A DNA stretch of 64,000 nt. Origin: Mariniblastus fucicola. Its GTDB lineage: Bacteria; Planctomycetota; Planctomycetia; Pirellulales; Pirellulaceae. Of the stretch, positions 1 through 64,000 are shown in pieces (the first letter of the stretch is position 1; every line of letters starts with the position of its first letter). A program made the position numbers and the translations under genes. A model generated the notes under the pieces. That model saw only the letters and a list, made by a program, of their open reading frames with translations. It searched no databases and had not been told where the DNA came from. Where the stretch lies: contig NZ_CP042912.1 in the NCBI RefSeq assembly GCF_008087665.1, positions 2,852,001-2,916,000 of the forward strand, read 5' to 3'.

Positions 1-2771
1 TAGTCCTCGCCGCCTTCGCCCGTGTTACTTTTTCCACCAAGACGATTCATCGCCACGGCCAGCGTCTCATGCGATTCCGCTGAAATCGAACCAAAGCTCA
101 TCGCCCCGGTGCAGAAACGTTTGACGATATCCTTCGCCGGTTCGACTTCCTCGATCGGAATCGGAGAGCGATCTTCTTCTTTGAACGTCAGCAAACCGCG
201 GAGGTGACATTGCCTCGCCGTGTGTTCGTTTACACTTTTCGCAAAACGTTTGTACGCGTTTACGTCTCCTTTTCTCGCCGCCGTTTGGATGTCAGCGATA
301 TTCAACGGAGTCCATGCATGTTTTTCGCCGTCATGACGCCAGTGCATTGTGCCGGCCGTTTCCAGGTCAACGATTGGAAGCTGACCGTCCTTGCGATAGC
401 CCAGTTTGTGGCGGCGAATCGCTTCCGCAGCCAACACGTCAAAGCCGACTCCTTCGATCCGGCTGGCCGTTCCTGGGAACGCAGAATGAATCACGTCCGT
501 GTTGAGTCCAATGGCTTCGAAAATTCGAGCGCCTTTGTAACTGGCCAGTGTCGAGATTCCCATCTTGGCCAAAACCTTCAACATGCCCTTCATCACGCCT
601 TTGCGATACGCCGCGATGCATTGGTCTGCCGTCAGGTCAGAATTTTCGTTATGAGCGTGATGCTGGATGATGGCTTCAAGGCCAAGGTATGGATGGATGC
701 CGTCAGCACCGAAGCCCGTCAACAGGCAGTGATGATGGACTTCGCGAGCCTCGCCTGTTTCGACCACGATGCCGATGCGAGTTCGCTTGTGCTTTTCGAT
801 CAAGTGATGATGCACGGCACTGGTTGCCAGCAACGCACTCAACGGAATACGGTCAGCCGACACGCCGCGATCGCTCAGGATCACAATCGCACAACCGTCT
901 TCGATAGCCTGCTCGGACTCGCCGCGAATACGATCCAACGCCGCCAGGAAACCGGCTTCGCCTTCTGACGCATCGAAAGTGATGTCGATCTTCCGCGAAG
1001 TCCAGCCCTGATGATTGAGGCTCGAAAGTTTGGCCATCTGTTCGAAGTCGAGAATCGGATTGTGCAGCACCAGGCGGTTACACTGCTTTTCCGTCGAGTC
1101 CAACAAGTTGCCTTCGGGGCCGATAAAACACTCGACCGACATCACGATTTCTTCGCGAATCGAATCGATCGGCGGATTGGTGACTTGGGCGAACAGCTGC
1201 GTGAAATAGTCATACAGCAGACGCGGCTTGTCGCTCAGACAGGCCAACGCCATGTCGTTGCCCATCGAACCGATCGGGTCTTTTTCGACCTTGATCATTG
1301 GCAGCAACATAAAGTCCATTGTCTCGCTCGAGTAACCGAACGCACGCATTTGCGCCAAACGTTCTTTCTCGCTCAGCATCGGCACGGGTTCCGCCGCTGG
1401 CAAATCGTCGAACGTCAGACGTTGGTTCTTCAGCCACTCGCCGTACGGCAAACGATTCGCAATGTTTTCCTTGAGTTCTTCGTCGGCGACGATGCGTCCG
1501 TTTTCGAAATCGACCAGGAACATTTTGCCCGGTTCAAGGCGACCTTTTTTGACGACAGTCGCCGGATCGATATCCAGCACGCCGACTTCGCTGGCCATCA
1601 ACACGCGATTGTCATCGGTCACATAGTATCGACTTGGACGCAAACCGTTGCGATCGAGAACCGCTCCGACGACCTGTCCGTCGGTGAAGGAAATCGAAGC
1701 CGGTCCGTCCCATGGCTCTTGAAGGCAAGCGTGATACTCGTAGAACGCTCGCTTGTTCTCCGGCATGCTGCGATGGTTACGCCAGGCTTCCGGAATCATC
1801 ATCATGACGACTTCAGGAAGTCCGCGGCCGGCCATCATCAACAACTCCATCGCGTTGTCGAATTCGGCAGAGTCACTTCCGTTTTGTTCGATAATCGGTT
1901 TCAGCTCTTCCAGGCAGTCGCCGAACAGTTCGCTGTTCATCAAGCCTTGACGCGCCGTGATCCAGTTCCGGTTTCCGCGAAGCGTATTGATCTCTCCGTT
2001 GTGAGCCATCCAGCGAAGTGGCTGAGCACGCGACCAGGCTGGAAGCGTGTTCGTGGAGAACCGTGAGTGAACCATCGCCAGATGGCTTTCAAAACTGTCT
2101 TGCTGAAGGTCCGGATAGTACAGCGGCAGTTGCGCTGTAGAAAGCATGCCTTTATAGACAAGGATTCGCGACGACAGCGAGCAAACGTAAAACAGCTGCT
2201 GAGTATCGAACCCGGCTTCGCGAATGTCGTGCGAAACTCGCTTTCGAATCAAATACAGTTTTCGCTCGAACTCATCCTGATCGATTCCCTCAGTTGGCGC
2301 GATGAACGCCTGCAGGATCTTGGGCTGTTGCCGAATCGCGGTCGCACCAATGTTGGCTCCGGAAGGATCGACAGGAAGCTCGCGCCAGCCCACGAAAGTT
2401 TGGCCGTAAGTAGCCGTCATGTCTTGGAACATGCGTTTCGCACGCTCGCGAGACCGTTCGTCGGTTGGAAGAAAAACGTTGCCGACACCGAAAAACGGAC
2501 AGTCCAGCTCAAAGTAATTTATCTGTGCGGCTTCACGCATGAACGATTCCGGCATGCCGACAGAAATGCCAGCACCGTCTCCGGTTTCTGCTTCACATCC
2601 GCAAGCACCGCGGTGCTCCATGCGGGCCAGAATTTCACAAGCATCGACAACGATGGCTCGTGAAGGGACGCCCTCAAGGTGGGCAACGAATCCTACGCCG
2701 CAACTGTCGTGCTCGTAGTCGGCGGCGTAGAGCGTGTTCTCGGACGCATACTTTACATAGTCGTTGTTCAA
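1..2771 (-). CDS. gltB: Glutamate synthase (GOGAT) large subunit, N-terminal 923 residues, cut by the left window edge
   Basis: Makes glutamate from glutamine and 2-oxoglutarate, the GOGAT half of ammonium assimilation in the cytoplasm. The protein begins with a short propeptide followed by DYEHDSCGVGFVAHLEG, the class-II glutamine amidotransferase N-terminus with nucleophile Cys24, then MEHRGACG and GDGAG. At the left edge it reads GGKSNTGEGGED (about residues 914-923), the conserved start of the FMN-binding synthase domain. The family is about 1500 residues long, so some 600 lie outside the window. The start is the TTG at 2771-2769: an in-frame TGA lies eight codons upstream, and the first ATG (MEHRG) is downstream of the catalytic Cys, so a non-ATG start is forced. 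The gene is divergent from the RTX protein gene. All plus-strand reading frames across it are shadows. Confidence 0.95.
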   Translation of the reverse strand, partial: MNNDYVKYASENTLYAADYEHDSCGVGFVAHLEGVPSRAIVVDACEILARMEHRGACGCEAETGDGAGISVGMPESFMREAAQINYFELDCPFFGVGNVFLPTDERSRERAKRMFQDMTATYGQTFVGWRELPVDPSGANIGATAIRQQPKILQAFIAPTEGIDQDEFERKLYLIRKRVSHDIREAGFDTQQLFYVCSLSSRILVYKGMLSTAQLPLYYPDLQQDSFESHLAMVHSRFSTNTLPAWSRAQPLRWMAHNGEINTLRGNRNWITARQGLMNSELFGDCLEELKPIIEQNGSDSAEFDNAMELLMMAGRGLPEVVMMMIPEAWRNHRSMPENKRAFYEYHACLQEPWDGPASISFTDGQVVGAVLDRNGLRPSRYYVTDDNRVLMASEVGVLDIDPATVVKKGRLEPGKMFLVDFENGRIVADEELKENIANRLPYGEWLKNQRLTFDDLPAAEPVPMLSEKERLAQMRAFGYSSETMDFMLLPMIKVEKDPIGSMGNDMALACLSDKPRLLYDYFTQLFAQVTNPPIDSIREEIVMSVECFIGPEGNLLDSTEKQCNRLVLHNPILDFEQMAKLSSLNHQGWTSRKIDITFDASEGEAGFLAALDRIRGESEQAIEDGCAIVILSDRGVSADRIPLSALLATSAVHHHLIEKHKRTRIGIVVETGEAREVHHHCLLTGFGADGIHPYLGLEAIIQHHAHNENSDLTADQCIAAYRKGVMKGMLKVLAKMGISTLASYKGARIFEAIGLNTDVIHSAFPGTASRIEGVGFDVLAAEAIRRHKLGYRKDGQLPIVDLETAGTMHWRHDGEKHAWTPLNIADIQTAARKGDVNAYKRFAKSVNEHTARQCHLRGLLTFKEEDRSPIPIEEVEPAKDIVKRFCTGAMSFGSISAESHETLAVAMNRLGGKSNTGEGGED

Positions 2772-3239
2772 GCTTCCGGTTCCTGAATGAGGTCAATGGT
2801 TGAGGCATGCGTTTGATGGTGGTGGACGCAAGCTCGCGATTTCGCAAGGAAGTCGCGGACACATTTATGACCCAAAAACAAAGTGTACGCAAACGAACGG
2901 TGAAGCTATGGATGTTCCGTGCCCCTTAATGGTTCCTAAAGGCGGCCGTTGACAAAAAAGTCTACGTTTCATTTCGACAACCAGCGGCGTTGCGGCAAAG
3001 CATCATCCTTGATTGAAGCACAAAATCGGACGCGAAAAACATGGCTCAATGTTGAAAGCCACTTAAAGACGCCGCGTTGTTTTCTGCCAAACCTACAGTT
3101 TCCAGAATGCTCCAGCGATAGCTGCCATGCCCGCAAGTCGCAGGGAGAAAGACTCGAGCGTCCGCTTCCGTCTCGCATCGCGAAATACCAAACAGCGTTC
3201 AATCAACACCAGACCCACAGCCCTCAGCAGACCAATTCC
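2772..3239. other. Divergent intergenic region between gltB and the RTX protein gene
   Basis: 468 bp without a convincing gene. The frame of the downstream RTX protein stays open back to 2949, but that stretch encodes low-complexity sequence without a signal and ends at a much better start at 3240. Both flanking promoters must lie here. I see no clear -35/-10 pair, riboswitch or terminator. Confidence 0.5.
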
Positions 3240-5015
3240 ATGAAGAATCTGATTCAGCACTGCATCAAGTCGTTCACGGCCACAAGTTTTTTCTCCCGCC
3301 GCTCGGCCGTGAAGCCTCGCCGCGCGAAAAAATCTTCACTTTCGTTCAATTCACTTGAGCCTCGTAACTTGCTGGCCACGTTGTCGCTTGATGCAGGAGT
3401 CCTGACCATCAACGGGACGAACGATCGAGACTTCGTCGTGCTTATCCAAAACAACGACGGGACTTTCGATCTTGACGACGCCGGCACGATTACGGTCTAC
3501 AACAATGACGACGTCGACAATGTTGTGTTCCGTGGAAAGAACGGGAACGACGAATTTATCAACAACACTTTCGAGACCAGCACCTTCTACGGGCACGGTG
3601 GCGACGATGTGTTCTACGGCGGCGTTAGCGTTGACATCGCCTACGGCGGCGGCGACAACGACGAACTTCACGGTGGAATCGGAGACGACTTTCTGTATGG
3701 AAGCGACGGAGACGATTCGATCTACGGCGAAGAAGGCAACGACACGGTTTATGCTGGCAATGGTGACGACCGAATCTACGGCGGCGACGGCGACGACTTC
3801 CTTTCGGCCGAAGCTGGTGATGACGTCATGTTCGGCGGCAATGGCGATGACTTTCTTCGCGGCTACAACGGCAACGACGAGATCAGCGGTGATGACGGCG
3901 ACGACCTTGTTTACGGACAGGGCGGGGACGACTTGATCTTTGGAAACGATGGACACGATCGACTTCGTGGCAACAACGACAACGACACGATCTACGGTCA
4001 ACTCGGCAACGACGTTTTAATCGGTGACGTCGGCGATGACATTTTCTACGGCGGCGACGGAAATGAAATCATCTACGGTTGGCTGGGCAACGACATCATG
4101 TACGGCGAAAACGGTGACGACGCCCTCTACGATGCCGGCGGAGACGATGAACTGTACGGCGGAAACGGAAACGATATTCTTCGCGCTGGCGATGGACACG
4201 ATACTCTCAGAGGCGGCGACGGAAGCGACACGCTGCGTGGTGAAGCCGGAAACGATCGGCTCTACGGCGGCGCACTGCTTGACCGACTTTACGCTGGCGG
4301 CGGAGACGATTCGCTGCACGGTGGCGAAGGCGTGGAAGTTGACCAGTTATATGGTCAATCCGGTTCGGACCGTTTTCACGAAGACGATGGCGACTTTATC
4401 GGAGACCGCGTTGCTGAAGACGTGACGATTCGCTACGAAACAGATGCAGCTTCATGGCACGATATGGAAATCGAAGTTCTGGATCGCTCTTTCCAACAAA
4501 TGTATGACCTCGCGGGCTCAAATGTTTTGCTTCGCGAGACTTATAGTGTTGGCGACGATGTCACGATTTACAAATACCAGGATCTGCCAGGTGATACGAC
4601 TTCGCAGAACATCATTAACCCGACAACGGGCAAACGCGAAATTCATATCGTTGACTTCGATGAAACAACTGACATCGGTCAAACGTTCTTTCAGGCAGAA
4701 ATCACTCGCCAGTTCGGATACAACTGGGACAGCCCTGAAGAGTTGGGAACAGTGATTCAGGATGCAGCCAGTCAGTGGCAAGCGTTCCTTGACCTGAGCA
4801 GTTGGACTCAAGTGGATCCTCAGGATCCGAACTTCTTTGAGTCCGGCGATGGCGAGTGGTGGTACGACGGAAAAGCCAATTTCACAACGTTCGGTGCCAA
4901 GCACAATCCCTACGAAGATTTTAACGGCATTTGGGGCGTGACCGTTTCGCAATCGTTCAGCAATGGACTTCTGTCCAAAGTGAACTGGCTGACTTCGGTC
5001 GTCCAGTCGATGTAG
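3240..5015 (+). CDS. LEPR-motif surface protein with RTX-type calcium-binding repeats and an unknown C-terminal domain
   Basis: 591 residues, likely exported. The N-terminus is basic and carries SLEPRNLLA (residues 38-46), the LEPR-XLL-type motif found at the start of large planctomycete surface proteins. From about residue 118 to 370 it is an almost continuous series of glycine/aspartate nonapeptides of the GGxGxDxLY type, the RTX fold that binds calcium outside the cell. The last 215 residues or so are not repetitive: they are rich in aromatic and acidic residues and have no HExxH or other catalytic motif that I recognise. The start was placed at ATG 3240 because the LEPR motif follows within 40 residues; an upstream in-frame extension to 2949 is not supported. 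Family membership is clear from the repeats. The role (adhesion, matrix or a secreted enzyme) cannot be read from the sequence. Confidence 0.85.
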   Translation: MKNLIQHCIKSFTATSFFSRRSAVKPRRAKKSSLSFNSLEPRNLLATLSLDAGVLTINGTNDRDFVVLIQNNDGTFDLDDAGTITVYNNDDVDNVVFRGKNGNDEFINNTFETSTFYGHGGDDVFYGGVSVDIAYGGGDNDELHGGIGDDFLYGSDGDDSIYGEEGNDTVYAGNGDDRIYGGDGDDFLSAEAGDDVMFGGNGDDFLRGYNGNDEISGDDGDDLVYGQGGDDLIFGNDGHDRLRGNNDNDTIYGQLGNDVLIGDVGDDIFYGGDGNEIIYGWLGNDIMYGENGDDALYDAGGDDELYGGNGNDILRAGDGHDTLRGGDGSDTLRGEAGNDRLYGGALLDRLYAGGGDDSLHGGEGVEVDQLYGQSGSDRFHEDDGDFIGDRVAEDVTIRYETDAASWHDMEIEVLDRSFQQMYDLAGSNVLLRETYSVGDDVTIYKYQDLPGDTTSQNIINPTTGKREIHIVDFDETTDIGQTFFQAEITRQFGYNWDSPEELGTVIQDAASQWQAFLDLSSWTQVDPQDPNFFESGDGEWWYDGKANFTTFGAKHNPYEDFNGIWGVTVSQSFSNGLLSKVNWLTSVVQSM

Positions 5016-5206
5016 CAAAAAAGTTTTCGCAACTTCGCGAACCTTCGGGTTCCAAAACGTTCATATCAGGCGGCATGTCAATTCTGGCGTGTCGCTTTCT
5101 TTATGGCGGTCCAATGAAGCTTAATCGTAACTCGTGATCAAACGATGAATTGACGTTTCCGTTGCAGTGCAGCGGGATGTTTTTCTTTTCTCGTTTGGAA
5201 ACAATC

Positions 5207-6430
5207 ATGACTACGAAATCCGCAGGTCGCAGAGACCTGTTGGATCGCGTGATACGAGCCCATCGGCCTGCATCTGTATCTGCCTCGCACGCTTACACTC
5301 GACTGATTGAAAGTGTGCGCGCGAAGACAGGTTTGCTCAGCCCGCGCTCGTTCTGCTCGCGATCCCAAAAACAACGCCGTACCACCGAAGCCAACGTTCA
5401 GGCAATCTCTCGGATGTCGCGATTCCCCGAGCGGATAATACGTTCTGCGTGGACTTGGACGCCAAGCCGGAACGTCGTCTACTCGCTTTCGAAACACCTG
5501 TTCGGACGCTTCGAAGTGCCCGAGTTTACTCATCGAGCCTGGTTTGGCGACATCGAGGACGTCCGAGTGTTGCTGGATATGGCCAGAGGCATCAGCCCGC
5601 GCAAAGCCATTGCGGAGAGCGGATTAGGTTCGCGTCTGACGAAAAAAGCGGCGCATCGGTTCGCCAATGCGCCAGACCGTTTCAGTATTCCCGAGACGAT
5701 TCGATGGGCGCAGGCAATTGCGTTTGGAGCCAGCGACAAGTTGGCTTCGCGAATCGTCATCGCCTGTCGTGGCTATCGCTATGAAGAAACGTTCTGGCAG
5801 GAACTGCTTCGGTTCTTGATCTATGCCAGCAATGTTCAGCCGGGAGGTCGGGAGCGAAGCGTCGTCGCGCCGGACGACATCGAGCTTGCTGAAATTGCAA
5901 GGTTCGTGTGGCAGCAAAAATACGAAGACGTTTCCCGCGTGCTTGGCTATCGCGTGCACCATGATACTCCGTTGCAGCCAGAACTGTCGCTCAAAGGCAG
6001 AACGCTTCGGGCGTTTCGTCGCCACATGCAGAATTGGCGTAACGAAATTGAGATTCCCATGCACACGCCGATCAAGTTCGCGGTTCGAAACCGGGTTTGG
6101 GCTCCGTCGGGATTTGACAGGCTGTCCATCGATTGCGGAGAATCGCATTGGAAAATGGTTGAGATTCTTGAGTCCCTTCAACTGCGAATCGAAGGTGGGC
6201 TGATGCAGCACTGTGTCGCGTCGTACGAATCCTCTTGCCGTTCAGGCCGTTGCTCAATCTGGTCATTGAGAAAGTGTGTTGGTACCTGCGAACGCCCCGT
6301 TGTCACCGTGGAAGTATGGCCGGACAGTCGTCAGATTGTGCAGATGAAAGCCAGGCGAAATGCCGAACCAACAGACCACTCGCTGTCACTGATTCGTCGT
6401 TGGGCGGATGCGAATCAGTTGGCGATGTAG
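5207..6430 (+). CDS. PcfJ-like domain protein
   Basis: 407 residues, probably cytoplasmic, with no signal peptide or membrane segment. The C-terminal third (about residues 295-407) has the PcfJ-domain pattern: GGLMQHCVASYESSC with conserved Met-x-His-Cys-Val, then GRCSIWSLRK, a beta-strand segment VVTVEVW, and QIVQMKARRNAEP. The N-terminal two thirds are arginine-rich and helical, as in other chromosomal PcfJ-like proteins. PcfJ was named from a conjugative plasmid; its biochemical function is unknown and nothing plasmid-like surrounds it here. The start is ATG 5207, preceded by TTTGGAAACA; a TTG at 5150 in the same frame is possible but less likely. It stands alone. Confidence 0.75.
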   Translation: MTTKSAGRRDLLDRVIRAHRPASVSASHAYTRLIESVRAKTGLLSPRSFCSRSQKQRRTTEANVQAISRMSRFPERIIRSAWTWTPSRNVVYSLSKHLFGRFEVPEFTHRAWFGDIEDVRVLLDMARGISPRKAIAESGLGSRLTKKAAHRFANAPDRFSIPETIRWAQAIAFGASDKLASRIVIACRGYRYEETFWQELLRFLIYASNVQPGGRERSVVAPDDIELAEIARFVWQQKYEDVSRVLGYRVHHDTPLQPELSLKGRTLRAFRRHMQNWRNEIEIPMHTPIKFAVRNRVWAPSGFDRLSIDCGESHWKMVEILESLQLRIEGGLMQHCVASYESSCRSGRCSIWSLRKCVGTCERPVVTVEVWPDSRQIVQMKARRNAEPTDHSLSLIRRWADANQLAM

Positions 6431-6535
6431 TTTGAACCCGCCTGAGTTATCTCCTTTACGTTTTGGCGTTACCGGTAGTAAAATTGCAGTACGTCAAACC
6501 TTTGAGTTGACGAACCACAATCATCGAGGCCAACT

Positions 6536-7570
6536 GTGAAAAAAATCTGCTTTCTAATTGTCGCTATCAACTTTCTGATCGTTGCTCCATTGGTTTTGAA
6601 CGGTCAGGAAGCCAGCGTTCGCCCCGGGATCAACGACTCGTTCAATAAGCTTTCCGCTGAAGAACTGTCCACGTTCGTTGAGCGGTTCGAGAGCGAGGGT
6701 CGCGAGATCTACGACCTTCGTCAGGAAATCGTGAACGCCTGTCGTCTGCGGCCGGCGATGGTCGTTGCCGATATCGGAGCAGGAACCGGATTGTTCTCTC
6801 GGATGATGGCTCCGAACGTGGCAGAGCTGTTTGCTGTCGATATCAATCAAAAGTTTCTCGATCACGTTAAGGCAACTTGCAAAGATGATGGGTGCGAAAA
6901 CGTCAAAGCTGTACTTTGTGACCAGACGTCCTGCGGGTTAGACGAAAATTCTGTTGACCTTGTTTTTGTCTGTGACACGTATCATCATTTCGAGTTTCCC
7001 TACAAGACGATGCGATCAATTCAGAAAGCGCTCAAGCCGGACGGTATGTTGGTGCTGGTTGAGTTTGATCGTGTGGAGGGGGAAAGTTCCGATTGGATTT
7101 TGAACCACGTTCGTGCTGATCGCGACACGTTTTCAAAAGAGATTGAGTTGGCCGGATTCGAGGAAGTTGAATTGATTGATGACATTTTTAAGACGTCGTA
7201 CCTGAAACGATACAAAGTTTCGGATCGCAAAACGGCCAAGGGCCACACGACGGACACGCTGGATGATGTCCGTAAAGGATTGAAAGACGGAACAGCCGTT
7301 CTGATTGATGTTCGCGAAGAACGAGAATGGGACGGCGTGCACTTGTCGGACGCGACTTTGGTTCCGCTGAGTAAACTTCGATCCGGCGAGGAAGAAAAAA
7401 GCAAGCTCGTAGCGACATTGCCCAAAGGGAAAATTGTCTACGCTCATTGCCTCAGCGGTGGCCGCGTTCTCGCCGCCGCGAAATCCCTGGAGGACGTTGA
7501 AATCGACTTTCGACCTTTGCCACAGGGAATTCAAGAGCTTGTAGACGAAGGCTTTGAAAAAGCCAAGTAA
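6536..7570 (+). CDS. Exported SAM-dependent methyltransferase fused to a rhodanese domain
   Basis: 344 residues. An N-terminal hydrophobic segment (about residues 4-22) looks like a signal peptide or anchor. Residues 25-225 form a class I methyltransferase domain: motif I VVADIGAGTGLF (77-87), an acidic residue ending the next strand (AVDI, about 102), and ALKPDGMLVLVEF near 165-177. Residues 235-340 form a rhodanese domain with VLIDVREEREWDG and the active loop HCLSGGR, Cys305 being the likely persulfide-forming residue. The substrates are unknown. The signal-like N-terminus is unusual because SAM is cytoplasmic. The start is GTG 6536 with GAGG about ten bases upstream. A strong hairpin follows the gene. 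Domain calls are firm; the function is open. Confidence 0.85.
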   Translation: MKKICFLIVAINFLIVAPLVLNGQEASVRPGINDSFNKLSAEELSTFVERFESEGREIYDLRQEIVNACRLRPAMVVADIGAGTGLFSRMMAPNVAELFAVDINQKFLDHVKATCKDDGCENVKAVLCDQTSCGLDENSVDLVFVCDTYHHFEFPYKTMRSIQKALKPDGMLVLVEFDRVEGESSDWILNHVRADRDTFSKEIELAGFEEVELIDDIFKTSYLKRYKVSDRKTAKGHTTDTLDDVRKGLKDGTAVLIDVREEREWDGVHLSDATLVPLSKLRSGEEEKSKLVATLPKGKIVYAHCLSGGRVLAAAKSLEDVEIDFRPLPQGIQELVDEGFEKAK

Positions 7571-7594
7571 CATCGAACCGCTAAACCACCAAAA

Positions 7595-7622
7595 CCGCAG
7601 CGCGATCAGTTTCGCGCTGCGG
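7595..7622. terminator. Bidirectional terminator hairpin between convergent genes
   Basis: A perfect 11-bp GC-rich inverted repeat, CCGCAGCGCGA, with loop TCAGTT, lies in the 73-bp gap between the converging methyltransferase-rhodanese and xylB genes. The minus strand continues with GGTTTTGGTGG, so it probably serves mainly xylB. Confidence 0.75.
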
Positions 7623-7643
7623 GGCGATTCTGTGGATCTGTTT

Positions 7644-9158
7644 CTACAGTTCGGCGATCTTGCGAAAGTCTGCTTTTAGTGACTGGTACAAGTCCTGGAA
7701 AACGGGGAACGCCGCGTCGTAGCGTTTTCTTGCCGCCGCCGTAGACGACGTTTTCTCCACGACTTTGATCGTTGCTTTGCAAGCGGCTGTCACGTCTTTG
7801 TATTCGCCGCCGCCAACCGCAGCCAGCAACGCCACACCGAACGCTGGTCCCTGTTCCGCATTGATGCGGACGACATTCTGGCCCATCACGCCGGCTTGGA
7901 TTTCCCGCCAGACTTCGCTCTTCGCACCGCCGCCGGAAGCAATGATCTGCTTCACCGGTACGTTCAATTCTTTGATGATTGCCAGGCTGTCGCGAAGCGC
8001 GTAAGCGACGCCTTCGAGAATCGAACGGGTCATGTGGCCACGGTCGTGGCTCAGCGTCAGCCCCACAAAACTTCCGCGGGCGTTCGGGTCTGCATGCGGT
8101 GTTCTTTCGCCTGCAAGGTATGGCAAAAAGAACAGGCCTTCGCTGCCGGCCGAGATCTTGCTCGCCTCGCCGATCAACGTTTCGAACGGATCTTTCTTGC
8201 CAGCCGCCAACTCTTTCGCGATCGCTTCAACAAACCAGTTCAGTGCGCCGGCTGCGGTCAGCGTCACGCCCATCATGTGCCACTTGTCCCGGACCGCGTG
8301 GCAGAACGTATGAAGCCGTCCCGTTGGATCGACTTTCATCTCGTCACTGTGAACGAACATCACGCCGCTGGTCCCCAAAGACATCGACAGCGTCCCGCCG
8401 TTGACGACTCCTGTCCCCAACGCGTTGGCCGCGCAGTCTCCGGCACCACCAACGACGACGCAATCGGTCGTCAAGCCAAGCATTTTGGCCGCGTCCGGCG
8501 TTAAGTTGCCAGTAACGTCTTCGGATTCAAAAACTTCGCCGAACAGATCGCGATCAAGATCAAGTTTACTGAGCAGCGTCGTCGACCATTTCCGTTTTGC
8601 GACGTCCAGCAACAGCATGCCGCTCGCATCGCTAACTTCGGTTGCGTAAGTTCCAGTCATGCGTCGGCGAACGTCATCTTTTGGCAGCAGGATTTTGCGA
8701 ACGCGATCGAACTTTTTCGGCTCGTTGTTCCGCATCCATAAAATCTTGGGCGCCGTGAAGCCCGTCAGTGCCGGATTGGCGACCATTTTGATCAGTTTTT
8801 TCCTGCCACCGGCGAGCGATTCAATCTCATCGCACTCGGCAGCGGTTCGCTGATCGTTCCAAAGCAACGCCTTGCGGATGACTTTGTCATTCTTGTCCAA
8901 AAACACACTGCCGTGCATCTGCCCGGAGAGTCCAATGGCTTTCACCGCGGCTGGTTTGACTTTCGCTTTGCGAACGGCCGCTTTGACTGTTTTGCAGACT
9001 GCCGACCACCAATCTTCCGGGTCCTGCTCGCTCCACATCGGCTTCGGGTGATATAGCGGATAGCTCTCGGAAGCCTCCGACAAAATTTTTCCTCCGGGCT
9101 CGATCAGGATGGTTTTCGTGCTGGAAGTCCCGATGTCGACGCCAAGGTAGTAGCTCAT
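7644..9158 (-). CDS. xylB: Xylulokinase (FGGY carbohydrate kinase)
   Basis: Phosphorylates D-xylulose to xylulose 5-phosphate with ATP, feeding pentoses into the pentose phosphate pathway. At 504 residues it matches the family. The N-terminal actin-fold phosphate loop is YLGVDIGTSSTKT. WSEQDPEDWW, ALLWNDQRT and SGQMHGSV follow as in xylulokinases. The C-terminal half has GGGAKSEVWREIQA, the adenine-binding FGGY signature region, and DRGHMTRSILEGVAYALRD. ATG 9158 gives the canonical start. It is divergent from a sugar-binding lipoprotein, which suggests but does not prove a shared sugar-uptake role. No xylose isomerase is next to it. Confidence 0.93.
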   Translation of the reverse strand: MSYYLGVDIGTSSTKTILIEPGGKILSEASESYPLYHPKPMWSEQDPEDWWSAVCKTVKAAVRKAKVKPAAVKAIGLSGQMHGSVFLDKNDKVIRKALLWNDQRTAAECDEIESLAGGRKKLIKMVANPALTGFTAPKILWMRNNEPKKFDRVRKILLPKDDVRRRMTGTYATEVSDASGMLLLDVAKRKWSTTLLSKLDLDRDLFGEVFESEDVTGNLTPDAAKMLGLTTDCVVVGGAGDCAANALGTGVVNGGTLSMSLGTSGVMFVHSDEMKVDPTGRLHTFCHAVRDKWHMMGVTLTAAGALNWFVEAIAKELAAGKKDPFETLIGEASKISAGSEGLFFLPYLAGERTPHADPNARGSFVGLTLSHDRGHMTRSILEGVAYALRDSLAIIKELNVPVKQIIASGGGAKSEVWREIQAGVMGQNVVRINAEQGPAFGVALLAAVGGGEYKDVTAACKATIKVVEKTSSTAAARKRYDAAFPVFQDLYQSLKADFRKIAEL

Positions 9159-9249
9159 GAGTTTTTGCCAAACAATCCAGAAAGTGGTCCGTAGAAAATG
9201 CAGGCCAAAAGTTTAACATAAGAGAAAACATCGAACGATTGGACGGAAT

Positions 9250-10704
9250 GTGAAAACAACTTTTGGAATCAAGCCTGGCACCGCGATTTGGTTGCTGTTT
9301 GCGGCCGGCGCGGCCATTCTTGCGATCGCAGGCTGCGACGCGAATACTGAGAGCGGATTTGCGACATCCGAAGAGACTGACGACAAGGTTCTGTACACGC
9401 CCGAACCGCTGAAGCTGTTGGCTATCGGTGTTCCAGACTTCGACGCAGAGATCTCTCGCCAGTGGGCTGCCGAGCGTGATGGCGACCTGAAAATTGAGCA
9501 CCTCAGTTTGGACGAATTCGATACCTCGGATGCTTCCCAGGCCGACGTGGACTTGATTTTGCACCCGTCGACGATCAATGCTGATCTGGTCTCCAGAGGC
9601 ATGGTTCGCGTCTTTCCGCGCGACGGACTGGACGATCCGGAAATGAACCTTTCCGCTTTCCTGTTGCACTTTCGAAAAGCCCTCGTTCGGCATGACGACA
9701 AAACCTGGTCGGTGTCATTGGGCGGGCACCAGCTCCGGCTTTTTTACCGGCGCGATATTCTCGACGCCGCGCAGATTGCCGTTCCGGAAACGTGGGAAGA
9801 CTTAACACTCGCGATCGACAAACTGAACGACGTCGAATCAGCCAGGGAATTGACGCCGATTGTGATTCCGACGGCAGGCGAATCTGCTGGCCAGATGTTT
9901 ATGGCACGAGTCGCCTGTCTGATTCGCGATCAGGGAAAATTGACCTCGTTCTTTGACCGTCGAACGATGGAGCCAACGGTTGCGTCCGCGCCTTTCGAAA
10001 CCGCGCTCGAAGAGGTCAAGCGGTTGGCCGAGAAAACTGGCGGGACGTTTTCAGTAAGCGAAGTGTTCCAAAAGTTTGCTGCCGGGCAGGCCGTGTTTGC
10101 GATTGCGTGGCCGTCGCTGGACGAATCAATCGACGCGGATTCGATTGAAAAGGAGTCTGCGAAATGGGGCGTCGTACGTTTGCCGGGCTCACCATCGTTT
10201 TACGATCTCAAGGAGTCTCGCTGGTATAAACGCAGCAAAGACGAAGACGTCAAAGTGGACTTGCTGGGGATCGCTGCCAACAACATTTCGGTTGCTTCCG
10301 GAACGTCCAACGCCAAGGACGCGGCCGAGTTTGTGGTTTGGCTTACGAGCAAACGCAACAGCCAAAAGTTGCTTCAATCGACATCGGCTCCGTTTCGCGC
10401 GATCCATTTGGCGCGTGTCGGACAGTGGTATTCGATGGAGCAGGCGGATCGAAAGCTTCTGGATCAGCTGGCTGATTCGATTACCGAAACGCATGATTCC
10501 AGAATATTTCTGATGTTCCCGCAGCTACCGGGAAAGCGACAGTATCTGAAGATTCTGGACGACGCGGTCGCCGAATTCCTCGCGGATCAAGCCGGAGACG
10601 CCAAGGCGACACTCGGGCGCGTCGCCAAAGAATGGGAAAGTGTGACAGAATCGCACGGTCGGCAGTCGCAGATCAACGAGCTCCGTCGTGGGAACGGCAT
10701 TTAG
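9250..10704 (+). CDS. ABC-type sugar-binding lipoprotein (extracellular solute-binding protein family 1)
   Basis: 484 residues. The N-terminus has a hydrophobic segment ending in the lipobox LAIAGC, with Cys29 as the lipidation site, so the mature protein is membrane-tethered and periplasm-facing. The middle has the family-1 binding-protein pattern: LRLFYRRDILDAAQIAVPETWEDL, a Gln/Ala-rich hinge, a stretch reading AGQAVFAIAWPS, and WGVVRLPG. It should deliver a sugar or oligosaccharide to an ABC permease, but no permease or ATPase lies beside it; the next gene is a desaturase. The start is GTG 9250. It is divergent from xylB with 91 bp between them, enough for a shared regulatory region. The ligand is unknown. 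Confidence 0.8.
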   Translation: MKTTFGIKPGTAIWLLFAAGAAILAIAGCDANTESGFATSEETDDKVLYTPEPLKLLAIGVPDFDAEISRQWAAERDGDLKIEHLSLDEFDTSDASQADVDLILHPSTINADLVSRGMVRVFPRDGLDDPEMNLSAFLLHFRKALVRHDDKTWSVSLGGHQLRLFYRRDILDAAQIAVPETWEDLTLAIDKLNDVESARELTPIVIPTAGESAGQMFMARVACLIRDQGKLTSFFDRRTMEPTVASAPFETALEEVKRLAEKTGGTFSVSEVFQKFAAGQAVFAIAWPSLDESIDADSIEKESAKWGVVRLPGSPSFYDLKESRWYKRSKDEDVKVDLLGIAANNISVASGTSNAKDAAEFVVWLTSKRNSQKLLQSTSAPFRAIHLARVGQWYSMEQADRKLLDQLADSITETHDSRIFLMFPQLPGKRQYLKILDDAVAEFLADQAGDAKATLGRVAKEWESVTESHGRQSQINELRRGNGI

Positions 10705-10790
10705 TCGCACCAATTCGTCCGGGCATGAGTCTGGTGAGTGAATTGCAGTTTGTTAACGTCGGTTAAGCGGCTAAACTGCGAGTCTCCAAA

Positions 10791-11852
10791 ATGAGACTAG
10801 GAAAAACCGCCTCCGGAATCAGCATGGCTACCGAGACCCAAACTTCAGACAACAAGAAACAGCGCCCCAGCGATTCCGCCACAAAGTCGGCTGACGTCGA
10901 TCGCGTCGCCAAGGACATTCACGTCGAAGATGAAAAGCTCGGGAAGTGGGAGCGAATTCCAAAACCCGAAGGCGTGAAGTCGGGCAGGATTCTTTGGGAG
11001 TACGTGCTTCCGGTCATCGCATTCCACTTGATGATTCCGTTAGCCTTCACCACCTACCTGTTCAGTTGGTGGGGAATTTTGTTTCTGCCAATCGGCAACT
11101 ACATTTTCACGTCGATGGGCATCGGCGCCGGCTACCATCGGCTGCTCACGCACAAGGGATTCGATTGCCCGAAGTGGTTCGAGTACACGCTCGCGACGTT
11201 GGGCGTTTGCAGTTTTCAGGATTCACCAGCCCGTTGGGTTTTGGTCCATCGAGTTCACCACCAGCACAGCGATCACCAACCCGATCCACATACTCCGCAC
11301 GTTAGCGGTTTCTGGTCACACATGGGCTGGTTGTTCGTCGACAACACTGACCTTTCAAAGATCTCTGCTTACGATCGATACTGCAAAGATTTGATGCGTG
11401 ACAAATACTATATGTGGCTGCAAAAAGGCCAGATGTGGATCGCTGTTTACGCCGCGCACACGCTCCTGTTTGCTGTCGCCGGTGCGATCGTCGGATTGTT
11501 CACCGGTAACGTTTTGCAAATGACGGCACAGTTCTTTTTCTGGGGCGTGATCATGCGGACGATTTACACCTGGCATGTAACTTGGGCCATCAACAGCGCT
11601 GCTCACATGTGGGGCTATCGCAACTATGAGACTCGTGAAGACAGTCGCAACAACTGGCTGTTTGCGATCCTGACCAATGGAGAAGGTTGGCACAACAATC
11701 ACCACGCCGATCCTCGAAGTGCTCGCCACGGACATCGTTGGTGGGAAGTCGACGTGACTTATCTGACGCTTGCTGGTTTGCAGAAGATTGGGCTGATCAG
11801 CAATCTTGCGACGCCTAACCATTCAGCGCTGGAAAGAAAATCGCTGGATTAG
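10791..11852 (+). CDS. Membrane fatty acid (acyl-CoA/acyl-lipid) delta-9-type desaturase
   Basis: Introduces a double bond into fatty acyl chains using oxygen and a di-iron centre, adjusting membrane fluidity. All three histidine boxes are present: HRLLTH (116-121), HRVHH (153-157) and HNNHH (301-305), followed by [15 protein letters not shown] as in stearoyl-CoA-type desaturases. Hydrophobic stretches near residues 70-115 and 215-265 fit the four-helix membrane topology. A charged tail of about 55 residues precedes the membrane part. The start is uncertain: ATG 10791 or, equally plausible, ATG 10824 (MATETQTSD). The reductant partner is not encoded nearby. Confidence 0.9.
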
Positions 11853-12078
11853 TGCGAGTTTGAGTGGCGTCGGTTGCTTCGTCACCTGGCTACCTTTTCA
11901 CGTCGACGTATCAGTCTGATTTGCCCCGCGGCAGCACGCTGTGATTTTGGACTGCTGTGCTGTTGGACGGCTGTTCCTTGTCGGCAACCCGGACACCGTG
12001 ATCGGATTGTCTTTTTGGCGCTGACACCAGGCCTAAATCTCTGTTGTTGCGATTCTCTGAAATTGCGACAATGCAGCC

Positions 12079-12864
12079 ATGGGAAAAAGAATTGCACTCA
12101 CCAATGGCCGGCGGCTGGTTGACGATGTCATCCGGATGGCGAACAGAACCCCTCTGGCGTCGATTGCGTGTGATTGGGAACTTCGCGAGGTCGCGCAGCT
12201 TCGCCGGATGGCCAAGCCGAGAATCAGCTGGAACGTTCTGGTTATGAAAGCGATGGCTGCCGTGGCCGAGCAGATGCCGATGCTGAAACAAGGCTACGTT
12301 TCATTTCCATGGGGACATCTCTACGAGCATCATCAGAGCGTCGGAATGATGACGATGTCTCGCCAATATAGAGGCGAAGAACGATTGCTTTTCGCACGGT
12401 TCAATGAGCCCAACAATCACACCTTGGTGGACTTGCAGGCTCAGTATGACTTCTATCGCAAAGCTCCAATCGAAGAGATTAAACAGTTTCGCCATCAGAT
12501 CATGTTTGCAAAATGCCCGTCGCTCTTGCGCCGGTTCGCGTGGTGGGCTCTGTTCAATGTCTGGCCAGTGAAGCGAGCTTTTCACATGGGCACGTTCGGG
12601 ATGAGCATCTCCGGGCATCGCGGCGCGTACGGCAGTAAGCACCTTGGTCCGAACACCGCGACGATCGGTGTCGATCCGATGCCCAAAAATGGAATCAGTC
12701 GGGCTCTGTTTACCTTCGATCATCGAGTTATCGACGGAGCGCCGGCGTCGGAAATCGTGTTGCGGACTCGAAACATTTTGAATACTGCGATTCGGCAAGA
12801 GCTGGCGAAAATGGCTGGTGTTCACCCGGCGACCCTGCAGCCACTCAAAAGAAACGCCGCCTAG
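12079..12864 (+). CDS. Stand-alone E2-type (2-oxoacid dehydrogenase) acyltransferase catalytic domain
   Basis: 261 residues with the chloramphenicol acetyltransferase/E2 catalytic fold. The diagnostic active-site motif is FDHRVIDG (213-220), in which His215 and Asp219 match the catalytic His and structural Asp of dihydrolipoyl acyltransferases. It has no lipoyl domain, no E1/E3-binding domain and no linker, and no dehydrogenase complex genes lie nearby. It probably acylates a different, unidentified substrate in the cytoplasm; proteins of this kind occur singly in several phyla. The start ATG 12079 gives MGKRIALTNGRRLVDD, a good first helix. Upstream 11853-12078 holds nothing recognisable. 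Confidence 0.75.
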   Translation: MGKRIALTNGRRLVDDVIRMANRTPLASIACDWELREVAQLRRMAKPRISWNVLVMKAMAAVAEQMPMLKQGYVSFPWGHLYEHHQSVGMMTMSRQYRGEERLLFARFNEPNNHTLVDLQAQYDFYRKAPIEEIKQFRHQIMFAKCPSLLRRFAWWALFNVWPVKRAFHMGTFGMSISGHRGAYGSKHLGPNTATIGVDPMPKNGISRALFTFDHRVIDGAPASEIVLRTRNILNTAIRQELAKMAGVHPATLQPLKRNAA

Positions 12865-13018
12865 CGAGTGATTCAGGCTCGTTCCGCAGTTCGAAGCCTG
12901 GGAATCTCTGCCCCGTGATGACATCGGTTTAGAAAATTGTTTGGAGAATGGCTGTCTCCAAATCGCCGTTGCGACGTGTAGTTGAATGAGCCCATGTTTC
13001 ATTCAGACGAGACTTACG

Positions 13019-14149
13019 ATGCGAAATTTTCTTACTGCCAGTGTAGCCGTCCTGTTTCTGTTCGCTGTCACCTTGTCGGTTAGCCAGCTACATAGTCAGT
13101 CACTTCAGGAAGAATCAAAGTCTCAAGGCCGCGACAATGTCGATGCGAAGCCACGTGGCGGAAACTGGCTTCGACGGCAAAAGCTTGAGCCGACTGGAGT
13201 TGAAGTTCAGCTCGAACACCAGGGACGCGATCGGAAGTATCGGATTCATGTACCCGATTCCGTAGATGCGGCGACGCCTGTTCCGCTGGTGATTTGTCTG
13301 CATGGCGGCGGCGGAAATTCCGATCAGGGATCCGTCATGGGAGTCACGCCATTGGCGGATGAGCACAACTTTATCGTGGTCTATCCAAACGCGATCGACA
13401 AGCATTGGAACTGTGGGCGCGACTCCGAACTGTTTCGCGAACACAATCGAACGATCGACGACGTTGACTTCCTCATGTCCATCGTTGCCAAAGTACGTAA
13501 ACAGTATCGTGTTGACGAAAAGCGGATATTCGCCGTTGGCGTTTCCAATGGCGGCTTTATGACTCAGCGGCTTGCGATGGAACATCCCGAAACGTTTTCT
13601 GCCGTCGGCATCGTGATCGCAACCATGGCAGAGTCGCTTGAGAAAGACTTCAAACCGACGCTTCCAGTATCTGTTGTCTATATGAACGGCACGTCGGATC
13701 CACTTGTGCCGTACGACGGCGGAGCACTGACGGTCGACCTGTTTCCAAAACTTCGAAAAGCCATGAATCGAAAATTGGAGGACCGCGGAAGCTGCGTTTC
13801 GACCGACGCGGCAGTTGAGCACTGGGTGAAGCGGAACGGTATCAAAGCAAAGCCAGCGGTTTCGACTTTCGAAGATGTCAACGAGGAAGACGGCAGCACG
13901 GTCGAATTCAGTCTGTGGACCGGTGGACAGCAGGGAACTGCGGTTGGGCTCTACAAAGTCATCGGCGGAGGGCACGGCATTCCAGGCCGTCCCCAGCGAA
14001 TGGAAAGAGTGGTCGGCACGTATAATCAGGACGTCGATGGCTGGGCAGAAATCTGGAAGTTTCTCAACGATCACCATCGTGGCCACGAACAGAAATCGAT
14101 AAACAAACAGTCCGATCTGAAACGCGGCGCGAAAGCCGTTTCGAGGTAG
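13019..14149 (+). CDS. Secreted esterase of the PHB depolymerase / feruloyl esterase type
   Basis: 376 residues with a signal peptide (MRNFLTASVAVLFLFAV onward). The alpha/beta-hydrolase core has VICLHGGGGNSDQG as oxyanion region, nucleophile elbow GVSNGG with Ser176, acid Asp227 in GTSDPLVPYDGG and catalytic His319 in GGGHGIPG. This layout fits the PHB depolymerase/LpqC esterase family, which acts on polyhydroxyalkanoates or on feruloyl and acetyl esters of plant and algal polysaccharides. An algal-polymer role would suit a marine planctomycete but is inference. ATG 12986 lies in frame upstream; 13019 was preferred because the signal peptide begins there. mutY follows 15 bp downstream, so the two may be co-transcribed. 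Confidence 0.85.
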   Translation: MRNFLTASVAVLFLFAVTLSVSQLHSQSLQEESKSQGRDNVDAKPRGGNWLRRQKLEPTGVEVQLEHQGRDRKYRIHVPDSVDAATPVPLVICLHGGGGNSDQGSVMGVTPLADEHNFIVVYPNAIDKHWNCGRDSELFREHNRTIDDVDFLMSIVAKVRKQYRVDEKRIFAVGVSNGGFMTQRLAMEHPETFSAVGIVIATMAESLEKDFKPTLPVSVVYMNGTSDPLVPYDGGALTVDLFPKLRKAMNRKLEDRGSCVSTDAAVEHWVKRNGIKAKPAVSTFEDVNEEDGSTVEFSLWTGGQQGTAVGLYKVIGGGHGIPGRPQRMERVVGTYNQDVDGWAEIWKFLNDHHRGHEQKSINKQSDLKRGAKAVSR

Positions 14150-14164
14150 TGCCAACGAGAATAA

Positions 14165-15298
14165 ATGCGTGTTACATTCGCGTGCATGATCAACGACTCG
14201 CCCATTCTGCTGACCGAATCTACTGCCGCCGAACGAACGAAGTTTCGTCGAGCACTTTTGAAATGGTTTGACTCCCACCAACGCGACCTTCCCTGGCGGA
14301 AGGATCGAACGCCGTATCGGATTTGGGTTAGCGAAATCATGTTGCAGCAGACTCAAGTCGCCACGGTGATTGACTATTTTAAACGGTTCATGAAGCGATT
14401 TCCGACTGTGAGCAAGCTTGCTGCAGCGGATCAGAGCGAAGTTCTCAAGCTTTGGGAAGGCCTCGGTTATTATCGTCGGGCCCGTCAACTTCACACCGCC
14501 GCATCGGTTGTCGTTGAGCGGCATCGCGGCAATTTCCCGGAGACGTTTGACGAAGTACTCGCGCTGCCAGGTATTGGACGCTATACCGCGGGAGCCATCC
14601 TTTCGATCTCGCTGGACCAGCAGTTGCCGATTCTCGAAGGGAACACGATTCGACTTTTCGCCAGACTGATGCAAATGGAAAGCGATCCGCGTTCGTCGGC
14701 CAATCAAAAGCTACTGTGGCAATTTTCGGAATCGTTGTTGCCGAAAAAACGTGCCGGCGACTTCAATCAATCGCTCATGGAAATCGGAAGTGAAATCTGC
14801 ACGCCTCGATGCCCGAAATGTTCCGAATGTCCCATCATTAAATTCTGTCCCACTTTCCGCGGCGGCTTGCAGAATCAGATTCCTGCACCGTCTGTAAAGA
14901 TGAAGTACGAGAGCATTCGCGAGGCCGTCGTGCTGGTCTCGAAAGTCACTCGGGGCCAGACCAAATTTCTTGTTCGACTTTGTGGTGAAGGTGAACGGTG
15001 GACTGGGTTGTGGGATTTTCCCCGATTTGAGTTAGGCAACAGGCGGGCTGAAGTTTGGTTGCCGGAACAAATAAAGTCGCTTACCGGGCTAGATGTTTCC
15101 GTCGGTTCGTCCAGCCTGCAAATGAAACACGCGGTGACCAGGTTTCGAATTACGCTCGATGTGTTCTCGTCCGAGCAAGTTACCGGTCGGCTCAAATCTG
15201 GAGCAGCCAGCGAATTGCGATGGGCGACCAACAAAGAGCTTCTTGAGATGCCAATGAGCACGACTGGTCGGAAGATTGCAGATCGCTGCTGCATCTAA
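14165..15298 (+). CDS. mutY: A/G-specific adenine DNA glycosylase
   Basis: Removes adenine mispaired with 8-oxoguanine in base-excision repair. The catalytic helix has SEIMLQQTQV with Glu57, the helix-hairpin-helix reads LPGIGRYTAGA (134-144), and a [4Fe-4S] ligand set C-x6-C-x2-C-x5-C is complete at Cys212, 219, 222 and 228. The last 130 residues or so look like the MutT-like 8-oxoG recognition domain. The residue matching E. coli Asp138 in ILDGN is Glu158 here (codon GAA in ILEGN), a conservative but unusual change at a catalytic position. 377 residues is normal length. The start is ATG 14165; ATG 14186 is an alternative. It follows the esterase gene by 15 bp. Confidence 0.93.
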   Translation: MRVTFACMINDSPILLTESTAAERTKFRRALLKWFDSHQRDLPWRKDRTPYRIWVSEIMLQQTQVATVIDYFKRFMKRFPTVSKLAAADQSEVLKLWEGLGYYRRARQLHTAASVVVERHRGNFPETFDEVLALPGIGRYTAGAILSISLDQQLPILEGNTIRLFARLMQMESDPRSSANQKLLWQFSESLLPKKRAGDFNQSLMEIGSEICTPRCPKCSECPIIKFCPTFRGGLQNQIPAPSVKMKYESIREAVVLVSKVTRGQTKFLVRLCGEGERWTGLWDFPRFELGNRRAEVWLPEQIKSLTGLDVSVGSSSLQMKHAVTRFRITLDVFSSEQVTGRLKSGAASELRWATNKELLEMPMSTTGRKIADRCCI

Positions 15299-15737
15299 TC
15301 CGGTTCGCGCAATACGCAGCGCGATTCCGCCAAGTTGGACGTCCCAAGTCGCTTCTTGATCGTTCCGATTTCAATCGCAGCGTCTGACACATAGATCATG
15401 TGTTTCTGGCCAGGCATCCTGCCTCATTTTCGGGCGACCCGTGACAGGGGGCTTCTTTACCGGTGAATATCGTCAGTGGGGTCTCGAATCACCTTGCGGT
15501 GTAGAACCGTCGAGTTTGGTGATTTTACTGGCGTTTTCGTTGCCTAACGAATTGGCAATCAGGCGGGTTTTCAGAAGGTGCGCGTCGGCAGCTTTTAGCT
15601 TTTTCTTTAGCGAGAAACCTTGGAAAAATTGAGATTTCGCACCGTTACTGGAAAAAATGCTGTCAGTTTTTCGAATTGGTACAGCGGATGCTTAAGGAGC
15701 CTATCAACCACCATTTTACGATATTGGAGAACCACTA
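15299..15737. other. Intergenic region upstream of amtB
   Basis: 439 bp without a convincing gene. The short open frames lack family features. It holds the candidate sigma-54 promoter listed separately, about 195 bp before amtB, and a good Shine-Dalgarno (TTGGAGAACC) just before the start. Confidence 0.5.
15529..15543 (+). promoter_or_regulatory. Candidate sigma-54 (-24/-12) promoter of amtB
   Basis: TGGC-N7-TTGC, with the GG and GC dinucleotides exactly ten bases apart, matches the core of the RpoN promoter consensus. It points toward amtB, a classic nitrogen-limitation target of sigma-54 and NtrC in other bacteria. The base after TTGC is C rather than A/T. No NtrC site was identified by eye. 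Confidence 0.45.
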
Positions 15738-17273
15738 ATGACCTCATGTTCATGGAAGAGCAACCCGCTCTTTTTTACATTGACGCTACTGCTGCTTTGT
15801 ACTGTTTCCTTTTTCGCGTCATCAAATTCTCTTAACGCCGCAGCGACTCCATTCGCGCCCGTTCAAGAAGAAGCCACCGAAGCTTCTGCCGCTGAGACGA
15901 CTCCCGCTGCTGGCGCAGTTGAGCCGCTTGAGGTTACGGACGGTTTTACTGTCAACAATCTCTGGATCATGATTGCCGGGATGTTGGTTTTCATCATGCA
16001 CCTTGGATTCGCAACACTCGAGAGTGGTCTGACGCGTTCGAAAAATACCGTCAACATTCTGTTCAAAAATACCGCGATTGTTTGCCTTGGATTGATCTCC
16101 TACGCAGTGATGGGCTTTTTGATGATGTATCCGGCATCGTTTCTCGAGTATTCCGGATGGTCGGAAGCAGAACAAGCGAATTACCTTGAGACGACTGAGG
16201 ATGGGTTCCTGAAGAAGAACGGCTACTTCGCATTTGACGGATTCGGCATGGTCATGAATGGACCAACGCAAGCCGCTGTCGGTGACGAAGCAACGGCCGA
16301 AGAGATTGCTGGCTTCAACGCTGCAAGTACCGAAGAAGGTTACGGCAATCCTTATACATTGTTTACAGACTTTTTCTTCCAGGCGATGTTCGCGGCGACA
16401 TGCTGCACAATCGTTTCGGGAGCAGTTGCCGGGCGAATCAAGCTTGGAACATTCTTGATCTTCTGCCTGTTCTTTGTTTCGCTCAGCTATCCGATTACAG
16501 GTTCATGGAAGTGGGGGTACGGTTGGCTTGACCGAGCTGGCTTTTACGATTTTGCAGGTTCCACATTAGTACACTCGGTCGGAGGATGGGGAGCGTTGGT
16601 CATGGCCTTCTTGCTGGGTCCTCGAGCAGGTAAGTACGTCAATGGCAAAGCGATGGCAATCGCGCCTTCAAACATGCCAATGGCAACGATCGGCGTCTTC
16701 CTCCTCTGGTTCGGTTGGTTCGGCTTCAATGGCGGATCAGTACTTTCAGCCGATCCCGGACTGGTTTCCCTCACACTCTGCACCACTTCCATGGCAGCAG
16801 CGGCAGGCGGTTTGGCTGCAGCACTTGTTTCGACTGTGCACGGCAAGAAGCCTGACCTCTCAATGACACTCAACGGCATCCTCGCCGGTCTGGTCGGCAT
16901 CACTGCCGGTGCGGATCAGATGAGCCTGCTTGAAGCAATCATCATCGGACTGATCGCTGGCGTACTGGTCTACGTCGCTGTGATCTTCATCGACGGTGTT
17001 TTGAAAATTGATGATCCAGTTGGAGCGATCAGCGTCCACCTTGTTTGTGGAATCTGGGGTACGCTCGCTGTCGGAATCTTCGGTGCAATGGCCGGAACCG
17101 AGCAGCTATTGATTCAGGTTAAAGGAATTGTCGCTATCGGACTGTTCACACTTTTGTTCTGCCTGGTTCTCGGATTGATCCTGAAGTTTACTTTGGGACT
17201 GCGAGTCAGCGAAGCGGAAGAACAGGAAGGTCTCGACCTTGGAGAGCATGGAATTCATGCTTACAGCCTATAA
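15738..17273 (+). CDS. amtB: Ammonium transporter (Amt/MEP/Rh family) with N-terminal signal peptide
   Basis: Conducts ammonium/ammonia across the inner membrane at low external concentration. 511 residues. A signal peptide of about 30 residues and an Ala/Glu-rich linker precede the first transporter helix (NNLWIMIAGMLVFIMHLGFATLESG, about residues 74-98). Eleven hydrophobic helices can be traced. The two pore histidines lie in DFAGSTLVH and GAISVHLVCGIWGTLAVG. The C-terminus is short (SEAEEQEGLDLGEHG). No glnK/PII gene is adjacent, unlike the usual amtB-glnK pair. The start ATG 15738 is preceded by TTGGAGAACC. Confidence 0.93.
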   Translation: MTSCSWKSNPLFFTLTLLLLCTVSFFASSNSLNAAATPFAPVQEEATEASAAETTPAAGAVEPLEVTDGFTVNNLWIMIAGMLVFIMHLGFATLESGLTRSKNTVNILFKNTAIVCLGLISYAVMGFLMMYPASFLEYSGWSEAEQANYLETTEDGFLKKNGYFAFDGFGMVMNGPTQAAVGDEATAEEIAGFNAASTEEGYGNPYTLFTDFFFQAMFAATCCTIVSGAVAGRIKLGTFLIFCLFFVSLSYPITGSWKWGYGWLDRAGFYDFAGSTLVHSVGGWGALVMAFLLGPRAGKYVNGKAMAIAPSNMPMATIGVFLLWFGWFGFNGGSVLSADPGLVSLTLCTTSMAAAAGGLAAALVSTVHGKKPDLSMTLNGILAGLVGITAGADQMSLLEAIIIGLIAGVLVYVAVIFIDGVLKIDDPVGAISVHLVCGIWGTLAVGIFGAMAGTEQLLIQVKGIVAIGLFTLLFCLVLGLILKFTLGLRVSEAEEQEGLDLGEHGIHAYSL

Positions 17274-17361
17274 AGCAAAAGGATGAAGTGCTTGGCCACG
17301 GGTACTTCTTTAGGAAACACGGTTGGTTAACGCCAACTGTACAAAGTGGTCAATGGTGGTT

Positions 17362-17400
17362 GGAGAGTACGTGTTGTCACTTGTGGCACGCGTGCTCTCC
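17362..17400. terminator. Long hairpin between convergent genes, possible terminator
   Basis: GGAGAGTACGTGT pairs with ACGCGTGCTCTCC over 13 positions (two G-T wobbles), leaving a 13-base loop. It sits in the gap between amtB and the convergent hypothetical gene. No long T-tract follows on either strand, so the terminator call is tentative. Confidence 0.4.
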
Positions 17401-17448
17401 GCTTTCATTGTTAGAAGGAAACTTGCGAATGCTGACGTCAAACAGGCG

Positions 17449-18309
17449 CTAGAACACACCGCCGTTTGATCTTCCTCCGCCCTTAGATTTTTCGCCGTCT
17501 TTCGAGTCTTTCCCAGCGCCGAATCCGCCAATATCGATATTGCCCTCTTGCCACTTGTAATTCTCGATTCGCATTTCCTTGACGCCACTTGAATCGACGA
17601 CAAGTAGTTGCGATCCTGCTGAGCGTTCAAAAAGATCATCCAGCGACGTTGATGCGGGGATAACGATGGCTTTCACTTTCGTATCAAAAACAATGGGTTC
17701 GCCCATGGTTTCCCGGAGAGATTTTCCGTCGGCGTTAGGTGTTTTTGCTTTAAAGGCGGGTACTAAGTCTCCGTCTCGCCAACTCGTGGTAACAGCCTCT
17801 TGGCTTTGAAGCAAACAGCACAACCTCGCATGATCTCTTGAATGTCCGAACGCGACTACTTCTTTCAGCCAATTCTCGTTGTATCTTAATCCCAGGGCGT
17901 GCTTGTTGAAGTCGAAGTCGCTGTTGTAGAACAGGACTTTAACGCCGTTGATTTCGTCGTATTCGATCTTCCCATCTTCACCTTCGAATTCGATCAGTTC
18001 GCGATCTTCAAACTCGCGGATTCTTTCATATGCCTTTGCAAGGTTTTTAGCAAACGCATCGTCAGCAACTGGCATCGAAGCCTTATGGTATCCGGCACCG
18101 CCGCAAAAAGCTCCGCCGTAGCCTCCAAGCTTGGAGTACTTGAAATTAATATTGCCTTTCGCCTTTTGAATTCTTTCCACATCAGCCTTTGTCAGTTCAG
18201 TTGGGAAGAAGGCGTCTCCCGGTAAAAAGTGATTGTTGTTTGCCCATGATGTTTGAAGGAGGGAAAGTGCGATGACGAAGGGTGTCAGGACTGAAAAATT
18301 GTTACGCAT
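17449..18309 (-). CDS. Secreted protein of unknown function
   Basis: 286 residues from ATG 18309. A signal peptide (NNFSVLTPFVIALSLLQTSWA) is followed by a mostly hydrophilic domain with GGYGGAFCGGAGYHKA near residue 50 and a C-terminal charged tail rich in Gly, Ser, Lys and Asp ending GGGRSNGGVF. I do not recognise a family and see no catalytic motif. A TTG four codons upstream (18321) could also start the frame, but TTTTTGGAAACAAGA makes a plausible ribosome site for the ATG. It converges with amtB. Confidence 0.65.
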   Translation of the reverse strand: MRNNFSVLTPFVIALSLLQTSWANNNHFLPGDAFFPTELTKADVERIQKAKGNINFKYSKLGGYGGAFCGGAGYHKASMPVADDAFAKNLAKAYERIREFEDRELIEFEGEDGKIEYDEINGVKVLFYNSDFDFNKHALGLRYNENWLKEVVAFGHSRDHARLCCLLQSQEAVTTSWRDGDLVPAFKAKTPNADGKSLRETMGEPIVFDTKVKAIVIPASTSLDDLFERSAGSQLLVVDSSGVKEMRIENYKWQEGNIDIGGFGAGKDSKDGEKSKGGGRSNGGVF

Positions 18310-18571
18310 TCTTGTTTCCAAAAACTGTACGATGAAATAACGTCATCAATGTACACAAATTGGTGGCGCCAGAATGGCCGATGTGTTGGCAGGATGTAGC
18401 CAGATTGGCACCCATTCGGGAGCTGCTCGGTTGCAATACTAAGCGAATTCTGACGCTTTATTGAAAACGTAGCGAGTTAATGCCTGCGGCACCAGATGCT
18501 GGTCGGTCAGCTGTCCAAACTCTTGCGGGTCCGGCTTCGGGAACGTCGGCTGGCGAGAACCGCGGTGCGTA

Positions 18572-19894
18572 TCAGGCAGCTTTCAGCTTGCGACCAAACT
18601 GAGTCGCGTTCTCGTATAGCTGGATATATTGTGCGGCCTGAATTTCAGAATCATGGTTCAGCTCCATCATCTTCCGAGCCTCGATTCCCATTTGCTGACG
18701 CTGCAGTGGGTTATTGATGATCCATGAGATCTGCTTGGCGAGGTCTTGTGAATCGCCAGCTTTCGCGAGCAGTCCCGTTTTACCGTTTTGAACCATCTCC
18801 GGAATCCCGCAGGTATCAAAGCCAACGACAGGGGTTCCGCAAGCCATGGCCTCTAGTCCAACTTGAGGCTGATTATCCTCGGTGGAAGGCACAACCACGA
18901 CATCTGCGGCGGAATAGATCAGACGTTGCCGGTCAATCGAGTCGACGTAGCCAAGCTCGTGGAACTTTTTGACTCGACCCGTGCTTTGCACCTCACCCGA
19001 ACCGAAAACGATCCCTTCGACTTCCTGGTCCGTGGACACATGATCCAGCGCAGAAACCAGCGAACCGACTCCTTTTCGTTTGCTCCGAACATCATCTGCA
19101 CCGAAGCCGATCAGAAATGCGTCTGAGCGAATGCCGAGCTGTTTTCGAGCGTGTATTCGGTCGACCGGATAGAACTTTTTCAGGTTGAAACCGAGTCGGA
19201 TATGGTGGAACGATGCGGTCCTCGGCCAGACGGGACTTTGCTTTGCCAAATCCAGCATCCAGCGGCTCGGTGCAACGACATGCACGTTACGGCCGCTTAG
19301 AGCGCGGCGTTTTGTCTGAAACGAATCAACCGAAACGTCGCGACTGTGGGCGTTGGTGACTTGTGGGCAGGATCCGCATCCCTTTTGGTACTTTTCGCAG
19401 CCGCCAGCGTAGTGGCAGCCGCCAGTAAATGCGTTCTGATCGTGTAGCGTCCAAACGAGTGGCACGTGGTCGGGGATCGATCGAAAGAAGCTGGGGTAGT
19501 CGGCGAAGAATGAAATCCAATGAAGGTGGACGATGTCCGAGTTGATTTGAAACCAGTTCAGCGTTGATTCGTCTGGCAGTCTCGCCATCGAAAAAGTCTC
19601 TTCTCCGGCGGGGCGAGTCGCGATGTGTTCGTTGTGCAATCGCCAGATTTCTCTCAGCCGCTTCTTTTCGCGACGTCGCGCGAACATCGACAGTCCGTTG
19701 GTTGAAGGCTCGGCTGCGATTTGAGTCTGCTCAATCGCCTCGGACTTGTTGCCGATCTGCACAACATCATCGCGATCGCTGCGACTGTAATAGAACGTGC
19801 TGCGGACGCCTGATTTTCTCAATCGCCGGCTTAGTCGCCGCGCGGCCGTGGCGGCACCACCGTAAGGAAACGTGTTGAAGTGGCTGACCTTCAT
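18572..19894 (-). CDS. GT4-family glycosyltransferase (WcaC-like)
   Basis: 440 residues, cytoplasmic or membrane-associated, transferring a sugar from a nucleotide-sugar donor onto a growing polysaccharide. The N-terminus KVSHFNTFPYGGAATAARRL carries the glycine-rich acceptor-domain loop. The middle has WTLHDQNAFTGGCHYAGGC with a Cys-rich stretch (CEKYQKGCGSCPQ) typical of WcaC-like enzymes. The C-terminal domain has VVVPSTEDNQPQVGLEAMACGTPVVGFD, the donor-binding region ending in the E-A-M-A-C-G signature, then GIPEMVQNGKTGLL. The start ATG 19894 has a strong AGGAG site; the long upstream extension in the same frame overlaps the preceding gene and was discarded. It lies 31 bp after the next gene in the same operon. 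Confidence 0.88.
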   Translation of the reverse strand: MKVSHFNTFPYGGAATAARRLSRRLRKSGVRSTFYYSRSDRDDVVQIGNKSEAIEQTQIAAEPSTNGLSMFARRREKKRLREIWRLHNEHIATRPAGEETFSMARLPDESTLNWFQINSDIVHLHWISFFADYPSFFRSIPDHVPLVWTLHDQNAFTGGCHYAGGCEKYQKGCGSCPQVTNAHSRDVSVDSFQTKRRALSGRNVHVVAPSRWMLDLAKQSPVWPRTASFHHIRLGFNLKKFYPVDRIHARKQLGIRSDAFLIGFGADDVRSKRKGVGSLVSALDHVSTDQEVEGIVFGSGEVQSTGRVKKFHELGYVDSIDRQRLIYSAADVVVVPSTEDNQPQVGLEAMACGTPVVGFDTCGIPEMVQNGKTGLLAKAGDSQDLAKQISWIINNPLQRQQMGIEARKMMELNHDSEIQAAQYIQLYENATQFGRKLKAA

Positions 19895-19925
19895 GCCCTG
19901 CTCCTGGATTCGATGGCGTTGTGGC

Positions 19926-20846
19926 TTAGGCCGCTTTGCGTGAGTGTGTCGTTTCCGCCAACTCTTCGACCGGATTGTCCTGCTCGTATCGTTGCTTTGC
20001 CAGGAACATGTTCTCCAGCATCGCCTCTCGGCCGCGGCGAACGAACCAGACCCGCAGCTTGCGTCGCGTCGTCTCGATCTGCTCCTGCAACGCGTTCCAC
20101 TTGGCCTTTTGCAATTCGGCTCCGTCGAGAGGGCGAATGCAGTCTTCGATAAACTCGTCCTTTTCCTGCATAAAACCATGCAGCAGAACTTTCGAAGCGT
20201 CCATCAGGTCCCGGCGGACCCGATCGGTGGTCGAGAAAGAAATTGCCCGGCACTCGCGAGCCAACCCTCGGGCTTTCGCGAACTGGTAAACCGCCATGTC
20301 GAACACGCCTTCACGTGCATCGGTCGGCATCTGAGACGCAAAATTCATCGCGTAACAGGCTCCACCGTTGATGTGCGGTTCAAGGATTCGCTTTGGCCGT
20401 TTCAGAATCCGATACTTGTAAACTTCTGGAACGTAACAGCCCATCATCAAAGGACGCTGCGAGCCGCTGTACCACATTTGCGAAAGCCGATCGATCCAGT
20501 CGGATTGCGTCGGGCACATGTCCGACTCCAGCCACAAACTGAATCCGTCGTTGTTTTGATAAGCCTGCTCGACGTACTCCATACAGTCCCAAAACATTGC
20601 TGTCGGGCCTTCTGGGTATCCGAAGATCTGCGTGGGGCATTGAAAAGGAATCGCATTGCCAAGCGACTGGTAAGCTTCGACAAGCCGCTGTGAAGGTTTC
20701 CGTTTCGGGCTGGCGGCGAGCAGGAAGTCCGTTTCGACTTTCGGTTTTGGCCACGACTTCAGAAGTGTCGCGATTCGCAGGTAGCGATCGACTTCTTCTT
20801 CGCAAAAGTGAGGCAGGATGACAACATGTTTGCGAGTCTGAGTCAT
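19926..20846 (-). CDS. Hypothetical protein of the polysaccharide cluster, possibly a GT-A-type transferase
   Basis: 306 residues, no signal peptide. The N-terminus KHVVILPHFCEEEVDRYLRIATLL resembles the first strand and helix of nucleotide-sugar transferases, and GFSLWLESDMCP (about residues 105-116) could be the metal-binding acidic motif of a GT-A fold. GGACYAMNF later fits the acceptor loop. The last 70 residues are a charged, probably coiled-coil helix. I cannot assign a family with confidence. It is the first gene of a two-gene operon with the GT4 enzyme and is divergent from another glycosyltransferase-like gene. Confidence 0.6.
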   Translation of the reverse strand: MTQTRKHVVILPHFCEEEVDRYLRIATLLKSWPKPKVETDFLLAASPKRKPSQRLVEAYQSLGNAIPFQCPTQIFGYPEGPTAMFWDCMEYVEQAYQNNDGFSLWLESDMCPTQSDWIDRLSQMWYSGSQRPLMMGCYVPEVYKYRILKRPKRILEPHINGGACYAMNFASQMPTDAREGVFDMAVYQFAKARGLARECRAISFSTTDRVRRDLMDASKVLLHGFMQEKDEFIEDCIRPLDGAELQKAKWNALQEQIETTRRKLRVWFVRRGREAMLENMFLAKQRYEQDNPVEELAETTHSRKAA

Positions 20847-21109
20847 GGCACCAATGTGTTAAAAATGCAGGCGCGAAATCCGTTTACAGCCATCAGAACC
20901 ATCCGTGGTTCCACTCGACCAGCCTGCTGACGCAATTTATGAAAATGCGGATTCTCGCGTCAATCGCAATTTGTTCTCAAGAATCTGCTGTCAGTTCCAT
21001 TCGTGAAACTCTGTCTTGACATCGGGACTCAACTGGAGGCCGCGCTCGCGATCACGACAACGGAATCTGATCGAGTTGAGGTTGCCCGAATCCGTTGGAT
21101 GCCGATACG

Positions 21110-23137
21110 ATGACGACTGTCAGGATGACACGATCGCTAACAGGAAATGCTGTGGCACGGCTCTACATCATCGATCAATCGCTTTGCAAACCGGGGGGCC
21201 ACCACTTTGACTATGTCAACTGTGTCGCTCGGGCCGCGCACCTCGATAGCCACGAAACGATCGTCGCCACCAATCGTCGATTCGTGTCCCGACGACAAAC
21301 GAAAAACGATGCCGAGCTGCCGCTGCACACGATCGCCAAAGTCGTACCAAGTTTTCGTAACTCGACGTATCAAAAAGTTAGTTGGCTGGCTGGGCTGAGG
21401 CATCTGAAGCGAGCGACCAGCATTGAGGATTTGTCCGTCGAAGAACATGCATCACGGCTGTTTTCGATGCAGCGATTCCTGCGGCGCCGTCGAACCAAAT
21501 TATTTCGCAAGCAACGCCGCAAAGTTATCGCCCAATTCGCGTGCGATTGCAGTCGATTTTTTGGTGCAGCGGTTCCCGAAAAGTTTGAACGCGGCGATCA
21601 AATTTTCTTCACCACCGTTTCCGAGCTGGAGTTGATGGGGCTGGCCATTTACCTCGCAAGCAATCCGTCCTCGCGGCTTGCGACGTGGCACTTACAGTTT
21701 CATTTCAACCTGTTCGACGGCCGAACTCCCGAATTCGAATCCCAGTCCGCCGTACAACGAAAAGTCCGCGGTTGCTTTCTGGCTGCGTTGTCGCGAATTC
21801 CCGATCACAACCTGATGTTCTACTGCACATCGGAAGAACTGGTCGAACAGTACTCGCGTTTGAACGTGGCCGATTTTTGGCGACTGCCCTATCCCGTCAA
21901 CCAGCGATTCTCTCCCGAAGGAAACCGGATAGAGACTAGAACCGTCGACGCGGCAAAGATTCCCGCGAAAGCCTTCGCAACCAGCTCCAATGCGGCGGGC
22001 CTGACACACGATCCGGAGAACGTAGATTCTTTCGAAACGTCGGAGCGTGCGACAACCAGTAGCGTGCTTCCGCGGATCACCAGCCATTCGGGAACGGCGC
22101 GGATGGTCGTGCCTGGCGAATTGCGCCGGGAGAAAGGCAGTGCCGTGCATCTGCAAGGCGTGATTGACGGTCTTTGGGATGAATACCTTTCGACCGGTCG
22201 GCTGCAAGTCGCGGTGCAGCGCCCGAATCGGAAAATGCTTGGCCGACAAAAGCTCGAACTGACCCTGCCCGAAGGCAGTCACGGCGTCACCGACGCTCCG
22301 GTCATCGACTACTTGCGGCACCCATTGTCAGAAGAGCAGTATTGCCGATTCATTCGCGGCGCGGATTTTGGGTTGTTGCTGCACGACAGCCGCGCCTACT
22401 ACAGTCGGAGGGCTGGAGTGTTGGGCGAGTTGCTGAGTTGTGGAAAACCAGTGATCGTGCCGGCAGGATGTTGGCTCGCACATCAACTGCAGGAGCCGCA
22501 GTTTCGGCATGTCGACAGGATGATGCGTCAATTGCCCAGTGGACGAAAAGTGGAACTTCGTGAGATGAGTTTCGACAGTGACAACGCTCCATTGAGCGGA
22601 GGCATCGTCTCCTTCGACCGACAGCGACATCCATTCAGGGCAGATTGCGCCAAGAGCCCCGACGAAAACATCGTCATTGTCAGTTTCGACTGGCAACATC
22701 CTCAAAGCCGTGGCGTCGACGCGCGAATCCACTGCACTGAATCAACGGCGGATGGATCGCAACAGACTTCAACCCAGGTGGTCGGCCATCGTTTTTCGGC
22801 AGGCAAATGCCACGTGATGTTTCGAGTGGACTTCGGTGGCAACAAAATTGGGCTGGAGATCGAAAACGCGTTTGACGATTCGACTGCGAGTATTCGAAAT
22901 CTGTCCATGGATCTGTTTCAGGCTGACAATCCTCGGCAGGTACCGCTCGGGGCGATCGGAATGATCTATGCCGATCGTGATTCGATTCAGGATTGCGTTG
23001 CAGAACTGGTTGAGCATCTTGATCATTACCAGTTTTCGGCTCAGGATTATTCACAGCGATGGTGGAATGCACATGATCCGAAACGCACGCTCGATTATCT
23101 TGTAGGTAGCGGTAACGCCAATCTGAGCGTCGCCTGA
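21110..23137 (+). CDS. Large GT-B-like glycosyltransferase candidate
   Basis: 675 residues. The N-terminal part begins ARLYIIDQSLCKPGGHHFDYVNCVARAA, like the acceptor domain of GT-B enzymes. Residues about 320-460 read as a Rossmann-type donor half: a strand with MVVPGELRREKGSA, then GLLLHDSRAYYSRRAGVLGELLSCGKPVIVPAG, the usual glutamate/cysteine-glycine-lysine-proline donor-site pattern. About 150 residues (roughly 480-630) with beta-rich, carbohydrate-binding-like character are inserted before a final helical segment that continues the GT-B C-terminus. No named family is certain. The start ATG 21110 was chosen over a TTG (21095) and a later ATG (21125). It sits 95 bp before galE. Confidence 0.6.
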   Translation: MTTVRMTRSLTGNAVARLYIIDQSLCKPGGHHFDYVNCVARAAHLDSHETIVATNRRFVSRRQTKNDAELPLHTIAKVVPSFRNSTYQKVSWLAGLRHLKRATSIEDLSVEEHASRLFSMQRFLRRRRTKLFRKQRRKVIAQFACDCSRFFGAAVPEKFERGDQIFFTTVSELELMGLAIYLASNPSSRLATWHLQFHFNLFDGRTPEFESQSAVQRKVRGCFLAALSRIPDHNLMFYCTSEELVEQYSRLNVADFWRLPYPVNQRFSPEGNRIETRTVDAAKIPAKAFATSSNAAGLTHDPENVDSFETSERATTSSVLPRITSHSGTARMVVPGELRREKGSAVHLQGVIDGLWDEYLSTGRLQVAVQRPNRKMLGRQKLELTLPEGSHGVTDAPVIDYLRHPLSEEQYCRFIRGADFGLLLHDSRAYYSRRAGVLGELLSCGKPVIVPAGCWLAHQLQEPQFRHVDRMMRQLPSGRKVELREMSFDSDNAPLSGGIVSFDRQRHPFRADCAKSPDENIVIVSFDWQHPQSRGVDARIHCTESTADGSQQTSTQVVGHRFSAGKCHVMFRVDFGGNKIGLEIENAFDDSTASIRNLSMDLFQADNPRQVPLGAIGMIYADRDSIQDCVAELVEHLDHYQFSAQDYSQRWWNAHDPKRTLDYLVGSGNANLSVA

Positions 23138-23232
23138 AGCTCGAATTTTGAATGCCATTCTGTCTGACAGAAAAGTAAAACTCGCCAACCGGCACGGAAT
23201 CGCTGCCGAACATTGAAACTGATTGAAGCATT

Positions 23233-24243
23233 ATGAACATACTGGTCGTCGGAGGAGCAGGATACATTGGATCGCACATGGTGCGGCTGTTGGATTCTGC
23301 AGGGCACAAAGTTTGGGTTTTGGACAACCTGTCGACCGGCTTTATGCAAGCCGTGACGGCCGGCGAGTTGATCGTTGGCGACATGAACGATTCCGAATTG
23401 GTGAAGAGCGTCCTTGGTGACAATCGCATCGACATCGTGATGCACTTTGCGGCTTGTGCTTTGGTCGGCGAGTCATGTGCCAATCCTGCGAAGTACTATC
23501 AGAACAACGTAGTCAATACCTTGTTGCTGCTGGAGTCGATGCGAGCCACGAACGTTCGCAAGATTGTGTTTTCGAGCACCTGTGCTACTTACGGCATTCC
23601 TGACAAAGTTCCCATCTCCGAAGCTACGCCCCAGCAACCGGTCAACCCGTACGGTTTTACCAAACTGGTCATCGAAAGAGCGCTGCGTGATTATTCGCAA
23701 GCACATAACTTTGGCTACGCCGCACTGCGATACTTCAATGCCGCTGGCGCATCTCCGCTCGGCGGAATTGGTGAAGACCACACACCTGAATCGCATTTGA
23801 TTCCGATCGTGCTGCAGGTTGCGATGGGGCAACGTGAGCAGGTTACTGTTTTCGGAAACGATTGGCCGACGCTCGACGGAAGTTGCGTGCGAGACTACAT
23901 CCACGTTGACGACCTCGCGGATGCTCATCTTCGCGCGATGGAAAGATTGAAACCTGGCACGGGCATCGAGTTGAATTTGGGAACCGGCACGGGATTCAGT
24001 GTGCGGCAGATTATCGAGACCTGTCGCGAGGTCACGAACGTGGACATAAAAAGCGTCGACGGCGATCGGCGTGCCGGAGATCCTCCAGAGCTGGTGGCCG
24101 ACGCATCGAAAGCAGAATCCGAATTGGGATGGGTGCCGCAATACACTTCGCCGCGGTCAATCATCGAGACCGCGTGGGAATGGCATCGCAACAATCCCGC
24201 CGGCTATGGAGATACCGCACTGGCGGAAGGGCAGGTTGAGTAG
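23233..24243 (+). CDS. galE: UDP-glucose 4-epimerase
   Basis: Interconverts UDP-glucose and UDP-galactose, supplying donors to the neighbouring glycosyltransferases. 336 residues. The NAD-binding Rossmann motif is VVGGAGYIGSHM; the catalytic YxxxK is in NPYGFTKLVIE; SSTCATYG carries the catalytic Ser/Thr; RYFNAAGA and RDYIHVDDLADAH are GalE hallmarks. The start ATG 23233 is canonical for the family. It lies downstream of the large glycosyltransferase gene in the same direction and converges with a small PepSY-type gene. Confidence 0.95.
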   Translation: MNILVVGGAGYIGSHMVRLLDSAGHKVWVLDNLSTGFMQAVTAGELIVGDMNDSELVKSVLGDNRIDIVMHFAACALVGESCANPAKYYQNNVVNTLLLLESMRATNVRKIVFSSTCATYGIPDKVPISEATPQQPVNPYGFTKLVIERALRDYSQAHNFGYAALRYFNAAGASPLGGIGEDHTPESHLIPIVLQVAMGQREQVTVFGNDWPTLDGSCVRDYIHVDDLADAHLRAMERLKPGTGIELNLGTGTGFSVRQIIETCREVTNVDIKSVDGDRRAGDPPELVADASKAESELGWVPQYTSPRSIIETAWEWHRNNPAGYGDTALAEGQVE

Positions 24244-24287
24244 CTTCGGAGCGCCCGTCTTATATAGCGAGCGTAATGCTTGCGGAT

Positions 24288-24812
24288 TCAGGGCTGAGCT
24301 TTCTTCGCCAGCCGTCGTTTCTTTTTCCGTTTCGCCTGAATGGGCAGAAACCAAAGATAGATGCCGGAGATCCAAAGCCCTAGCAGGATCATCCCATTGG
24401 CAGAGAACACGTACAGCTTTACGAAATCAGAAAAGTAGGATCCGTCGTGTAGCGATTCGATAAAGTCGCTTCTTCTATAAGCAGACGACAGAATCTCGCC
24501 GGTTGCAGAATCGAGTTGGACTTCCCAACCGTTCTTGGCACGCACTTTTATGACGCCCTTCGCTGGACGAACGTCCAGTCGATCAACATCGGCCCATGAA
24601 TTGATGCGAGCATCTTCGTCGCCCATCGCTGATTCGAGAACTTTTGGCCAGCCGATCGTCATTTGATTCGGACTGCCAGACAATGTTTTGGGCTGAATCC
24701 ATGCGAACTCCTTCTTGAATTGCAGGATTAAGCCGGTGGCAATAACCAGCAGCAATGGGATCGCGATAAGGATTCCGCCCCACCTGTGAAGCCTTCTTGA
24801 CCAACGATTCAT
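24288..24812 (-). CDS. Small PepSY-associated transmembrane protein
   Basis: 174 residues. One membrane helix follows NRWSRRLHRWGGILIAIPLL (about 10-32) and a second lies near the C-terminus (FSANGMILLGLWISGIYLWF, about 137-158). Between them is a small periplasmic domain with VKAKNGWEVQLDSATG-type PepSY features (VRAKNGWEVQLDSATGEIL). A very basic tail ends the protein. This is the short form of the PepSY_TM family; related proteins sit with iron-siderophore uptake or ferric reductases, but no such gene lies nearby. The start is ATG 24812. Confidence 0.8.
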   Translation of the reverse strand: MNRWSRRLHRWGGILIAIPLLLVIATGLILQFKKEFAWIQPKTLSGSPNQMTIGWPKVLESAMGDEDARINSWADVDRLDVRPAKGVIKVRAKNGWEVQLDSATGEILSSAYRRSDFIESLHDGSYFSDFVKLYVFSANGMILLGLWISGIYLWFLPIQAKRKKKRRLAKKAQP

Positions 24813-25334
24813 CTGTTTTTTTTGAACGGACTTGACTTAGTGAACGTAACGGTGCGGACTCAAAACGAATGTCAGCTTTGATTATCCCGGCTATGCCTAC
24901 TACAGGACTTGCCTTGCCAGATCTCAGGGGGACACATGGTAATGTCAACTTGAGTCGGCGAGGGAAAAAGCGGAAAAAGCAGGGTATCCGCAGACTGCGG
25001 AGAAAATCCGGATTATTTACTCAAAGCAAGTTGTAAAACGTGGAAAAGGATGACCGCTGGGTTAAGTTATAGCTGAAATCTTGGGATTTGCGGTCAGGGG
25101 AGCTTTGTCCTTGAGCGTAAATTTCGGGGTACGTGTAAACGTGGCTGATTGACAGTGCTTTAGTGCTAGTTAGAATCTGCCGCGCAAGGAACTTGGATCA
25201 ATCGCCTTGTTTATGCGTATCACCGCAGAATCGGCTCCCGCTGGTTCTGTCCAATGTTTTGAATTCATGATGTCACATCGTGGTGATATCGATTGAAACT
25301 TATGTTCGAGTCTCGTTCGAGGAGGACCCTTTTT
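24813..25334. other. Intergenic region upstream of the YTV protein gene
   Basis: 522 bp without a gene. It carries the near-consensus promoter listed separately, a leader of about 150 bases, and a small TCCGCA/TGCGGA hairpin at 24987-25001 without a T-tract. Confidence 0.5.
25149..25176 (+). promoter_or_regulatory. Near-consensus sigma-70-type promoter for the YTV protein gene
   Basis: TTGACA, a 16-base spacer and TAGAAT. The -35 is perfect and the -10 is one base from consensus, so it should be strong. It implies a 5' untranslated leader of about 150 bases before the GGAGGA ribosome site and ATG 25335. Confidence 0.65.
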
Positions 25335-28304
25335 ATGTCGAAGCGTTTTTTCGGCATGTTGGTAGCTTGTGTTGTCGCAACTTTTGCGTCAACGTCTGCC
25401 AATGCTGACACACCATGTGGTTGCGGCCAAGTTGTTGCACCATGTGGAGATTGCTACGGAAGCTCCGTAGTTGACCCGTATAGCGCGGGTGGAATGGTAT
25501 ACGATGGAATGTCTGGCGGCATTTCATACGGCGGCGGAGTTGTTGTTGATGGTGGAGCTGGCATGGCCGGCGGCATTGTTGACGGCGGAGCTATCGTCGG
25601 CGGTGGAGAAGTTGTTGGTTCAGCTGGCGGCGGATGCTGCGGGCAATCAGTTCGTTACGAAACCCGTACGATCTACCAGAACCAAATGACAACTCAGATG
25701 CGAACAGTTACACGTACTCGTATGCGTACTGAAACTCGCACACAAAATTACACTGTGAACGTTCAGGTTCCAGTTCAACAGACTCAGAACTACACCGTCA
25801 TGGTGCCGGAAACTAAGTCACGAACTGAGTCTTACACAGTTACAGTTCCTTACACTGAAAACGTAACTCAGCAGTACAACGTAACTGTGCCAGTTCAGCA
25901 GACTCGTGAAGAATCTTACTCTGTAAGCGTTCCTTACACTGAGCCTGTTTCTCAGAACTACACAGTCATGGTTCCTTACACTGAGAACGTTACTCAGAAC
26001 TACACGGTTCAGGTTCCTTACACTGAGAACACTACTCAGGAGTACCAGGTTACTGTTCCTTACACTGAGACAACTACTCAGACTTACAACGTGCAAGTTC
26101 CTTACACTGAGAACACAACTCAGGAGTACCAGGTTTCAGTTCCTTACACTGAAATGACGACTCAGGACTACACGGTTACAGTTCCTTATACTGAGAACGT
26201 TACTCAGTCGTACCAGGTTTCAGTTCCTTACACTGAAATGACGACTCAGGAATACGCAGTTCAGGTTCCTTACACAGAGAACACAACTCAGCAGTACCAG
26301 GTCACTGTTCCTTACCAGGAAATGGTTGCCCAGAACTACTCAGTTCAGGTTCCTTACACTGAGAATGTTACTCAGTCGTACCAGGTAAGCGTTCCTTACA
26401 CTGAAAACGTGACTCAGTCATACCAGGTTCGCGTTCCTTACACTGAGCAAGTTGCTCAGCCTTACACAGTTCAAGTTCCTGTTACGACTCAGGTTCCACA
26501 GACTTACACAGTCATGGTTCCAACGACTCAGCAGCGTACTGCAACTCGTATGGTTTGCCAGCCTTACACAGTTACTCGTTACCGCACGCAGTGCGTTGAT
26601 GCTGGTTCATTCCAGAACGTAACTCGTCAGGTTCCTGTCTATAACGGAGCTGCTTCTTACGGAAGCGGAGCTGTTTACGGTGGTGGCGCTGGTATCGGTG
26701 GCGGAATCCTCGGTGGCGGCGGTTGTGGCCTTCTTGGCGGCGGCGGTTGCTCTGCACGTTCTAGCTGTGGTTGCTCTAGCTGTGGTTGCGCAAGCAGCTG
26801 TGGCGGTGGATGCGGTTCAGCTTGTGGCGGTGGATGCGGTTCTTCAGTTGGTGGCGGACTTCTCGGCGGCGGAATCGTCGGCGGTGGTGCTTCTTACGGT
26901 GGCGGCGGTGCTGTTGCTGTAGGTGGCGGTTGTGGTCCTACTTACCAAACTGTTACGACTCGCGTTTACGTTCCACGTCGCGTTCAGCAGCAGGTTCCTT
27001 ACCAGGTAACGTTGAACCGTCAGGTTCCTCAGCAGTACACGTACAACGTGACTGTTAACGTTCCACAGACTCAGACTCGTATGGTTGCTTCAACTTCATA
27101 CCGAACTGAGACTCGTCAGCGTATGGTTGCTGTTCAGCGTTGCCGTATGGAAACCAAGACTCGTACTGTTCCAGTAACACGCACTCGCATGGAAACTCGC
27201 ACACGCGAAGTTCCTGTTCAGCGCTGTCGCACTGAAACTCGTACTCGTCAGGTTCCTGTAACCAAGACTCGTGTTGAAACCAAAACTCGTACTGTTCCAG
27301 TTCAGAAAGTTCGTACTGAAACTCGTACTCGTCAGGTTCCTGTAACCAAAACGAAGGTTGAAACTCGTCAGCGTACCGTTGCAGTTCAGAAGTCACGAAC
27401 TGAAACTCGTACTCGTCAGGTTCCAGTTCAGCGTACTCGTCTTGAGACACGTACTCGTACGGTTGCTGTTACTAAGATGAAGACAGAAACTCGTACACGT
27501 GAAGTACCTGTTCAGCGCACTCGCACTGAAACTCGTACTCGTACAGTTCCTGTTACCAAAATGCGTACCGAAACTCGTCAACGCACTGTTGCTGTTCAGA
27601 AGCAACGTTCAGAGACACGTACTCGTACGTACAACGTAACAAAGACTCGTCTTGAAACTCGTACTCGTACCGTTCCGTTCACAACTTACAAGACTGAAAC
27701 AAAGTCTCGTACGGTTGCTGTTCAGCGGTCACGTCAGGAAACTCGTACTCGCGAAGTTCCTTACACAGTACAGGTTCCAACGACTCAGACTCGTACCGTT
27801 ACAGTAATGACTTCTCAGCCACAGACTCGTACCCGTACTTACACAGTACAGGTTCCAGAGACTTACACTGAGCAAGTTCCTTACCAGGTTTGCACACGCG
27901 TTCCTAAAACCATCTCGGTTCCTGTTGTTGTCAACAGCGGCTGTGGTGCAGCTATGGCTGCTCCAGCAATGATGTCTGCTCCAGCAATGGGCGGAACTGT
28001 CATTGATGGTGGCATGGGCGGATCTGTTATCGATGGTGGCATGATGAGTGCTCCTGTTGATGGCGGAACAATCATCGACGGTGGTGCCGCTGGTACTGTT
28101 ATCGATGGTGCTTCATACGACGCCGGCTTCGGTGGCAACTACGGTGTTGCAGCTGCTCCAGCTGTAATCTCTGGTGGTGCTGCAAGCTACGTTGGTGTTG
28201 CTTCTGGTTCTGGCTGTGGCCTTGGTTCAAACCTTGGTGGTGGCAGTCGTCTGTTCCGCGGATGCCGTCTCGGTAGCCGTCGTTCACGATGTGGTTGCAA
28301 CTAG
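25335..28304 (+). CDS. YTV-repeat cell-surface protein with oppositely charged repeat blocks
   Basis: 989 residues. A signal peptide (SKRFFGMLVACVVATFASTSANA) leads into a Gly-rich segment, then about 20 tandem 14-residue units VPYTENVTQNYTVQ (residues about 150-400; acidic to neutral), a Gly/Ser/Cys-rich hinge (about 450-540, many CGC, CGGG and SCG runs), then about 16 units of TRTVPVTKTRMETR type (about 590-830; very basic), and Gly-rich ends closing with RGCRLGSRRSRCGC. The YTV repeat is known as a planctomycete-restricted family. Location in the proteinaceous cell wall, with disulfide cross-linking through the Cys-rich hinge, is inference. Codon choice is narrow (gtt cct tac act, act cgt act cgt), as in highly expressed genes, which fits the strong promoter and terminator. 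ATG 25335 has GGAGGA upstream; the frame is open back to 25293. Confidence 0.9.
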   Translation: MSKRFFGMLVACVVATFASTSANADTPCGCGQVVAPCGDCYGSSVVDPYSAGGMVYDGMSGGISYGGGVVVDGGAGMAGGIVDGGAIVGGGEVVGSAGGGCCGQSVRYETRTIYQNQMTTQMRTVTRTRMRTETRTQNYTVNVQVPVQQTQNYTVMVPETKSRTESYTVTVPYTENVTQQYNVTVPVQQTREESYSVSVPYTEPVSQNYTVMVPYTENVTQNYTVQVPYTENTTQEYQVTVPYTETTTQTYNVQVPYTENTTQEYQVSVPYTEMTTQDYTVTVPYTENVTQSYQVSVPYTEMTTQEYAVQVPYTENTTQQYQVTVPYQEMVAQNYSVQVPYTENVTQSYQVSVPYTENVTQSYQVRVPYTEQVAQPYTVQVPVTTQVPQTYTVMVPTTQQRTATRMVCQPYTVTRYRTQCVDAGSFQNVTRQVPVYNGAASYGSGAVYGGGAGIGGGILGGGGCGLLGGGGCSARSSCGCSSCGCASSCGGGCGSACGGGCGSSVGGGLLGGGIVGGGASYGGGGAVAVGGGCGPTYQTVTTRVYVPRRVQQQVPYQVTLNRQVPQQYTYNVTVNVPQTQTRMVASTSYRTETRQRMVAVQRCRMETKTRTVPVTRTRMETRTREVPVQRCRTETRTRQVPVTKTRVETKTRTVPVQKVRTETRTRQVPVTKTKVETRQRTVAVQKSRTETRTRQVPVQRTRLETRTRTVAVTKMKTETRTREVPVQRTRTETRTRTVPVTKMRTETRQRTVAVQKQRSETRTRTYNVTKTRLETRTRTVPFTTYKTETKSRTVAVQRSRQETRTREVPYTVQVPTTQTRTVTVMTSQPQTRTRTYTVQVPETYTEQVPYQVCTRVPKTISVPVVVNSGCGAAMAAPAMMSAPAMGGTVIDGGMGGSVIDGGMMSAPVDGGTIIDGGAAGTVIDGASYDAGFGGNYGVAAAPAVISGGAASYVGVASGSGCGLGSNLGGGSRLFRGCRLGSRRSRCGCN
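25790..26540 (+). repeat. Coding tandem repeats, VPYTENxTQxYxV units of 42 bp
   Basis: Around 18-20 in-frame 42-bp units, all beginning gttccttacactga or close variants. Neighbouring units are similar but not identical, so they arose by tandem duplication and have since diverged. Confidence 0.85.
27100..27770 (+). repeat. Coding tandem repeats, basic TRTxxVxxxRxETR units of 42 bp
   Basis: About 16 units of 14 residues built on gaaactcgtactcgt, alternating VPVT-type and VPVQ/VAVQ-type cores. The unit length equals that of the first repeat block although the residues differ. Confidence 0.8.
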
Positions 28305-28350
28305 TGCGACTCTGATGTGATTCATTCACATTAGACGATTGAAAAATAAA

Positions 28351-28378
28351 GGGCGTGTCCACTCGGACACGCCCTTTT
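28351..28378. terminator. Rho-independent terminator after the YTV protein gene
   Basis: A perfect 10-bp stem GGGCGTGTCC / GGACACGCCC with loop ACTC is followed by TTTTCTTTT on the plus strand and preceded by AAAAATAAA, so it can also stop the convergent minus-strand gene at 28413. Confidence 0.9.
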
Positions 28379-28412
28379 CTTTTGTCTCAATTGTTTCTGA
28401 GTGGAAACCGAA

Positions 28413-29804
28413 CTATCGGCGAATGATCATCGTTCCATTGTCGGCGACTGGAAGAAGTGGTCGATCGTAGGAGCGGTAGTACGCGACGCCCTGCGGACGG
28501 AATGCAAATCCAACATAGATGTTGAATGTGTCTTCGATCCGGCTTGAGCCGAGATTGCTGTTAGGTGCTTCTGTGTCGTTGAGGTAGTACGCGGCTCCGG
28601 CTTCCAGTGCCATGAACTGCGATACGGGGATATCAAAATCCGCTCCGACTGCGAAGTGATCGTTGCCGGTCCAGCCAGCGAAAATCTCTTCCCATCCACC
28701 AGTGCTGAGAACTTTACGCAAGAAGAATCGGTAGTGCTCGTCCGTCGTCGTGGTCAACCCGCTGAAACGCGTGCCATCGAAGATTCCCAAGCTTGTATCA
28801 TCCTGTTGGCTACTCGTGAAACGGAATCCGATTGCGCCTCCGTTCGGATATGCCCAGCTGAGCTCACCGCGGAGTTGTGCAATGTCTGACTCAGTGAAGT
28901 ATTCTTCAGCCAGCACGTCGACGACCAAACCTGCCTGCAAGCCGTAATCGACGCGGCGATAAAGTCCCGCCGTGATGAACAGCTGATCGCGGCTCGCTTC
29001 GGTAACATCGCTTCCGCCAAAGTTGGTCTGCACGCTTCGCATACCAAACTGACCAGAAACACGGCCGCAGAAAAGACGGCAAAGCGGAATGCCAAGATTG
29101 AAACCGGCGTAGGCTCCGAAATTGGAATCCTGAACCAGATCCGTTCCGACAGGGCTGGTGTAGGCTGGGTGCTGGAAAGCAGTGGCACCGAAAAAGTAGC
29201 TGCCAGATCTCAAGGCACGTCCGAGCGGTCCCTGCCAACATGGTGTGTCGTCGGGGCATCCGCCTCGCCCGCAGCAATCGTCAGTAAAGTAGCTTCCTGA
29301 ATCGCCGCAAGAATCGCAACCGACCACAACGTCGTCGCTATAGACAACGCCTGAATCGATAGAACCCTGAATGGAATCTGTGTAGATTGGCTGACCCGCC
29401 ATCGGTGCTCCAATGACTTCCCCGGACATGACTGGCTGGGAAAGAACCGTTTCACCCATGATCGGTGAACCGCCATCAATGACGGTGCCTTCGGTCAAAA
29501 GTTGCGCAGTGCGTGTGCCGGAGGGGGCGTAAGTCTGACTGGCGGATCTGGCTGAGCTCGACGCAGCTTGGCCGGGAACGACCTGACGCGGAACGCGCGT
29601 CGCGCTTGCCTGAGCCACTCGAACGGGTTCTGCTTGTGAAACAGCCTGCTGTGTCTGAGCACGGGCTTGGGCCTGTTGAATTGCTGCCATTCGGGCCTGA
29701 TATTGAACTGACGCTGCGTTCTGTGCATTCGCACTTGTCGTCAGGAATGCCGCGATCGAAAGCGGCAAAACGAATAGCATGCTGGTTGTTTTGGGGGAAA
29801 ACAT
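28413..29804 (-). CDS. Planctomycete outer-membrane beta-barrel candidate
   Basis: 463 residues from ATG 29804. A signal peptide (TTSMLFVLPLSIAAFLTTSANA) leads into a Gln/Ala-rich low-complexity region (VQYQARMAAIQQAQARAQ), then a small Cys cluster (CDSCGDSGSYFTDDCCGRGGC). From about residue 190 there are alternating polar/hydrophobic strands with aromatic ends: FGAYAGFNLGIPL, LFITAGLYRRVDYGLQAGLVVD, FAVGADFDIPVSQFMALEAGAAYYL, IYVGFAFRP. This fits an outer-membrane barrel of the uncharacterised planctomycete type (DUF6666-like); I am not certain of the exact family. A CAGGAT ribosome site precedes the ATG. It converges with the YTV gene across a shared terminator. Confidence 0.65.
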   Translation of the reverse strand: MFSPKTTSMLFVLPLSIAAFLTTSANAQNAASVQYQARMAAIQQAQARAQTQQAVSQAEPVRVAQASATRVPRQVVPGQAASSSARSASQTYAPSGTRTAQLLTEGTVIDGGSPIMGETVLSQPVMSGEVIGAPMAGQPIYTDSIQGSIDSGVVYSDDVVVGCDSCGDSGSYFTDDCCGRGGCPDDTPCWQGPLGRALRSGSYFFGATAFQHPAYTSPVGTDLVQDSNFGAYAGFNLGIPLCRLFCGRVSGQFGMRSVQTNFGGSDVTEASRDQLFITAGLYRRVDYGLQAGLVVDVLAEEYFTESDIAQLRGELSWAYPNGGAIGFRFTSSQQDDTSLGIFDGTRFSGLTTTTDEHYRFFLRKVLSTGGWEEIFAGWTGNDHFAVGADFDIPVSQFMALEAGAAYYLNDTEAPNSNLGSSRIEDTFNIYVGFAFRPQGVAYYRSYDRPLLPVADNGTMIIRR

Positions 29805-30165
29805 CGGATCATCCTGTCCTGAATTTGGTTCACGCAAACGAAAGCGCATTCGTCACGTCAGAAAAGTTATCGGACCGACAAGAACCACTCTTTCGTCAAA
29901 ATCGGCATAATCAGAAAAACTCCCAAGCTTTGCCCACGTTGCCATCAACTGATAGCAAACTTGGTGGAGTTGGCAGATTCAGCCGCCGGCAGCAGGAACA
30001 TTCAAGTTGAATGCGTGGGATGGGCAAAATGGTTCAATTAACGAAACGTGCTGGACTGCGTCGTGGGGTTCGTTGGCAAGGATTGAATCACAGAGCGGTT
30101 AGGCCTGTGTCGAAGTTACCGAATGTATGAAAACTTCTTTCTGGTTTGGTCAACTGAACTTTACC
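29805..30165. other. Divergent intergenic region between two beta-barrel genes
   Basis: 361 bp between the starts of two outer-membrane candidates. The only open frames are short and unsupported. No clear promoter pair or regulatory element is visible. Confidence 0.4.
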
Positions 30166-30987
30166 ATGTACTCGAAACTGATCTGCTTTCTGTTTGTCGC
30201 CGTGACTTTGCAAAGCTGTGTTTCTCAAGTGGAAGCACAGGTTACCTATGCGTTGGGTGACACTCCGATCACGTCTGGTGCGCGAAACGTCGGACCGGTT
30301 CGGCGAGCAGCTCAACGCGTCAGATCTGGATCCGCACGCGTCGTGCCCACCTTCGACAAAAACGGAAGGTTTAACCGCGAGGCGGCCTACAGCTTCAACG
30401 AGAGCCGACCTCTGGCCGGGCTTTTTGCGCCAGATTTTGAATTGACCGCTAGTGTATTTGGTGGCTGGAATCGGATCGTCGGACTTGGTCCTGACTCCGC
30501 TGACGACGGCAATTTCGACGACGATCTCGCCGTGGGGTTCGCTTACGGTCGTCGGCACAACAAGCGACTGCGAAGCGAGTTCGAGTTCACCTACCGATCC
30601 AACGAAGCGAGTGCTGATGTGATTGGGGCGTCAATGCCACAACCACTGCTTGGTGAAGTCCAGGTGTATTCAATTATGAAAAACTTCGTGATCGATATCG
30701 AAGTTCCATCTCAATTCGCGACACCGTATGTTGGCATCGGAATCGGCTACGCACATTTCGATGCGGATTTCAATCGGAGCAGCGGCGTTGTGCTTGAGAA
30801 CTCGTCGAGCTTCGCTTGGCAGCCGATTGGCGGCGTCTCGTTGCAACTTACCGAACGAGCTTTTTACTACATCGAATATCGATACTTCTCGACGACGGAA
30901 TTGGAAGTCACGCAGTTCGGATCAGACGTAGAAGGCGTGACTTACAGTGCGCACAATCTGTTCATGGGTTTGCGATTCGAGTTTTAG
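30166..30987 (+). CDS. Outer-membrane beta-barrel protein (OmpA/opacity-like)
   Basis: 273 residues from ATG 30166. A signal peptide (YSKLICFLFVAVTLQSCVSQVEA) is followed by about 80 residues of linker and then eight or so amphipathic strands (FELTASVFGGWNRIVG, DDLAVGFAYGRR, SEFEFTYRSN, PYVGIGIGYAHFDADF, FYYIEYRYFSTTE, SAHNLFMGLRFEF). The C-terminal Phe is the outer-membrane insertion signature. It resembles small opacity-type barrels; no function beyond envelope structure can be claimed. An in-frame ATG at 30127 is possible but would put a polar stretch before the signal peptide. It converges with the DNA-ligase-like gene. Confidence 0.7.
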   Translation: MYSKLICFLFVAVTLQSCVSQVEAQVTYALGDTPITSGARNVGPVRRAAQRVRSGSARVVPTFDKNGRFNREAAYSFNESRPLAGLFAPDFELTASVFGGWNRIVGLGPDSADDGNFDDDLAVGFAYGRRHNKRLRSEFEFTYRSNEASADVIGASMPQPLLGEVQVYSIMKNFVIDIEVPSQFATPYVGIGIGYAHFDADFNRSSGVVLENSSSFAWQPIGGVSLQLTERAFYYIEYRYFSTTELEVTQFGSDVEGVTYSAHNLFMGLRFEF

Positions 30988-31071
30988 AATAGCCATTTTT
31001 TAAATATCGGAGTTGGCATCCGTTTCGCCAAACAGTGCCGTGGATCCAGGCTGTTTCGATCTGGCAGAAAG

Positions 31072-32559
31072 CTAAGCTTTGGCATCGGGTTCCTGGATCG
31101 CCCAGCCCTTTTTGATGTTGTCCTTCTTCAATTGCTCGAACAGGTCGTTGATCTGTTGTTCCGAGTTCGAGATTCGGACTTCGCGATCCAGAGGTACTTT
31201 GCGTCCCGGGCTGTAGTCGGTGTAGTGAACGACGTAAGCGGGATACTCGGAGCCTTCGTTCTCTTTGTTCGTCTTCCACATCAGAAACTTTCGCACCATC
31301 AGTTTACCCTTGAGCGTTTTCGTATAGACCTCGCGTTTCAGGACTGACGACGTCGAGAGTTTTAACTCCGTCGCGTTGACGTCAACCTTTTGAACCGGGA
31401 CGACGTTTGTGATTTGCGCAATGCGAACATCATCTTTATTGAACTTCTTGTCTTCGCGAATCCGCACAAATTGGGGAGAAATAATGCTGACTAGCGGCAA
31501 TCGTCGGACTACTTCATAGGCGTCCGTTTCGTGGTTCCAGTTCAGCACCATGCGGTTGATTGGACCGCCACGCGTGTTCTGTGAGATGATGTCCAGACAA
31601 GTGATTTCGATGACCCATTCCGGCCGTACCATTTGGTAAGCCACATGGTCAGAATTCACCTCTGCGTACTCGCTTTCTACGACCATGTCTTTGAGGTCGC
31701 TAAGCATTCCCCGGCGGTCGTCGTCAGAAAATCCGCCGCCGACTCGGCACATGACTTGGACAGCGCCATCCTCGCGAACGATTCCCAGCAAAAGATCATG
31801 CAGCATGCCTTCGCGGTCATCGGTTGATTCCGTAAAGCCCAAGACCAACGCGTCGAGCGTATGGAGTGGCTTGATCTTGAAATTGCCGGCGACGTCGCTG
31901 CGGACAACGATACCTTCGGCTTTCTCCTTGTCGACCCACTCATCAAACTTCATCTTAACAGCTTTGCGACCTTTGACCTTCACAGTCTCAACCGGCTGAA
32001 TTTTGCTCCCGCCGGAAAACAGCTCTTCAATCTTCGTCCATGTCTCGGCGTAAGGTTGGTCAACGGTTTCGCCGTTGATCGCAATCAGATCGAACACTGC
32101 AAAATGCAGCGACTGAAGATCCTGCTCTGACTTTGGTTGTCGAGCCGAACTGATCACGTCGTGGACTCGGCATCGACGGTCCCCGTCAATTTCCTTGTGT
32201 AACTCGCCAGCGAACAACGCGGAATCCACGTTCGCCGCTTTGAGGATCTCCAATGCTTCCTTTTGCCATGGCATACCGACACGAACGGTGCCTCCAGGAT
32301 TGACGCTGTAAATCTGGCCATCCTGAAAAACGCAAACGGTGAACTCACCATCGATTTTTCGGCTGACATAATATTCGGCGTCGGCGACTTTTCGATCGAT
32401 GTCGTGTCGTCCAAGCGGGAACATGCGCGAAGCGATTTGCCGTTTGTAGTTCTGGACTGTTGGCACAATCCTGGGGTCTTTGATCGCCGTGCCGGCGCCG
32501 ACTCCATAAGTGCCAAGCTTGATTCCGATCAGTCCGGGTTCGAGCAGGGGTTCGCTCAT
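31072..32559 (-). CDS. Stand-alone ATP-dependent DNA ligase-like nucleotidyltransferase
   Basis: 495 residues, no signal peptide. The covalent nucleotidyltransferase motifs are in order: motif I SRKIDG with adenylated Lys68, AGEL (Glu119), FAVFDLIAINGE (153-164; motif III), EGIVVR (215-220; motif IV) and FKIKP (227-231; motif V). An OB-type region follows (DALVLGF onward), and about 150 further residues at the C-terminus (KLSTSSVLKREVYTKTLKG, PAYVVHYTDYSPGRKVPL) match nothing I know. Replicative bacterial ligases are NAD-dependent LigA; this enzyme is a separate ATP-type ligase, probably for repair, though an RNA substrate cannot be excluded. No Ku, LigD polymerase or nuclease is adjacent. 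The start ATG 32559 is well placed. Confidence 0.8.
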   Translation of the reverse strand: MSEPLLEPGLIGIKLGTYGVGAGTAIKDPRIVPTVQNYKRQIASRMFPLGRHDIDRKVADAEYYVSRKIDGEFTVCVFQDGQIYSVNPGGTVRVGMPWQKEALEILKAANVDSALFAGELHKEIDGDRRCRVHDVISSARQPKSEQDLQSLHFAVFDLIAINGETVDQPYAETWTKIEELFSGGSKIQPVETVKVKGRKAVKMKFDEWVDKEKAEGIVVRSDVAGNFKIKPLHTLDALVLGFTESTDDREGMLHDLLLGIVREDGAVQVMCRVGGGFSDDDRRGMLSDLKDMVVESEYAEVNSDHVAYQMVRPEWVIEITCLDIISQNTRGGPINRMVLNWNHETDAYEVVRRLPLVSIISPQFVRIREDKKFNKDDVRIAQITNVVPVQKVDVNATELKLSTSSVLKREVYTKTLKGKLMVRKFLMWKTNKENEGSEYPAYVVHYTDYSPGRKVPLDREVRISNSEQQINDLFEQLKKDNIKKGWAIQEPDAKA

Positions 32560-32624
32560 TGGATGTTTCGTTTAGGTCAGGCGAGTAAAGCAGTTATTGT
32601 AACGTCAAACTGAATGTGTAAAAA

Positions 32625-32654
32625 AAGCCCCACACGGAAATCCGTGCGGAGCTT
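32625..32654 (-). terminator. Terminator of the PEP-CTERM gene
   Basis: CACGG-AAAT-CCGTG extends outward, with mismatches, to AAGC/GCTT. On the minus strand it is followed by the run TTTTTT (32626-32621), placing it 24 bp after the PEP-CTERM gene's stop. Confidence 0.75.
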
Positions 32655-32677
32655 CAATTAACGAGTGTGAGTTCGGG

Positions 32678-33445
32678 CTATTTTCGTCGACGCCGAACGC
32701 TTAAGCCGGCCAGCAATAGCAACGAGATCGTCGCGGTAGCCGGTTCCGGGACGGCTGACAGTTGCATGCCAACTTGCAAGCCTTCGATCCCGATTGTGCT
32801 AACCGACTCGTCGAATCCGGCAAGGTAGTTGAAACTAACCTGTGTCGCGCCGGCGCTGCTGTACGCCCAATGCCGAGAGTGGTCTGATCCGGGAATTCCG
32901 TTTGTGATACTTCCACCGGCAAACAGGATGTCGTCACCGTCAACGAAGCTGGCTCCATCGGTATAGTTGGTGATCAGATTGTTCTCATCGAAGATCGATC
33001 CAACTCCGTCTGAAGTAACGCTTGTGAAGTCAGGGTTTGCGATTGTGGTGCCCACGGTAAAGATCGAGATTCCGTCGACTGTCCAACCGGCGTTCGGTGT
33101 TACGGAGATCTGCCAGAATCCGGACGCAGTATCGTCGCCTGCGAATGAACCAGTCGAATCTGGATAGATGCCAAATCCATCTGCGCTTGGCCCCCAGCTG
33201 GATCCACTGTTGAAAGTGTTGGTGCCCGCTCCGTACGTTACCGAAGCAGAAAACTGCCCGACAACGCTGCCGCTTTCGAGAATGTCGGCTGTAACCGCAT
33301 ACCCGGCTGCATCGTCTTGAGTGACGATCGTTCCCTCGAAAATCGAAGAGGAGAAATCGATGTCGGCTCTGGAGGTTTGGGGCAGGACGATGCTGAGAGC
33401 AAGAGCGAACAGAAGGGGGCGTAACGAAAATCTGGGTTTGATCAT
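32678..33445 (-). CDS. PEP-CTERM sorting-domain protein
   Basis: 255 residues. A signal peptide (PRFSLRPLLFALALSIVLPQTSRA) is followed by a beta-rich secreted domain with many Gly, Ser, Thr and Asp residues (SSWGPSADGFGIYPDSTG, WQISVTPNAGWTVDGISIF) and no Cys. The C-terminal sorting signal is VPEPATATISLLLLAGLSVRRRRK in outline: VPEP, one membrane helix and a basic tail. Proteins of this class are processed by exosortase and delivered to the surface or into extracellular polysaccharide. A terminator lies directly downstream. The start ATG 33445 is canonical. Confidence 0.9.
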   Translation of the reverse strand: MIKPRFSLRPLLFALALSIVLPQTSRADIDFSSSIFEGTIVTQDDAAGYAVTADILESGSVVGQFSASVTYGAGTNTFNSGSSWGPSADGFGIYPDSTGSFAGDDTASGFWQISVTPNAGWTVDGISIFTVGTTIANPDFTSVTSDGVGSIFDENNLITNYTDGASFVDGDDILFAGGSITNGIPGSDHSRHWAYSSAGATQVSFNYLAGFDESVSTIGIEGLQVGMQLSAVPEPATATISLLLLAGLSVRRRRK

Positions 33446-33963
33446 TTCAAGACCTCGAAAGGTTGTGCATGCAGTGCGATAAAGTAGGTTGCCAACGGAA
33501 ACGTCGCTTGCGTTGACGGTCCAGTTTGACCGTGAGGCGACGACAATTCCGGTTGCCGGTTTGATCAGATAACAACAGTCGAGTCATCCATTCCGATCTG
33601 TAGCATCTGAATCGGCTAAACCCTCACCGGTTTCGAGCAGATGCACCAGCATTCCGGATTATTCGAGAGAGAAGCCGCTGCCAGTTCTTCGGGCAGTACC
33701 AGTTGCGAATGAGAACACCGATTGCTCCGATAGTTCGGGTTTCAGCTGCAGACACGGTAAAAACCAATTGATATGGTATTCCCGCGTTCACGCGGAACAT
33801 CTGCTCGACTGACATCGCCGGTCCAATCCCTACGACGCGTTATCTTTCGCAGTCCCGCGCGGCACTGCTCGACAGGTAAACGGTCCAGGGGTTTGACCGA
33901 CTTGCGGCCTCAAGTGTTGTCTGCAGAGATAGATGGACATCGAGACGCAATTCGGACAAAGAA
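33446..33963. other. Intergenic region, no gene found
   Basis: 518 bp between the start of the PEP-CTERM gene and the end of the ABC permease gene. Only short unsupported frames occur on either strand. No hairpin with a T-tract, tRNA-like cloverleaf or repeat was seen. Confidence 0.4.
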
Positions 33964-35304
33964 CTACGTGCGTTGAGTCAGCACTTTCCAGATTTCCCGA
34001 ATTCCAGGTGGCTTGCCTCGCATCAACGTTCCTGCTCGAAATAACCTCGCGGCGATCTTGATCGCGAACCATGTTGAAACGGCCAGGATCAAAAATGAGA
34101 CCGCGGCTTCCCAAAGTGCGATGTCACCAGACCCCAGCCGCAGCGTCATCCCAATCGGAGAGAAAAACGGAATCATCGAAAGCACGCGTGGCACCATCGC
34201 GTTCGGATCGGAAATGAAAACCGTTGGCATCATCATCGGCACGCAAGCGCAAATGATCACGGCGGCCGAAAGCTGTTGGCAGTCCTTGTAAGTCGAACCC
34301 AACGATCCCATGCCGGCCAACAGGCTCCCGTAGAACAAAAATCCCATCACCATGAAAACGCCGCTGATCAAGAGTTGCAAGACATTGATGTCATAGTCCA
34401 CGAATTCGTTCATGACCGTTTGCAAGATGATCGGGATCACCGAGACCATCACCATCCAAATTGCGATCTGCAACAAGCCAGCACAAACGATGCCCAGAAC
34501 TTTGCCAAACAACAAATCGTCGGCCGACACCGAAGAGACGATGACTTCCATGACTTTGTTCTCTTTTTCTTCGGCGATGGAAGCCAACAAAGCACTTGCG
34601 TTCATCATCAACGCCAATACCAGCAAGCCCGCGACCGCAAGTGGAATGCCCATCGACAAGCCCTTGCTCAGCAAGTTCACTTCTTCAAATTTGCCCTCGC
34701 TGTTGATTTCAAACTTCGTCGCCTGGGCGAAGTTGCGGATTCGTTCAACTTCGTTTTCGGTCAGTTCGGTCTTCTTGAGAATCTCGTGACGAATCATTTT
34801 CGAAAGCCAACCGGTCTTCATGGACGAGCCGAACAGATCGCTGCGCCGAGTGTAAACTTCGACTTGGCCAGATTCGATGTAGTCCGGCGGAATCACAACA
34901 ATGGCTTTCCATGACTCATCTTCCAATTCCGCACGGCCAGCATCGACGCTGTCGAGCAAAACGACTTTCTGTTCGAAAAAGCGATTGATGTCCGTGTCGC
35001 CGGTAAGCTTTTTCAGCTCTTCAGGAACATCATTCGATGCGTCGTCAGTTTGCTGAATCTCAAACACTTCACCTGGGACCGCGTCGGCAAGCGGAGCACC
35101 TTCCGCTGTCAAGATTCCTGATTGATCGATCAGCCCCGTCGGTTTGCTCATTCGGCTGATCTCGCCGGGAACTGTCATGGCGATAATCAGCGTGATGATT
35201 CCGAGGTAGCCCAACGCTAACAGGGGCATTCCAAGCGTCACCAAATAATAGGACTTCTTGCGAACCGTAAACCAGAACTCATGCCAGGCAACTGTGCCAA
35301 TCAT
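33964..35304 (-). CDS. ABC-2 type transporter permease (NatB-like)
   Basis: 446 residues. One membrane helix lies near the N-terminus (SYYLVTLGMPLLALGYLGIITLIIAM), then a periplasmic domain of about 170 residues, then five or six helices (ALLVLALMMNASALLASIAEEKENKVMEVIVSS, QIAIWMVMVSVIPIIL, VSFLILAVSTWFAIKIAARLF). The motif EEKENKVMEVIVSSVSADDLLFGK is typical of NatB/YhaP-type permeases. It works with the ATPase encoded just upstream: the two genes overlap by four bases (ATGA), which indicates translational coupling. The substrate is unknown; sodium or drug/lipid export is the usual guess for this family. The start ATG is at 35304. Confidence 0.88.
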   Translation of the reverse strand: MIGTVAWHEFWFTVRKKSYYLVTLGMPLLALGYLGIITLIIAMTVPGEISRMSKPTGLIDQSGILTAEGAPLADAVPGEVFEIQQTDDASNDVPEELKKLTGDTDINRFFEQKVVLLDSVDAGRAELEDESWKAIVVIPPDYIESGQVEVYTRRSDLFGSSMKTGWLSKMIRHEILKKTELTENEVERIRNFAQATKFEINSEGKFEEVNLLSKGLSMGIPLAVAGLLVLALMMNASALLASIAEEKENKVMEVIVSSVSADDLLFGKVLGIVCAGLLQIAIWMVMVSVIPIILQTVMNEFVDYDINVLQLLISGVFMVMGFLFYGSLLAGMGSLGSTYKDCQQLSAAVIICACVPMMMPTVFISDPNAMVPRVLSMIPFFSPIGMTLRLGSGDIALWEAAVSFLILAVSTWFAIKIAARLFRAGTLMRGKPPGIREIWKVLTQRT

Positions 35305-36245
35305 GTCGTTACTCCTGCAGCAGTCGCCTTGTATTCCGGAGCCTTGCCAACGACTTCGACGAAAATGTCTTCGATCGGCATACGGGCTTCTTCGAACCGG
35401 CGGAAATTTCTTTTGCCGGCGGCCAACTCCTGCATCAGATCATGCATCGATCGTCCATTTTTGAGTTTAATGCACTGGCCTTGAGCCGACCGCGTGATCG
35501 ATTCGATGCAGTCCAGCCCGCCGGTTTCCGCGTCGTGATCCATCAGGACTTCGTATCGAGTATAGGACTTGCGGATTTCGTCCAACGACCCGTAAAGCAC
35601 TTGCTTGCCGTCATTGATCATGAAGATCCGATCGCAGAGTGCTTCGACTTCCGCCATCATGTGCGTCGAAAGGAACACAAGCTTTCCCGCCGCACGCAAA
35701 TCGAGAATCGTCTCTCGAATCAATCGCGTATTGACCGGATCGAGACCCGAAAACGGTTCGTCCAGCACGACCAGATCCGGGTCATGCAGCACGCAGGAAG
35801 CAATCTGAATCTTCTGCCCCATGCCTTTGGACAGGTCGTGAATTTTCTTGTTTGCACAGTCCGCCAATTCGAATCGCTCGAGCAACTCCATGGCCTTGAT
35901 CCTGGCCGCCGCGCGATCGAAGCCTTTGAGCGCCGCGAAGTACAGCAGCACGTCCATGACTTTGCGTTTCTGGTACAGCCCGCGTTCTTCAGGGAGATAT
36001 CCGATCCTGCGTTTGAAGTCGATCGTTCGGTTCGCTGCCGGATCTCCGTTAAGCAAAATTTGCCCAGAGTCCGGCCGGATGATGTCCAGCATCATGCGAA
36101 TCATCGTCGTCTTGCCGGCTCCGTTGGGCCCGAGCAAACCAAAGATCTCGCCGCCGCCGGACTTCCACGAAACGTTGTCCACCGCGACCTTCTGGTTGGC
36201 TCCGCGGCCATAGGTCTTGCAGACGTTTTGCAGTTCGATTTCCAT
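35301..36245 (-). CDS. ABC transporter ATP-binding protein (NatA-like)
   Basis: 314 residues, cytoplasmic ATPase subunit. Walker A is GPNGAGKTT, the signature is LSKGMGQKIQIA, Walker B is DLVVLDEPFSGLDP, and the switch His is in FLSTHMMAEVEALC. A C-terminal extension of about 90 residues is usual for NatA/CcmA-type subunits; it ends in KNGRSMHDLMQELA and AATAAG-type sequence. It pairs with the NatB-like permease whose start codon overlaps this stop. The start is ATG 36245. Confidence 0.92.
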   Translation of the reverse strand: MEIELQNVCKTYGRGANQKVAVDNVSWKSGGGEIFGLLGPNGAGKTTMIRMMLDIIRPDSGQILLNGDPAANRTIDFKRRIGYLPEERGLYQKRKVMDVLLYFAALKGFDRAAARIKAMELLERFELADCANKKIHDLSKGMGQKIQIASCVLHDPDLVVLDEPFSGLDPVNTRLIRETILDLRAAGKLVFLSTHMMAEVEALCDRIFMINDGKQVLYGSLDEIRKSYTRYEVLMDHDAETGGLDCIESITRSAQGQCIKLKNGRSMHDLMQELAAGKRNFRRFEEARMPIEDIFVEVVGKAPEYKATAAGVTT

Positions 36246-36464
36246 TCAGGTCCCGTTCGCGTTTCAAGTTGCGAATGACTTACGCGTCCTTCGTGCCAAG
36301 GTTTCAAAAATTGGACTTCACTCGACAGGATAACAGATGCAACAGGCATCGGGTTGCGGCCAGTCACTTGAGTCGCATCGGACCGAGTCGACTCTCCGGT
36401 CTGTGGTGGCGAGCTTCAACTCACGTCATCGTCCCGATTAGATCTACGCTGCTTCGCTGATAAA

Positions 36465-38150
36465 TCAAATCCAGAAGCTGAAGTAACCATAGATCGCAAC
36501 GACCAGCCCAAGAACGATGGCGGTTGTGATCACATCGATCGTAGACCAGGAGTCTCGTACCATCATTTTGTCGATCGAGTACCACGTCAGTCCCTGCAGG
36601 TTCTCATCCTTCGGCGGCGAAGTCATATGTGAAACGAGCAAGACCATCACCACCGTGATCGCAAACAGGATCCCGGACGCATAGAGGAAATTGATATCCG
36701 CAATCGAATTCAAAATGTTCTGCGGCTCTGCACCCTCTTCGGTCGCGTAAAGCAACTCAATCGTCAGCTTGCCCATTCCCATGACAAACCCCGCCACCAA
36801 ACCAACGATGGCTCCTGGCGAATTGGTTCGCTGATAGAACAAGCCCAGCAGAAACACGGCCGTGATCGAAGGAGCGAGGTAGCCCTGCACGGACTGAAGG
36901 TAGCTGTACAGCCCCGAGTCTTCCGAAAGGCTTCGCAGAATCGGGATCCACAGAATGCCCAACACGACAACGATTGCCGTCGCGATTCGGCCAACGTTGA
37001 CCAGCTGAGCCTGAGACGTTTTTGGTCTGAGTTTTTGGTAGATGTCGATCGTGAACAGCGTCGCGCAAGAATTGAACAGCGACGAAAGCGAACTCATCAG
37101 AGCCGCCAACAAGCCGCCGATCACCAGCCCTCGCAAACCAATCGGCAACATCTCCGTCACCATCGTCGCGAACACTTTGTCGCCATCGATCGAACCGTCA
37201 CCGGTCACCGGAAGGTCAATCACTCCTTTCGCATCCAAAGCTGCCGCGATCATGCCCGGCACCAAAAAGATCATCACCGGCCAGACTTTCAGGAACGCGC
37301 CCCAAATCGTTCCCTGTCGGGCGACCGTCAGGTTCTTCGCCGCCAAAGTTCGCTGCACGATGTACTGATCGGTGCACCAATACCAAATGCCGATGATCGG
37401 CGAAGCCATCAAAATTCCCAGCCAGGGAAACTCGGGATCACTCAGCGGATGCCAGAGCGCGTATTCGGCTACGTTCGTTTTCGCAAAAGACTGAAGCTCG
37501 GCCCAACCGCTCAGATCACCGGTCGCACCAAGCTTTCCCAGCCCGATCCAGGTGATCAACGCGGACCCAATGATCAAGATGAAAGCCTGCGCCGTGTCGG
37601 TGAACAGCACCGCGCGAAAGCCGCCAAAGATCGTGTAAATTCCGGTCAGGATTACGGTCGTCAGTGCTCCAACCCAGAACGCGGCGGCCGGCGAGCCGAA
37701 AGTATTTGGCAGCAGCGTTTCAAAAACGATGGCTCCGGCGTAAACGTTCACGGAAACTTTCGTCAGCACGTAAGCTGCCAACGAAACCACGGACAAGATC
37801 CAGCGAGTCGCCGATCCAAATCGCTTTTCCAGAAACTCGGGCATCGTCGAAACGGTCGACGTGTAATAGAAGGGCACGAAGATCCATCCCAGCATGATCA
37901 GGATGTAGGCATGCAGTTCCCAGTGAGCCATCGTCATGCCTTGGGTCGCTCCGGATCCGGCGAGCCCGACAATATGTTCTGAGCCAACGTTGGACGCAAA
38001 CAGCGAGCATCCGATCACGAACCAGCCGACGTTTCGGCCAGCCAGAAAGTACTCGTCGGCACTATCCTGTTTCCGCGAAGTGAACCAAACGATCAGGATC
38101 AAGAGCACAAAATAGACAAGAACAATGGCCCAATCGATCGGTCCCAGCAT
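36465..38150 (-). CDS. Sodium:solute symporter (SSS/SLC5 family, SglT-like)
   Basis: 561 residues with about 14 membrane helices. The N-terminus reads DWAIVLVYFVLLILIVWFTSRK, then DEYFLAGRNVGWFVIGCSLFASNVGSEHIVGLAG, the conserved TM2 region of SSS transporters. GGFRAVLFTDTAQAFILI, FNSCATLFTIDIYQKLRP and NSPGAIVGLVAGFVMGMGKL are further family segments. Na+ drives uptake of a sugar or a related solute; the closest look is to the SGLT/sialic-acid-sugar branch. It stands alone. The start ATG 38150 is canonical. Confidence 0.92.
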   Translation of the reverse strand: MLGPIDWAIVLVYFVLLILIVWFTSRKQDSADEYFLAGRNVGWFVIGCSLFASNVGSEHIVGLAGSGATQGMTMAHWELHAYILIMLGWIFVPFYYTSTVSTMPEFLEKRFGSATRWILSVVSLAAYVLTKVSVNVYAGAIVFETLLPNTFGSPAAAFWVGALTTVILTGIYTIFGGFRAVLFTDTAQAFILIIGSALITWIGLGKLGATGDLSGWAELQSFAKTNVAEYALWHPLSDPEFPWLGILMASPIIGIWYWCTDQYIVQRTLAAKNLTVARQGTIWGAFLKVWPVMIFLVPGMIAAALDAKGVIDLPVTGDGSIDGDKVFATMVTEMLPIGLRGLVIGGLLAALMSSLSSLFNSCATLFTIDIYQKLRPKTSQAQLVNVGRIATAIVVVLGILWIPILRSLSEDSGLYSYLQSVQGYLAPSITAVFLLGLFYQRTNSPGAIVGLVAGFVMGMGKLTIELLYATEEGAEPQNILNSIADINFLYASGILFAITVVMVLLVSHMTSPPKDENLQGLTWYSIDKMMVRDSWSTIDVITTAIVLGLVVAIYGYFSFWI

Positions 38151-38472
38151 GTTTCTCTCCTAAAGCGATATTATCCGCCACAAAATGTCGCTTTGGTCGT
38201 GCTGTTTGTCAACCTGACGACGAACACGGCAATTGCTCACATGATTAAAGTCGTCCAGTTCTTAAGCGACACTGGTCGAACAAAGTCCCTGATTGTTGAA
38301 GTGTTCGCGATTGCAGAACGGTGATTTGGATGAGGACTTTCTCCGGACCAACAAAGCCCATACTGCTCAATGGACCCATGACAAATGTTCGATTAGCATT
38401 GGAGCTCGATGGGGAAACAACTCCGTTTCTCGACGTGATCCCTTCCTGTGCTCATTCCCTCAGTTTGTCGCC
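38151..38472. other. Divergent intergenic region between symporter and TPR genes
   Basis: 322 bp. The TPR protein's frame is open back to 38293, but the encoded sequence there is Cys- and Trp-containing with no homology-like features. No promoter, terminator or RNA gene was recognised. Confidence 0.4.
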
Positions 38473-40110
38473 ATGCTGGAACGTCTGCTATTCCTTCCGA
38501 TTTGGATTTCTTCCGTCTTTGTTGACCAGTTGGCCCGTCTGATGCGAAGTCTGGCAAGAATGTTTTTTGGGCTCTTCGATTCGGACGATGATCTTGATGA
38601 CGATACGGATCCACGGACGCGACGTAAGTCAAAGCGGCTGAAGCGAGGGATGCGTCGCTTGCGACCGTACTTCATCTGGGGTTTTGTGTTGCTGACATTG
38701 GTCGGGGCTGCAGGGCTTTTCCTGTTCCGTGCGAATCGCGGTTACAGCAAGCGACTGGCCGAACGTTATGAGCTGGCGTTGGCGGCTGCGATCGAATCCG
38801 GTGATGAACACGAAGCTGAATTGTTTCGGAGAAAGCTCAGCCAATTGGGCGTCAGCACAGATGCCGGCGAGTTCCGGACTGCGTTGGCTTTGGCTGAGAA
38901 AGGCGACGTTTCCGGTGCGTACGAAATGATGCAAACGATGGCGTCAGCCGATTCGCCCGGGTATCCGTGGGCTCACTTCTGGCAAGCCCAACAGTTGATC
39001 GACGGGAAACTGGATGTGCCGACAAACGAAGCTTTGCCGTTGGCTCTCAGACATTTGGAACAGGTCAAAACGCGATCCGGAAAACTGGCTCAAATCAACT
39101 ATCTCGAGGGGGTGGCCTACGTGAAGATGGGCCAAGTCGATGCGGCGGTTGATGCATTGGAGCAGGCGTCAGCAGAAGTTCCGGTTGCCAATGCTCTGCT
39201 GATGGAGTTGCGCCGTTCCAGTGGCGATGTTGAAAAAGCCAAATCCGATGCAAAGAAAATTCGAAAGTATCTGTCGGGCAAGAAGATTGACGGGGAGAAA
39301 TTGACGGATGTGGAGCTTCGTTGGCAAACGAGTGCGGCTCGATTGCTCGGCGACGTCGATGCGGAAACTGACGCGGTCCAGCAGTGGTATGAAGCCAATC
39401 CCGAAGATCCGAGAGCACGTTTCAACCAGGCGGTCATCCATTTGCGAACGGTGAATGCTTGGTTGGATGAAGTCGATGATCGCTGGTTGGTTGAAGATGC
39501 CAGGATTCCTGTGCAACAGTTGGTTGATGCGGCCCAGTTGATGCCCGTGGGGGATTACGATCGCGTGCGTGCGACGTTGGGCGAGATTTGGCAAAAGCGA
39601 AAATCTTCGACGACGGTGCAGTCGTACTACGATCGGCTGATGGGGTTTGATGACGCAAAGGATGCGGAAACTGCAGCCGCAGATGAATCGTCATTGCCAA
39701 TGTTGACTGGGAAAGCGATCGAGTTCTTTGGCACGTCGGCAGCGATGGAGGCCGATTGGCAAGCGGCAGACCGTTTGTTGGGCTTGGCGACGGAATCCGA
39801 TCCTGAGTGGAGCCATGCCTGGAACAATCGAGCGTTCGTTGTTGGCGAAGGGTTTCCGGATCGCCTTGAGGAGGCCGTTGGCTATGCCGATCGAGCGATT
39901 GAGCTTGAGCCCAACAACGCTGAGTTCCACGAGACTCGCGGCATGTTGAACATGAAGCTGCAGCGATGGGAGTCAGCCGTTTCCGATTTGGAAATCGCGG
40001 TCAATGGGTTGGTAGGGCAAAACAAGTCGATACATCGCGTTTTGTCCCAAGCCCATCGGCGAATGGGAAACGAAAACCTAGCCCAAACACACGAGAGGGC
40101 TTCAAAGTAA
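38473..40110 (+). CDS. Membrane-anchored TPR-repeat protein
   Basis: 545 residues from ATG 38473. An amphipathic N-terminus (LERLLFLPIWISSVFVDQLARLM), an acidic stretch (DSDDDLDDDTD) and a very basic stretch (RRKSKRLKRGMRRLRP) precede one membrane helix (about 67-86). The rest is helical with several TPR units: ALAAAIESGDEHEAELF, YLEGVAYVKMGQVDAAVDALEQA, WSHAWNNRAFVVGEGFPDRLEEAVGYADRAIELEPNNAEF and RGMLNMKLQRWESAVSDLEIAV. TPRs mediate protein-protein assembly; the partners are unknown. An upstream in-frame extension to 38293 was rejected because the predicted membrane-leading segment starts at 38473. Confidence 0.8.
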   Translation: MLERLLFLPIWISSVFVDQLARLMRSLARMFFGLFDSDDDLDDDTDPRTRRKSKRLKRGMRRLRPYFIWGFVLLTLVGAAGLFLFRANRGYSKRLAERYELALAAAIESGDEHEAELFRRKLSQLGVSTDAGEFRTALALAEKGDVSGAYEMMQTMASADSPGYPWAHFWQAQQLIDGKLDVPTNEALPLALRHLEQVKTRSGKLAQINYLEGVAYVKMGQVDAAVDALEQASAEVPVANALLMELRRSSGDVEKAKSDAKKIRKYLSGKKIDGEKLTDVELRWQTSAARLLGDVDAETDAVQQWYEANPEDPRARFNQAVIHLRTVNAWLDEVDDRWLVEDARIPVQQLVDAAQLMPVGDYDRVRATLGEIWQKRKSSTTVQSYYDRLMGFDDAKDAETAAADESSLPMLTGKAIEFFGTSAAMEADWQAADRLLGLATESDPEWSHAWNNRAFVVGEGFPDRLEEAVGYADRAIELEPNNAEFHETRGMLNMKLQRWESAVSDLEIAVNGLVGQNKSIHRVLSQAHRRMGNENLAQTHERASK

Positions 40111-40397
40111 GTTGAATGTGTGCCGACCATTCGACTTGTCGGCTGACGAAAACCGAAAGCGCATGTTTGGCGGTGACGCAAAAAACGGGGACATCCCTGG
40201 ACATCCCTTACTTTTTTAACAGCGCATTCTATCTTGTGCGAAACCACATGCCCTTTGTTGATGTCTTGGGGGGCGTAGTCGCCCCAAACAATCTTCATTA
40301 AATTTGAACACGATCGACCGTGCAGTTTGGCAACCGATCATTATAATTCAAACATATTACGGGGAGACCCATTGTCTATTAGCTCTGAGGACGACAC
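40111..40397. other. Intergenic region with a possible dispersed-repeat remnant
   Basis: 287 bp. It contains ACGGGGACATCCC-TGGACATCCC, with GGACATCCC twice, then CTTTTTTAACAGCGCATTCT, and a GC hairpin TTGGGGGGCG / CGCCCCAA (40266-40287). The wording resembles dispersed REP-like elements seen near Y1-type transposases in other genomes, but I cannot confirm it. Confidence 0.3.
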
Positions 40398-40959
40398 ATG
40401 ATAAGAATAGCGACGGTGACGGTAGCAGTTTTGGCAGTCTTAGGTCTGTTTTCTCAACGCACCGTAAGTGCGGGACTGAGTAACCCTGGGGATATTTCGA
40501 TTATTGGATTTCAATCCGATAACCCAGACTCTGTTTCTTTTGTTGTTTGGCAAGACGTGGCCATCGGCGACTCAATTGATTTCTGGGATCACGGACTTTA
40601 ATGACGACGGAACTTTTCGAACCAATGAAGGCTTGACGACTTGGACTGCAACCACGAATTTGGATGCTGGTTCGGTAGCTAGTTTTTCTTGGACGAGCGG
40701 ACCGGCATTGTCAACTAGCGGTGATCAAATTTTTGCTGGCGTCACATCAAGCACATCCAAATTTGAATCGGGGGCATACACTGGGACTGTCCTCTACGGT
40801 TTGAATTTCAACGGAAATGGTTGGAGTTCTGATGCTACTAATGCGAATAATTCTGCGGCTCCTGTTGTTGGGTTTTCACTCTCGTCTCACAGCGATAATG
40901 GGCGTTACGATGGATCTCGAACTGACATGTCGATCGACGAATTCAAGGCTTCAATCCAA

Positions 40960-40962
40960 GAC
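40960..40962. repeat. Left copy of the 3-bp target-site duplication
   Basis: GAC directly before the TG end of the element; the matching GAC is at 42248-42250. Three bases is the usual duplication for IS3-family transposition. Confidence 0.85.
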
Positions 40963-40991
40963 TGCGATAGCCCAAGACTGGCGGACTCCGG
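40963..40991 (+). repeat. Left terminal inverted repeat of the IS
   Basis: 29 bases starting TGCGATAGCCCAAGACTGGC; it differs from the right repeat at one base (T against C at position 17). Confidence 0.9.
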
Positions 40992-41024
40992 CGGAAGATA
41001 CGAGAATCCGCTTTGGAGGAAGCA

Positions 41025-41330
41025 ATGTCAAGCAATGGAAAACGCACACGCCGGACTTTTTCAGAAGAGTTCAAGCGTGATGCGGTCAATCTGATCGTCA
41101 GTGAGGGCTACTCGTTTCGAGCCGCCGCTGAAGCCGTCAATGTCAACGAGAACAGCCTTCGCAACTGGCATAGAAAGTATGCTCCGGAGCCTGAACCTTG
41201 CGGTCCCGAGGCATCGCTGCAACAGGTTCTTGAAGAGAACAAACGCCTTCGCAAGCAGCTGAAGCGTGCGGAACTGGAACGTGAAATCCTAAAAAAGGCG
41301 ACGGCGTACTTCGCGAAGGAGTCGCAGTGA
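41025..41330 (+). CDS. IS3-family transposase OrfA
   Basis: 101 residues. An N-terminal helix-turn-helix of the transposase_8 type (RRTFSEEFKRDAVNLIVSEGYSFRAAAEAVNVNENSLRNW) would bind the inverted repeats, and a C-terminal heptad region (LQQVLEENKRLRKQLKRAELEREILKKA) would dimerise. ATG 41025 has GGAGG six bases upstream. Its stop TGA overlaps the GTG of orfB, and the slippery run at 41291-41297 lies about 35 bases before the stop. Confidence 0.93.
   Translation: MSSNGKRTRRTFSEEFKRDAVNLIVSEGYSFRAAAEAVNVNENSLRNWHRKYAPEPEPCGPEASLQQVLEENKRLRKQLKRAELEREILKKATAYFAKESQ
41291..41297 (+). promoter_or_regulatory. Programmed -1 frameshift site of the IS
   Basis: AAAAAAG in the orfA frame, with the -1 frame open from here through orfB. 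Downstream, GCGAC (41299-41303) can pair with GTCGC (41321-41325) around an inner CTTCGCGAAG palindrome, giving the usual stimulatory stem. Slippage would make the OrfAB fusion transposase, as in IS150-type elements. Confidence 0.7.
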
Positions 41331-42211
41331 AGTACGCGTGGATCAAACAACATCGCGACCAGTATTCCATCACGCTGATGTGTGAAATCTTCGGTGTCAG
41401 CAAGAGCGGCTACTACGATTCGATTGATCGGCCCGAGAGTAAACGTGCGGTTCGTTCTCGCGCGATTCGCGAATCTGTGAAACAGGTCTACGAAGAATCA
41501 GGGCAGATCTACGGCAGCTACAAGATCGCTGAGGAACTTGCTAACGACGCTCAACTGGAAACGGCTTGTCGCAACACGGTAGCGACAGCCATGCGAGAAA
41601 TGGGGCTTAAAAGCTGTGTTTCGCGACAGTTCAAACCAACGACGACCAAGTCAGACCCTGACAAAAAGCCTGCTGAGAATCTTCTCTCCCAGGAGTTTGA
41701 TGCCGAGGCTCCGAATCGCAAGTGGGTGGCAGACATCACTTACTTGCCGACGGTCGGTGGTTGGGTTTACCTCGCAGTAGTGCTGGACCTGTTCAGCCGC
41801 AAAGTTGTCGGTTGGCAGATGAGCGATCGATTGACGACACCGATCGTTACCGAAGCCTTGAGGAAAGCGATTGAATCCAGACGGCCAGAGTCCGGAACGC
41901 TGCTTCATCACAGCGACCGAGGCTGTCAGTACACCAGCGACGCGTTTCAGGGAATTCTTCGCACGCTGAACATTCAGTGCTCGATGAGCCGAACAGGATG
42001 CTGTTACGACAATGCCGTCATGGAGCGCTTCTTCTGGTCGCTGAAGCACGAATGGACGAAGCATCGTCGCTACGGAAACCTTGAAGAGGCTCGCATCAGC
42101 GTCTTCAAATACATCGAGGCGTTTTACAACTCGAAGAGAATTCATCAAACTCTGGGATACCAGACGCCCGAAGAATTCGAAAGAAACTATCGTGCAGCTT
42201 TAGCTGCTTAA
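41327..42211 (+). CDS. IS3-family transposase OrfB (DDE integrase)
   Basis: 294 residues when read from GTG 41327; the functional enzyme is probably the OrfAB frameshift product. The catalytic triad is complete: Asp136 in WVADITYLP, Asp197 in HHSDRGCQYTS and Glu233 in YDNAVMERFF, with 35 residues between the last two, the DD(35)E spacing of the IS3/retroviral integrase fold. The N-terminal HTH_21-like segment (YGSYKIAEEL) and C-terminal RIHQTLGYQTPEEFE are typical. Reading is intact to a TAA eight bases before the right inverted repeat. Confidence 0.95.
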   Translation: MKYAWIKQHRDQYSITLMCEIFGVSKSGYYDSIDRPESKRAVRSRAIRESVKQVYEESGQIYGSYKIAEELANDAQLETACRNTVATAMREMGLKSCVSRQFKPTTTKSDPDKKPAENLLSQEFDAEAPNRKWVADITYLPTVGGWVYLAVVLDLFSRKVVGWQMSDRLTTPIVTEALRKAIESRRPESGTLLHHSDRGCQYTSDAFQGILRTLNIQCSMSRTGCCYDNAVMERFFWSLKHEWTKHRRYGNLEEARISVFKYIEAFYNSKRIHQTLGYQTPEEFERNYRAALAA

Positions 42212-42218
42212 CATGAAA

Positions 42219-42247
42219 CCGGAGTCCGCCGGTCTTGGGCTATCGCA
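42219..42247 (-). repeat. Right terminal inverted repeat of the IS
   Basis: The reverse complement matches the left repeat at 28 of 29 positions; the element ends in CA and is followed by the GAC duplication. Confidence 0.9.
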
Positions 42248-42250
42248 GAC
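42248..42250. repeat. Right copy of the 3-bp target-site duplication
   Basis: GAC directly after the CA end of the element, matching 40960-40962. Confidence 0.85.
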
Positions 42251-42421
42251 GTTGATAATTGGATCACTAGTAACTCCTCCCAAGGAGCATACGACTCTAC
42301 GAGTTTTTCCATTAGCGCTGTTCCTGAACCTTCTTCCCTCACATACGGCTTGATTTTCGCATTGACCATGTTTGGTCCGCGACGACGCAAGTAACTTTGA
42401 TTGACACAATTGTGTTTGCCT

Positions 42422-42449
42422 CGGCCCGTAATTTTGCGGGCCGTTTTTT
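42422..42449 (+). terminator. Rho-independent terminator of the PEP-CTERM pseudogene
   Basis: A 7-bp stem CGGCCCG / CGGGCCG with loop TAATTTTG, directly followed by six T residues. It lies 28 bp after the PEP-CTERM stop and 13 bp before the next start, so it separates the two transcripts. Confidence 0.9.
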
Positions 42450-42461
42450 GTTGGTGGATTG

Positions 42462-44054
42462 ATGAAACTTTTTGATTTGAAAATTGCAGCACAGCAAATC
42501 TCGTCTTGGCTGGTCATGGGTTGGGCGATTGCTTTCACAAACAGCACCGGCGACGCAGCGGAACGCAATGACACGTTCGTCGTTGCAGCTCTGGACAACG
42601 AAGATTCTCAGCGTGTCGCCGCCGAATTTTGTCAAGCGTTCGAGATTCCGCAAACGAACATCCTCTCGCTCAACTTCCCTGCTGGTGATCAGCTAAGCCG
42701 CACCGCTTGGGAAGACGAACTTCGCCCTCAAGTTGTGGCTTGGCTCAATGAAAATGACTCCGAGTCCAAAATCGCGAACGTCATCACCGTCTACGGAACG
42801 CCGCTGGCCGTTGCTGCCTGGGAAGACGAACGGGAAACCAAGCCGTGGCGCGATTTCTATGCAAAAGCTCTCGATGCACGGCTTGGTCAAATCAATCAGT
42901 CGATAGAAAAGCTGGCTGAAATCGCGGGCCAGCCTGTTGCGGCTGAACCTACGGCAGAAGCAACTCTGGCCGACATGCGAAAGCAGTTTGACGATTCAGT
43001 CGCTGCGGCCCAGCAATCGATCTCCAGTCTGAAATTTGACCAACTGAAAACCGCGAAAGCGACTTTGCAATCGCAGGTGCGAATCGTCGCCGGGCTGTAT
43101 CCGTTTCTTGGCAGCCTGAAAAACGAATCGGAATCCGGATCGACCGAAGCCGCGAGAGCCAACGAGCAATTCCACTATCTTCGCGGCCGTACCGAAGCAT
43201 TGGCTCAGGCCGCAGAGCTAATGGATCGCGTTCCGGCCAGCTTTGAGCGTGAAGCTACGATCCTGCAGTTGCTCGAACGGAATGGTGGTTTGTTGTCGGC
43301 GATTGGATGGCTCAAACGACAGCAGAAAATGGTGGAAGAAAATGACTCAGCCGCCAGCCTCGACAGCGAATTGGCATTGGTGCTCTGGCCGAAGTACCGA
43401 CGCCTCGGGACGACACCGAACTTGCTCCACCCAGCTTTCGAAACGTCACCGCTCAGGTCCGTCTATCGAACGCTTTCTGTAACGCGAATCGATGGCCCGA
43501 CGCCCGAGTCCGCGTTGGCGTTGATCGAACGTGCGACTGAGGCAACAAAAATCGAATCGCTATCGGGAAAAGTCTACGTCGATTTAAGAGGCGCCACCGG
43601 AAACGACGCGACGGCCAATCGCAAGGAACGTTGGTTGCAAAGTGTGGCTAGCCAGTTCAAGTCCGTAGAAAACATCGACGCCGTTGTCGAGTCCACGGCT
43701 GAGCTGTTTCCTGTCGACGGATGCCCGGACACGATGCTGTATTGTGGTTGGTACTCGTTGGAAAAGTACATCGATTCGTTCACCTTCAAACCCGGGGCAA
43801 TCGCCTATCACCTGACGCCTGGCGATGCGTTGGGAATTCACGACTCCGACAACCAGGGTTGGTGCCGGAACCTGATCGAAAAAGGTGCCACCGTTGTGGT
43901 CGGAAGCGTTGGCCGGCCGGAGATTGTTGGCTTTTCCAGCCTGGATCCAAAACAGAAACGAGTCCACCCTGTGGCACTCAGTTCCGGGATGATCGTGTTC
44001 GGAATCGATGGACTGACTCCGGCAGATCCCGATGACTCTGGCGTTGGAAAGTAG
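42462..44054 (+). CDS. TIGR03790-type protein (exosortase-associated family)
   Basis: 530 residues. After a hydrophobic N-terminus (about residues 12-25) it reads DTFVVAALDNEDSQRVAAEFCQAFEIPQTNILSLNFP, then IANVITVYGTPLAV, and in the C-terminal part VDGCPDTMLYCGWYSLEKYID, GAIAYHLTPGDA and KGATVVVGSVGRPEI. This order of segments fits the TIGR03790 family, known as a protein of unknown function found only in genomes with an exosortase. A helical insertion of about 180 residues (about 130-310) interrupts the domain. The neighbouring PEP-CTERM gene supports the link. ATG 42462 was chosen over an adjacent TTG; GGTGGA precedes it. It converges with the PH-domain pair, 22 bp apart. Confidence 0.75.
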   Translation: MKLFDLKIAAQQISSWLVMGWAIAFTNSTGDAAERNDTFVVAALDNEDSQRVAAEFCQAFEIPQTNILSLNFPAGDQLSRTAWEDELRPQVVAWLNENDSESKIANVITVYGTPLAVAAWEDERETKPWRDFYAKALDARLGQINQSIEKLAEIAGQPVAAEPTAEATLADMRKQFDDSVAAAQQSISSLKFDQLKTAKATLQSQVRIVAGLYPFLGSLKNESESGSTEAARANEQFHYLRGRTEALAQAAELMDRVPASFEREATILQLLERNGGLLSAIGWLKRQQKMVEENDSAASLDSELALVLWPKYRRLGTTPNLLHPAFETSPLRSVYRTLSVTRIDGPTPESALALIERATEATKIESLSGKVYVDLRGATGNDATANRKERWLQSVASQFKSVENIDAVVESTAELFPVDGCPDTMLYCGWYSLEKYIDSFTFKPGAIAYHLTPGDALGIHDSDNQGWCRNLIEKGATVVVGSVGRPEIVGFSSLDPKQKRVHPVALSSGMIVFGIDGLTPADPDDSGVGK

Positions 44055-44076
44055 CAGATCGCTTCACGGGCAACGA

Positions 44077-45714
44077 CTAATTTCGAACCGAAGCCAGGCG
44101 AACGATCTCCTGATACTCTTTCGCCGCAAACCCAGCGTCCAAAAATCGAACAGCAATCGTGTGGCTTGCCGGTCCAGCGGCAGCCGTGTCGACAGACAGC
44201 GTTCTCATGCCCCAGCGGCGATCGAAAGGAGTCTGCGACAGACTCGCGCCCTGGATCTTCTCGAAGAACGTGATGCTGGTCTTCTTGGTGAAAACTCCGC
44301 TGCGAAAAACGACGCCTTTATCAATTCGAGCATACTTCGTGCTGCGACTTCGCTTGACCGCGTACCAAATCAACAGCGGGCACAAGACCAAGCCCGGGAC
44401 CCAACCCCATGGCCGGGAAACTCCCAGCCCGACCAGCATCAACACGAACGTCATGATGATCGAGCCACGAACGAAACGGGACGAAGCACGGATGGCGAGT
44501 GGTTGCCAGTCAAATGATTGCTCCTGCCAATCCAATTGCGGACGAATCACGTTCATCAATTCAGTGAGCTTCGACTCTGGCACCACCGGAACGAACCAGC
44601 GTTTGGAAACTGTAGTCGTCGCGTCCTCTGAATTCTTTCCAGCGCCACCCGCAGTTTCAATTCGGATCGAAGCCAGCCCCAACCATCGCATGATCATCGA
44701 GCGATGAATCGAAATGAACTGGATGCGTTTCACGGGAACTGTGGCGCTGACCTTCGTGAACAAACCACATGAAATCTTGAAGTCATCTCCCTGTTGCGTC
44801 AGCTGATAGCCGAAGAATCGCAAGATGAACCAACCGACTCCCAGTATGCGGATCAGCAGCAGTAACGCGAGAGTCGCCACCGTCCACACGGCCCAAAACT
44901 GCAAACCGTCGCCAAGGTCCGGGATGATGTTTGACATTCCTTCGATGCGATCACGCACGTTGCGAAAGTCGCGATCATCGTCAGGCAAATTCTGGTAGTA
45001 GATACCAAACATGAATCCCACCAGCACCATCCCGCGATTGCTGGACAGTCCCGCTTTAACCAGCCAGCTGATCGGAATGCGCAGCAGTTCTGTCGCCGTG
45101 CTTTCTGTTGTAGATTCCCCTTCCGAATCCGCGATGCCGGGGATCGCAGGAACGTTCGCGTCGGATTTCGCTGCTGATTTAACTTTGGCTCGAAGCTGTT
45201 CGACCTGCTTCAGCGAAAGGACCCTGAGCGTCGCTTCAGGCTCGGTGCCGCTGGCCGTTTCGACGCGTACTTCCGCAACGCCAAACATTCGATGCAGCAC
45301 GTTTTGCACGAGGTCAATGTTCTGAATTCGCGAAGTCGGAATCTTGCGCAGCCGCCGAAAAAGCAGTCCGGACTGAACCGCTAGTTCGCCATTTTGAATG
45401 CTGTAGCGAAGAGTCAAATAGCGCACCGTCGCGGCCACGATCGACAAAACAAAAATGACCGCGGCGATTCCGATGAAAACGTAGTTCCCTTTTGCAGCAC
45501 CAAACAGAGCGATGATTGCAGGGATCAGATTCTGGCGAAGCTGACTGATCACGGTAAAGACCAGCGAACTCGGATGAAGAAAACTTGTTTCCAGTTCGAC
45601 CGTTTCGGCAACCGGAATCTCAGCCTCGTCAATGACTTCAGGAGCCTCGACGTGCAGGAACTCATTCGCTTCATCGTCGTCGCCGCTATCGATTGGTTCG
45701 GGCTCAAACGACAT
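44077..45714 (-). CDS. YdbT-like membrane protein with bacterial PH (bPH2) domains
   Basis: 545 residues. An acidic N-terminal tail of about 40 residues is followed by paired helices (FTVISQLRQNLIPAIIALFG, YVFIGIAAVIFVLSIVAATVRY) and then a bPH2 domain (RYSIQNGELAVQSGLLFRRLRKIPTSRIQNIDLVQNVLHRMFGVAEVRVETASG). The hydrophobic-pair-plus-bPH2 pattern recurs at about residues 260-390 (YQLTQQGDDFKISCGLFTKVSATVPVKRIQFISIHRSMIMRWLGLASIRIETAGG), and a third PH-like stretch lies near the C-terminus (RIDKGVVFRSGVFTKKTSITFFEKIQGASLS). This is the layout of the B. subtilis YdbT family. The start overlaps the end of the neighbouring YdbS-like gene by 11 bases, indicating coupled translation. Precise function unknown; in Bacillus the pair is linked to stress and antimicrobial-peptide tolerance. 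Confidence 0.85.
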   Translation of the reverse strand: MSFEPEPIDSGDDDEANEFLHVEAPEVIDEAEIPVAETVELETSFLHPSSLVFTVISQLRQNLIPAIIALFGAAKGNYVFIGIAAVIFVLSIVAATVRYLTLRYSIQNGELAVQSGLLFRRLRKIPTSRIQNIDLVQNVLHRMFGVAEVRVETASGTEPEATLRVLSLKQVEQLRAKVKSAAKSDANVPAIPGIADSEGESTTESTATELLRIPISWLVKAGLSSNRGMVLVGFMFGIYYQNLPDDDRDFRNVRDRIEGMSNIIPDLGDGLQFWAVWTVATLALLLLIRILGVGWFILRFFGYQLTQQGDDFKISCGLFTKVSATVPVKRIQFISIHRSMIMRWLGLASIRIETAGGAGKNSEDATTTVSKRWFVPVVPESKLTELMNVIRPQLDWQEQSFDWQPLAIRASSRFVRGSIIMTFVLMLVGLGVSRPWGWVPGLVLCPLLIWYAVKRSRSTKYARIDKGVVFRSGVFTKKTSITFFEKIQGASLSQTPFDRRWGMRTLSVDTAAAGPASHTIAVRFLDAGFAAKEYQEIVRLASVRN

Positions 45715-46309
45715 CGCCGGATGCCCTTTGTCGAATCACTTCGTCACGCAATTGAATCGCGACTTCGTGAGCAAGCCCTTCAAAATTCACCGACGAGTTG
45801 CTCGTTCCCGCGGTGTGAACCGTCAGCGTGCCGACACCATACATTCGTTGCAACGGACCCTGCGAAACATCTGCATGTTGGACTCGAGCCCACGGGATCG
45901 CTTGAAGATGTTTCCACCAAACTCCGCGGCGAATTTCCAGACCCACATCCGTCAATCGCCAACTGCGATGACGATGCTGGACCGACGGCCAGAAAATTGA
46001 GAAGTACACAACGACCGCGTAAAGGAAAATCGCGATCGAGACGCACACGACAAAAACCCAACCGAATCCGTAGTTGAACAGCGGGATCACCGCCCCGACC
46101 AATCCGCCGATGCCGAGGACGACGCACAGGATCGCACCCGCGACTCGCTCAGCCGAAATGTTTCGTGGATCGAAAGACTGGAAACCGTCTTCAGCCATAA
46201 AAGGGTCAACCGGAGCGTCGTCAGTTGGCGAAACGTCCGGTGCAGTTGACGTTGAGCTATCCACCGGCGAATGCCAGTCAGCAGGTTCAGAAGTGTCGGA
46301 ACTTTCCAT
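45704..46309 (-). CDS. YdbS-like membrane protein with one bacterial PH domain
   Basis: 201 residues. An acidic, proline-rich tail of about 50 residues precedes two membrane helices (VAGAILCVVLGIGGLVGAVIPLF, FGWVFVVCVSIAIFLYAVVVYFS), then a bPH2 domain (WRLTDVGLEIRRGVWWKHLQAIPWARVQHADVSQGPLQRMYGVGTLTVHTAGTSNSSV). It is the first gene of the pair with the YdbT-like protein, overlapping it by 11 bases. The start ATG 46309 follows no strong ribosome site. Function as for the partner: a membrane complex of unknown role. Confidence 0.85.
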   Translation of the reverse strand: MESSDTSEPADWHSPVDSSTSTAPDVSPTDDAPVDPFMAEDGFQSFDPRNISAERVAGAILCVVLGIGGLVGAVIPLFNYGFGWVFVVCVSIAIFLYAVVVYFSIFWPSVQHRHRSWRLTDVGLEIRRGVWWKHLQAIPWARVQHADVSQGPLQRMYGVGTLTVHTAGTSNSSVNFEGLAHEVAIQLRDEVIRQRASGDVV

Positions 46310-46976
46310 TCAGCAGTGAGCAAATAGAGGAGCTATGTGTTTGAGTCGGCGTTGCAAAACAGTTCGCCCTTGCAGCAAGAACGCAGGCCTTGATCGCTAG
46401 TTGTACTTCAATTGTCGAGTCGTGGCTTCAGGGAAACAGGGAAGCACCCGTTTTCTTTCGTGACAACTTCACGGTTCTTTTGGTTTTTCTCAACAAAGCA
46501 AGGCTACTTTTTAAAATTTCAATTCGTTCCACTGTAGTTCGCCCGGGATGCTTGCCGGATCAAACGATCGGAACCCGGCCCGGCTTTGAATGGAGGCCGA
46601 TGGAACACGACACATCTATTGAATCCTGAACCGCCGGCATGCGCCGCAAAGTTTACTTGCAGGTTTTCCCTACTCTCGGATCCTCGTCGACACTCTGCCG
46701 ACGTCGTTGAGATCGCGTTCTTTCTGATGTCCACGCCTGTCCGAACTTGTTGGCAGGACTCTCCGATCAGGCAGTAACAATTGTGCCGGTTGTCCGATGT
46801 TGAAACTTGTCGGCATCCCGATTCACTTCGTCATTTTCGGAGCGGATACGACGTAGGCTTGAGCAAGTCCCCCAACCGTTAGCATTGATGTTCTGGAAAT
46901 TCATTACCGGATTGCCAAACATCACCCGATCCTCAATCTGATGTGCTAGCTACGTCTGGTCTTGCAAGTGTACAGA
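46310..46976. other. Intergenic region upstream of the giant surface-protein gene
   Basis: 667 bp between divergent genes. Short open frames on both strands have no family features. It must carry the promoters of the PH-domain pair and of the giant gene, but no consensus -35/-10 pair or hairpin-T-tract is obvious. Confidence 0.4.
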
Positions 46977-49900
46977 ATGTCTCCAAACCTACCCGCCTAC
47001 CCTGAGTCATCCCAAGGTAAAAATGCGCAGCCCGCGCATTCCTTTTCGATCTCTTCGACCTGGCAAACAATTGTTCAATTGGTAACCGCCTACGACGCTC
47101 AATCCAGTGACCTGGAATTGCAGTCGCTAGAAGCTCGCGTACTTTACGATGCATCTCCTTTGCTCGCCGTTGCCGGTGAAAACCTTGAACCCAACGAACT
47201 TGATTTCGACGAAATCGCTGAACTGTGTTTTGACGAAAGCCTTGCTCACCCTGCCGCCGCCGCGGATGAAGTCAACGAATGTTTGGTCGTTGACGCCCAC
47301 GTGTTCGAAGAATCACCCGCTCACGTCGAAACCATGTCGCGGCAGCTTGTCGTCATCGATCAGCGAATCGACGGCTTCGAAGCTCTAGTCAAAGATATCA
47401 CCAGCGACGGAGATGGCTCGATCGCCTACGACGTGCTGGTCGTTGAAGAAAACCAGAGCGGGATCGAATTGATCTCAAGCTACCTCAACGGCTTAAGCAC
47501 TTACGGCGCTGTCCATATTGTCGGGCACGGATCGCAGGATCGAATTCAACTTGGTTCGGAAGATCTTGGATCTGAATCGTTGGTGCAATACGAAACGGCG
47601 CTCAAGGGTTGGAGTCAGGGTTTGGCTACCAACGCCGACATTCTGATCTACGGATGTGAAGTCGCGGCAAGCGAAGAGGGGCAGGACCTCGTCGATCAAA
47701 TCAGCGCGATCACCGGAGCCGACGTTGCGGCAAGCGATGACTTGACCGGTCACGAGTCTCTCGACGGTGATTGGGAGTTCGAATACATCGTCGGTTCAAT
47801 CGAAACGGACGTGGTATTTAGCTCAGTCATCCAGGCCGAATACCGCGGCACGTTTGCGACTGTTACCGTCGACTCAACTGTGGACGCCGTCACAGGTGAC
47901 ACTTCGTCGATCGCGAATCTGATCGCGGACGACGGAGGCGACGGAATCTCACTGCGCGAGGCCATCATTGCCGCGAATGCCGATTCGGCGGCTGACACGA
48001 TTTACCTCGGTTCGGGCGTGCATGCTTTGACACTCTCAGGAAGCGGGAACAGTCTTGGTGACCTTGATATCGACACCGACGTGACGATCATCGGCATGTC
48101 GGATGGCAGTACGGTAATCGACGCCTCGGGCATGAATGACAGGGTGTTTCAGATTGGTGGTGCAACAACGACCATCGAGCATATCACCGTTACCGGTGGC
48201 TACACTACCTCGACGTCTGGCGGTGGCGGAATTCTGGTTGGGTCCGGAGCAACACTGATTCTTGATCAGGCGGTAGTTACGGGCAACGAAAGCACGGACA
48301 AATACGGCGGGATTGGCAGCGACGGAAATCTTTACATCTCGAATTCGATCATTTCCGATAATATCGCAGGCGCATCCGGAGGCGGTATTGGCGTCAATGC
48401 GGGAATCGTGACGATCTACGGTACAACGGTTTCCGGCAACGAGGCTGGCGATGACGGCGGTGGATTGTCGCTCAATGGTGGTATCGCAGTAACCGTTGAT
48501 GCGACTACGTTTTCTGGCAACGCGGCAGGAGACGATGGTGGTGGTGTCTATGTTTCGTCAACCGACGGCGCGCATTCTTTCACCAATGTCACCGTTTCGA
48601 GCAACGACGCACGACGCGGCGGAGGATTCGGGATTTCGGGCGGAACGACGAACGTTCAGCACGCCACGGTCACAGGCAATTGGGCGACTACCGATGGCGG
48701 TGGCGTCTACGTTGCGACCGGAGACTTCGTGTACGGAACGTCGATCATCGCCGGCAACGATGCGGTCAACTCCGGGCAGGAAGTCTTTGGATTTGTTGAT
48801 GGACAGGGCGAGAGTATCATCGGCGAAGATGCGATGGATTCGCAAGGTGGTGCAGGCTATCACGTTTCAGACAGGCTGAATCAATCCGGACTGTCGCTTG
48901 GTGCGCTGTCCGACAATGGGGGACCAGTCGAGACTCATGCCCTGTTGCCAGGCAGTGTTGGCATTGACGAGGCGACCACCTCAAGCTCGACCACTGACGG
49001 CCGAGGTTTCCTGCTGGTCGATTCGAGTCCCGACATTGGAGCGTTTGAACTGGGCGCCGCCGATCCGATGGCGTCATCTGACAATACTGCTCCGACGTTC
49101 GTCGTGTCAGACGGCATCACCACTCCCGACTATGGGCCGGGCGACGACGCGGTGGGAGAAACGATCGAGCTCGCGAGTGGACAGTTGCTTGCCATTGGCC
49201 AAACGAACGATCAGCTGCGGATTGCGAGGCACAATCCTGACGGAACCCTCGATACAACGTTTAACGGAACCGGCTACCTCGTCGCTTCAATTGGCGACAG
49301 CTCCGTTGGGTACGCTGTTGACGAAATGGATGACGGTCGCTTCGTCGTCGTCGGTCAGACAACCACGGGTGGCGACAGCGAGGCACTGGTGGTCCGATTC
49401 AATGCGGACGGCTCCTTTGACACAAGTTTCGATACCGACGGAATCGCAACGTTCGACTCGGCAAGCGATTTTGATGAATTTCGTGATGTTGCAGTGCTTG
49501 CAGACGGATCCGTCATCGCCGTAGGAACGGGCGGATTCTCTTCGACTTCCACGTCAATCGCGTTGATGAAGTTTCTGAGCAACGGTAGTCCGGATTCCTC
49601 GTTCGGCGATGGTGGCACGGGCCTTACGTTCATTGTGCCTGCATCGCAATCCGAAGGTGGACTCGCATTGGCGGTTCAGTCGGATGGCAAGATCATCGTC
49701 GGTGGTTCAGCTGACGATGGTGGCGGAACCTGGGATTTCTATTTATCGCAACGTGACACCGATGGTTCTGCAATACAGTCTCTTCGAATCCCAATTTTGA
49801 CTGGCAGAGTCGACAACCTCAAAGCGATCGAACTTACAGCTGGAGACGACATTGTCGCGGTCGGACAATCAGTCGATGGTACAGATTATCAAACGGCATT

Positions 49901-52900
49901 GGTCAAAATCGATGGATCCACGTTCCAACTCGATGCAAGTTTTGGAACCGGAGGAATCGTTGTCGATCCGATTCTGGACTTTGCAGAAGACCTTGTCATC
50001 GACGCTTCAGGCGCGATCTACGTCGGCGGAAGCAATAGCGTCACCGCAGACTCCGACTCGGCGATCGTCAAATTTACAAGCGGAGGCGCGGTTGACACCT
50101 CGTTTGGAACCAATGGGATTTCAGAAGTAGCTGTTTCCGAAGGTGGCGCGGACTACGGACGTGACCTGTTGTTGAAATCTGACGGAAGCCTGCTGCTTTC
50201 CGGCGAAGTCGGTAGTTCGGCTCACCTTGTCCAAATGGACGCCTCTGGAAACCTCGATGCCGATTTCGGTCCGGAATCATCGCTCGACGGCAATCCGGAG
50301 TACGCAGAAGGCGGGGCGTCAGTCGTTTTGGACGCTGATGTCACTGTCTTCGACGAAGAGCTTTCTGGTGGCGATAATTTCGGTGGCGCCACCTTGACGC
50401 TGCAGCGAACTGGAGGCGCCAACGACGAAGACATTTTTAGCGCAACAGGAAGCCTCGTTTTCAACAGCGGCAATGTCGAGCTTTCTTCGAACGTCGTGGG
50501 AAACTTGATCCAATCCCGCGGACAGCTTCAGATCGTTTTCTTGGCTGGAACAACTAACGATCAAGTCAACGAAGTGATGCAATCGATCGCTTACAGCAAC
50601 TCAAGTGGCTTGCCACCTGCAAATGTTGACATTGAGTGGACGCTTGATGATGGCAACGAAGGATCTCAGGGCGATGGCGGCCCACTTTCGGCAGTCGGAA
50701 CAACGTCGGTCACTATCGACCTCGGAAATAACACGCGTCCGACTTTCTTCACCGGCGACGGTTCTGCAATCGTCACTCTTTCCGGAGCCTATGACAACGC
50801 CGTCGACGTCGTTGTCCAACCGGATGGAAAATACCTTGTTGCCAGCGCCGTCAATGTGGCGACGACCGGGCAGGATCTCGATTTTGCAGTCTCGCGATTC
50901 AATACGGACGGCACATTGGATGCAACGTTCGGCACCGACGGAACAGTCATCACCAGCGTCAATACGAACAACGAAACAATCAACCGAATGGCGTTGCAGT
51001 CAGACGGAAAGATCATTGTTGTCGGTGGATACCGGTCGGGTTCGACCACTGACGCAATCATCCTGCGATACACCGCGGATGGAGCTCTCGATACGACGTT
51101 CAATGGCGACGGAATGCAGGAAGTCCAATTCGTGAGCAATGCGAACGACTGGTTTGAAGACGTCGTGATTCAACCCGATGGAAAGATCGTCGCTGTAGGA
51201 TATGCGAACTATGGCGGCCAGGATCAGATGATAGCCGCCAGGTTCGAGACAAACGGAACGTTGGACGCTTCCTTCGGGACCGGCGGTCAGGTTGTTCTTC
51301 CTGTTGACGTTGCTGATGAACAGGCTTCAGCGGTCGCACTTCAGTCAGACGGAAAATTGATCCTTGTGGGCAGTAGTAACAACGGGGCGGATAGCGATTT
51401 TGCAATTCGACGGCTCGATGTCGACGGCTCCCTCGATACCAGTTTCGGAAATCTGGGCGTGGTCGGAATCGATATTTCCTTGAGTCAGGACAATGGCAAC
51501 GCATTGGTGATCGGAGGCAACGACGAAATATTCGTTGGAGGAACATCAGACGCATCGGGCAATGGCGATTCGGTGGTGATCAAACTGGGTGCCGACGGAA
51601 ATCTGGATGCGACGTTCGGTACTGGAGGAGTCGCTTCGGCGGCTGCGGGAAATCCATCCGAAACCGTCTCCGATTTGGCGATTCAGGATGACGGAAAAGT
51701 GGTAGCTGTTGGGGCTGCTTACAATGGGAGCAACAACGATGTCTCGGTAATACGATTCAATACAGACGGCACACTGGACGGCACGTTTGGATCTGGTGGA
51801 CTCGTTCGAACCGCAATTGGGGATGCGACAGACGCGGCGACCAGCGTTGTAATTGACAGTCAAGGCAGCATCATAGTCGCTGGCCGCACAGACGGATTCA
51901 GCGGAGACACATTCGTTGCCCGCTACGATAGCGCGGGCGGACTCGACGGTCGATTCGACGTGGAAAACACTTTTGATGGCACTTCCACATTTGTTGCCAA
52001 CGGCTCGCCGGTAGTGCTAGATCCTGACGTTGAGATTTTCGACGACGAACTTTCATCGATTGACGATTTTGGCGGCGCGACTTTGCTTTTGCAACGAAGT
52101 ACCGGATTCAACGCCGACGATGTTTTCAGTGGTACCGGCAATCTTGAGTTCACGGGAGGAGCCGTCGAGTTGTCTTCGATCCGTGTTGGATCCGTTGTCC
52201 AGGTTTTGGGACAGATGTACATAACGTTCGATGCAGGCGTGACAAACGCGCAAGTCAACGAAGTCATGCAGTCGATCGCTTATGAGAATACGAGCACCGA
52301 TCCTCCCGGTAGCGTTGGGATCCAATGGTCATTCAACGACCGGAATGACGGAAGTCAAGGTTCTGGTGGGAATTTGTCAACTTTTGACAGCAAGCTTGTC
52401 TACATTCTCAATCCGGTTGTTGCTTCGGTCACAGCGCCTAACTCGGTAGCAACTGACGAAGACATAACGTTGGTGTATTCGGGAGCCAATGTCATCCAAA
52501 TTGACAACGGGATTGCTTCAGACACAAGGTTGCAAGTCAGCCTGTCGGTGTCCAGTGGTTCACTGACTCTCGCCGGCACCGTGGGAATTACAATCGTTGA
52601 TGGTGCCGATGGAACGTCTGGCCTTGTTATCGAAGGTCTCAGAAGCGACATCAATACCGCGCTCGATGGTCTACAGTACGATCCGGTAACCGACTTCAAC
52701 GGCGCCGATACGCTAGGCATTTCCGTTTCTGGAGCAGCGGATCTTGAAGGTCACTATTCCTTCGAAGGCGGAAGCCTTGAAGACCAAAGCATTGGCTCAT
52801 CCGAAGACGGATTACCGGCAGGATCGCCAAGCATTATCAGCGATCCGCAGCGTGGCGATGTGCTCGATCTCAATGGAACCGGCCAATACGTGTCGATCGG

Positions 52901-55900
52901 TTCTGACTTTGGACAGCCGCCAAGTCTGACTTTGGCCGCATGGATCAACGTCGACGCAGGTGCCACCGACGCCGAAATTATCAGTCTTGGAAACAATGTT
53001 GGCATTCGAGCCGAGAATCAGCTTGACTCGACAGGACTGACGTTGTTCTACAGCAACGGCACGGATTTCTCTTCCGTCACGACTGAGGAAGCAATTGCTG
53101 GAACAGGATGGCGCCATGTCGCCGTGACCTTTGATGACGCAACGGATACCCAACAGATATATCTGGACGGCGCACTCGTCGCGAGCGGAAATGATGCCAG
53201 TTCGATCGCCTATGACCAGGGTTCCACAACCGTTATCGGCGGACACGGTGACGACAGTTCAGCTTACGATTTCGCGGGCCAGATCGACGACGCTCGCATC
53301 TATTCGCGGGCTCTTGCGGCAGAAGAGATTGCAGCCCTTGCCACTGATCAGACCGAGGCCTCGGACAGTGTCGCCATCACCATTGATCCGGTCAACGATG
53401 CTCCGACATTTTCTGTTCCGGGAAAACTCGCGGCCGATTGGTCCAGTGGCGATGACGCAGTTTACGATTCGATTCTGGACGCGTCCGGTCGCACCGTAGT
53501 GGTCGGCGAAAGCGACGGAGATTTTGTCGTTGCCCGGTACAACTCCGATGGCTCCCTCGACAACACGTTCGGGACAAACGGACTGGCGACCTATGATGAA
53601 AATTTGAATGATCGCTTTACGTCAGTTGCACTGCAGAGTGACGGAAAGATCCTTGCTGCCGGCTATGAGGATGATGGTGGCAGCCAGAGTGGTTTTGCGT
53701 TGCGGTTCAACACAGATGGTTCGCTTGACACAACGTTTGGTTCCAGTGGAGTCATCTCAGGGCTTGGAAGCTTTGAGCATATCACTGGCGTTGACGAACG
53801 CTATGATGGTCGCGTGGTGCTGGTCGGAGGAGACTCATCTGGCAACCTGAGGGTCTCTGTTCATGCAACGGGTGGTTCACAAACGCAGGGGCAAACGATC
53901 TCCTCGGCGCTCGCCCCGGTCGACTTTCAGCTTTTGTCCGATGGGAAAATCGTGACTCTGAGCCAGAATTCCGGCGGCCATTTTGAGATCACCCGCCTTA
54001 ACGGCGACCTGTCGCTGGATACAACCTTCGATGGCGATGGAATCCGCACGGTTAACTTTGGCGGCGGTGATACCCCGTATTCGATCGCCTTGCAAACCGA
54101 CGGATCGTACGTCCTTGCAGGAGCCAGTGGCAGTGACTCCTTGGTGATGCGGATTGACTCAACGGGTCAACTGGACAACACATTTGGCACCGGTGGTCGC
54201 CTGGTGGGCGTTGGAGAAGCAGACGAAGTTCTCGATGTCCAGATCGCCTCGGACGGCAAAATTGTGCTCAGCACGAAAGACGATGCCGGGTACGCGATCG
54301 TTCGTCTGAACACAGATGGTACTTTAGACACGACCTTCGATGGCGACGGTGTCTTTCGCGCAGATCCTACTGGCGACGACGATCTGGCTCATTCGATCAG
54401 CCTTGCTACGGATGGAAGCATTGTTGTTGCAGGAACTTCCGGCACTACATCTACTGATGTCTTTTTGTCAAAGCTGGATTCCGATGGAGCGACCAACAGT
54501 ATATTCGGTGCGTCGTCACTCGATGAAAGCCCAACGTTCACTGAAGGCGGTTCAGTCGTCGTGCTCGATTCGGACGTGTCGATATTTGACACCGAACTTT
54601 CGGGAATCGATGACTTTGGAGGAGCCACACTAACGCTCCAGCGTGTTGGCGGAGTGGATCCCGATGACGGCTTCAACCGTACTGGCGACCTGTTTTTTAC
54701 AGGAAGCACATTTGAAGTCTCCGGCGCTCAGCGAGGAACGTATACGTACACTCCCGGTCGACTTGTCCTGACGTTCGACGCAGGAGTCACCAACGCGGAA
54801 GTCAACGAAGTCATGGGGCTGATTGGCTATCGCAACTTCAGCGATGCGCCTCCTTCGAGCGTTGATATCGAATGGAGTTTCAGCGATGGAAACGACGGCG
54901 CAACGCAGGGAGACGGTTCTGCACTCACCGTGGTTGGAACGACGACAGTTAACTTAATCGCGGTGAATGACGCCCCCACGATTGACCTCGACGGCGACGA
55001 TAGTACTGCAGTTGGCATTGGCTTCGCCGCAACATTCGATGGAGTTTCGCCTGTCAGGATTTCGGATTCCGATGCGATTTTGACCGATGTGGATGGAGTT
55101 ATCCAGCAAATGGAAGTCAGGATCGCCAACATCGCCGACGGCGTTGACGAAGTTCTTTCCTACAGTTCAGGTGGAACGATTGGCTCGTCCTACACGCCCA
55201 GCACTGGCGTCATTCGTTTTTTCAACGGAGGCAGCGCGACCAATGCTGACTTCCTCAACGCCCTGAACACGGTGACGTACGAAAACGTTGCAGCCACGCC
55301 CAATACCACCCAACGCATCATTGAAGTTGTTGCCACCGATGGGACCGGATACAGCCTGGTCGCGACCAGTTTGATTGACTTTGCCGATGCGGCGACACCT
55401 TCAATCGACCTCAACGGTGCCGCAGCCGGACTCAACAGCAACGTGACCTTCAACGAAGATGGCGGGTTCTTGCAAGTTGCTCCCGATGCTGTGGTGACTG
55501 ACTTTGGTGAGAGCGACGTTACACAACTGGTAATTGAGATTTCCGGATTCGGTACCGACGGCGCGAGCGAGCGAATCTCCAATGGTTCTGGAAGTTTTCC
55601 ATGGGGAACTACGTTAATCGGCAGCGATACATTCGGCGGTACAACCTTCCGGGTCGACTACGATGGTGACACCACGATCACAATTACGAACTCCGCAGGA
55701 GCCACGGTTCCGATGCCGGAAGCGGATTTGCAGCTGCTGGTACGCTCCGTTAACTATCAAAACACCAGTCAGGATCCGACTGCCGTCAATCGCGAGTTTG
55801 CTTTCACAGCCACCGACTCAACTGGCAAAACCTCGGCAGTGGCCATAGCTTCGGTCGCAGTTGTCCCGGCCAACGACGCGCCAGTGCTTTCCAATGCAGT

Positions 55901-58900
55901 CGTGCCCGCCTTCACTTCGATCACCGAAGACGATATTGATAACGCTGGCGAAACAGTCCGTGACGTTCTCGCTACGGCCGGCGACCCGATCACGGATGCC
56001 GACGGTGATCCCGAGGGAATCGCAATCTTCGTGAGCGACGAAAATTCTGGAACCTGGGAGTACTCTCTGGACGGTGGTTCGAACTGGAGTCAAGTCGGAA
56101 CAGTAAACGCCACAAGCGTTTTACTTCTGCGCGATACGGACATGCTGCGACTGAATCCTGACGGCAATTCGGGAGGATTCTCAAATATCGGATTCCGCGC
56201 GTGGGACCAAACATCTGGCGCCGCAGGGGACAGGGTCAATCCGGGTTCGTTGGGAGGCACCACCGCATTCAGCAACGATACTCTTTCGGCAGTGATCTCT
56301 GTAGCAAACGTCGACGACGCCCCCGAAATTGATCTCAACGGTGCCGGCGCGGGATTGGATCACGCGCTGAACTACTCCGAGAATGATGCAGCCACCTTTG
56401 TCGCGCCCAACGTGACGGTAAATGATTCTGGCGAAGGCGATATCGTTTCGATCAACCTGGACGCAATCGGATTCCAGGTGACAGCCGCATCCGAACTTCT
56501 GATCTTCGGCGGAGAATCGGTCACCGGTGGAGTGGCGGCGGTAGGAACCGTTACGGTTGGTGGAACGACGTTTGTCTACAATTACGATGGCGGCGACGCA
56601 CTGAGTTTCGCGAACGATGCCGGTGCGGGAATTCCGATCCCACAAGCGGATGTTCAACTGCTTTTACGTTCGCTTCAGTATCAGAATCTTGGCGATGATA
56701 CCGTAGCCGCGGATATTGAATTCGAATTCAGTGTTGCCGATAGTGGAGGCCAATCGTCTGCGTATGCGGTTTCAGTGTTGACCATTGACCCCGTCAATGA
56801 CGCACCGGTGTTGGATGTGGCGGGCGATTCTCAGCTGACCGGTATTCTGCAAAACGACACGGATCCTTCTGGCGATTTGGTTTCGGCGATCATAGCCAGT
56901 GCAGGTGGCGATCCGATCACTGACGTCGACGCCGGCCCGGTCGAGGGCGTCGCAGTCACCTCAGTCGACAACGCGAACGGAACCTGGGAATATTCCATTG
57001 ACGGAGGCACGAACTGGACGGCGTTTGTGGCAGTATCGGACAGTTCAGCCACGGTTCTGGGGGAATCAGCAAACGACTTGATCCGCTTTGTGCCTGACGC
57101 AGGTTACAGCGGCAGTTCGATGTTTACGTATCGCGCTTGGGACACCACAGATGGGAATTTTTCAGGTGCATCGGGAGTCGACGCATCCTCCAACGGTGGT
57201 GACACTGCTTTCAGCACTGCTACGGAAACTGCGAGCATCGACATCGACCCTGGCGTTGTCAAGTTGATACTTTCCACGACAGATGATGTCGGTCCGGCCT
57301 ACATGAACCCACAAAGCGATGTTGCAGGTTTGCCTTCCTGGTCGGACGGTTCCGTAATTAGCATGCGGGATACCGGGAGTCTGAGCTTCGGTGAAAACGA
57401 TACGGACGGCGTCTTCAATCTCATCAATAATTTCGACACTTTCGCGGCGGACTCGGATGTTGATCTGACCGCTTTGCACTTCGTGACCAACGACGCCACG
57501 ATTAACGGCGCCGGAGTTTTCGGCGGAAGCATCGACTTGCTGGCTGGCGACATTCTGTTCGTGACCAACGCAGCAGAATCGTTCAGCAACACTGCGACAG
57601 GAGCTCCGGTTGGGTGGTCCAACAACATCGCCTCCAATGCGGGAGATATCTATGTTTTCCGAGCCGAAGTTTCTGAAGACTACAGCAGCGGATACTTCCG
57701 TCAGGTGATGGTCGCTCCCGGTTCGCCTGTCCAGGCAATCACTTTGGTCGAGAACGCAACGCTGATCGGTGACACGTTTGTTGCCGCCGGAGATTTCCTG
57801 TTTAGTGATTCGTTGAGTGCCAACGACGTTTTCTGGTACGACATCAGCAACGACACCTCGCATTTGTTGGTCGAGGGTTCTGACGTCAACATTGAGGGAC
57901 CTATCACTGGCCTGGAACTGATTGAGTCAGGTACAGTCGTCGGCGGTGAGACTTTGAATTCCGGCTCAATCCTTGTTACGCTCCAAACCAACGACGCTGC
58001 AATTGGTAGCAACTCAGTTTCGGTGCAACAGAACGATATCGCCAGCCTTGAGTTTACCGCGACGACATATGGCGGAGGCACTGCGGCCGCCAACGCAGCA
58101 GTTTTCTTCGACGGCGATGGCAACGCGAACTTTGACGACACCTCGGAGAACGTGGATGCATTTAGTCTGATTGTGACCAACTCCGGTGGTAACGTTCCGC
58201 CTGCAATGGCGAACTCAGGCACGCCGGTCGACTTTACCGAAGGATCCTCGCCGGTCATTATCGACTCGACAATCACAGTGTTTGATGGAGACTCGTCAGA
58301 TTTCGCGACTGGAGTCATTGAAGTTTCCTTCAGTTCTGGTGGTGCCGACGGCGATCGAATATCAATCTTTAACGGAGGCGTCGGCGCGGGCCAAATCGGA
58401 CTCAGCGGCAGCGACGTTACCTATGAAGGCGTGGTCATCGGTTCGTTCTCTGGTGGATTGAGCGAGACAGATTCTCTCATCATCAGCCTGAACGCAAATG
58501 CGGACGCCGTGGCTACTCAGGCATTGCTACAGAACCTGACTTACCACAACATCTCCACGACTCCAGCGACGACCGTTCGAACTGTTGACTTTGTATTGAC
58601 CGATGGCGATGGCGGGATCAGCAACATTATCTCGAAGGACGTCACCATCACAACTGTTGATGCCGCGCCACCGATCGCGGTTGATGACGCATCGGGGGTG
58701 GTGCTGGACGGAATCGATGACTATGTCGAAATCGCTGACAGCCCGGAACTGACGATGACGAACACGATGACGATGGAGGCGTGGATCAAGTCCGAAGCTT
58801 CCACCAATGTCAATCGAATGATTATCAACAAAGAGGGGGAATACGAAGTCGCCATCCTTGCTGACAATCGAATCTATTGGGGGTTTGCCAATACCGATCC

Positions 58901-61900
58901 TGGCTGGTCCTGGCATGATACCGGCTATACAGTGACCAACGGAGAGTGGACGCACGTCGCGGTCAGCTATGACAACGGGACGGTCACTACCTACATCAAC
59001 GGAAATGTCGTCGAAGTCTACTATGGGTCAGGCGTGATTGGAGACGCCCATGCCACGCTGGATTCGTTGCGTATCGGCGGTCGCGAAAATAATGAAGCAG
59101 ACAAGTTCTTCAACGGCGTGATTGATGATGTTCGTATCTGGAATGACGTCCGTACCGAAGCTGAGATTCTCGCCAACTACGATACGAAATTGACAGGTAG
59201 CGAAACTGGCCTGGCGGGATACTGGTCATTGGGTGACGGAACAGGTTCCGGGATTGCCGACCTTTCGAGCAACGGCAACGATGGAACGTTGATCGATGGC
59301 GGTGCAGGGACCGCGCCGACTCGACTGGGCTATGTGACGGATCAAAACAATCTTCTCAACGTCGATATTGCAGCAGGCGTGCTTGTCAACGACTACGACG
59401 CGGACGGCGATTCGCTCATCGTTACCCATGTCAATGGAGACCCCGCAAACGTTGGTTCGACTTTTGCGTTGCCAGCGGGAGCCCGCTTAACGCTCAACGC
59501 GACAGGCGATTTCGTTTATGATCCGAGCGGTATCTATGAGAATCTCGCGGCCGGAGAATTCGCGACCGACACGTTCACGTACGAGGTCAACGATGGCAAT
59601 GGAGGCAGCGATACGGCGACGGTCACCGTAACGATCAATGGACTCAATGATGCACCATTGCTCGACAATTCGGGAACCATGTCGCTGACAGATATCGACG
59701 AAGATGCTGCGAATCCGGCCGGAGATTCGGTCAATAGCATCATCGCAAGCGCGGGCGGCAACCCAATTGACGACATCGACGACGGAGCTTTCGAAGGCAT
59801 CGCTCTGACTTCTTTCGACAACACGAACGGGGTGTGGCAGTACAAAGTCCTTGGCGGTGACGCATGGTCAAATACTCCATCGCTGGGGGTGGGTGAGGCT
59901 TTGCTTTTAAGCCCAGTCTCGATGTTGCGTTTCGTTCCCGATGCCAATTTTTCGGGTAGCTCAGGCGATATCGTTTTTCATGCCTGGGATCGAAGCGGAG
60001 CGGACGTTGCCGGCGACGTTGTAGGTGTTGGGGGTGGCGGCGGATCATCCGCATTCAGCACTGAAACTCAAACGGCATCCCTGAACGTAAACTCAGTCAA
60101 CGACGCGCCCGAGTTTGTTGGGACGACCAGTGTTGCCACTCCATTCATCAACGAGATCCACTACGACGACATTGGTGACGACGACGGAGAAGCCATCGAA
60201 ATTGCCGCGCCAGCGGGCACGAACCTGGCTGGATGGACATTGGTGCGATACAACGGTGTCAGTTCGACAGTCTACGCGACCGATAGTCTTTCTGGCATTG
60301 TCGCGGATCAAGGCAACGGCTTCGGCACCTTCGTCGTCAACTATCCGCTCAATGGACTTCAAAACGGTAGCCCGGACGGCGTCGCCCTCGTCGATGACAT
60401 GGGCAACGTTGTTCAGTTCCTCAGTTGGGAAGGCCAGTTCACGGCCAACAATGGCGCCGCGGCGGGGATGACATCCGTTGATATCGGAGTTGCTGAAAGC
60501 GACTTAACGACGTCAGAAGGAACGTCGATGCAGTTGACCGACGGCGGTTGGGTGACTGAAGCCAACAGCACCTTCGGCGCTAAGAACAGCGGGCAGGATT
60601 TCGCTTTGCTCAACAGCGATTATGCTTTGCAAACCGTCGCTGAGGAAGCCAGTCTGGTCTTTAGCACTGCCAATGGGAATGCGATCACGATTGCGGACAA
60701 CGATGCCAACGGTGCGGAGCTGTCGATGAGCCTGCAGGTCGCCAACGGAACGATCACACTGGGCTCAACCTCAGGGCTGAACAGTCTGATTGGCAACGGT
60801 TCCGCAAACATCACCTTCACTGGCACACTCACTGACATCAACACAGCGCTCGAGGGACTGGTTTACGTTGGTGACGTAAATTTCGATGGAACGGACCAAC
60901 TTACGTTCACCGTCGATGACCAGGGCAACACCGGTAGCGGAGGCAACCTGACGGATGTTGCGAACGTGGCGGTCGACGTGACTCCCGTCAATGATGCACC
61001 CACCATCGATCTCGATTTGGACGATAGTAGCGGCACGACAGGAACGGGTTTTGATACAAGTTTCGATGCTGGTGGAATTCCGGTTCCGTTGACCAATGGA
61101 GCATCCCTCGACGATATCGATAGCACACTTCAATCGTTGACCGTCCAAATTGTGAACATGCAGGACGGTAGCCTTGAGCGTTTGAGCTATACAAATTCTG
61201 GCGGTCTCAACGTGTCTTATATGGTCGCGTCCGGAACGCTGGTCTTTTCCAACGGCGGCTCGGCAACCAATGCAGATTTCCAGTCGGTGCTTAATTCGAT
61301 CGCGTACGAAAACCAGTCTGCGACTCCAGATTCGACCACGCGGATCGTTAATTTTACGGCTAACGATGGCACGGACGACAGCTTGATCGCGACGGCCAAT
61401 GTGGCAATCACCGGCGATGCGGCTCCCCCAACTCAGACGGTCAACACAGGGGCTACGCTGTTCGAAGGCAACACTTACATGTTCGCTTCAACAGAGTTGC
61501 AGTTTGCCGACGACCAGCAGAACGCAGGCTCAGTCACCTACACCGTATCCGCCCCGCCAAGCCATGGTAGTTTGCAGCTTTTCGGAATCACCGTTTCCAG
61601 CTTTACACAAGCCGACATCGACGCGGGAAATATCACTTACGTTCACAACGGTAGCGAAACAAGTTCGGATAGTTTCACTTTCGTAGTCGATGATGGTCAA
61701 GGCAACGCGTCAAGCACTCAGACGTTTGACTTCACAATATCTCCCGTCAATGACTTGCCGATTTTCGGGAATTTGGACGGCACACCGACTTACATCGAAG
61801 GCGGTTCGCCAGTTGTTCTCGATGGCGATGCAACGGTATTCGACGAAGAGCTTGGCAATACTTTCGGTGACGTCTACGACGGAGCCACCTTAACGCTTGT

Positions 61901-64000
61901 GCGAAACGGTGGCGCTAGCCCCAATGACGCCTTCTCAGGGTCGGGAACTCTGGCGGCATTGGTCGAAGGCGGAGTTCTAACGGTGGACGCAACCGATATT
62001 GGAATCGTGACGACCAACAGCGGCGGCGTATTACTTCTCACGTTCAACGCCAATGCAGATCAGGCTTCAATCCAGTCCGTGATGCAACAGATTCAGTATG
62101 AAGAATCCAGCAATAGCCCTCCTTCAAACGTCCAGATCGACTGGGTGTTTGACGACGGCAACACGGGAGCCCAAGGGTCTGGCGGAGCAGGGCAGACAAC
62201 GGGTTCCACCTCGGTGACGATTCAGCCGATCAACAACTCGGGCATTACTGCTCCAGCGAGTTCGACGACCAACGAAGAAGTTTCCTACATTTACTCCGGC
62301 GCGAACGTTATCCAGGTTGATGATGGCGTGGCGGGAGACAGTGTGATTGAGGTCTCGTTGAGTGTTGCAAACGGCTCGTTGGACTTGTCATCGACCAATG
62401 GAATTACTTTCGAAGCCGGCAGCGATGGATCGTCCAGCATGACACTCTCCGGACTCGAAAGTGACATCAACGCTGCACTGGATGGATTGAGCTACACGCC
62501 AACCGTTGACTACGTAGGCAGCGACAGCCTGAATGTTGTCGTCGGCGACACCTCAGGAGCCAGCGGTTCGTACAGCTTTGAATCCGGCAATGCCAACGAC
62601 CAAAGCGGCAACAACGAAGACGGCGTGCTCGTCGGTTCGGCCACGACTGTCAGTGATGCCACACGAGGCGAAGTGCTGTCGCTGGACGGATCGGGAGCTC
62701 ATGTCTCGATTCCTTCCGACCTTGGCGTGACTTCGCAAGTCACGATTGCGGCGTGGGTCAATCTGGCCAACGCCGACGTAAACGGATCGGAACTGGTTTC
62801 TTTCGGCGACGATCTGTACCTGCGACTGGACCAGAACGGTGGTGGCGGAGCAGGAATTGTAGGGGCTTATTCCGATGGCGTGGCGATGCACAACATCTCC
62901 TCCAATGTCAACATCGAAGGCACTGGTTGGCGGCACGTCGCGTTCGTCGTTGATAGCGCGAACAACGTACAGGAACTCTACCTCGATGGAGTTCGGATCG
63001 GTATGACCACCAACATTCAGGACCTGGTGTTCTCGGCTTCTGAAGTTCGAATCGGCTCTCCGGTAACTGGCGCTACCGGTTTTGATCTAGACGGACGGGT
63101 TGACGACGTCCGCATCTACTCGTCGGCACTCACGACAGCGGAAATCAATGACCTGACTACGAGTGCTTCTGTTGCGTCGCGTTCCATCGCTATCACGGTT
63201 GATCCGGTCAATGACGCACCTGTGCAAACTGGCGGCTCGGTCTCCAACTTGACGGTCAATGAAGACAGCGGGCCGACGTCGCTAGGACTGGCAGGACTGA
63301 CACACGGAACAGGTGGAGGAAGCGATGAGGCTGGTCAAGCGCTAACGTATCAAGTGACTGTGGTTCCGAGTCCGACAACGGGGACGATCTACCTCGCGGA
63401 TGGCGTCACATCGGTGACCACCGGGTTTTATACCGAAACCCAGATTCAGGGAATGCAGTTCGATCCGTCAACTGAATCCATCAACAACACGGTGACGTTC
63501 TTTGAGTTCGATGTCGTCGACGATGGAGGTACCGCAAACGGTGGTGCTGACTCACGTTCACATAGCATGCAAATCACGATTCTTCCGACGAACGATGCGC
63601 CGACGATCGACAGTTTGGATGGCGATTCTTTGGTCTATCTGGAAGATTCCGGTGCGGTCATTATTGAGCAGTCGGGCGATGTCATGGTCACCGACGTCGA
63701 TTCAGTTGACTTTGATGGAGGCACGCTAACAGTTTCATTCAACTCAGGCAGCGACGCTGCTGAGGATGTGCTCTCTGTGCTCAATGAAGGAAGCGCCGTT
63801 GGAGAAATCGGATTCAATGCTGGAACGGTAACTTTTGGTGGAACCGCCATCGGTACAGCGACTGGTGGCTCTGCCGGAACGCAACTTCAGATCACGCTCA
63901 ACGCCAACGCAGACGCCAACGCCGTCGCAGCTTTGGTCGAAAGGATCACTTTTGAGAACACCGACACCAGCAGTCCAACCAGCGGTATCCGCGACGTCCA
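46977..64000 (+). CDS. Giant mosaic surface protein (DUF4347, beta-helix, Delta-60, LamG, cadherin-like), cut by the right edge
   Basis: At least 5674 residues in one open frame from ATG 46977 (in-frame TAG at 46947). Order by eye: LEPR-like motif LEARVLYDASPL (51-62); DUF4347 domain (about 120-290) with HIVGHG (His184) and IYGCEVAASEEG (Cys227); right-handed beta-helix opening with ISLREAIIAANADS (about 290-695); Delta-60 repeats of the type DGTLDTTFNGTG in three blocks (about 710-1100, 1258-1660, 2142-2510), each followed by a module with FDEELS and FGGATLTLQR; LamG domains at about 1922-2122, 3905-4085 and 5195-5398; many cadherin-like repeats ending VNDAP; a lamin-tail-like domain starting NEIHYDDIGDDDGEAIEI (about 4385-4540). 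It is presumably secreted and involved in adhesion or matrix building; that is inference. Only the start is well defined. Confidence 0.92.
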   Translation, partial: MSPNLPAYPESSQGKNAQPAHSFSISSTWQTIVQLVTAYDAQSSDLELQSLEARVLYDASPLLAVAGENLEPNELDFDEIAELCFDESLAHPAAAADEVNECLVVDAHVFEESPAHVETMSRQLVVIDQRIDGFEALVKDITSDGDGSIAYDVLVVEENQSGIELISSYLNGLSTYGAVHIVGHGSQDRIQLGSEDLGSESLVQYETALKGWSQGLATNADILIYGCEVAASEEGQDLVDQISAITGADVAASDDLTGHESLDGDWEFEYIVGSIETDVVFSSVIQAEYRGTFATVTVDSTVDAVTGDTSSIANLIADDGGDGISLREAIIAANADSAADTIYLGSGVHALTLSGSGNSLGDLDIDTDVTIIGMSDGSTVIDASGMNDRVFQIGGATTTIEHITVTGGYTTSTSGGGGILVGSGATLILDQAVVTGNESTDKYGGIGSDGNLYISNSIISDNIAGASGGGIGVNAGIVTIYGTTVSGNEAGDDGGGLSLNGGIAVTVDATTFSGNAAGDDGGGVYVSSTDGAHSFTNVTVSSNDARRGGGFGISGGTTNVQHATVTGNWATTDGGGVYVATGDFVYGTSIIAGNDAVNSGQEVFGFVDGQGESIIGEDAMDSQGGAGYHVSDRLNQSGLSLGALSDNGGPVETHALLPGSVGIDEATTSSSTTDGRGFLLVDSSPDIGAFELGAADPMASSDNTAPTFVVSDGITTPDYGPGDDAVGETIELASGQLLAIGQTNDQLRIARHNPDGTLDTTFNGTGYLVASIGDSSVGYAVDEMDDGRFVVVGQTTTGGDSEALVVRFNADGSFDTSFDTDGIATFDSASDFDEFRDVAVLADGSVIAVGTGGFSSTSTSIALMKFLSNGSPDSSFGDGGTGLTFIVPASQSEGGLALAVQSDGKIIVGGSADDGGGTWDFYLSQRDTDGSAIQSLRIPILTGRVDNLKAIELTAGDDIVAVGQSVDGTDYQTALVKIDGSTFQLDASFGTGGIVVDPILDFAEDLVIDASGAIYVGGSNSVTADSDSAIVKFTSGGAVDTSFGTNGISEVAVSEGGADYGRDLLLKSDGSLLLSGEVGSSAHLVQMDASGNLDADFGPESSLDGNPEYAEGGASVVLDADVTVFDEELSGGDNFGGATLTLQRTGGANDEDIFSATGSLVFNSGNVELSSNVVGNLIQSRGQLQIVFLAGTTNDQVNEVMQSIAYSNSSGLPPANVDIEWTLDDGNEGSQGDGGPLSAVGTTSVTIDLGNNTRPTFFTGDGSAIVTLSGAYDNAVDVVVQPDGKYLVASAVNVATTGQDLDFAVSRFNTDGTLDATFGTDGTVITSVNTNNETINRMALQSDGKIIVVGGYRSGSTTDAIILRYTADGALDTTFNGDGMQEVQFVSNANDWFEDVVIQPDGKIVAVGYANYGGQDQMIAARFETNGTLDASFGTGGQVVLPVDVADEQASAVALQSDGKLILVGSSNNGADSDFAIRRLDVDGSLDTSFGNLGVVGIDISLSQDNGNALVIGGNDEIFVGGTSDASGNGDSVVIKLGADGNLDATFGTGGVASAAAGNPSETVSDLAIQDDGKVVAVGAAYNGSNNDVSVIRFNTDGTLDGTFGSGGLVRTAIGDATDAATSVVIDSQGSIIVAGRTDGFSGDTFVARYDSAGGLDGRFDVENTFDGTSTFVANGSPVVLDPDVEIFDDELSSIDDFGGATLLLQRSTGFNADDVFSGTGNLEFTGGAVELSSIRVGSVVQVLGQMYITFDAGVTNAQVNEVMQSIAYENTSTDPPGSVGIQWSFNDRNDGSQGSGGNLSTFDSKLVYILNPVVASVTAPNSVATDEDITLVYSGANVIQIDNGIASDTRLQVSLSVSSGSLTLAGTVGITIVDGADGTSGLVIEGLRSDINTALDGLQYDPVTDFNGADTLGISVSGAADLEGHYSFEGGSLEDQSIGSSEDGLPAGSPSIISDPQRGDVLDLNGTGQYVSIGSDFGQPPSLTLAAWINVDAGATDAEIISLGNNVGIRAENQLDSTGLTLFYSNGTDFSSVTTEEAIAGTGWRHVAVTFDDATDTQQIYLDGALVASGNDASSIAYDQGSTTVIGGHGDDSSAYDFAGQIDDARIYSRALAAEEIAALATDQTEASDSVAITIDPVNDAPTFSVPGKLAADWSSGDDAVYDSILDASGRTVVVGESDGDFVVARYNSDGSLDNTFGTNGLATYDENLNDRFTSVALQSDGKILAAGYEDDGGSQSGFALRFNTDGSLDTTFGSSGVISGLGSFEHITGVDERYDGRVVLVGGDSSGNLRVSVHATGGSQTQGQTISSALAPVDFQLLSDGKIVTLSQNSGGHFEITRLNGDLSLDTTFDGDGIRTVNFGGGDTPYSIALQTDGSYVLAGASGSDSLVMRIDSTGQLDNTFGTGGRLVGVGEADEVLDVQIASDGKIVLSTKDDAGYAIVRLNTDGTLDTTFDGDGVFRADPTGDDDLAHSISLATDGSIVVAGTSGTTSTDVFLSKLDSDGATNSIFGASSLDESPTFTEGGSVVVLDSDVSIFDTELSGIDDFGGATLTLQRVGGVDPDDGFNRTGDLFFTGSTFEVSGAQRGTYTYTPGRLVLTFDAGVTNAEVNEVMGLIGYRNFSDAPPSSVDIEWSFSDGNDGATQGDGSALTVVGTTTVNLIAVNDAPTIDLDGDDSTAVGIGFAATFDGVSPVRISDSDAILTDVDGVIQQMEVRIANIADGVDEVLSYSSGGTIGSSYTPSTGVIRFFNGGSATNADFLNALNTVTYENVAATPNTTQRIIEVVATDGTGYSLVATSLIDFADAATPSIDLNGAAAGLNSNVTFNEDGGFLQVAPDAVVTDFGESDVTQLVIEISGFGTDGASERISNGSGSFPWGTTLIGSDTFGGTTFRVDYDGDTTITITNSAGATVPMPEADLQLLVRSVNYQNTSQDPTAVNREFAFTATDSTGKTSAVAIASVAVVPANDAPVLSNAVVPAFTSITEDDIDNAGETVRDVLATAGDPITDADGDPEGIAIFVSDENSGTWEYSLDGGSNWSQVGTVNATSVLLLRDTDMLRLNPDGNSGGFSNIGFRAWDQTSGAAGDRVNPGSLGGTTAFSNDTLSAVISVANVDDAPEIDLNGAGAGLDHALNYSENDAATFVAPNVTVNDSGEGDIVSINLDAIGFQVTAASELLIFGGESVTGGVAAVGTVTVGGTTFVYNYDGGDALSFANDAGAGIPIPQADVQLLLRSLQYQNLGDDTVAADIEFEFSVADSGGQSSAYAVSVLTIDPVNDAPVLDVAGDSQLTGILQNDTDPSGDLVSAIIASAGGDPITDVDAGPVEGVAVTSVDNANGTWEYSIDGGTNWTAFVAVSDSSATVLGESANDLIRFVPDAGYSGSSMFTYRAWDTTDGNFSGASGVDASSNGGDTAFSTATETASIDIDPGVVKLILSTTDDVGPAYMNPQSDVAGLPSWSDGSVISMRDTGSLSFGENDTDGVFNLINNFDTFAADSDVDLTALHFVTNDATINGAGVFGGSIDLLAGDILFVTNAAESFSNTATGAPVGWSNNIASNAGDIYVFRAEVSEDYSSGYFRQVMVAPGSPVQAITLVENATLIGDTFVAAGDFLFSDSLSANDVFWYDISNDTSHLLVEGSDVNIEGPITGLELIESGTVVGGETLNSGSILVTLQTNDAAIGSNSVSVQQNDIASLEFTATTYGGGTAAANAAVFFDGDGNANFDDTSENVDAFSLIVTNSGGNVPPAMANSGTPVDFTEGSSPVIIDSTITVFDGDSSDFATGVIEVSFSSGGADGDRISIFNGGVGAGQIGLSGSDVTYEGVVIGSFSGGLSETDSLIISLNANADAVATQALLQNLTYHNISTTPATTVRTVDFVLTDGDGGISNIISKDVTITTVDAAPPIAVDDASGVVLDGIDDYVEIADSPELTMTNTMTMEAWIKSEASTNVNRMIINKEGEYEVAILADNRIYWGFANTDPGWSWHDTGYTVTNGEWTHVAVSYDNGTVTTYINGNVVEVYYGSGVIGDAHATLDSLRIGGRENNEADKFFNGVIDDVRIWNDVRTEAEILANYDTKLTGSETGLAGYWSLGDGTGSGIADLSSNGNDGTLIDGGAGTAPTRLGYVTDQNNLLNVDIAAGVLVNDYDADGDSLIVTHVNGDPANVGSTFALPAGARLTLNATGDFVYDPSGIYENLAAGEFATDTFTYEVNDGNGGSDTATVTVTINGLNDAPLLDNSGTMSLTDIDEDAANPAGDSVNSIIASAGGNPIDDIDDGAFEGIALTSFDNTNGVWQYKVLGGDAWSNTPSLGVGEALLLSPVSMLRFVPDANFSGSSGDIVFHAWDRSGADVAGDVVGVGGGGGSSAFSTETQTASLNVNSVNDAPEFVGTTSVATPFINEIHYDDIGDDDGEAIEIAAPAGTNLAGWTLVRYNGVSSTVYATDSLSGIVADQGNGFGTFVVNYPLNGLQNGSPDGVALVDDMGNVVQFLSWEGQFTANNGAAAGMTSVDIGVAESDLTTSEGTSMQLTDGGWVTEANSTFGAKNSGQDFALLNSDYALQTVAEEASLVFSTANGNAITIADNDANGAELSMSLQVANGTITLGSTSGLNSLIGNGSANITFTGTLTDINTALEGLVYVGDVNFDGTDQLTFTVDDQGNTGSGGNLTDVANVAVDVTPVNDAPTIDLDLDDSSGTTGTGFDTSFDAGGIPVPLTNGASLDDIDSTLQSLTVQIVNMQDGSLERLSYTNSGGLNVSYMVASGTLVFSNGGSATNADFQSVLNSIAYENQSATPDSTTRIVNFTANDGTDDSLIATANVAITGDAAPPTQTVNTGATLFEGNTYMFASTELQFADDQQNAGSVTYTVSAPPSHGSLQLFGITVSSFTQADIDAGNITYVHNGSETSSDSFTFVVDDGQGNASSTQTFDFTISPVNDLPIFGNLDGTPTYIEGGSPVVLDGDATVFDEELGNTFGDVYDGATLTLVRNGGASPNDAFSGSGTLAALVEGGVLTVDATDIGIVTTNSGGVLLLTFNANADQASIQSVMQQIQYEESSNSPPSNVQIDWVFDDGNTGAQGSGGAGQTTGSTSVTIQPINNSGITAPASSTTNEEVSYIYSGANVIQVDDGVAGDSVIEVSLSVANGSLDLSSTNGITFEAGSDGSSSMTLSGLESDINAALDGLSYTPTVDYVGSDSLNVVVGDTSGASGSYSFESGNANDQSGNNEDGVLVGSATTVSDATRGEVLSLDGSGAHVSIPSDLGVTSQVTIAAWVNLANADVNGSELVSFGDDLYLRLDQNGGGGAGIVGAYSDGVAMHNISSNVNIEGTGWRHVAFVVDSANNVQELYLDGVRIGMTTNIQDLVFSASEVRIGSPVTGATGFDLDGRVDDVRIYSSALTTAEINDLTTSASVASRSIAITVDPVNDAPVQTGGSVSNLTVNEDSGPTSLGLAGLTHGTGGGSDEAGQALTYQVTVVPSPTTGTIYLADGVTSVTTGFYTETQIQGMQFDPSTESINNTVTFFEFDVVDDGGTANGGADSRSHSMQITILPTNDAPTIDSLDGDSLVYLEDSGAVIIEQSGDVMVTDVDSVDFDGGTLTVSFNSGSDAAEDVLSVLNEGSAVGEIGFNAGTVTFGGTAIGTATGGSAGTQLQITLNANADANAVAALVERITFENTDTSSPTSGIRDV
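49110..50280 (+). repeat. Delta-60 repeat block 1 (about 6 units)
   Basis: Units of about 55-60 residues ending in patterns such as GTLDTTFNGTG, SFDTSFDTDG, SPDSSFGDGG and AVDTSFGTNG, each with a strand such as DGRFVVVGQT. Predicted beta-propeller-like blades. Confidence 0.8.
50750..51955 (+). repeat. Delta-60 repeat block 2 (about 7 units)
   Basis: Units such as GTLDATFGTDG, ALDTTFNGDG, TLDASFGTGG, SLDTSFGNLG, NLDATFGTGG and TLDGTFGSGG, with SDGKIIVVGG- and DGKLILVGS-type strands between. Similar to blocks 1 and 3 but not identical. Confidence 0.8.
53400..54510 (+). repeat. Delta-60 repeat block 3 (about 6 units)
   Basis: Units such as SLDNTFGTNG, SLDTTFGSSG, SLDTTFDGDG, QLDNTFGTGG and TLDTTFDGDG. 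Followed, like blocks 1 and 2, by the FGGATL module (54515-54960). Confidence 0.8.

Follow-up and report, generated by a model that had tools for sequence, protein, structure and literature searches.

How the protein-rich wall of planctomycetes is assembled is an old question; of the wall components known so far, YTV proteins count among the main ones. In the sections of the published reports that we draw on here, walls of Gemmata obscuriglobus isolated by boiling in 10% SDS are said to have YTV proteins as major constituents (PMC5287468), and two YTV proteins scored highest in a wall preparation of Tuwongella immobilis (PMC8567305). In T. immobilis these YTV proteins were confined to the Tris/SDS-soluble fraction (PMC8567305) and so are not simply SDS-insoluble. 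Most Planctomycetales are described as being without peptidoglycan genes (PMC8567305); in Planctopirus limnophila, most peptidoglycan genes are reported to be dispensable and the essential set includes a YTV protein (PMC10632474). The portion of the literature searched, in which the chief study of how YTV proteins evolved (Mahajan et al. 2020, evaa159) does not figure, describes neither a two-arm architecture nor near-equal arms or mirrored insertions and deletions in these proteins.

The window, by which we mean the whole 64-kb stretch of DNA analyzed here, holds a single repeat protein with a signal-like start, encoded by an exact open reading frame at 25335..28304 on the forward strand (989 residues). 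It matches the Pfam YTV family (PF07639) over eleven stretches with an E value of 5.8e-31, reaching 106.7 bits where the curated cut-off is 21 bits. The product falls within the known YTV family as one of its ordinary representatives: it has in common with the YTV wall proteins the repeats above the curated cut-off, a signal-like N-terminus, a richness in cysteine and a planctomycete origin, and we find no difference in kind. An earlier note on this DNA had proposed a building block of the wall, an idea that is supported for the family by published proteomics and PF07639, and that may apply to this protein. The 989-residue protein matches nothing in NCBIfam and no solved structure among the PDB sequences. 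PF07639 occurs in 14 of 199 genomes drawn across the phylum, 12 of these 14 belonging to the window's class, and in none of 14 control genomes; YTV proteins are essentially confined to the class Planctomycetia. The two loci with PF07639 outside the class (L242 and L243) have hinges that are rich in glycine and free of cysteine.

In the protein, two arms flank a Gly/Cys hinge. A signal-peptide-like N-terminus, recognized by eye from the translation (residues 1–24, 25335..25406), leads into a Gly/Cys region (25407..25643) with 27 Gly and 6 Cys in the 80 residues 25–104. Arm 1, made of YTV units, spans residues 104–419 (316 residues, 25644..26591) and carries a net charge of -9; a Gly/Cys hinge defined by composition and segmentation follows at 26592..26936; arm 2, made of basic TRT units, spans residues 535–866 (332 residues, 26937..27932) and carries a net charge of +51. 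The arm borders are those of the segmentation used on the relatives, and all of these features lie on the forward strand. Beyond the hinge, Gly/Cys regions are found both after the signal-like start and at the C-terminus, where the translation of 27933..28301 ends in a tail with VIDGG motifs (31 Gly and 4 Cys in residues 881–989). The whole protein contains 28 Cys and terminates in Cys-Gly-Cys-Asn. A terminal Cys-Asn, often as CGCN or CCN, is seen in 17 of the 24 YTV proteins listed, its counterpart in the window lying at 28290..28301.

Both arms consist of 14-residue units, in which a VP start is common. Compared with 300 composition shuffles, identity at lag 14 is 0.57 in block 1 (residues 134–431; z 22.5) and 0.47 in block 2 (residues 561–880; z 18.9), and block 2 reaches 0.55 at lag 28 (z 22.8). 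Block 1 has a net charge of -13 and a pI of 4.3, block 2 a net charge of +48 and a pI of 11.7, and the hinge between them (residues 432–560) counts 46 Gly and 11 Cys among 129 residues. The description from which this work started, of two repeat blocks with a 14-residue period and opposite charge on either side of a Cys/Gly-rich linker, was right in period, charges and hinge composition. In the genome search, the PF07639 matches above the cut-off all fall in arm 1, except for a single match where arm 2 ends. An antisense open reading frame of 131 residues inside arm 2, at 27055..27450 on the reverse strand, tracks the repeats and is most likely no gene.

AlphaFold2, run on a four-row alignment, reached a pLDDT of 26 with the full-length protein and of 36 with arm 1 by itself, values too poor to show the fold. 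The low-confidence arm-1 model (pLDDT 36) places a 7-residue and a 2-residue strand in each 14-residue unit along a large part of the arm, a pattern that would resemble that of beta-solenoid repeat proteins. A Foldseek search with the arm-1 model returned no significant fold match (best E 0.72). Since the models are too poor to show a fold, we infer the pairing of the arms proposed below from evolution. Another likeness is one of architecture. Rad50 and SMC proteins have two equal coiled-coil arms that fold back about a hinge; they are helical and cytoplasmic. By analogy, the YTV protein would also possess two equal arms folding back about a hinge, in its case Thr/Val/Arg-rich repeats that are presumably beta, rather than helical, and that lie behind a signal-like start.

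The comparison of arms across relatives rests on two collections of loci. The window protein matched 54 of 60 relatives, and a profile of nine relatives matched 135 of the 146 genomes of the order; the loci were hand-picked among the best-scoring matches listed, and only part of the matching genomes was taken. Arm borders were drawn by a compositional two-state segmentation. Exactly two arms were obtained in 129 of the 135 candidate open reading frames from the genus, family and order. Removing eight open-ended frames, one duplicate and five without exactly two arms (among them L048, the third YTV-like paralogue in this genome, and L064) left 121 closed, non-redundant proteins, referred to below as the order set. 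The second set was gathered once the segmentation had been fixed and comprised 57 loci, of which one without a candidate and one open-ended were dropped; as drawn, 52 of its 55 open reading frames have two arms and three do not.

In most of the proteins, the arms have almost the same length. In the order set, arm 1 spans 131 to 390 residues, about threefold, and its length correlates with that of arm 2 with r 0.94 and a median difference of +9 residues (n=121). In 97 of the 121 proteins the difference lies within one unit of this median, and the median deviation is 5 residues, as against a mean of 54 and a minimum of 34 in 10,000 shuffles. The hinge varies from 10 to 140 residues with no correlation to arm length (rho -0.02, n=121). 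Twelve segmentation settings gave r between 0.89 and 0.97, each on the 108 to 176 of 181 open reading frames that it splits in two. The second set as drawn repeats the result, with r 0.94 and 39 of 52 proteins within 14 residues of +9. Four of its loci (L244, L245, L246 and L248) belong to the window's own order or family and all fall outside this band; without them, two arms are present in 48 of 51 open reading frames, r is 0.96 and 39 of 48 lie within 14 residues of +9, a figure for proteins outside the order that is better-looking than that for the set as drawn. Two of these 48 two-armed frames (L242 and L243) come from outside the class. A short relative, the 371-residue frame of L226, has arms of 105 and 120 residues. 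How a locus was found also affects the numbers. The part of the second set found with profile A2, which was built from nine two-armed proteins and may favor two-armed proteins, gives r 0.97, a rank correlation of 0.95 and 29 of 32 within 14 residues of +9; the part found with Pfam (21 loci, L228–L248, with two arms in 20 of 21 open reading frames) gives r 0.92, a rank correlation of 0.49 and 10 of the 20 within 14.

Arms of similar length could simply have been inherited from an old duplication of one arm, followed by repeat slippage, with no contact between the arms. Both arms are indeed made of 14-residue units, many with a VP start, and exceptions to arm equality exist. The two arms nevertheless differ strongly in sequence, yet their lengths change jointly on the tree: independent contrasts (n=120) yield r 0.79 for the arm lengths, compared with 0.01 for the hinge control and a top value of 0.34 in 10,000 shuffles. 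The tree behind these contrasts and behind the independent pairs below was made with FastTree on arm ends, has many weak branches and drew long-branch warnings, and the results depend on it. Together with the mirrored places of change described below, the joint change of length makes inheritance by duplication the least probable of the accounts considered here.

Paralogues within one genome are informative about where the match in length arises. Among same-genome paralogues whose first arms differ by at least 28 residues, a protein's own arm 2 fits its arm 1 better than the paralogue's arm 2 does in 64 of 66 ordered comparisons, with a median misfit of 5 residues for its own arm and 74.5 for the paralogue's. 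The matching of lengths thus takes place inside a single polypeptide, or else between its copies. The same observation bears on a different explanation, in which the arms are unpaired and both traverse one common layer, say from the inner to the outer surface and back, so that the thickness of the layer sets both lengths. Near-equal arms fit this explanation equally well, and the window protein has cysteines in its hinge as well as in its N- and C-terminal regions, with the three Cys clusters of the third paralogue at matching places. A single layer would not lead one to expect same-genome paralogues that often differ greatly in arm length, and it predicts neither the mirrored unit changes nor the antiparallel charge compensation reported below; we regard a layer-spanning arrangement as unlikely. 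Equality of the arms also has its exceptions. For 24 of the 121 proteins of the order set, the difference departs from the median by more than one unit; several of these belong to a subfamily with a PGCWxxDPC-type hinge (for example 334/270 and 268/361), in which the rule is broken more often. Such unequal intermediates fit a stepwise compensation, yet they equally reveal that strict pairing does not hold in every case.

The places at which units are gained or lost also bear on the arrangement of the arms. In close pairs of differing length, the missing block was located in each arm by ungapped identity; the figures rest on the order set, the indel places being too broad in the second set. Among 20 independent close pairs chosen regardless of whether both arms had changed, 12 changed both arms in the same direction, five changed one arm only, one changed them in opposite directions and two involved no whole unit; one-sided indels do occur among the relatives. 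The 12 same-direction pairs include ten of equal size, and the distances of the two events from the hinge correlate with rho 0.84. A further test used 18 tree-independent pairs, restricted to those whose arms had both gained or both lost 9 residues or more and taken along non-overlapping tree paths. Here the correlation of hinge distances is 0.93 (rho), 13 of the 18 events are of equal size, and none of 20,000 shuffles did as well; the mean placement error is 0.063 of arm length under an antiparallel arrangement versus 0.387 under a parallel one. Two alternative filters gave rho 0.92 in 15 pairs (ten equal) and rho 0.97 in 12 pairs (eight equal). Three events at arm ends, where the borders could mislead, were also dropped, and the remaining inner events retain the pattern (n=15, rho 0.86, p 1e-4, 12 of 15 equal). 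Mirrored change at equal distance from the hinge is what antiparallel, in-register pairing predicts, be it in a hairpin or in a swapped dimer. No single DNA event known to us would alter both arms at mirrored places, which counts against inheritance by duplication.

Charges within the repeat unit are suggestive of the same arrangement. In the 99 of 121 proteins that could be used, repeat-phase charges compensate between the arms in antiparallel registers, with a p of 0/3000 (signed-rank p 0.003); the same test in parallel registers is not clear (p 0.07, signed-rank p 0.18). Compensation is strongest between position 5 and position 5 (r -0.59, signed-rank -0.50). The test relies on automatic phase calls and favors two neighboring registers, not one, and the total charges of the arms show no covariation (r 0.05).

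The relationship of overall charge bears on the model of the earlier note, in which the oppositely charged arms of different molecules attract each other head to tail and the resulting chains are locked by disulfides. Within the genus, the charges agree with this model. The 15 closed open reading frames (that of the window plus 14 more, drawn from 15 of the 28 genomes of the genus) all combine an arm 1 with a net charge of 0 or below, exactly 0 in two of them, with an arm 2 of +21 or above, and the window protein offers 28 Cys for locking. Two of the 27 other genus genomes gave no match to the window protein, and the rest that do not contribute were open-ended or retrieved in part. An orthologue lacking the second block, a finding that the note had named as one that would count against it, is absent from these 15, which all carry both arms. 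Farther away, opposite charge becomes a minority trait among relatives that retain the architecture: an arm 1 below zero with an arm 2 above it is kept in 46 of 121 proteins of the order set and 8 of 48 outside the order, where it is reversed in 9 of 48. The charge profile proposed as a comparison among orthologues consequently holds, as opposite or zero/positive, in the genus and fails in most relatives, and opposite charge is mainly a trait of this branch of the YTV family. Four genomes of one genus in the window's family (L091, L092, L093 and L094) have swapped polarity, with arm 1 at +13 to +18 and arm 2 at -1 to -4. Head-to-tail chains, moreover, need neither equal arms nor mirrored indels, which are what the relatives retain, and we consider association by charge in this manner very unlikely. 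What the family keeps is near-equal arm length and, where both arms change, mirrored change; on sequence evidence, this suggests antiparallel pairing over head-to-tail chains.

We therefore favor, as the probable reading, a secreted wall protein that folds back at the hinge, so that its two arms run alongside each other in antiparallel register. The YTV-family structural protein would be exported from the cell, and a fold-back at the Gly/Cys hinge would bring the YTV arm beside the TRT arm, unit against unit, the contact being made either within one molecule or between two copies. One end of the resulting rod would be formed by the Cys-rich hinge and the opposite end by the N- and C-termini, which are also rich in Cys; disulfides between rod ends could join rods into a wall. 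In this genus, the acidic, Tyr-rich arm facing an Arg-rich arm may help pairing. Beyond the gene, its repeats and the behavior of its arms among relatives, the pairing, the rod and the disulfide network, as well as export and location in this organism, are elements that we infer. A bolder version of this model, whose chances we place just short of even, is that YTV proteins act as self-zippering rods: every unit of arm 1 would pair, in antiparallel orientation, with the unit of arm 2 equidistant from the hinge, units would be gained and lost in mirror pairs class-wide, arm length would act as a ruler for the rod, and the cell would build its wall from several rod lengths. Mirror-matched arms turn the question of wall assembly into a concrete, testable building-block model, and antiparallel unit-to-unit constraints could aid structure prediction.

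The distribution of cysteine qualifies any role of disulfides between the arms. In 114 of the 121 proteins, arm 2 is richer in Cys than arm 1, and so inter-arm disulfides cannot be one to one. Three loci (L055, L056 and L057) have 26–29 Cys in arm 2 and 5–6 in arm 1.

The genome of the window (6.57 Mb in one contig) encodes two further proteins of this kind. A second YTV gene near 2.184 Mb is likewise two-armed, and a third, diverged YTV-like gene lies near 3.130 Mb (locus L048, 3139..5946 on the reverse strand of that locus). The product of the third gene has about 170 residues ahead of its first Cys cluster and 15 Cys in all, in three clusters, and the Cys positions delimit stretches of about 351 and about 337 residues between clusters. 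Three loci of close relatives found by the contig profile scan are Pirellulaceae metagenome bins.

Around the YTV gene itself, a terminator-like element read from the sequence (28351..28383, an inverted repeat of 10 bp without mismatches and, after it, a run rich in T) sits between two convergent genes. The convergent neighbor, at 28413..29849 on the reverse strand, belongs to DUF6666 (PF20371, E 1e-68), and 30127..30987 on the forward strand encodes a predicted outer-membrane beta-barrel protein (PF13505, E 6.8e-10). Neighbors were compared at 24 loci, two of them the genome's own paralogue loci, with flanks of mostly a few kb that make absence weak evidence; on this basis, L045, the closest relative, is the only one in which the DUF6666 and outer-membrane protein genes adjoin the YTV gene. 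Among the same 24 loci, L045, L049, L059 and L060 share the open reading frame that lies upstream at 24288..24812. The N-terminal part of the DUF6666 neighbor contains a GTVIDGG motif that resembles the VIDGG motifs in the tail of the YTV protein.
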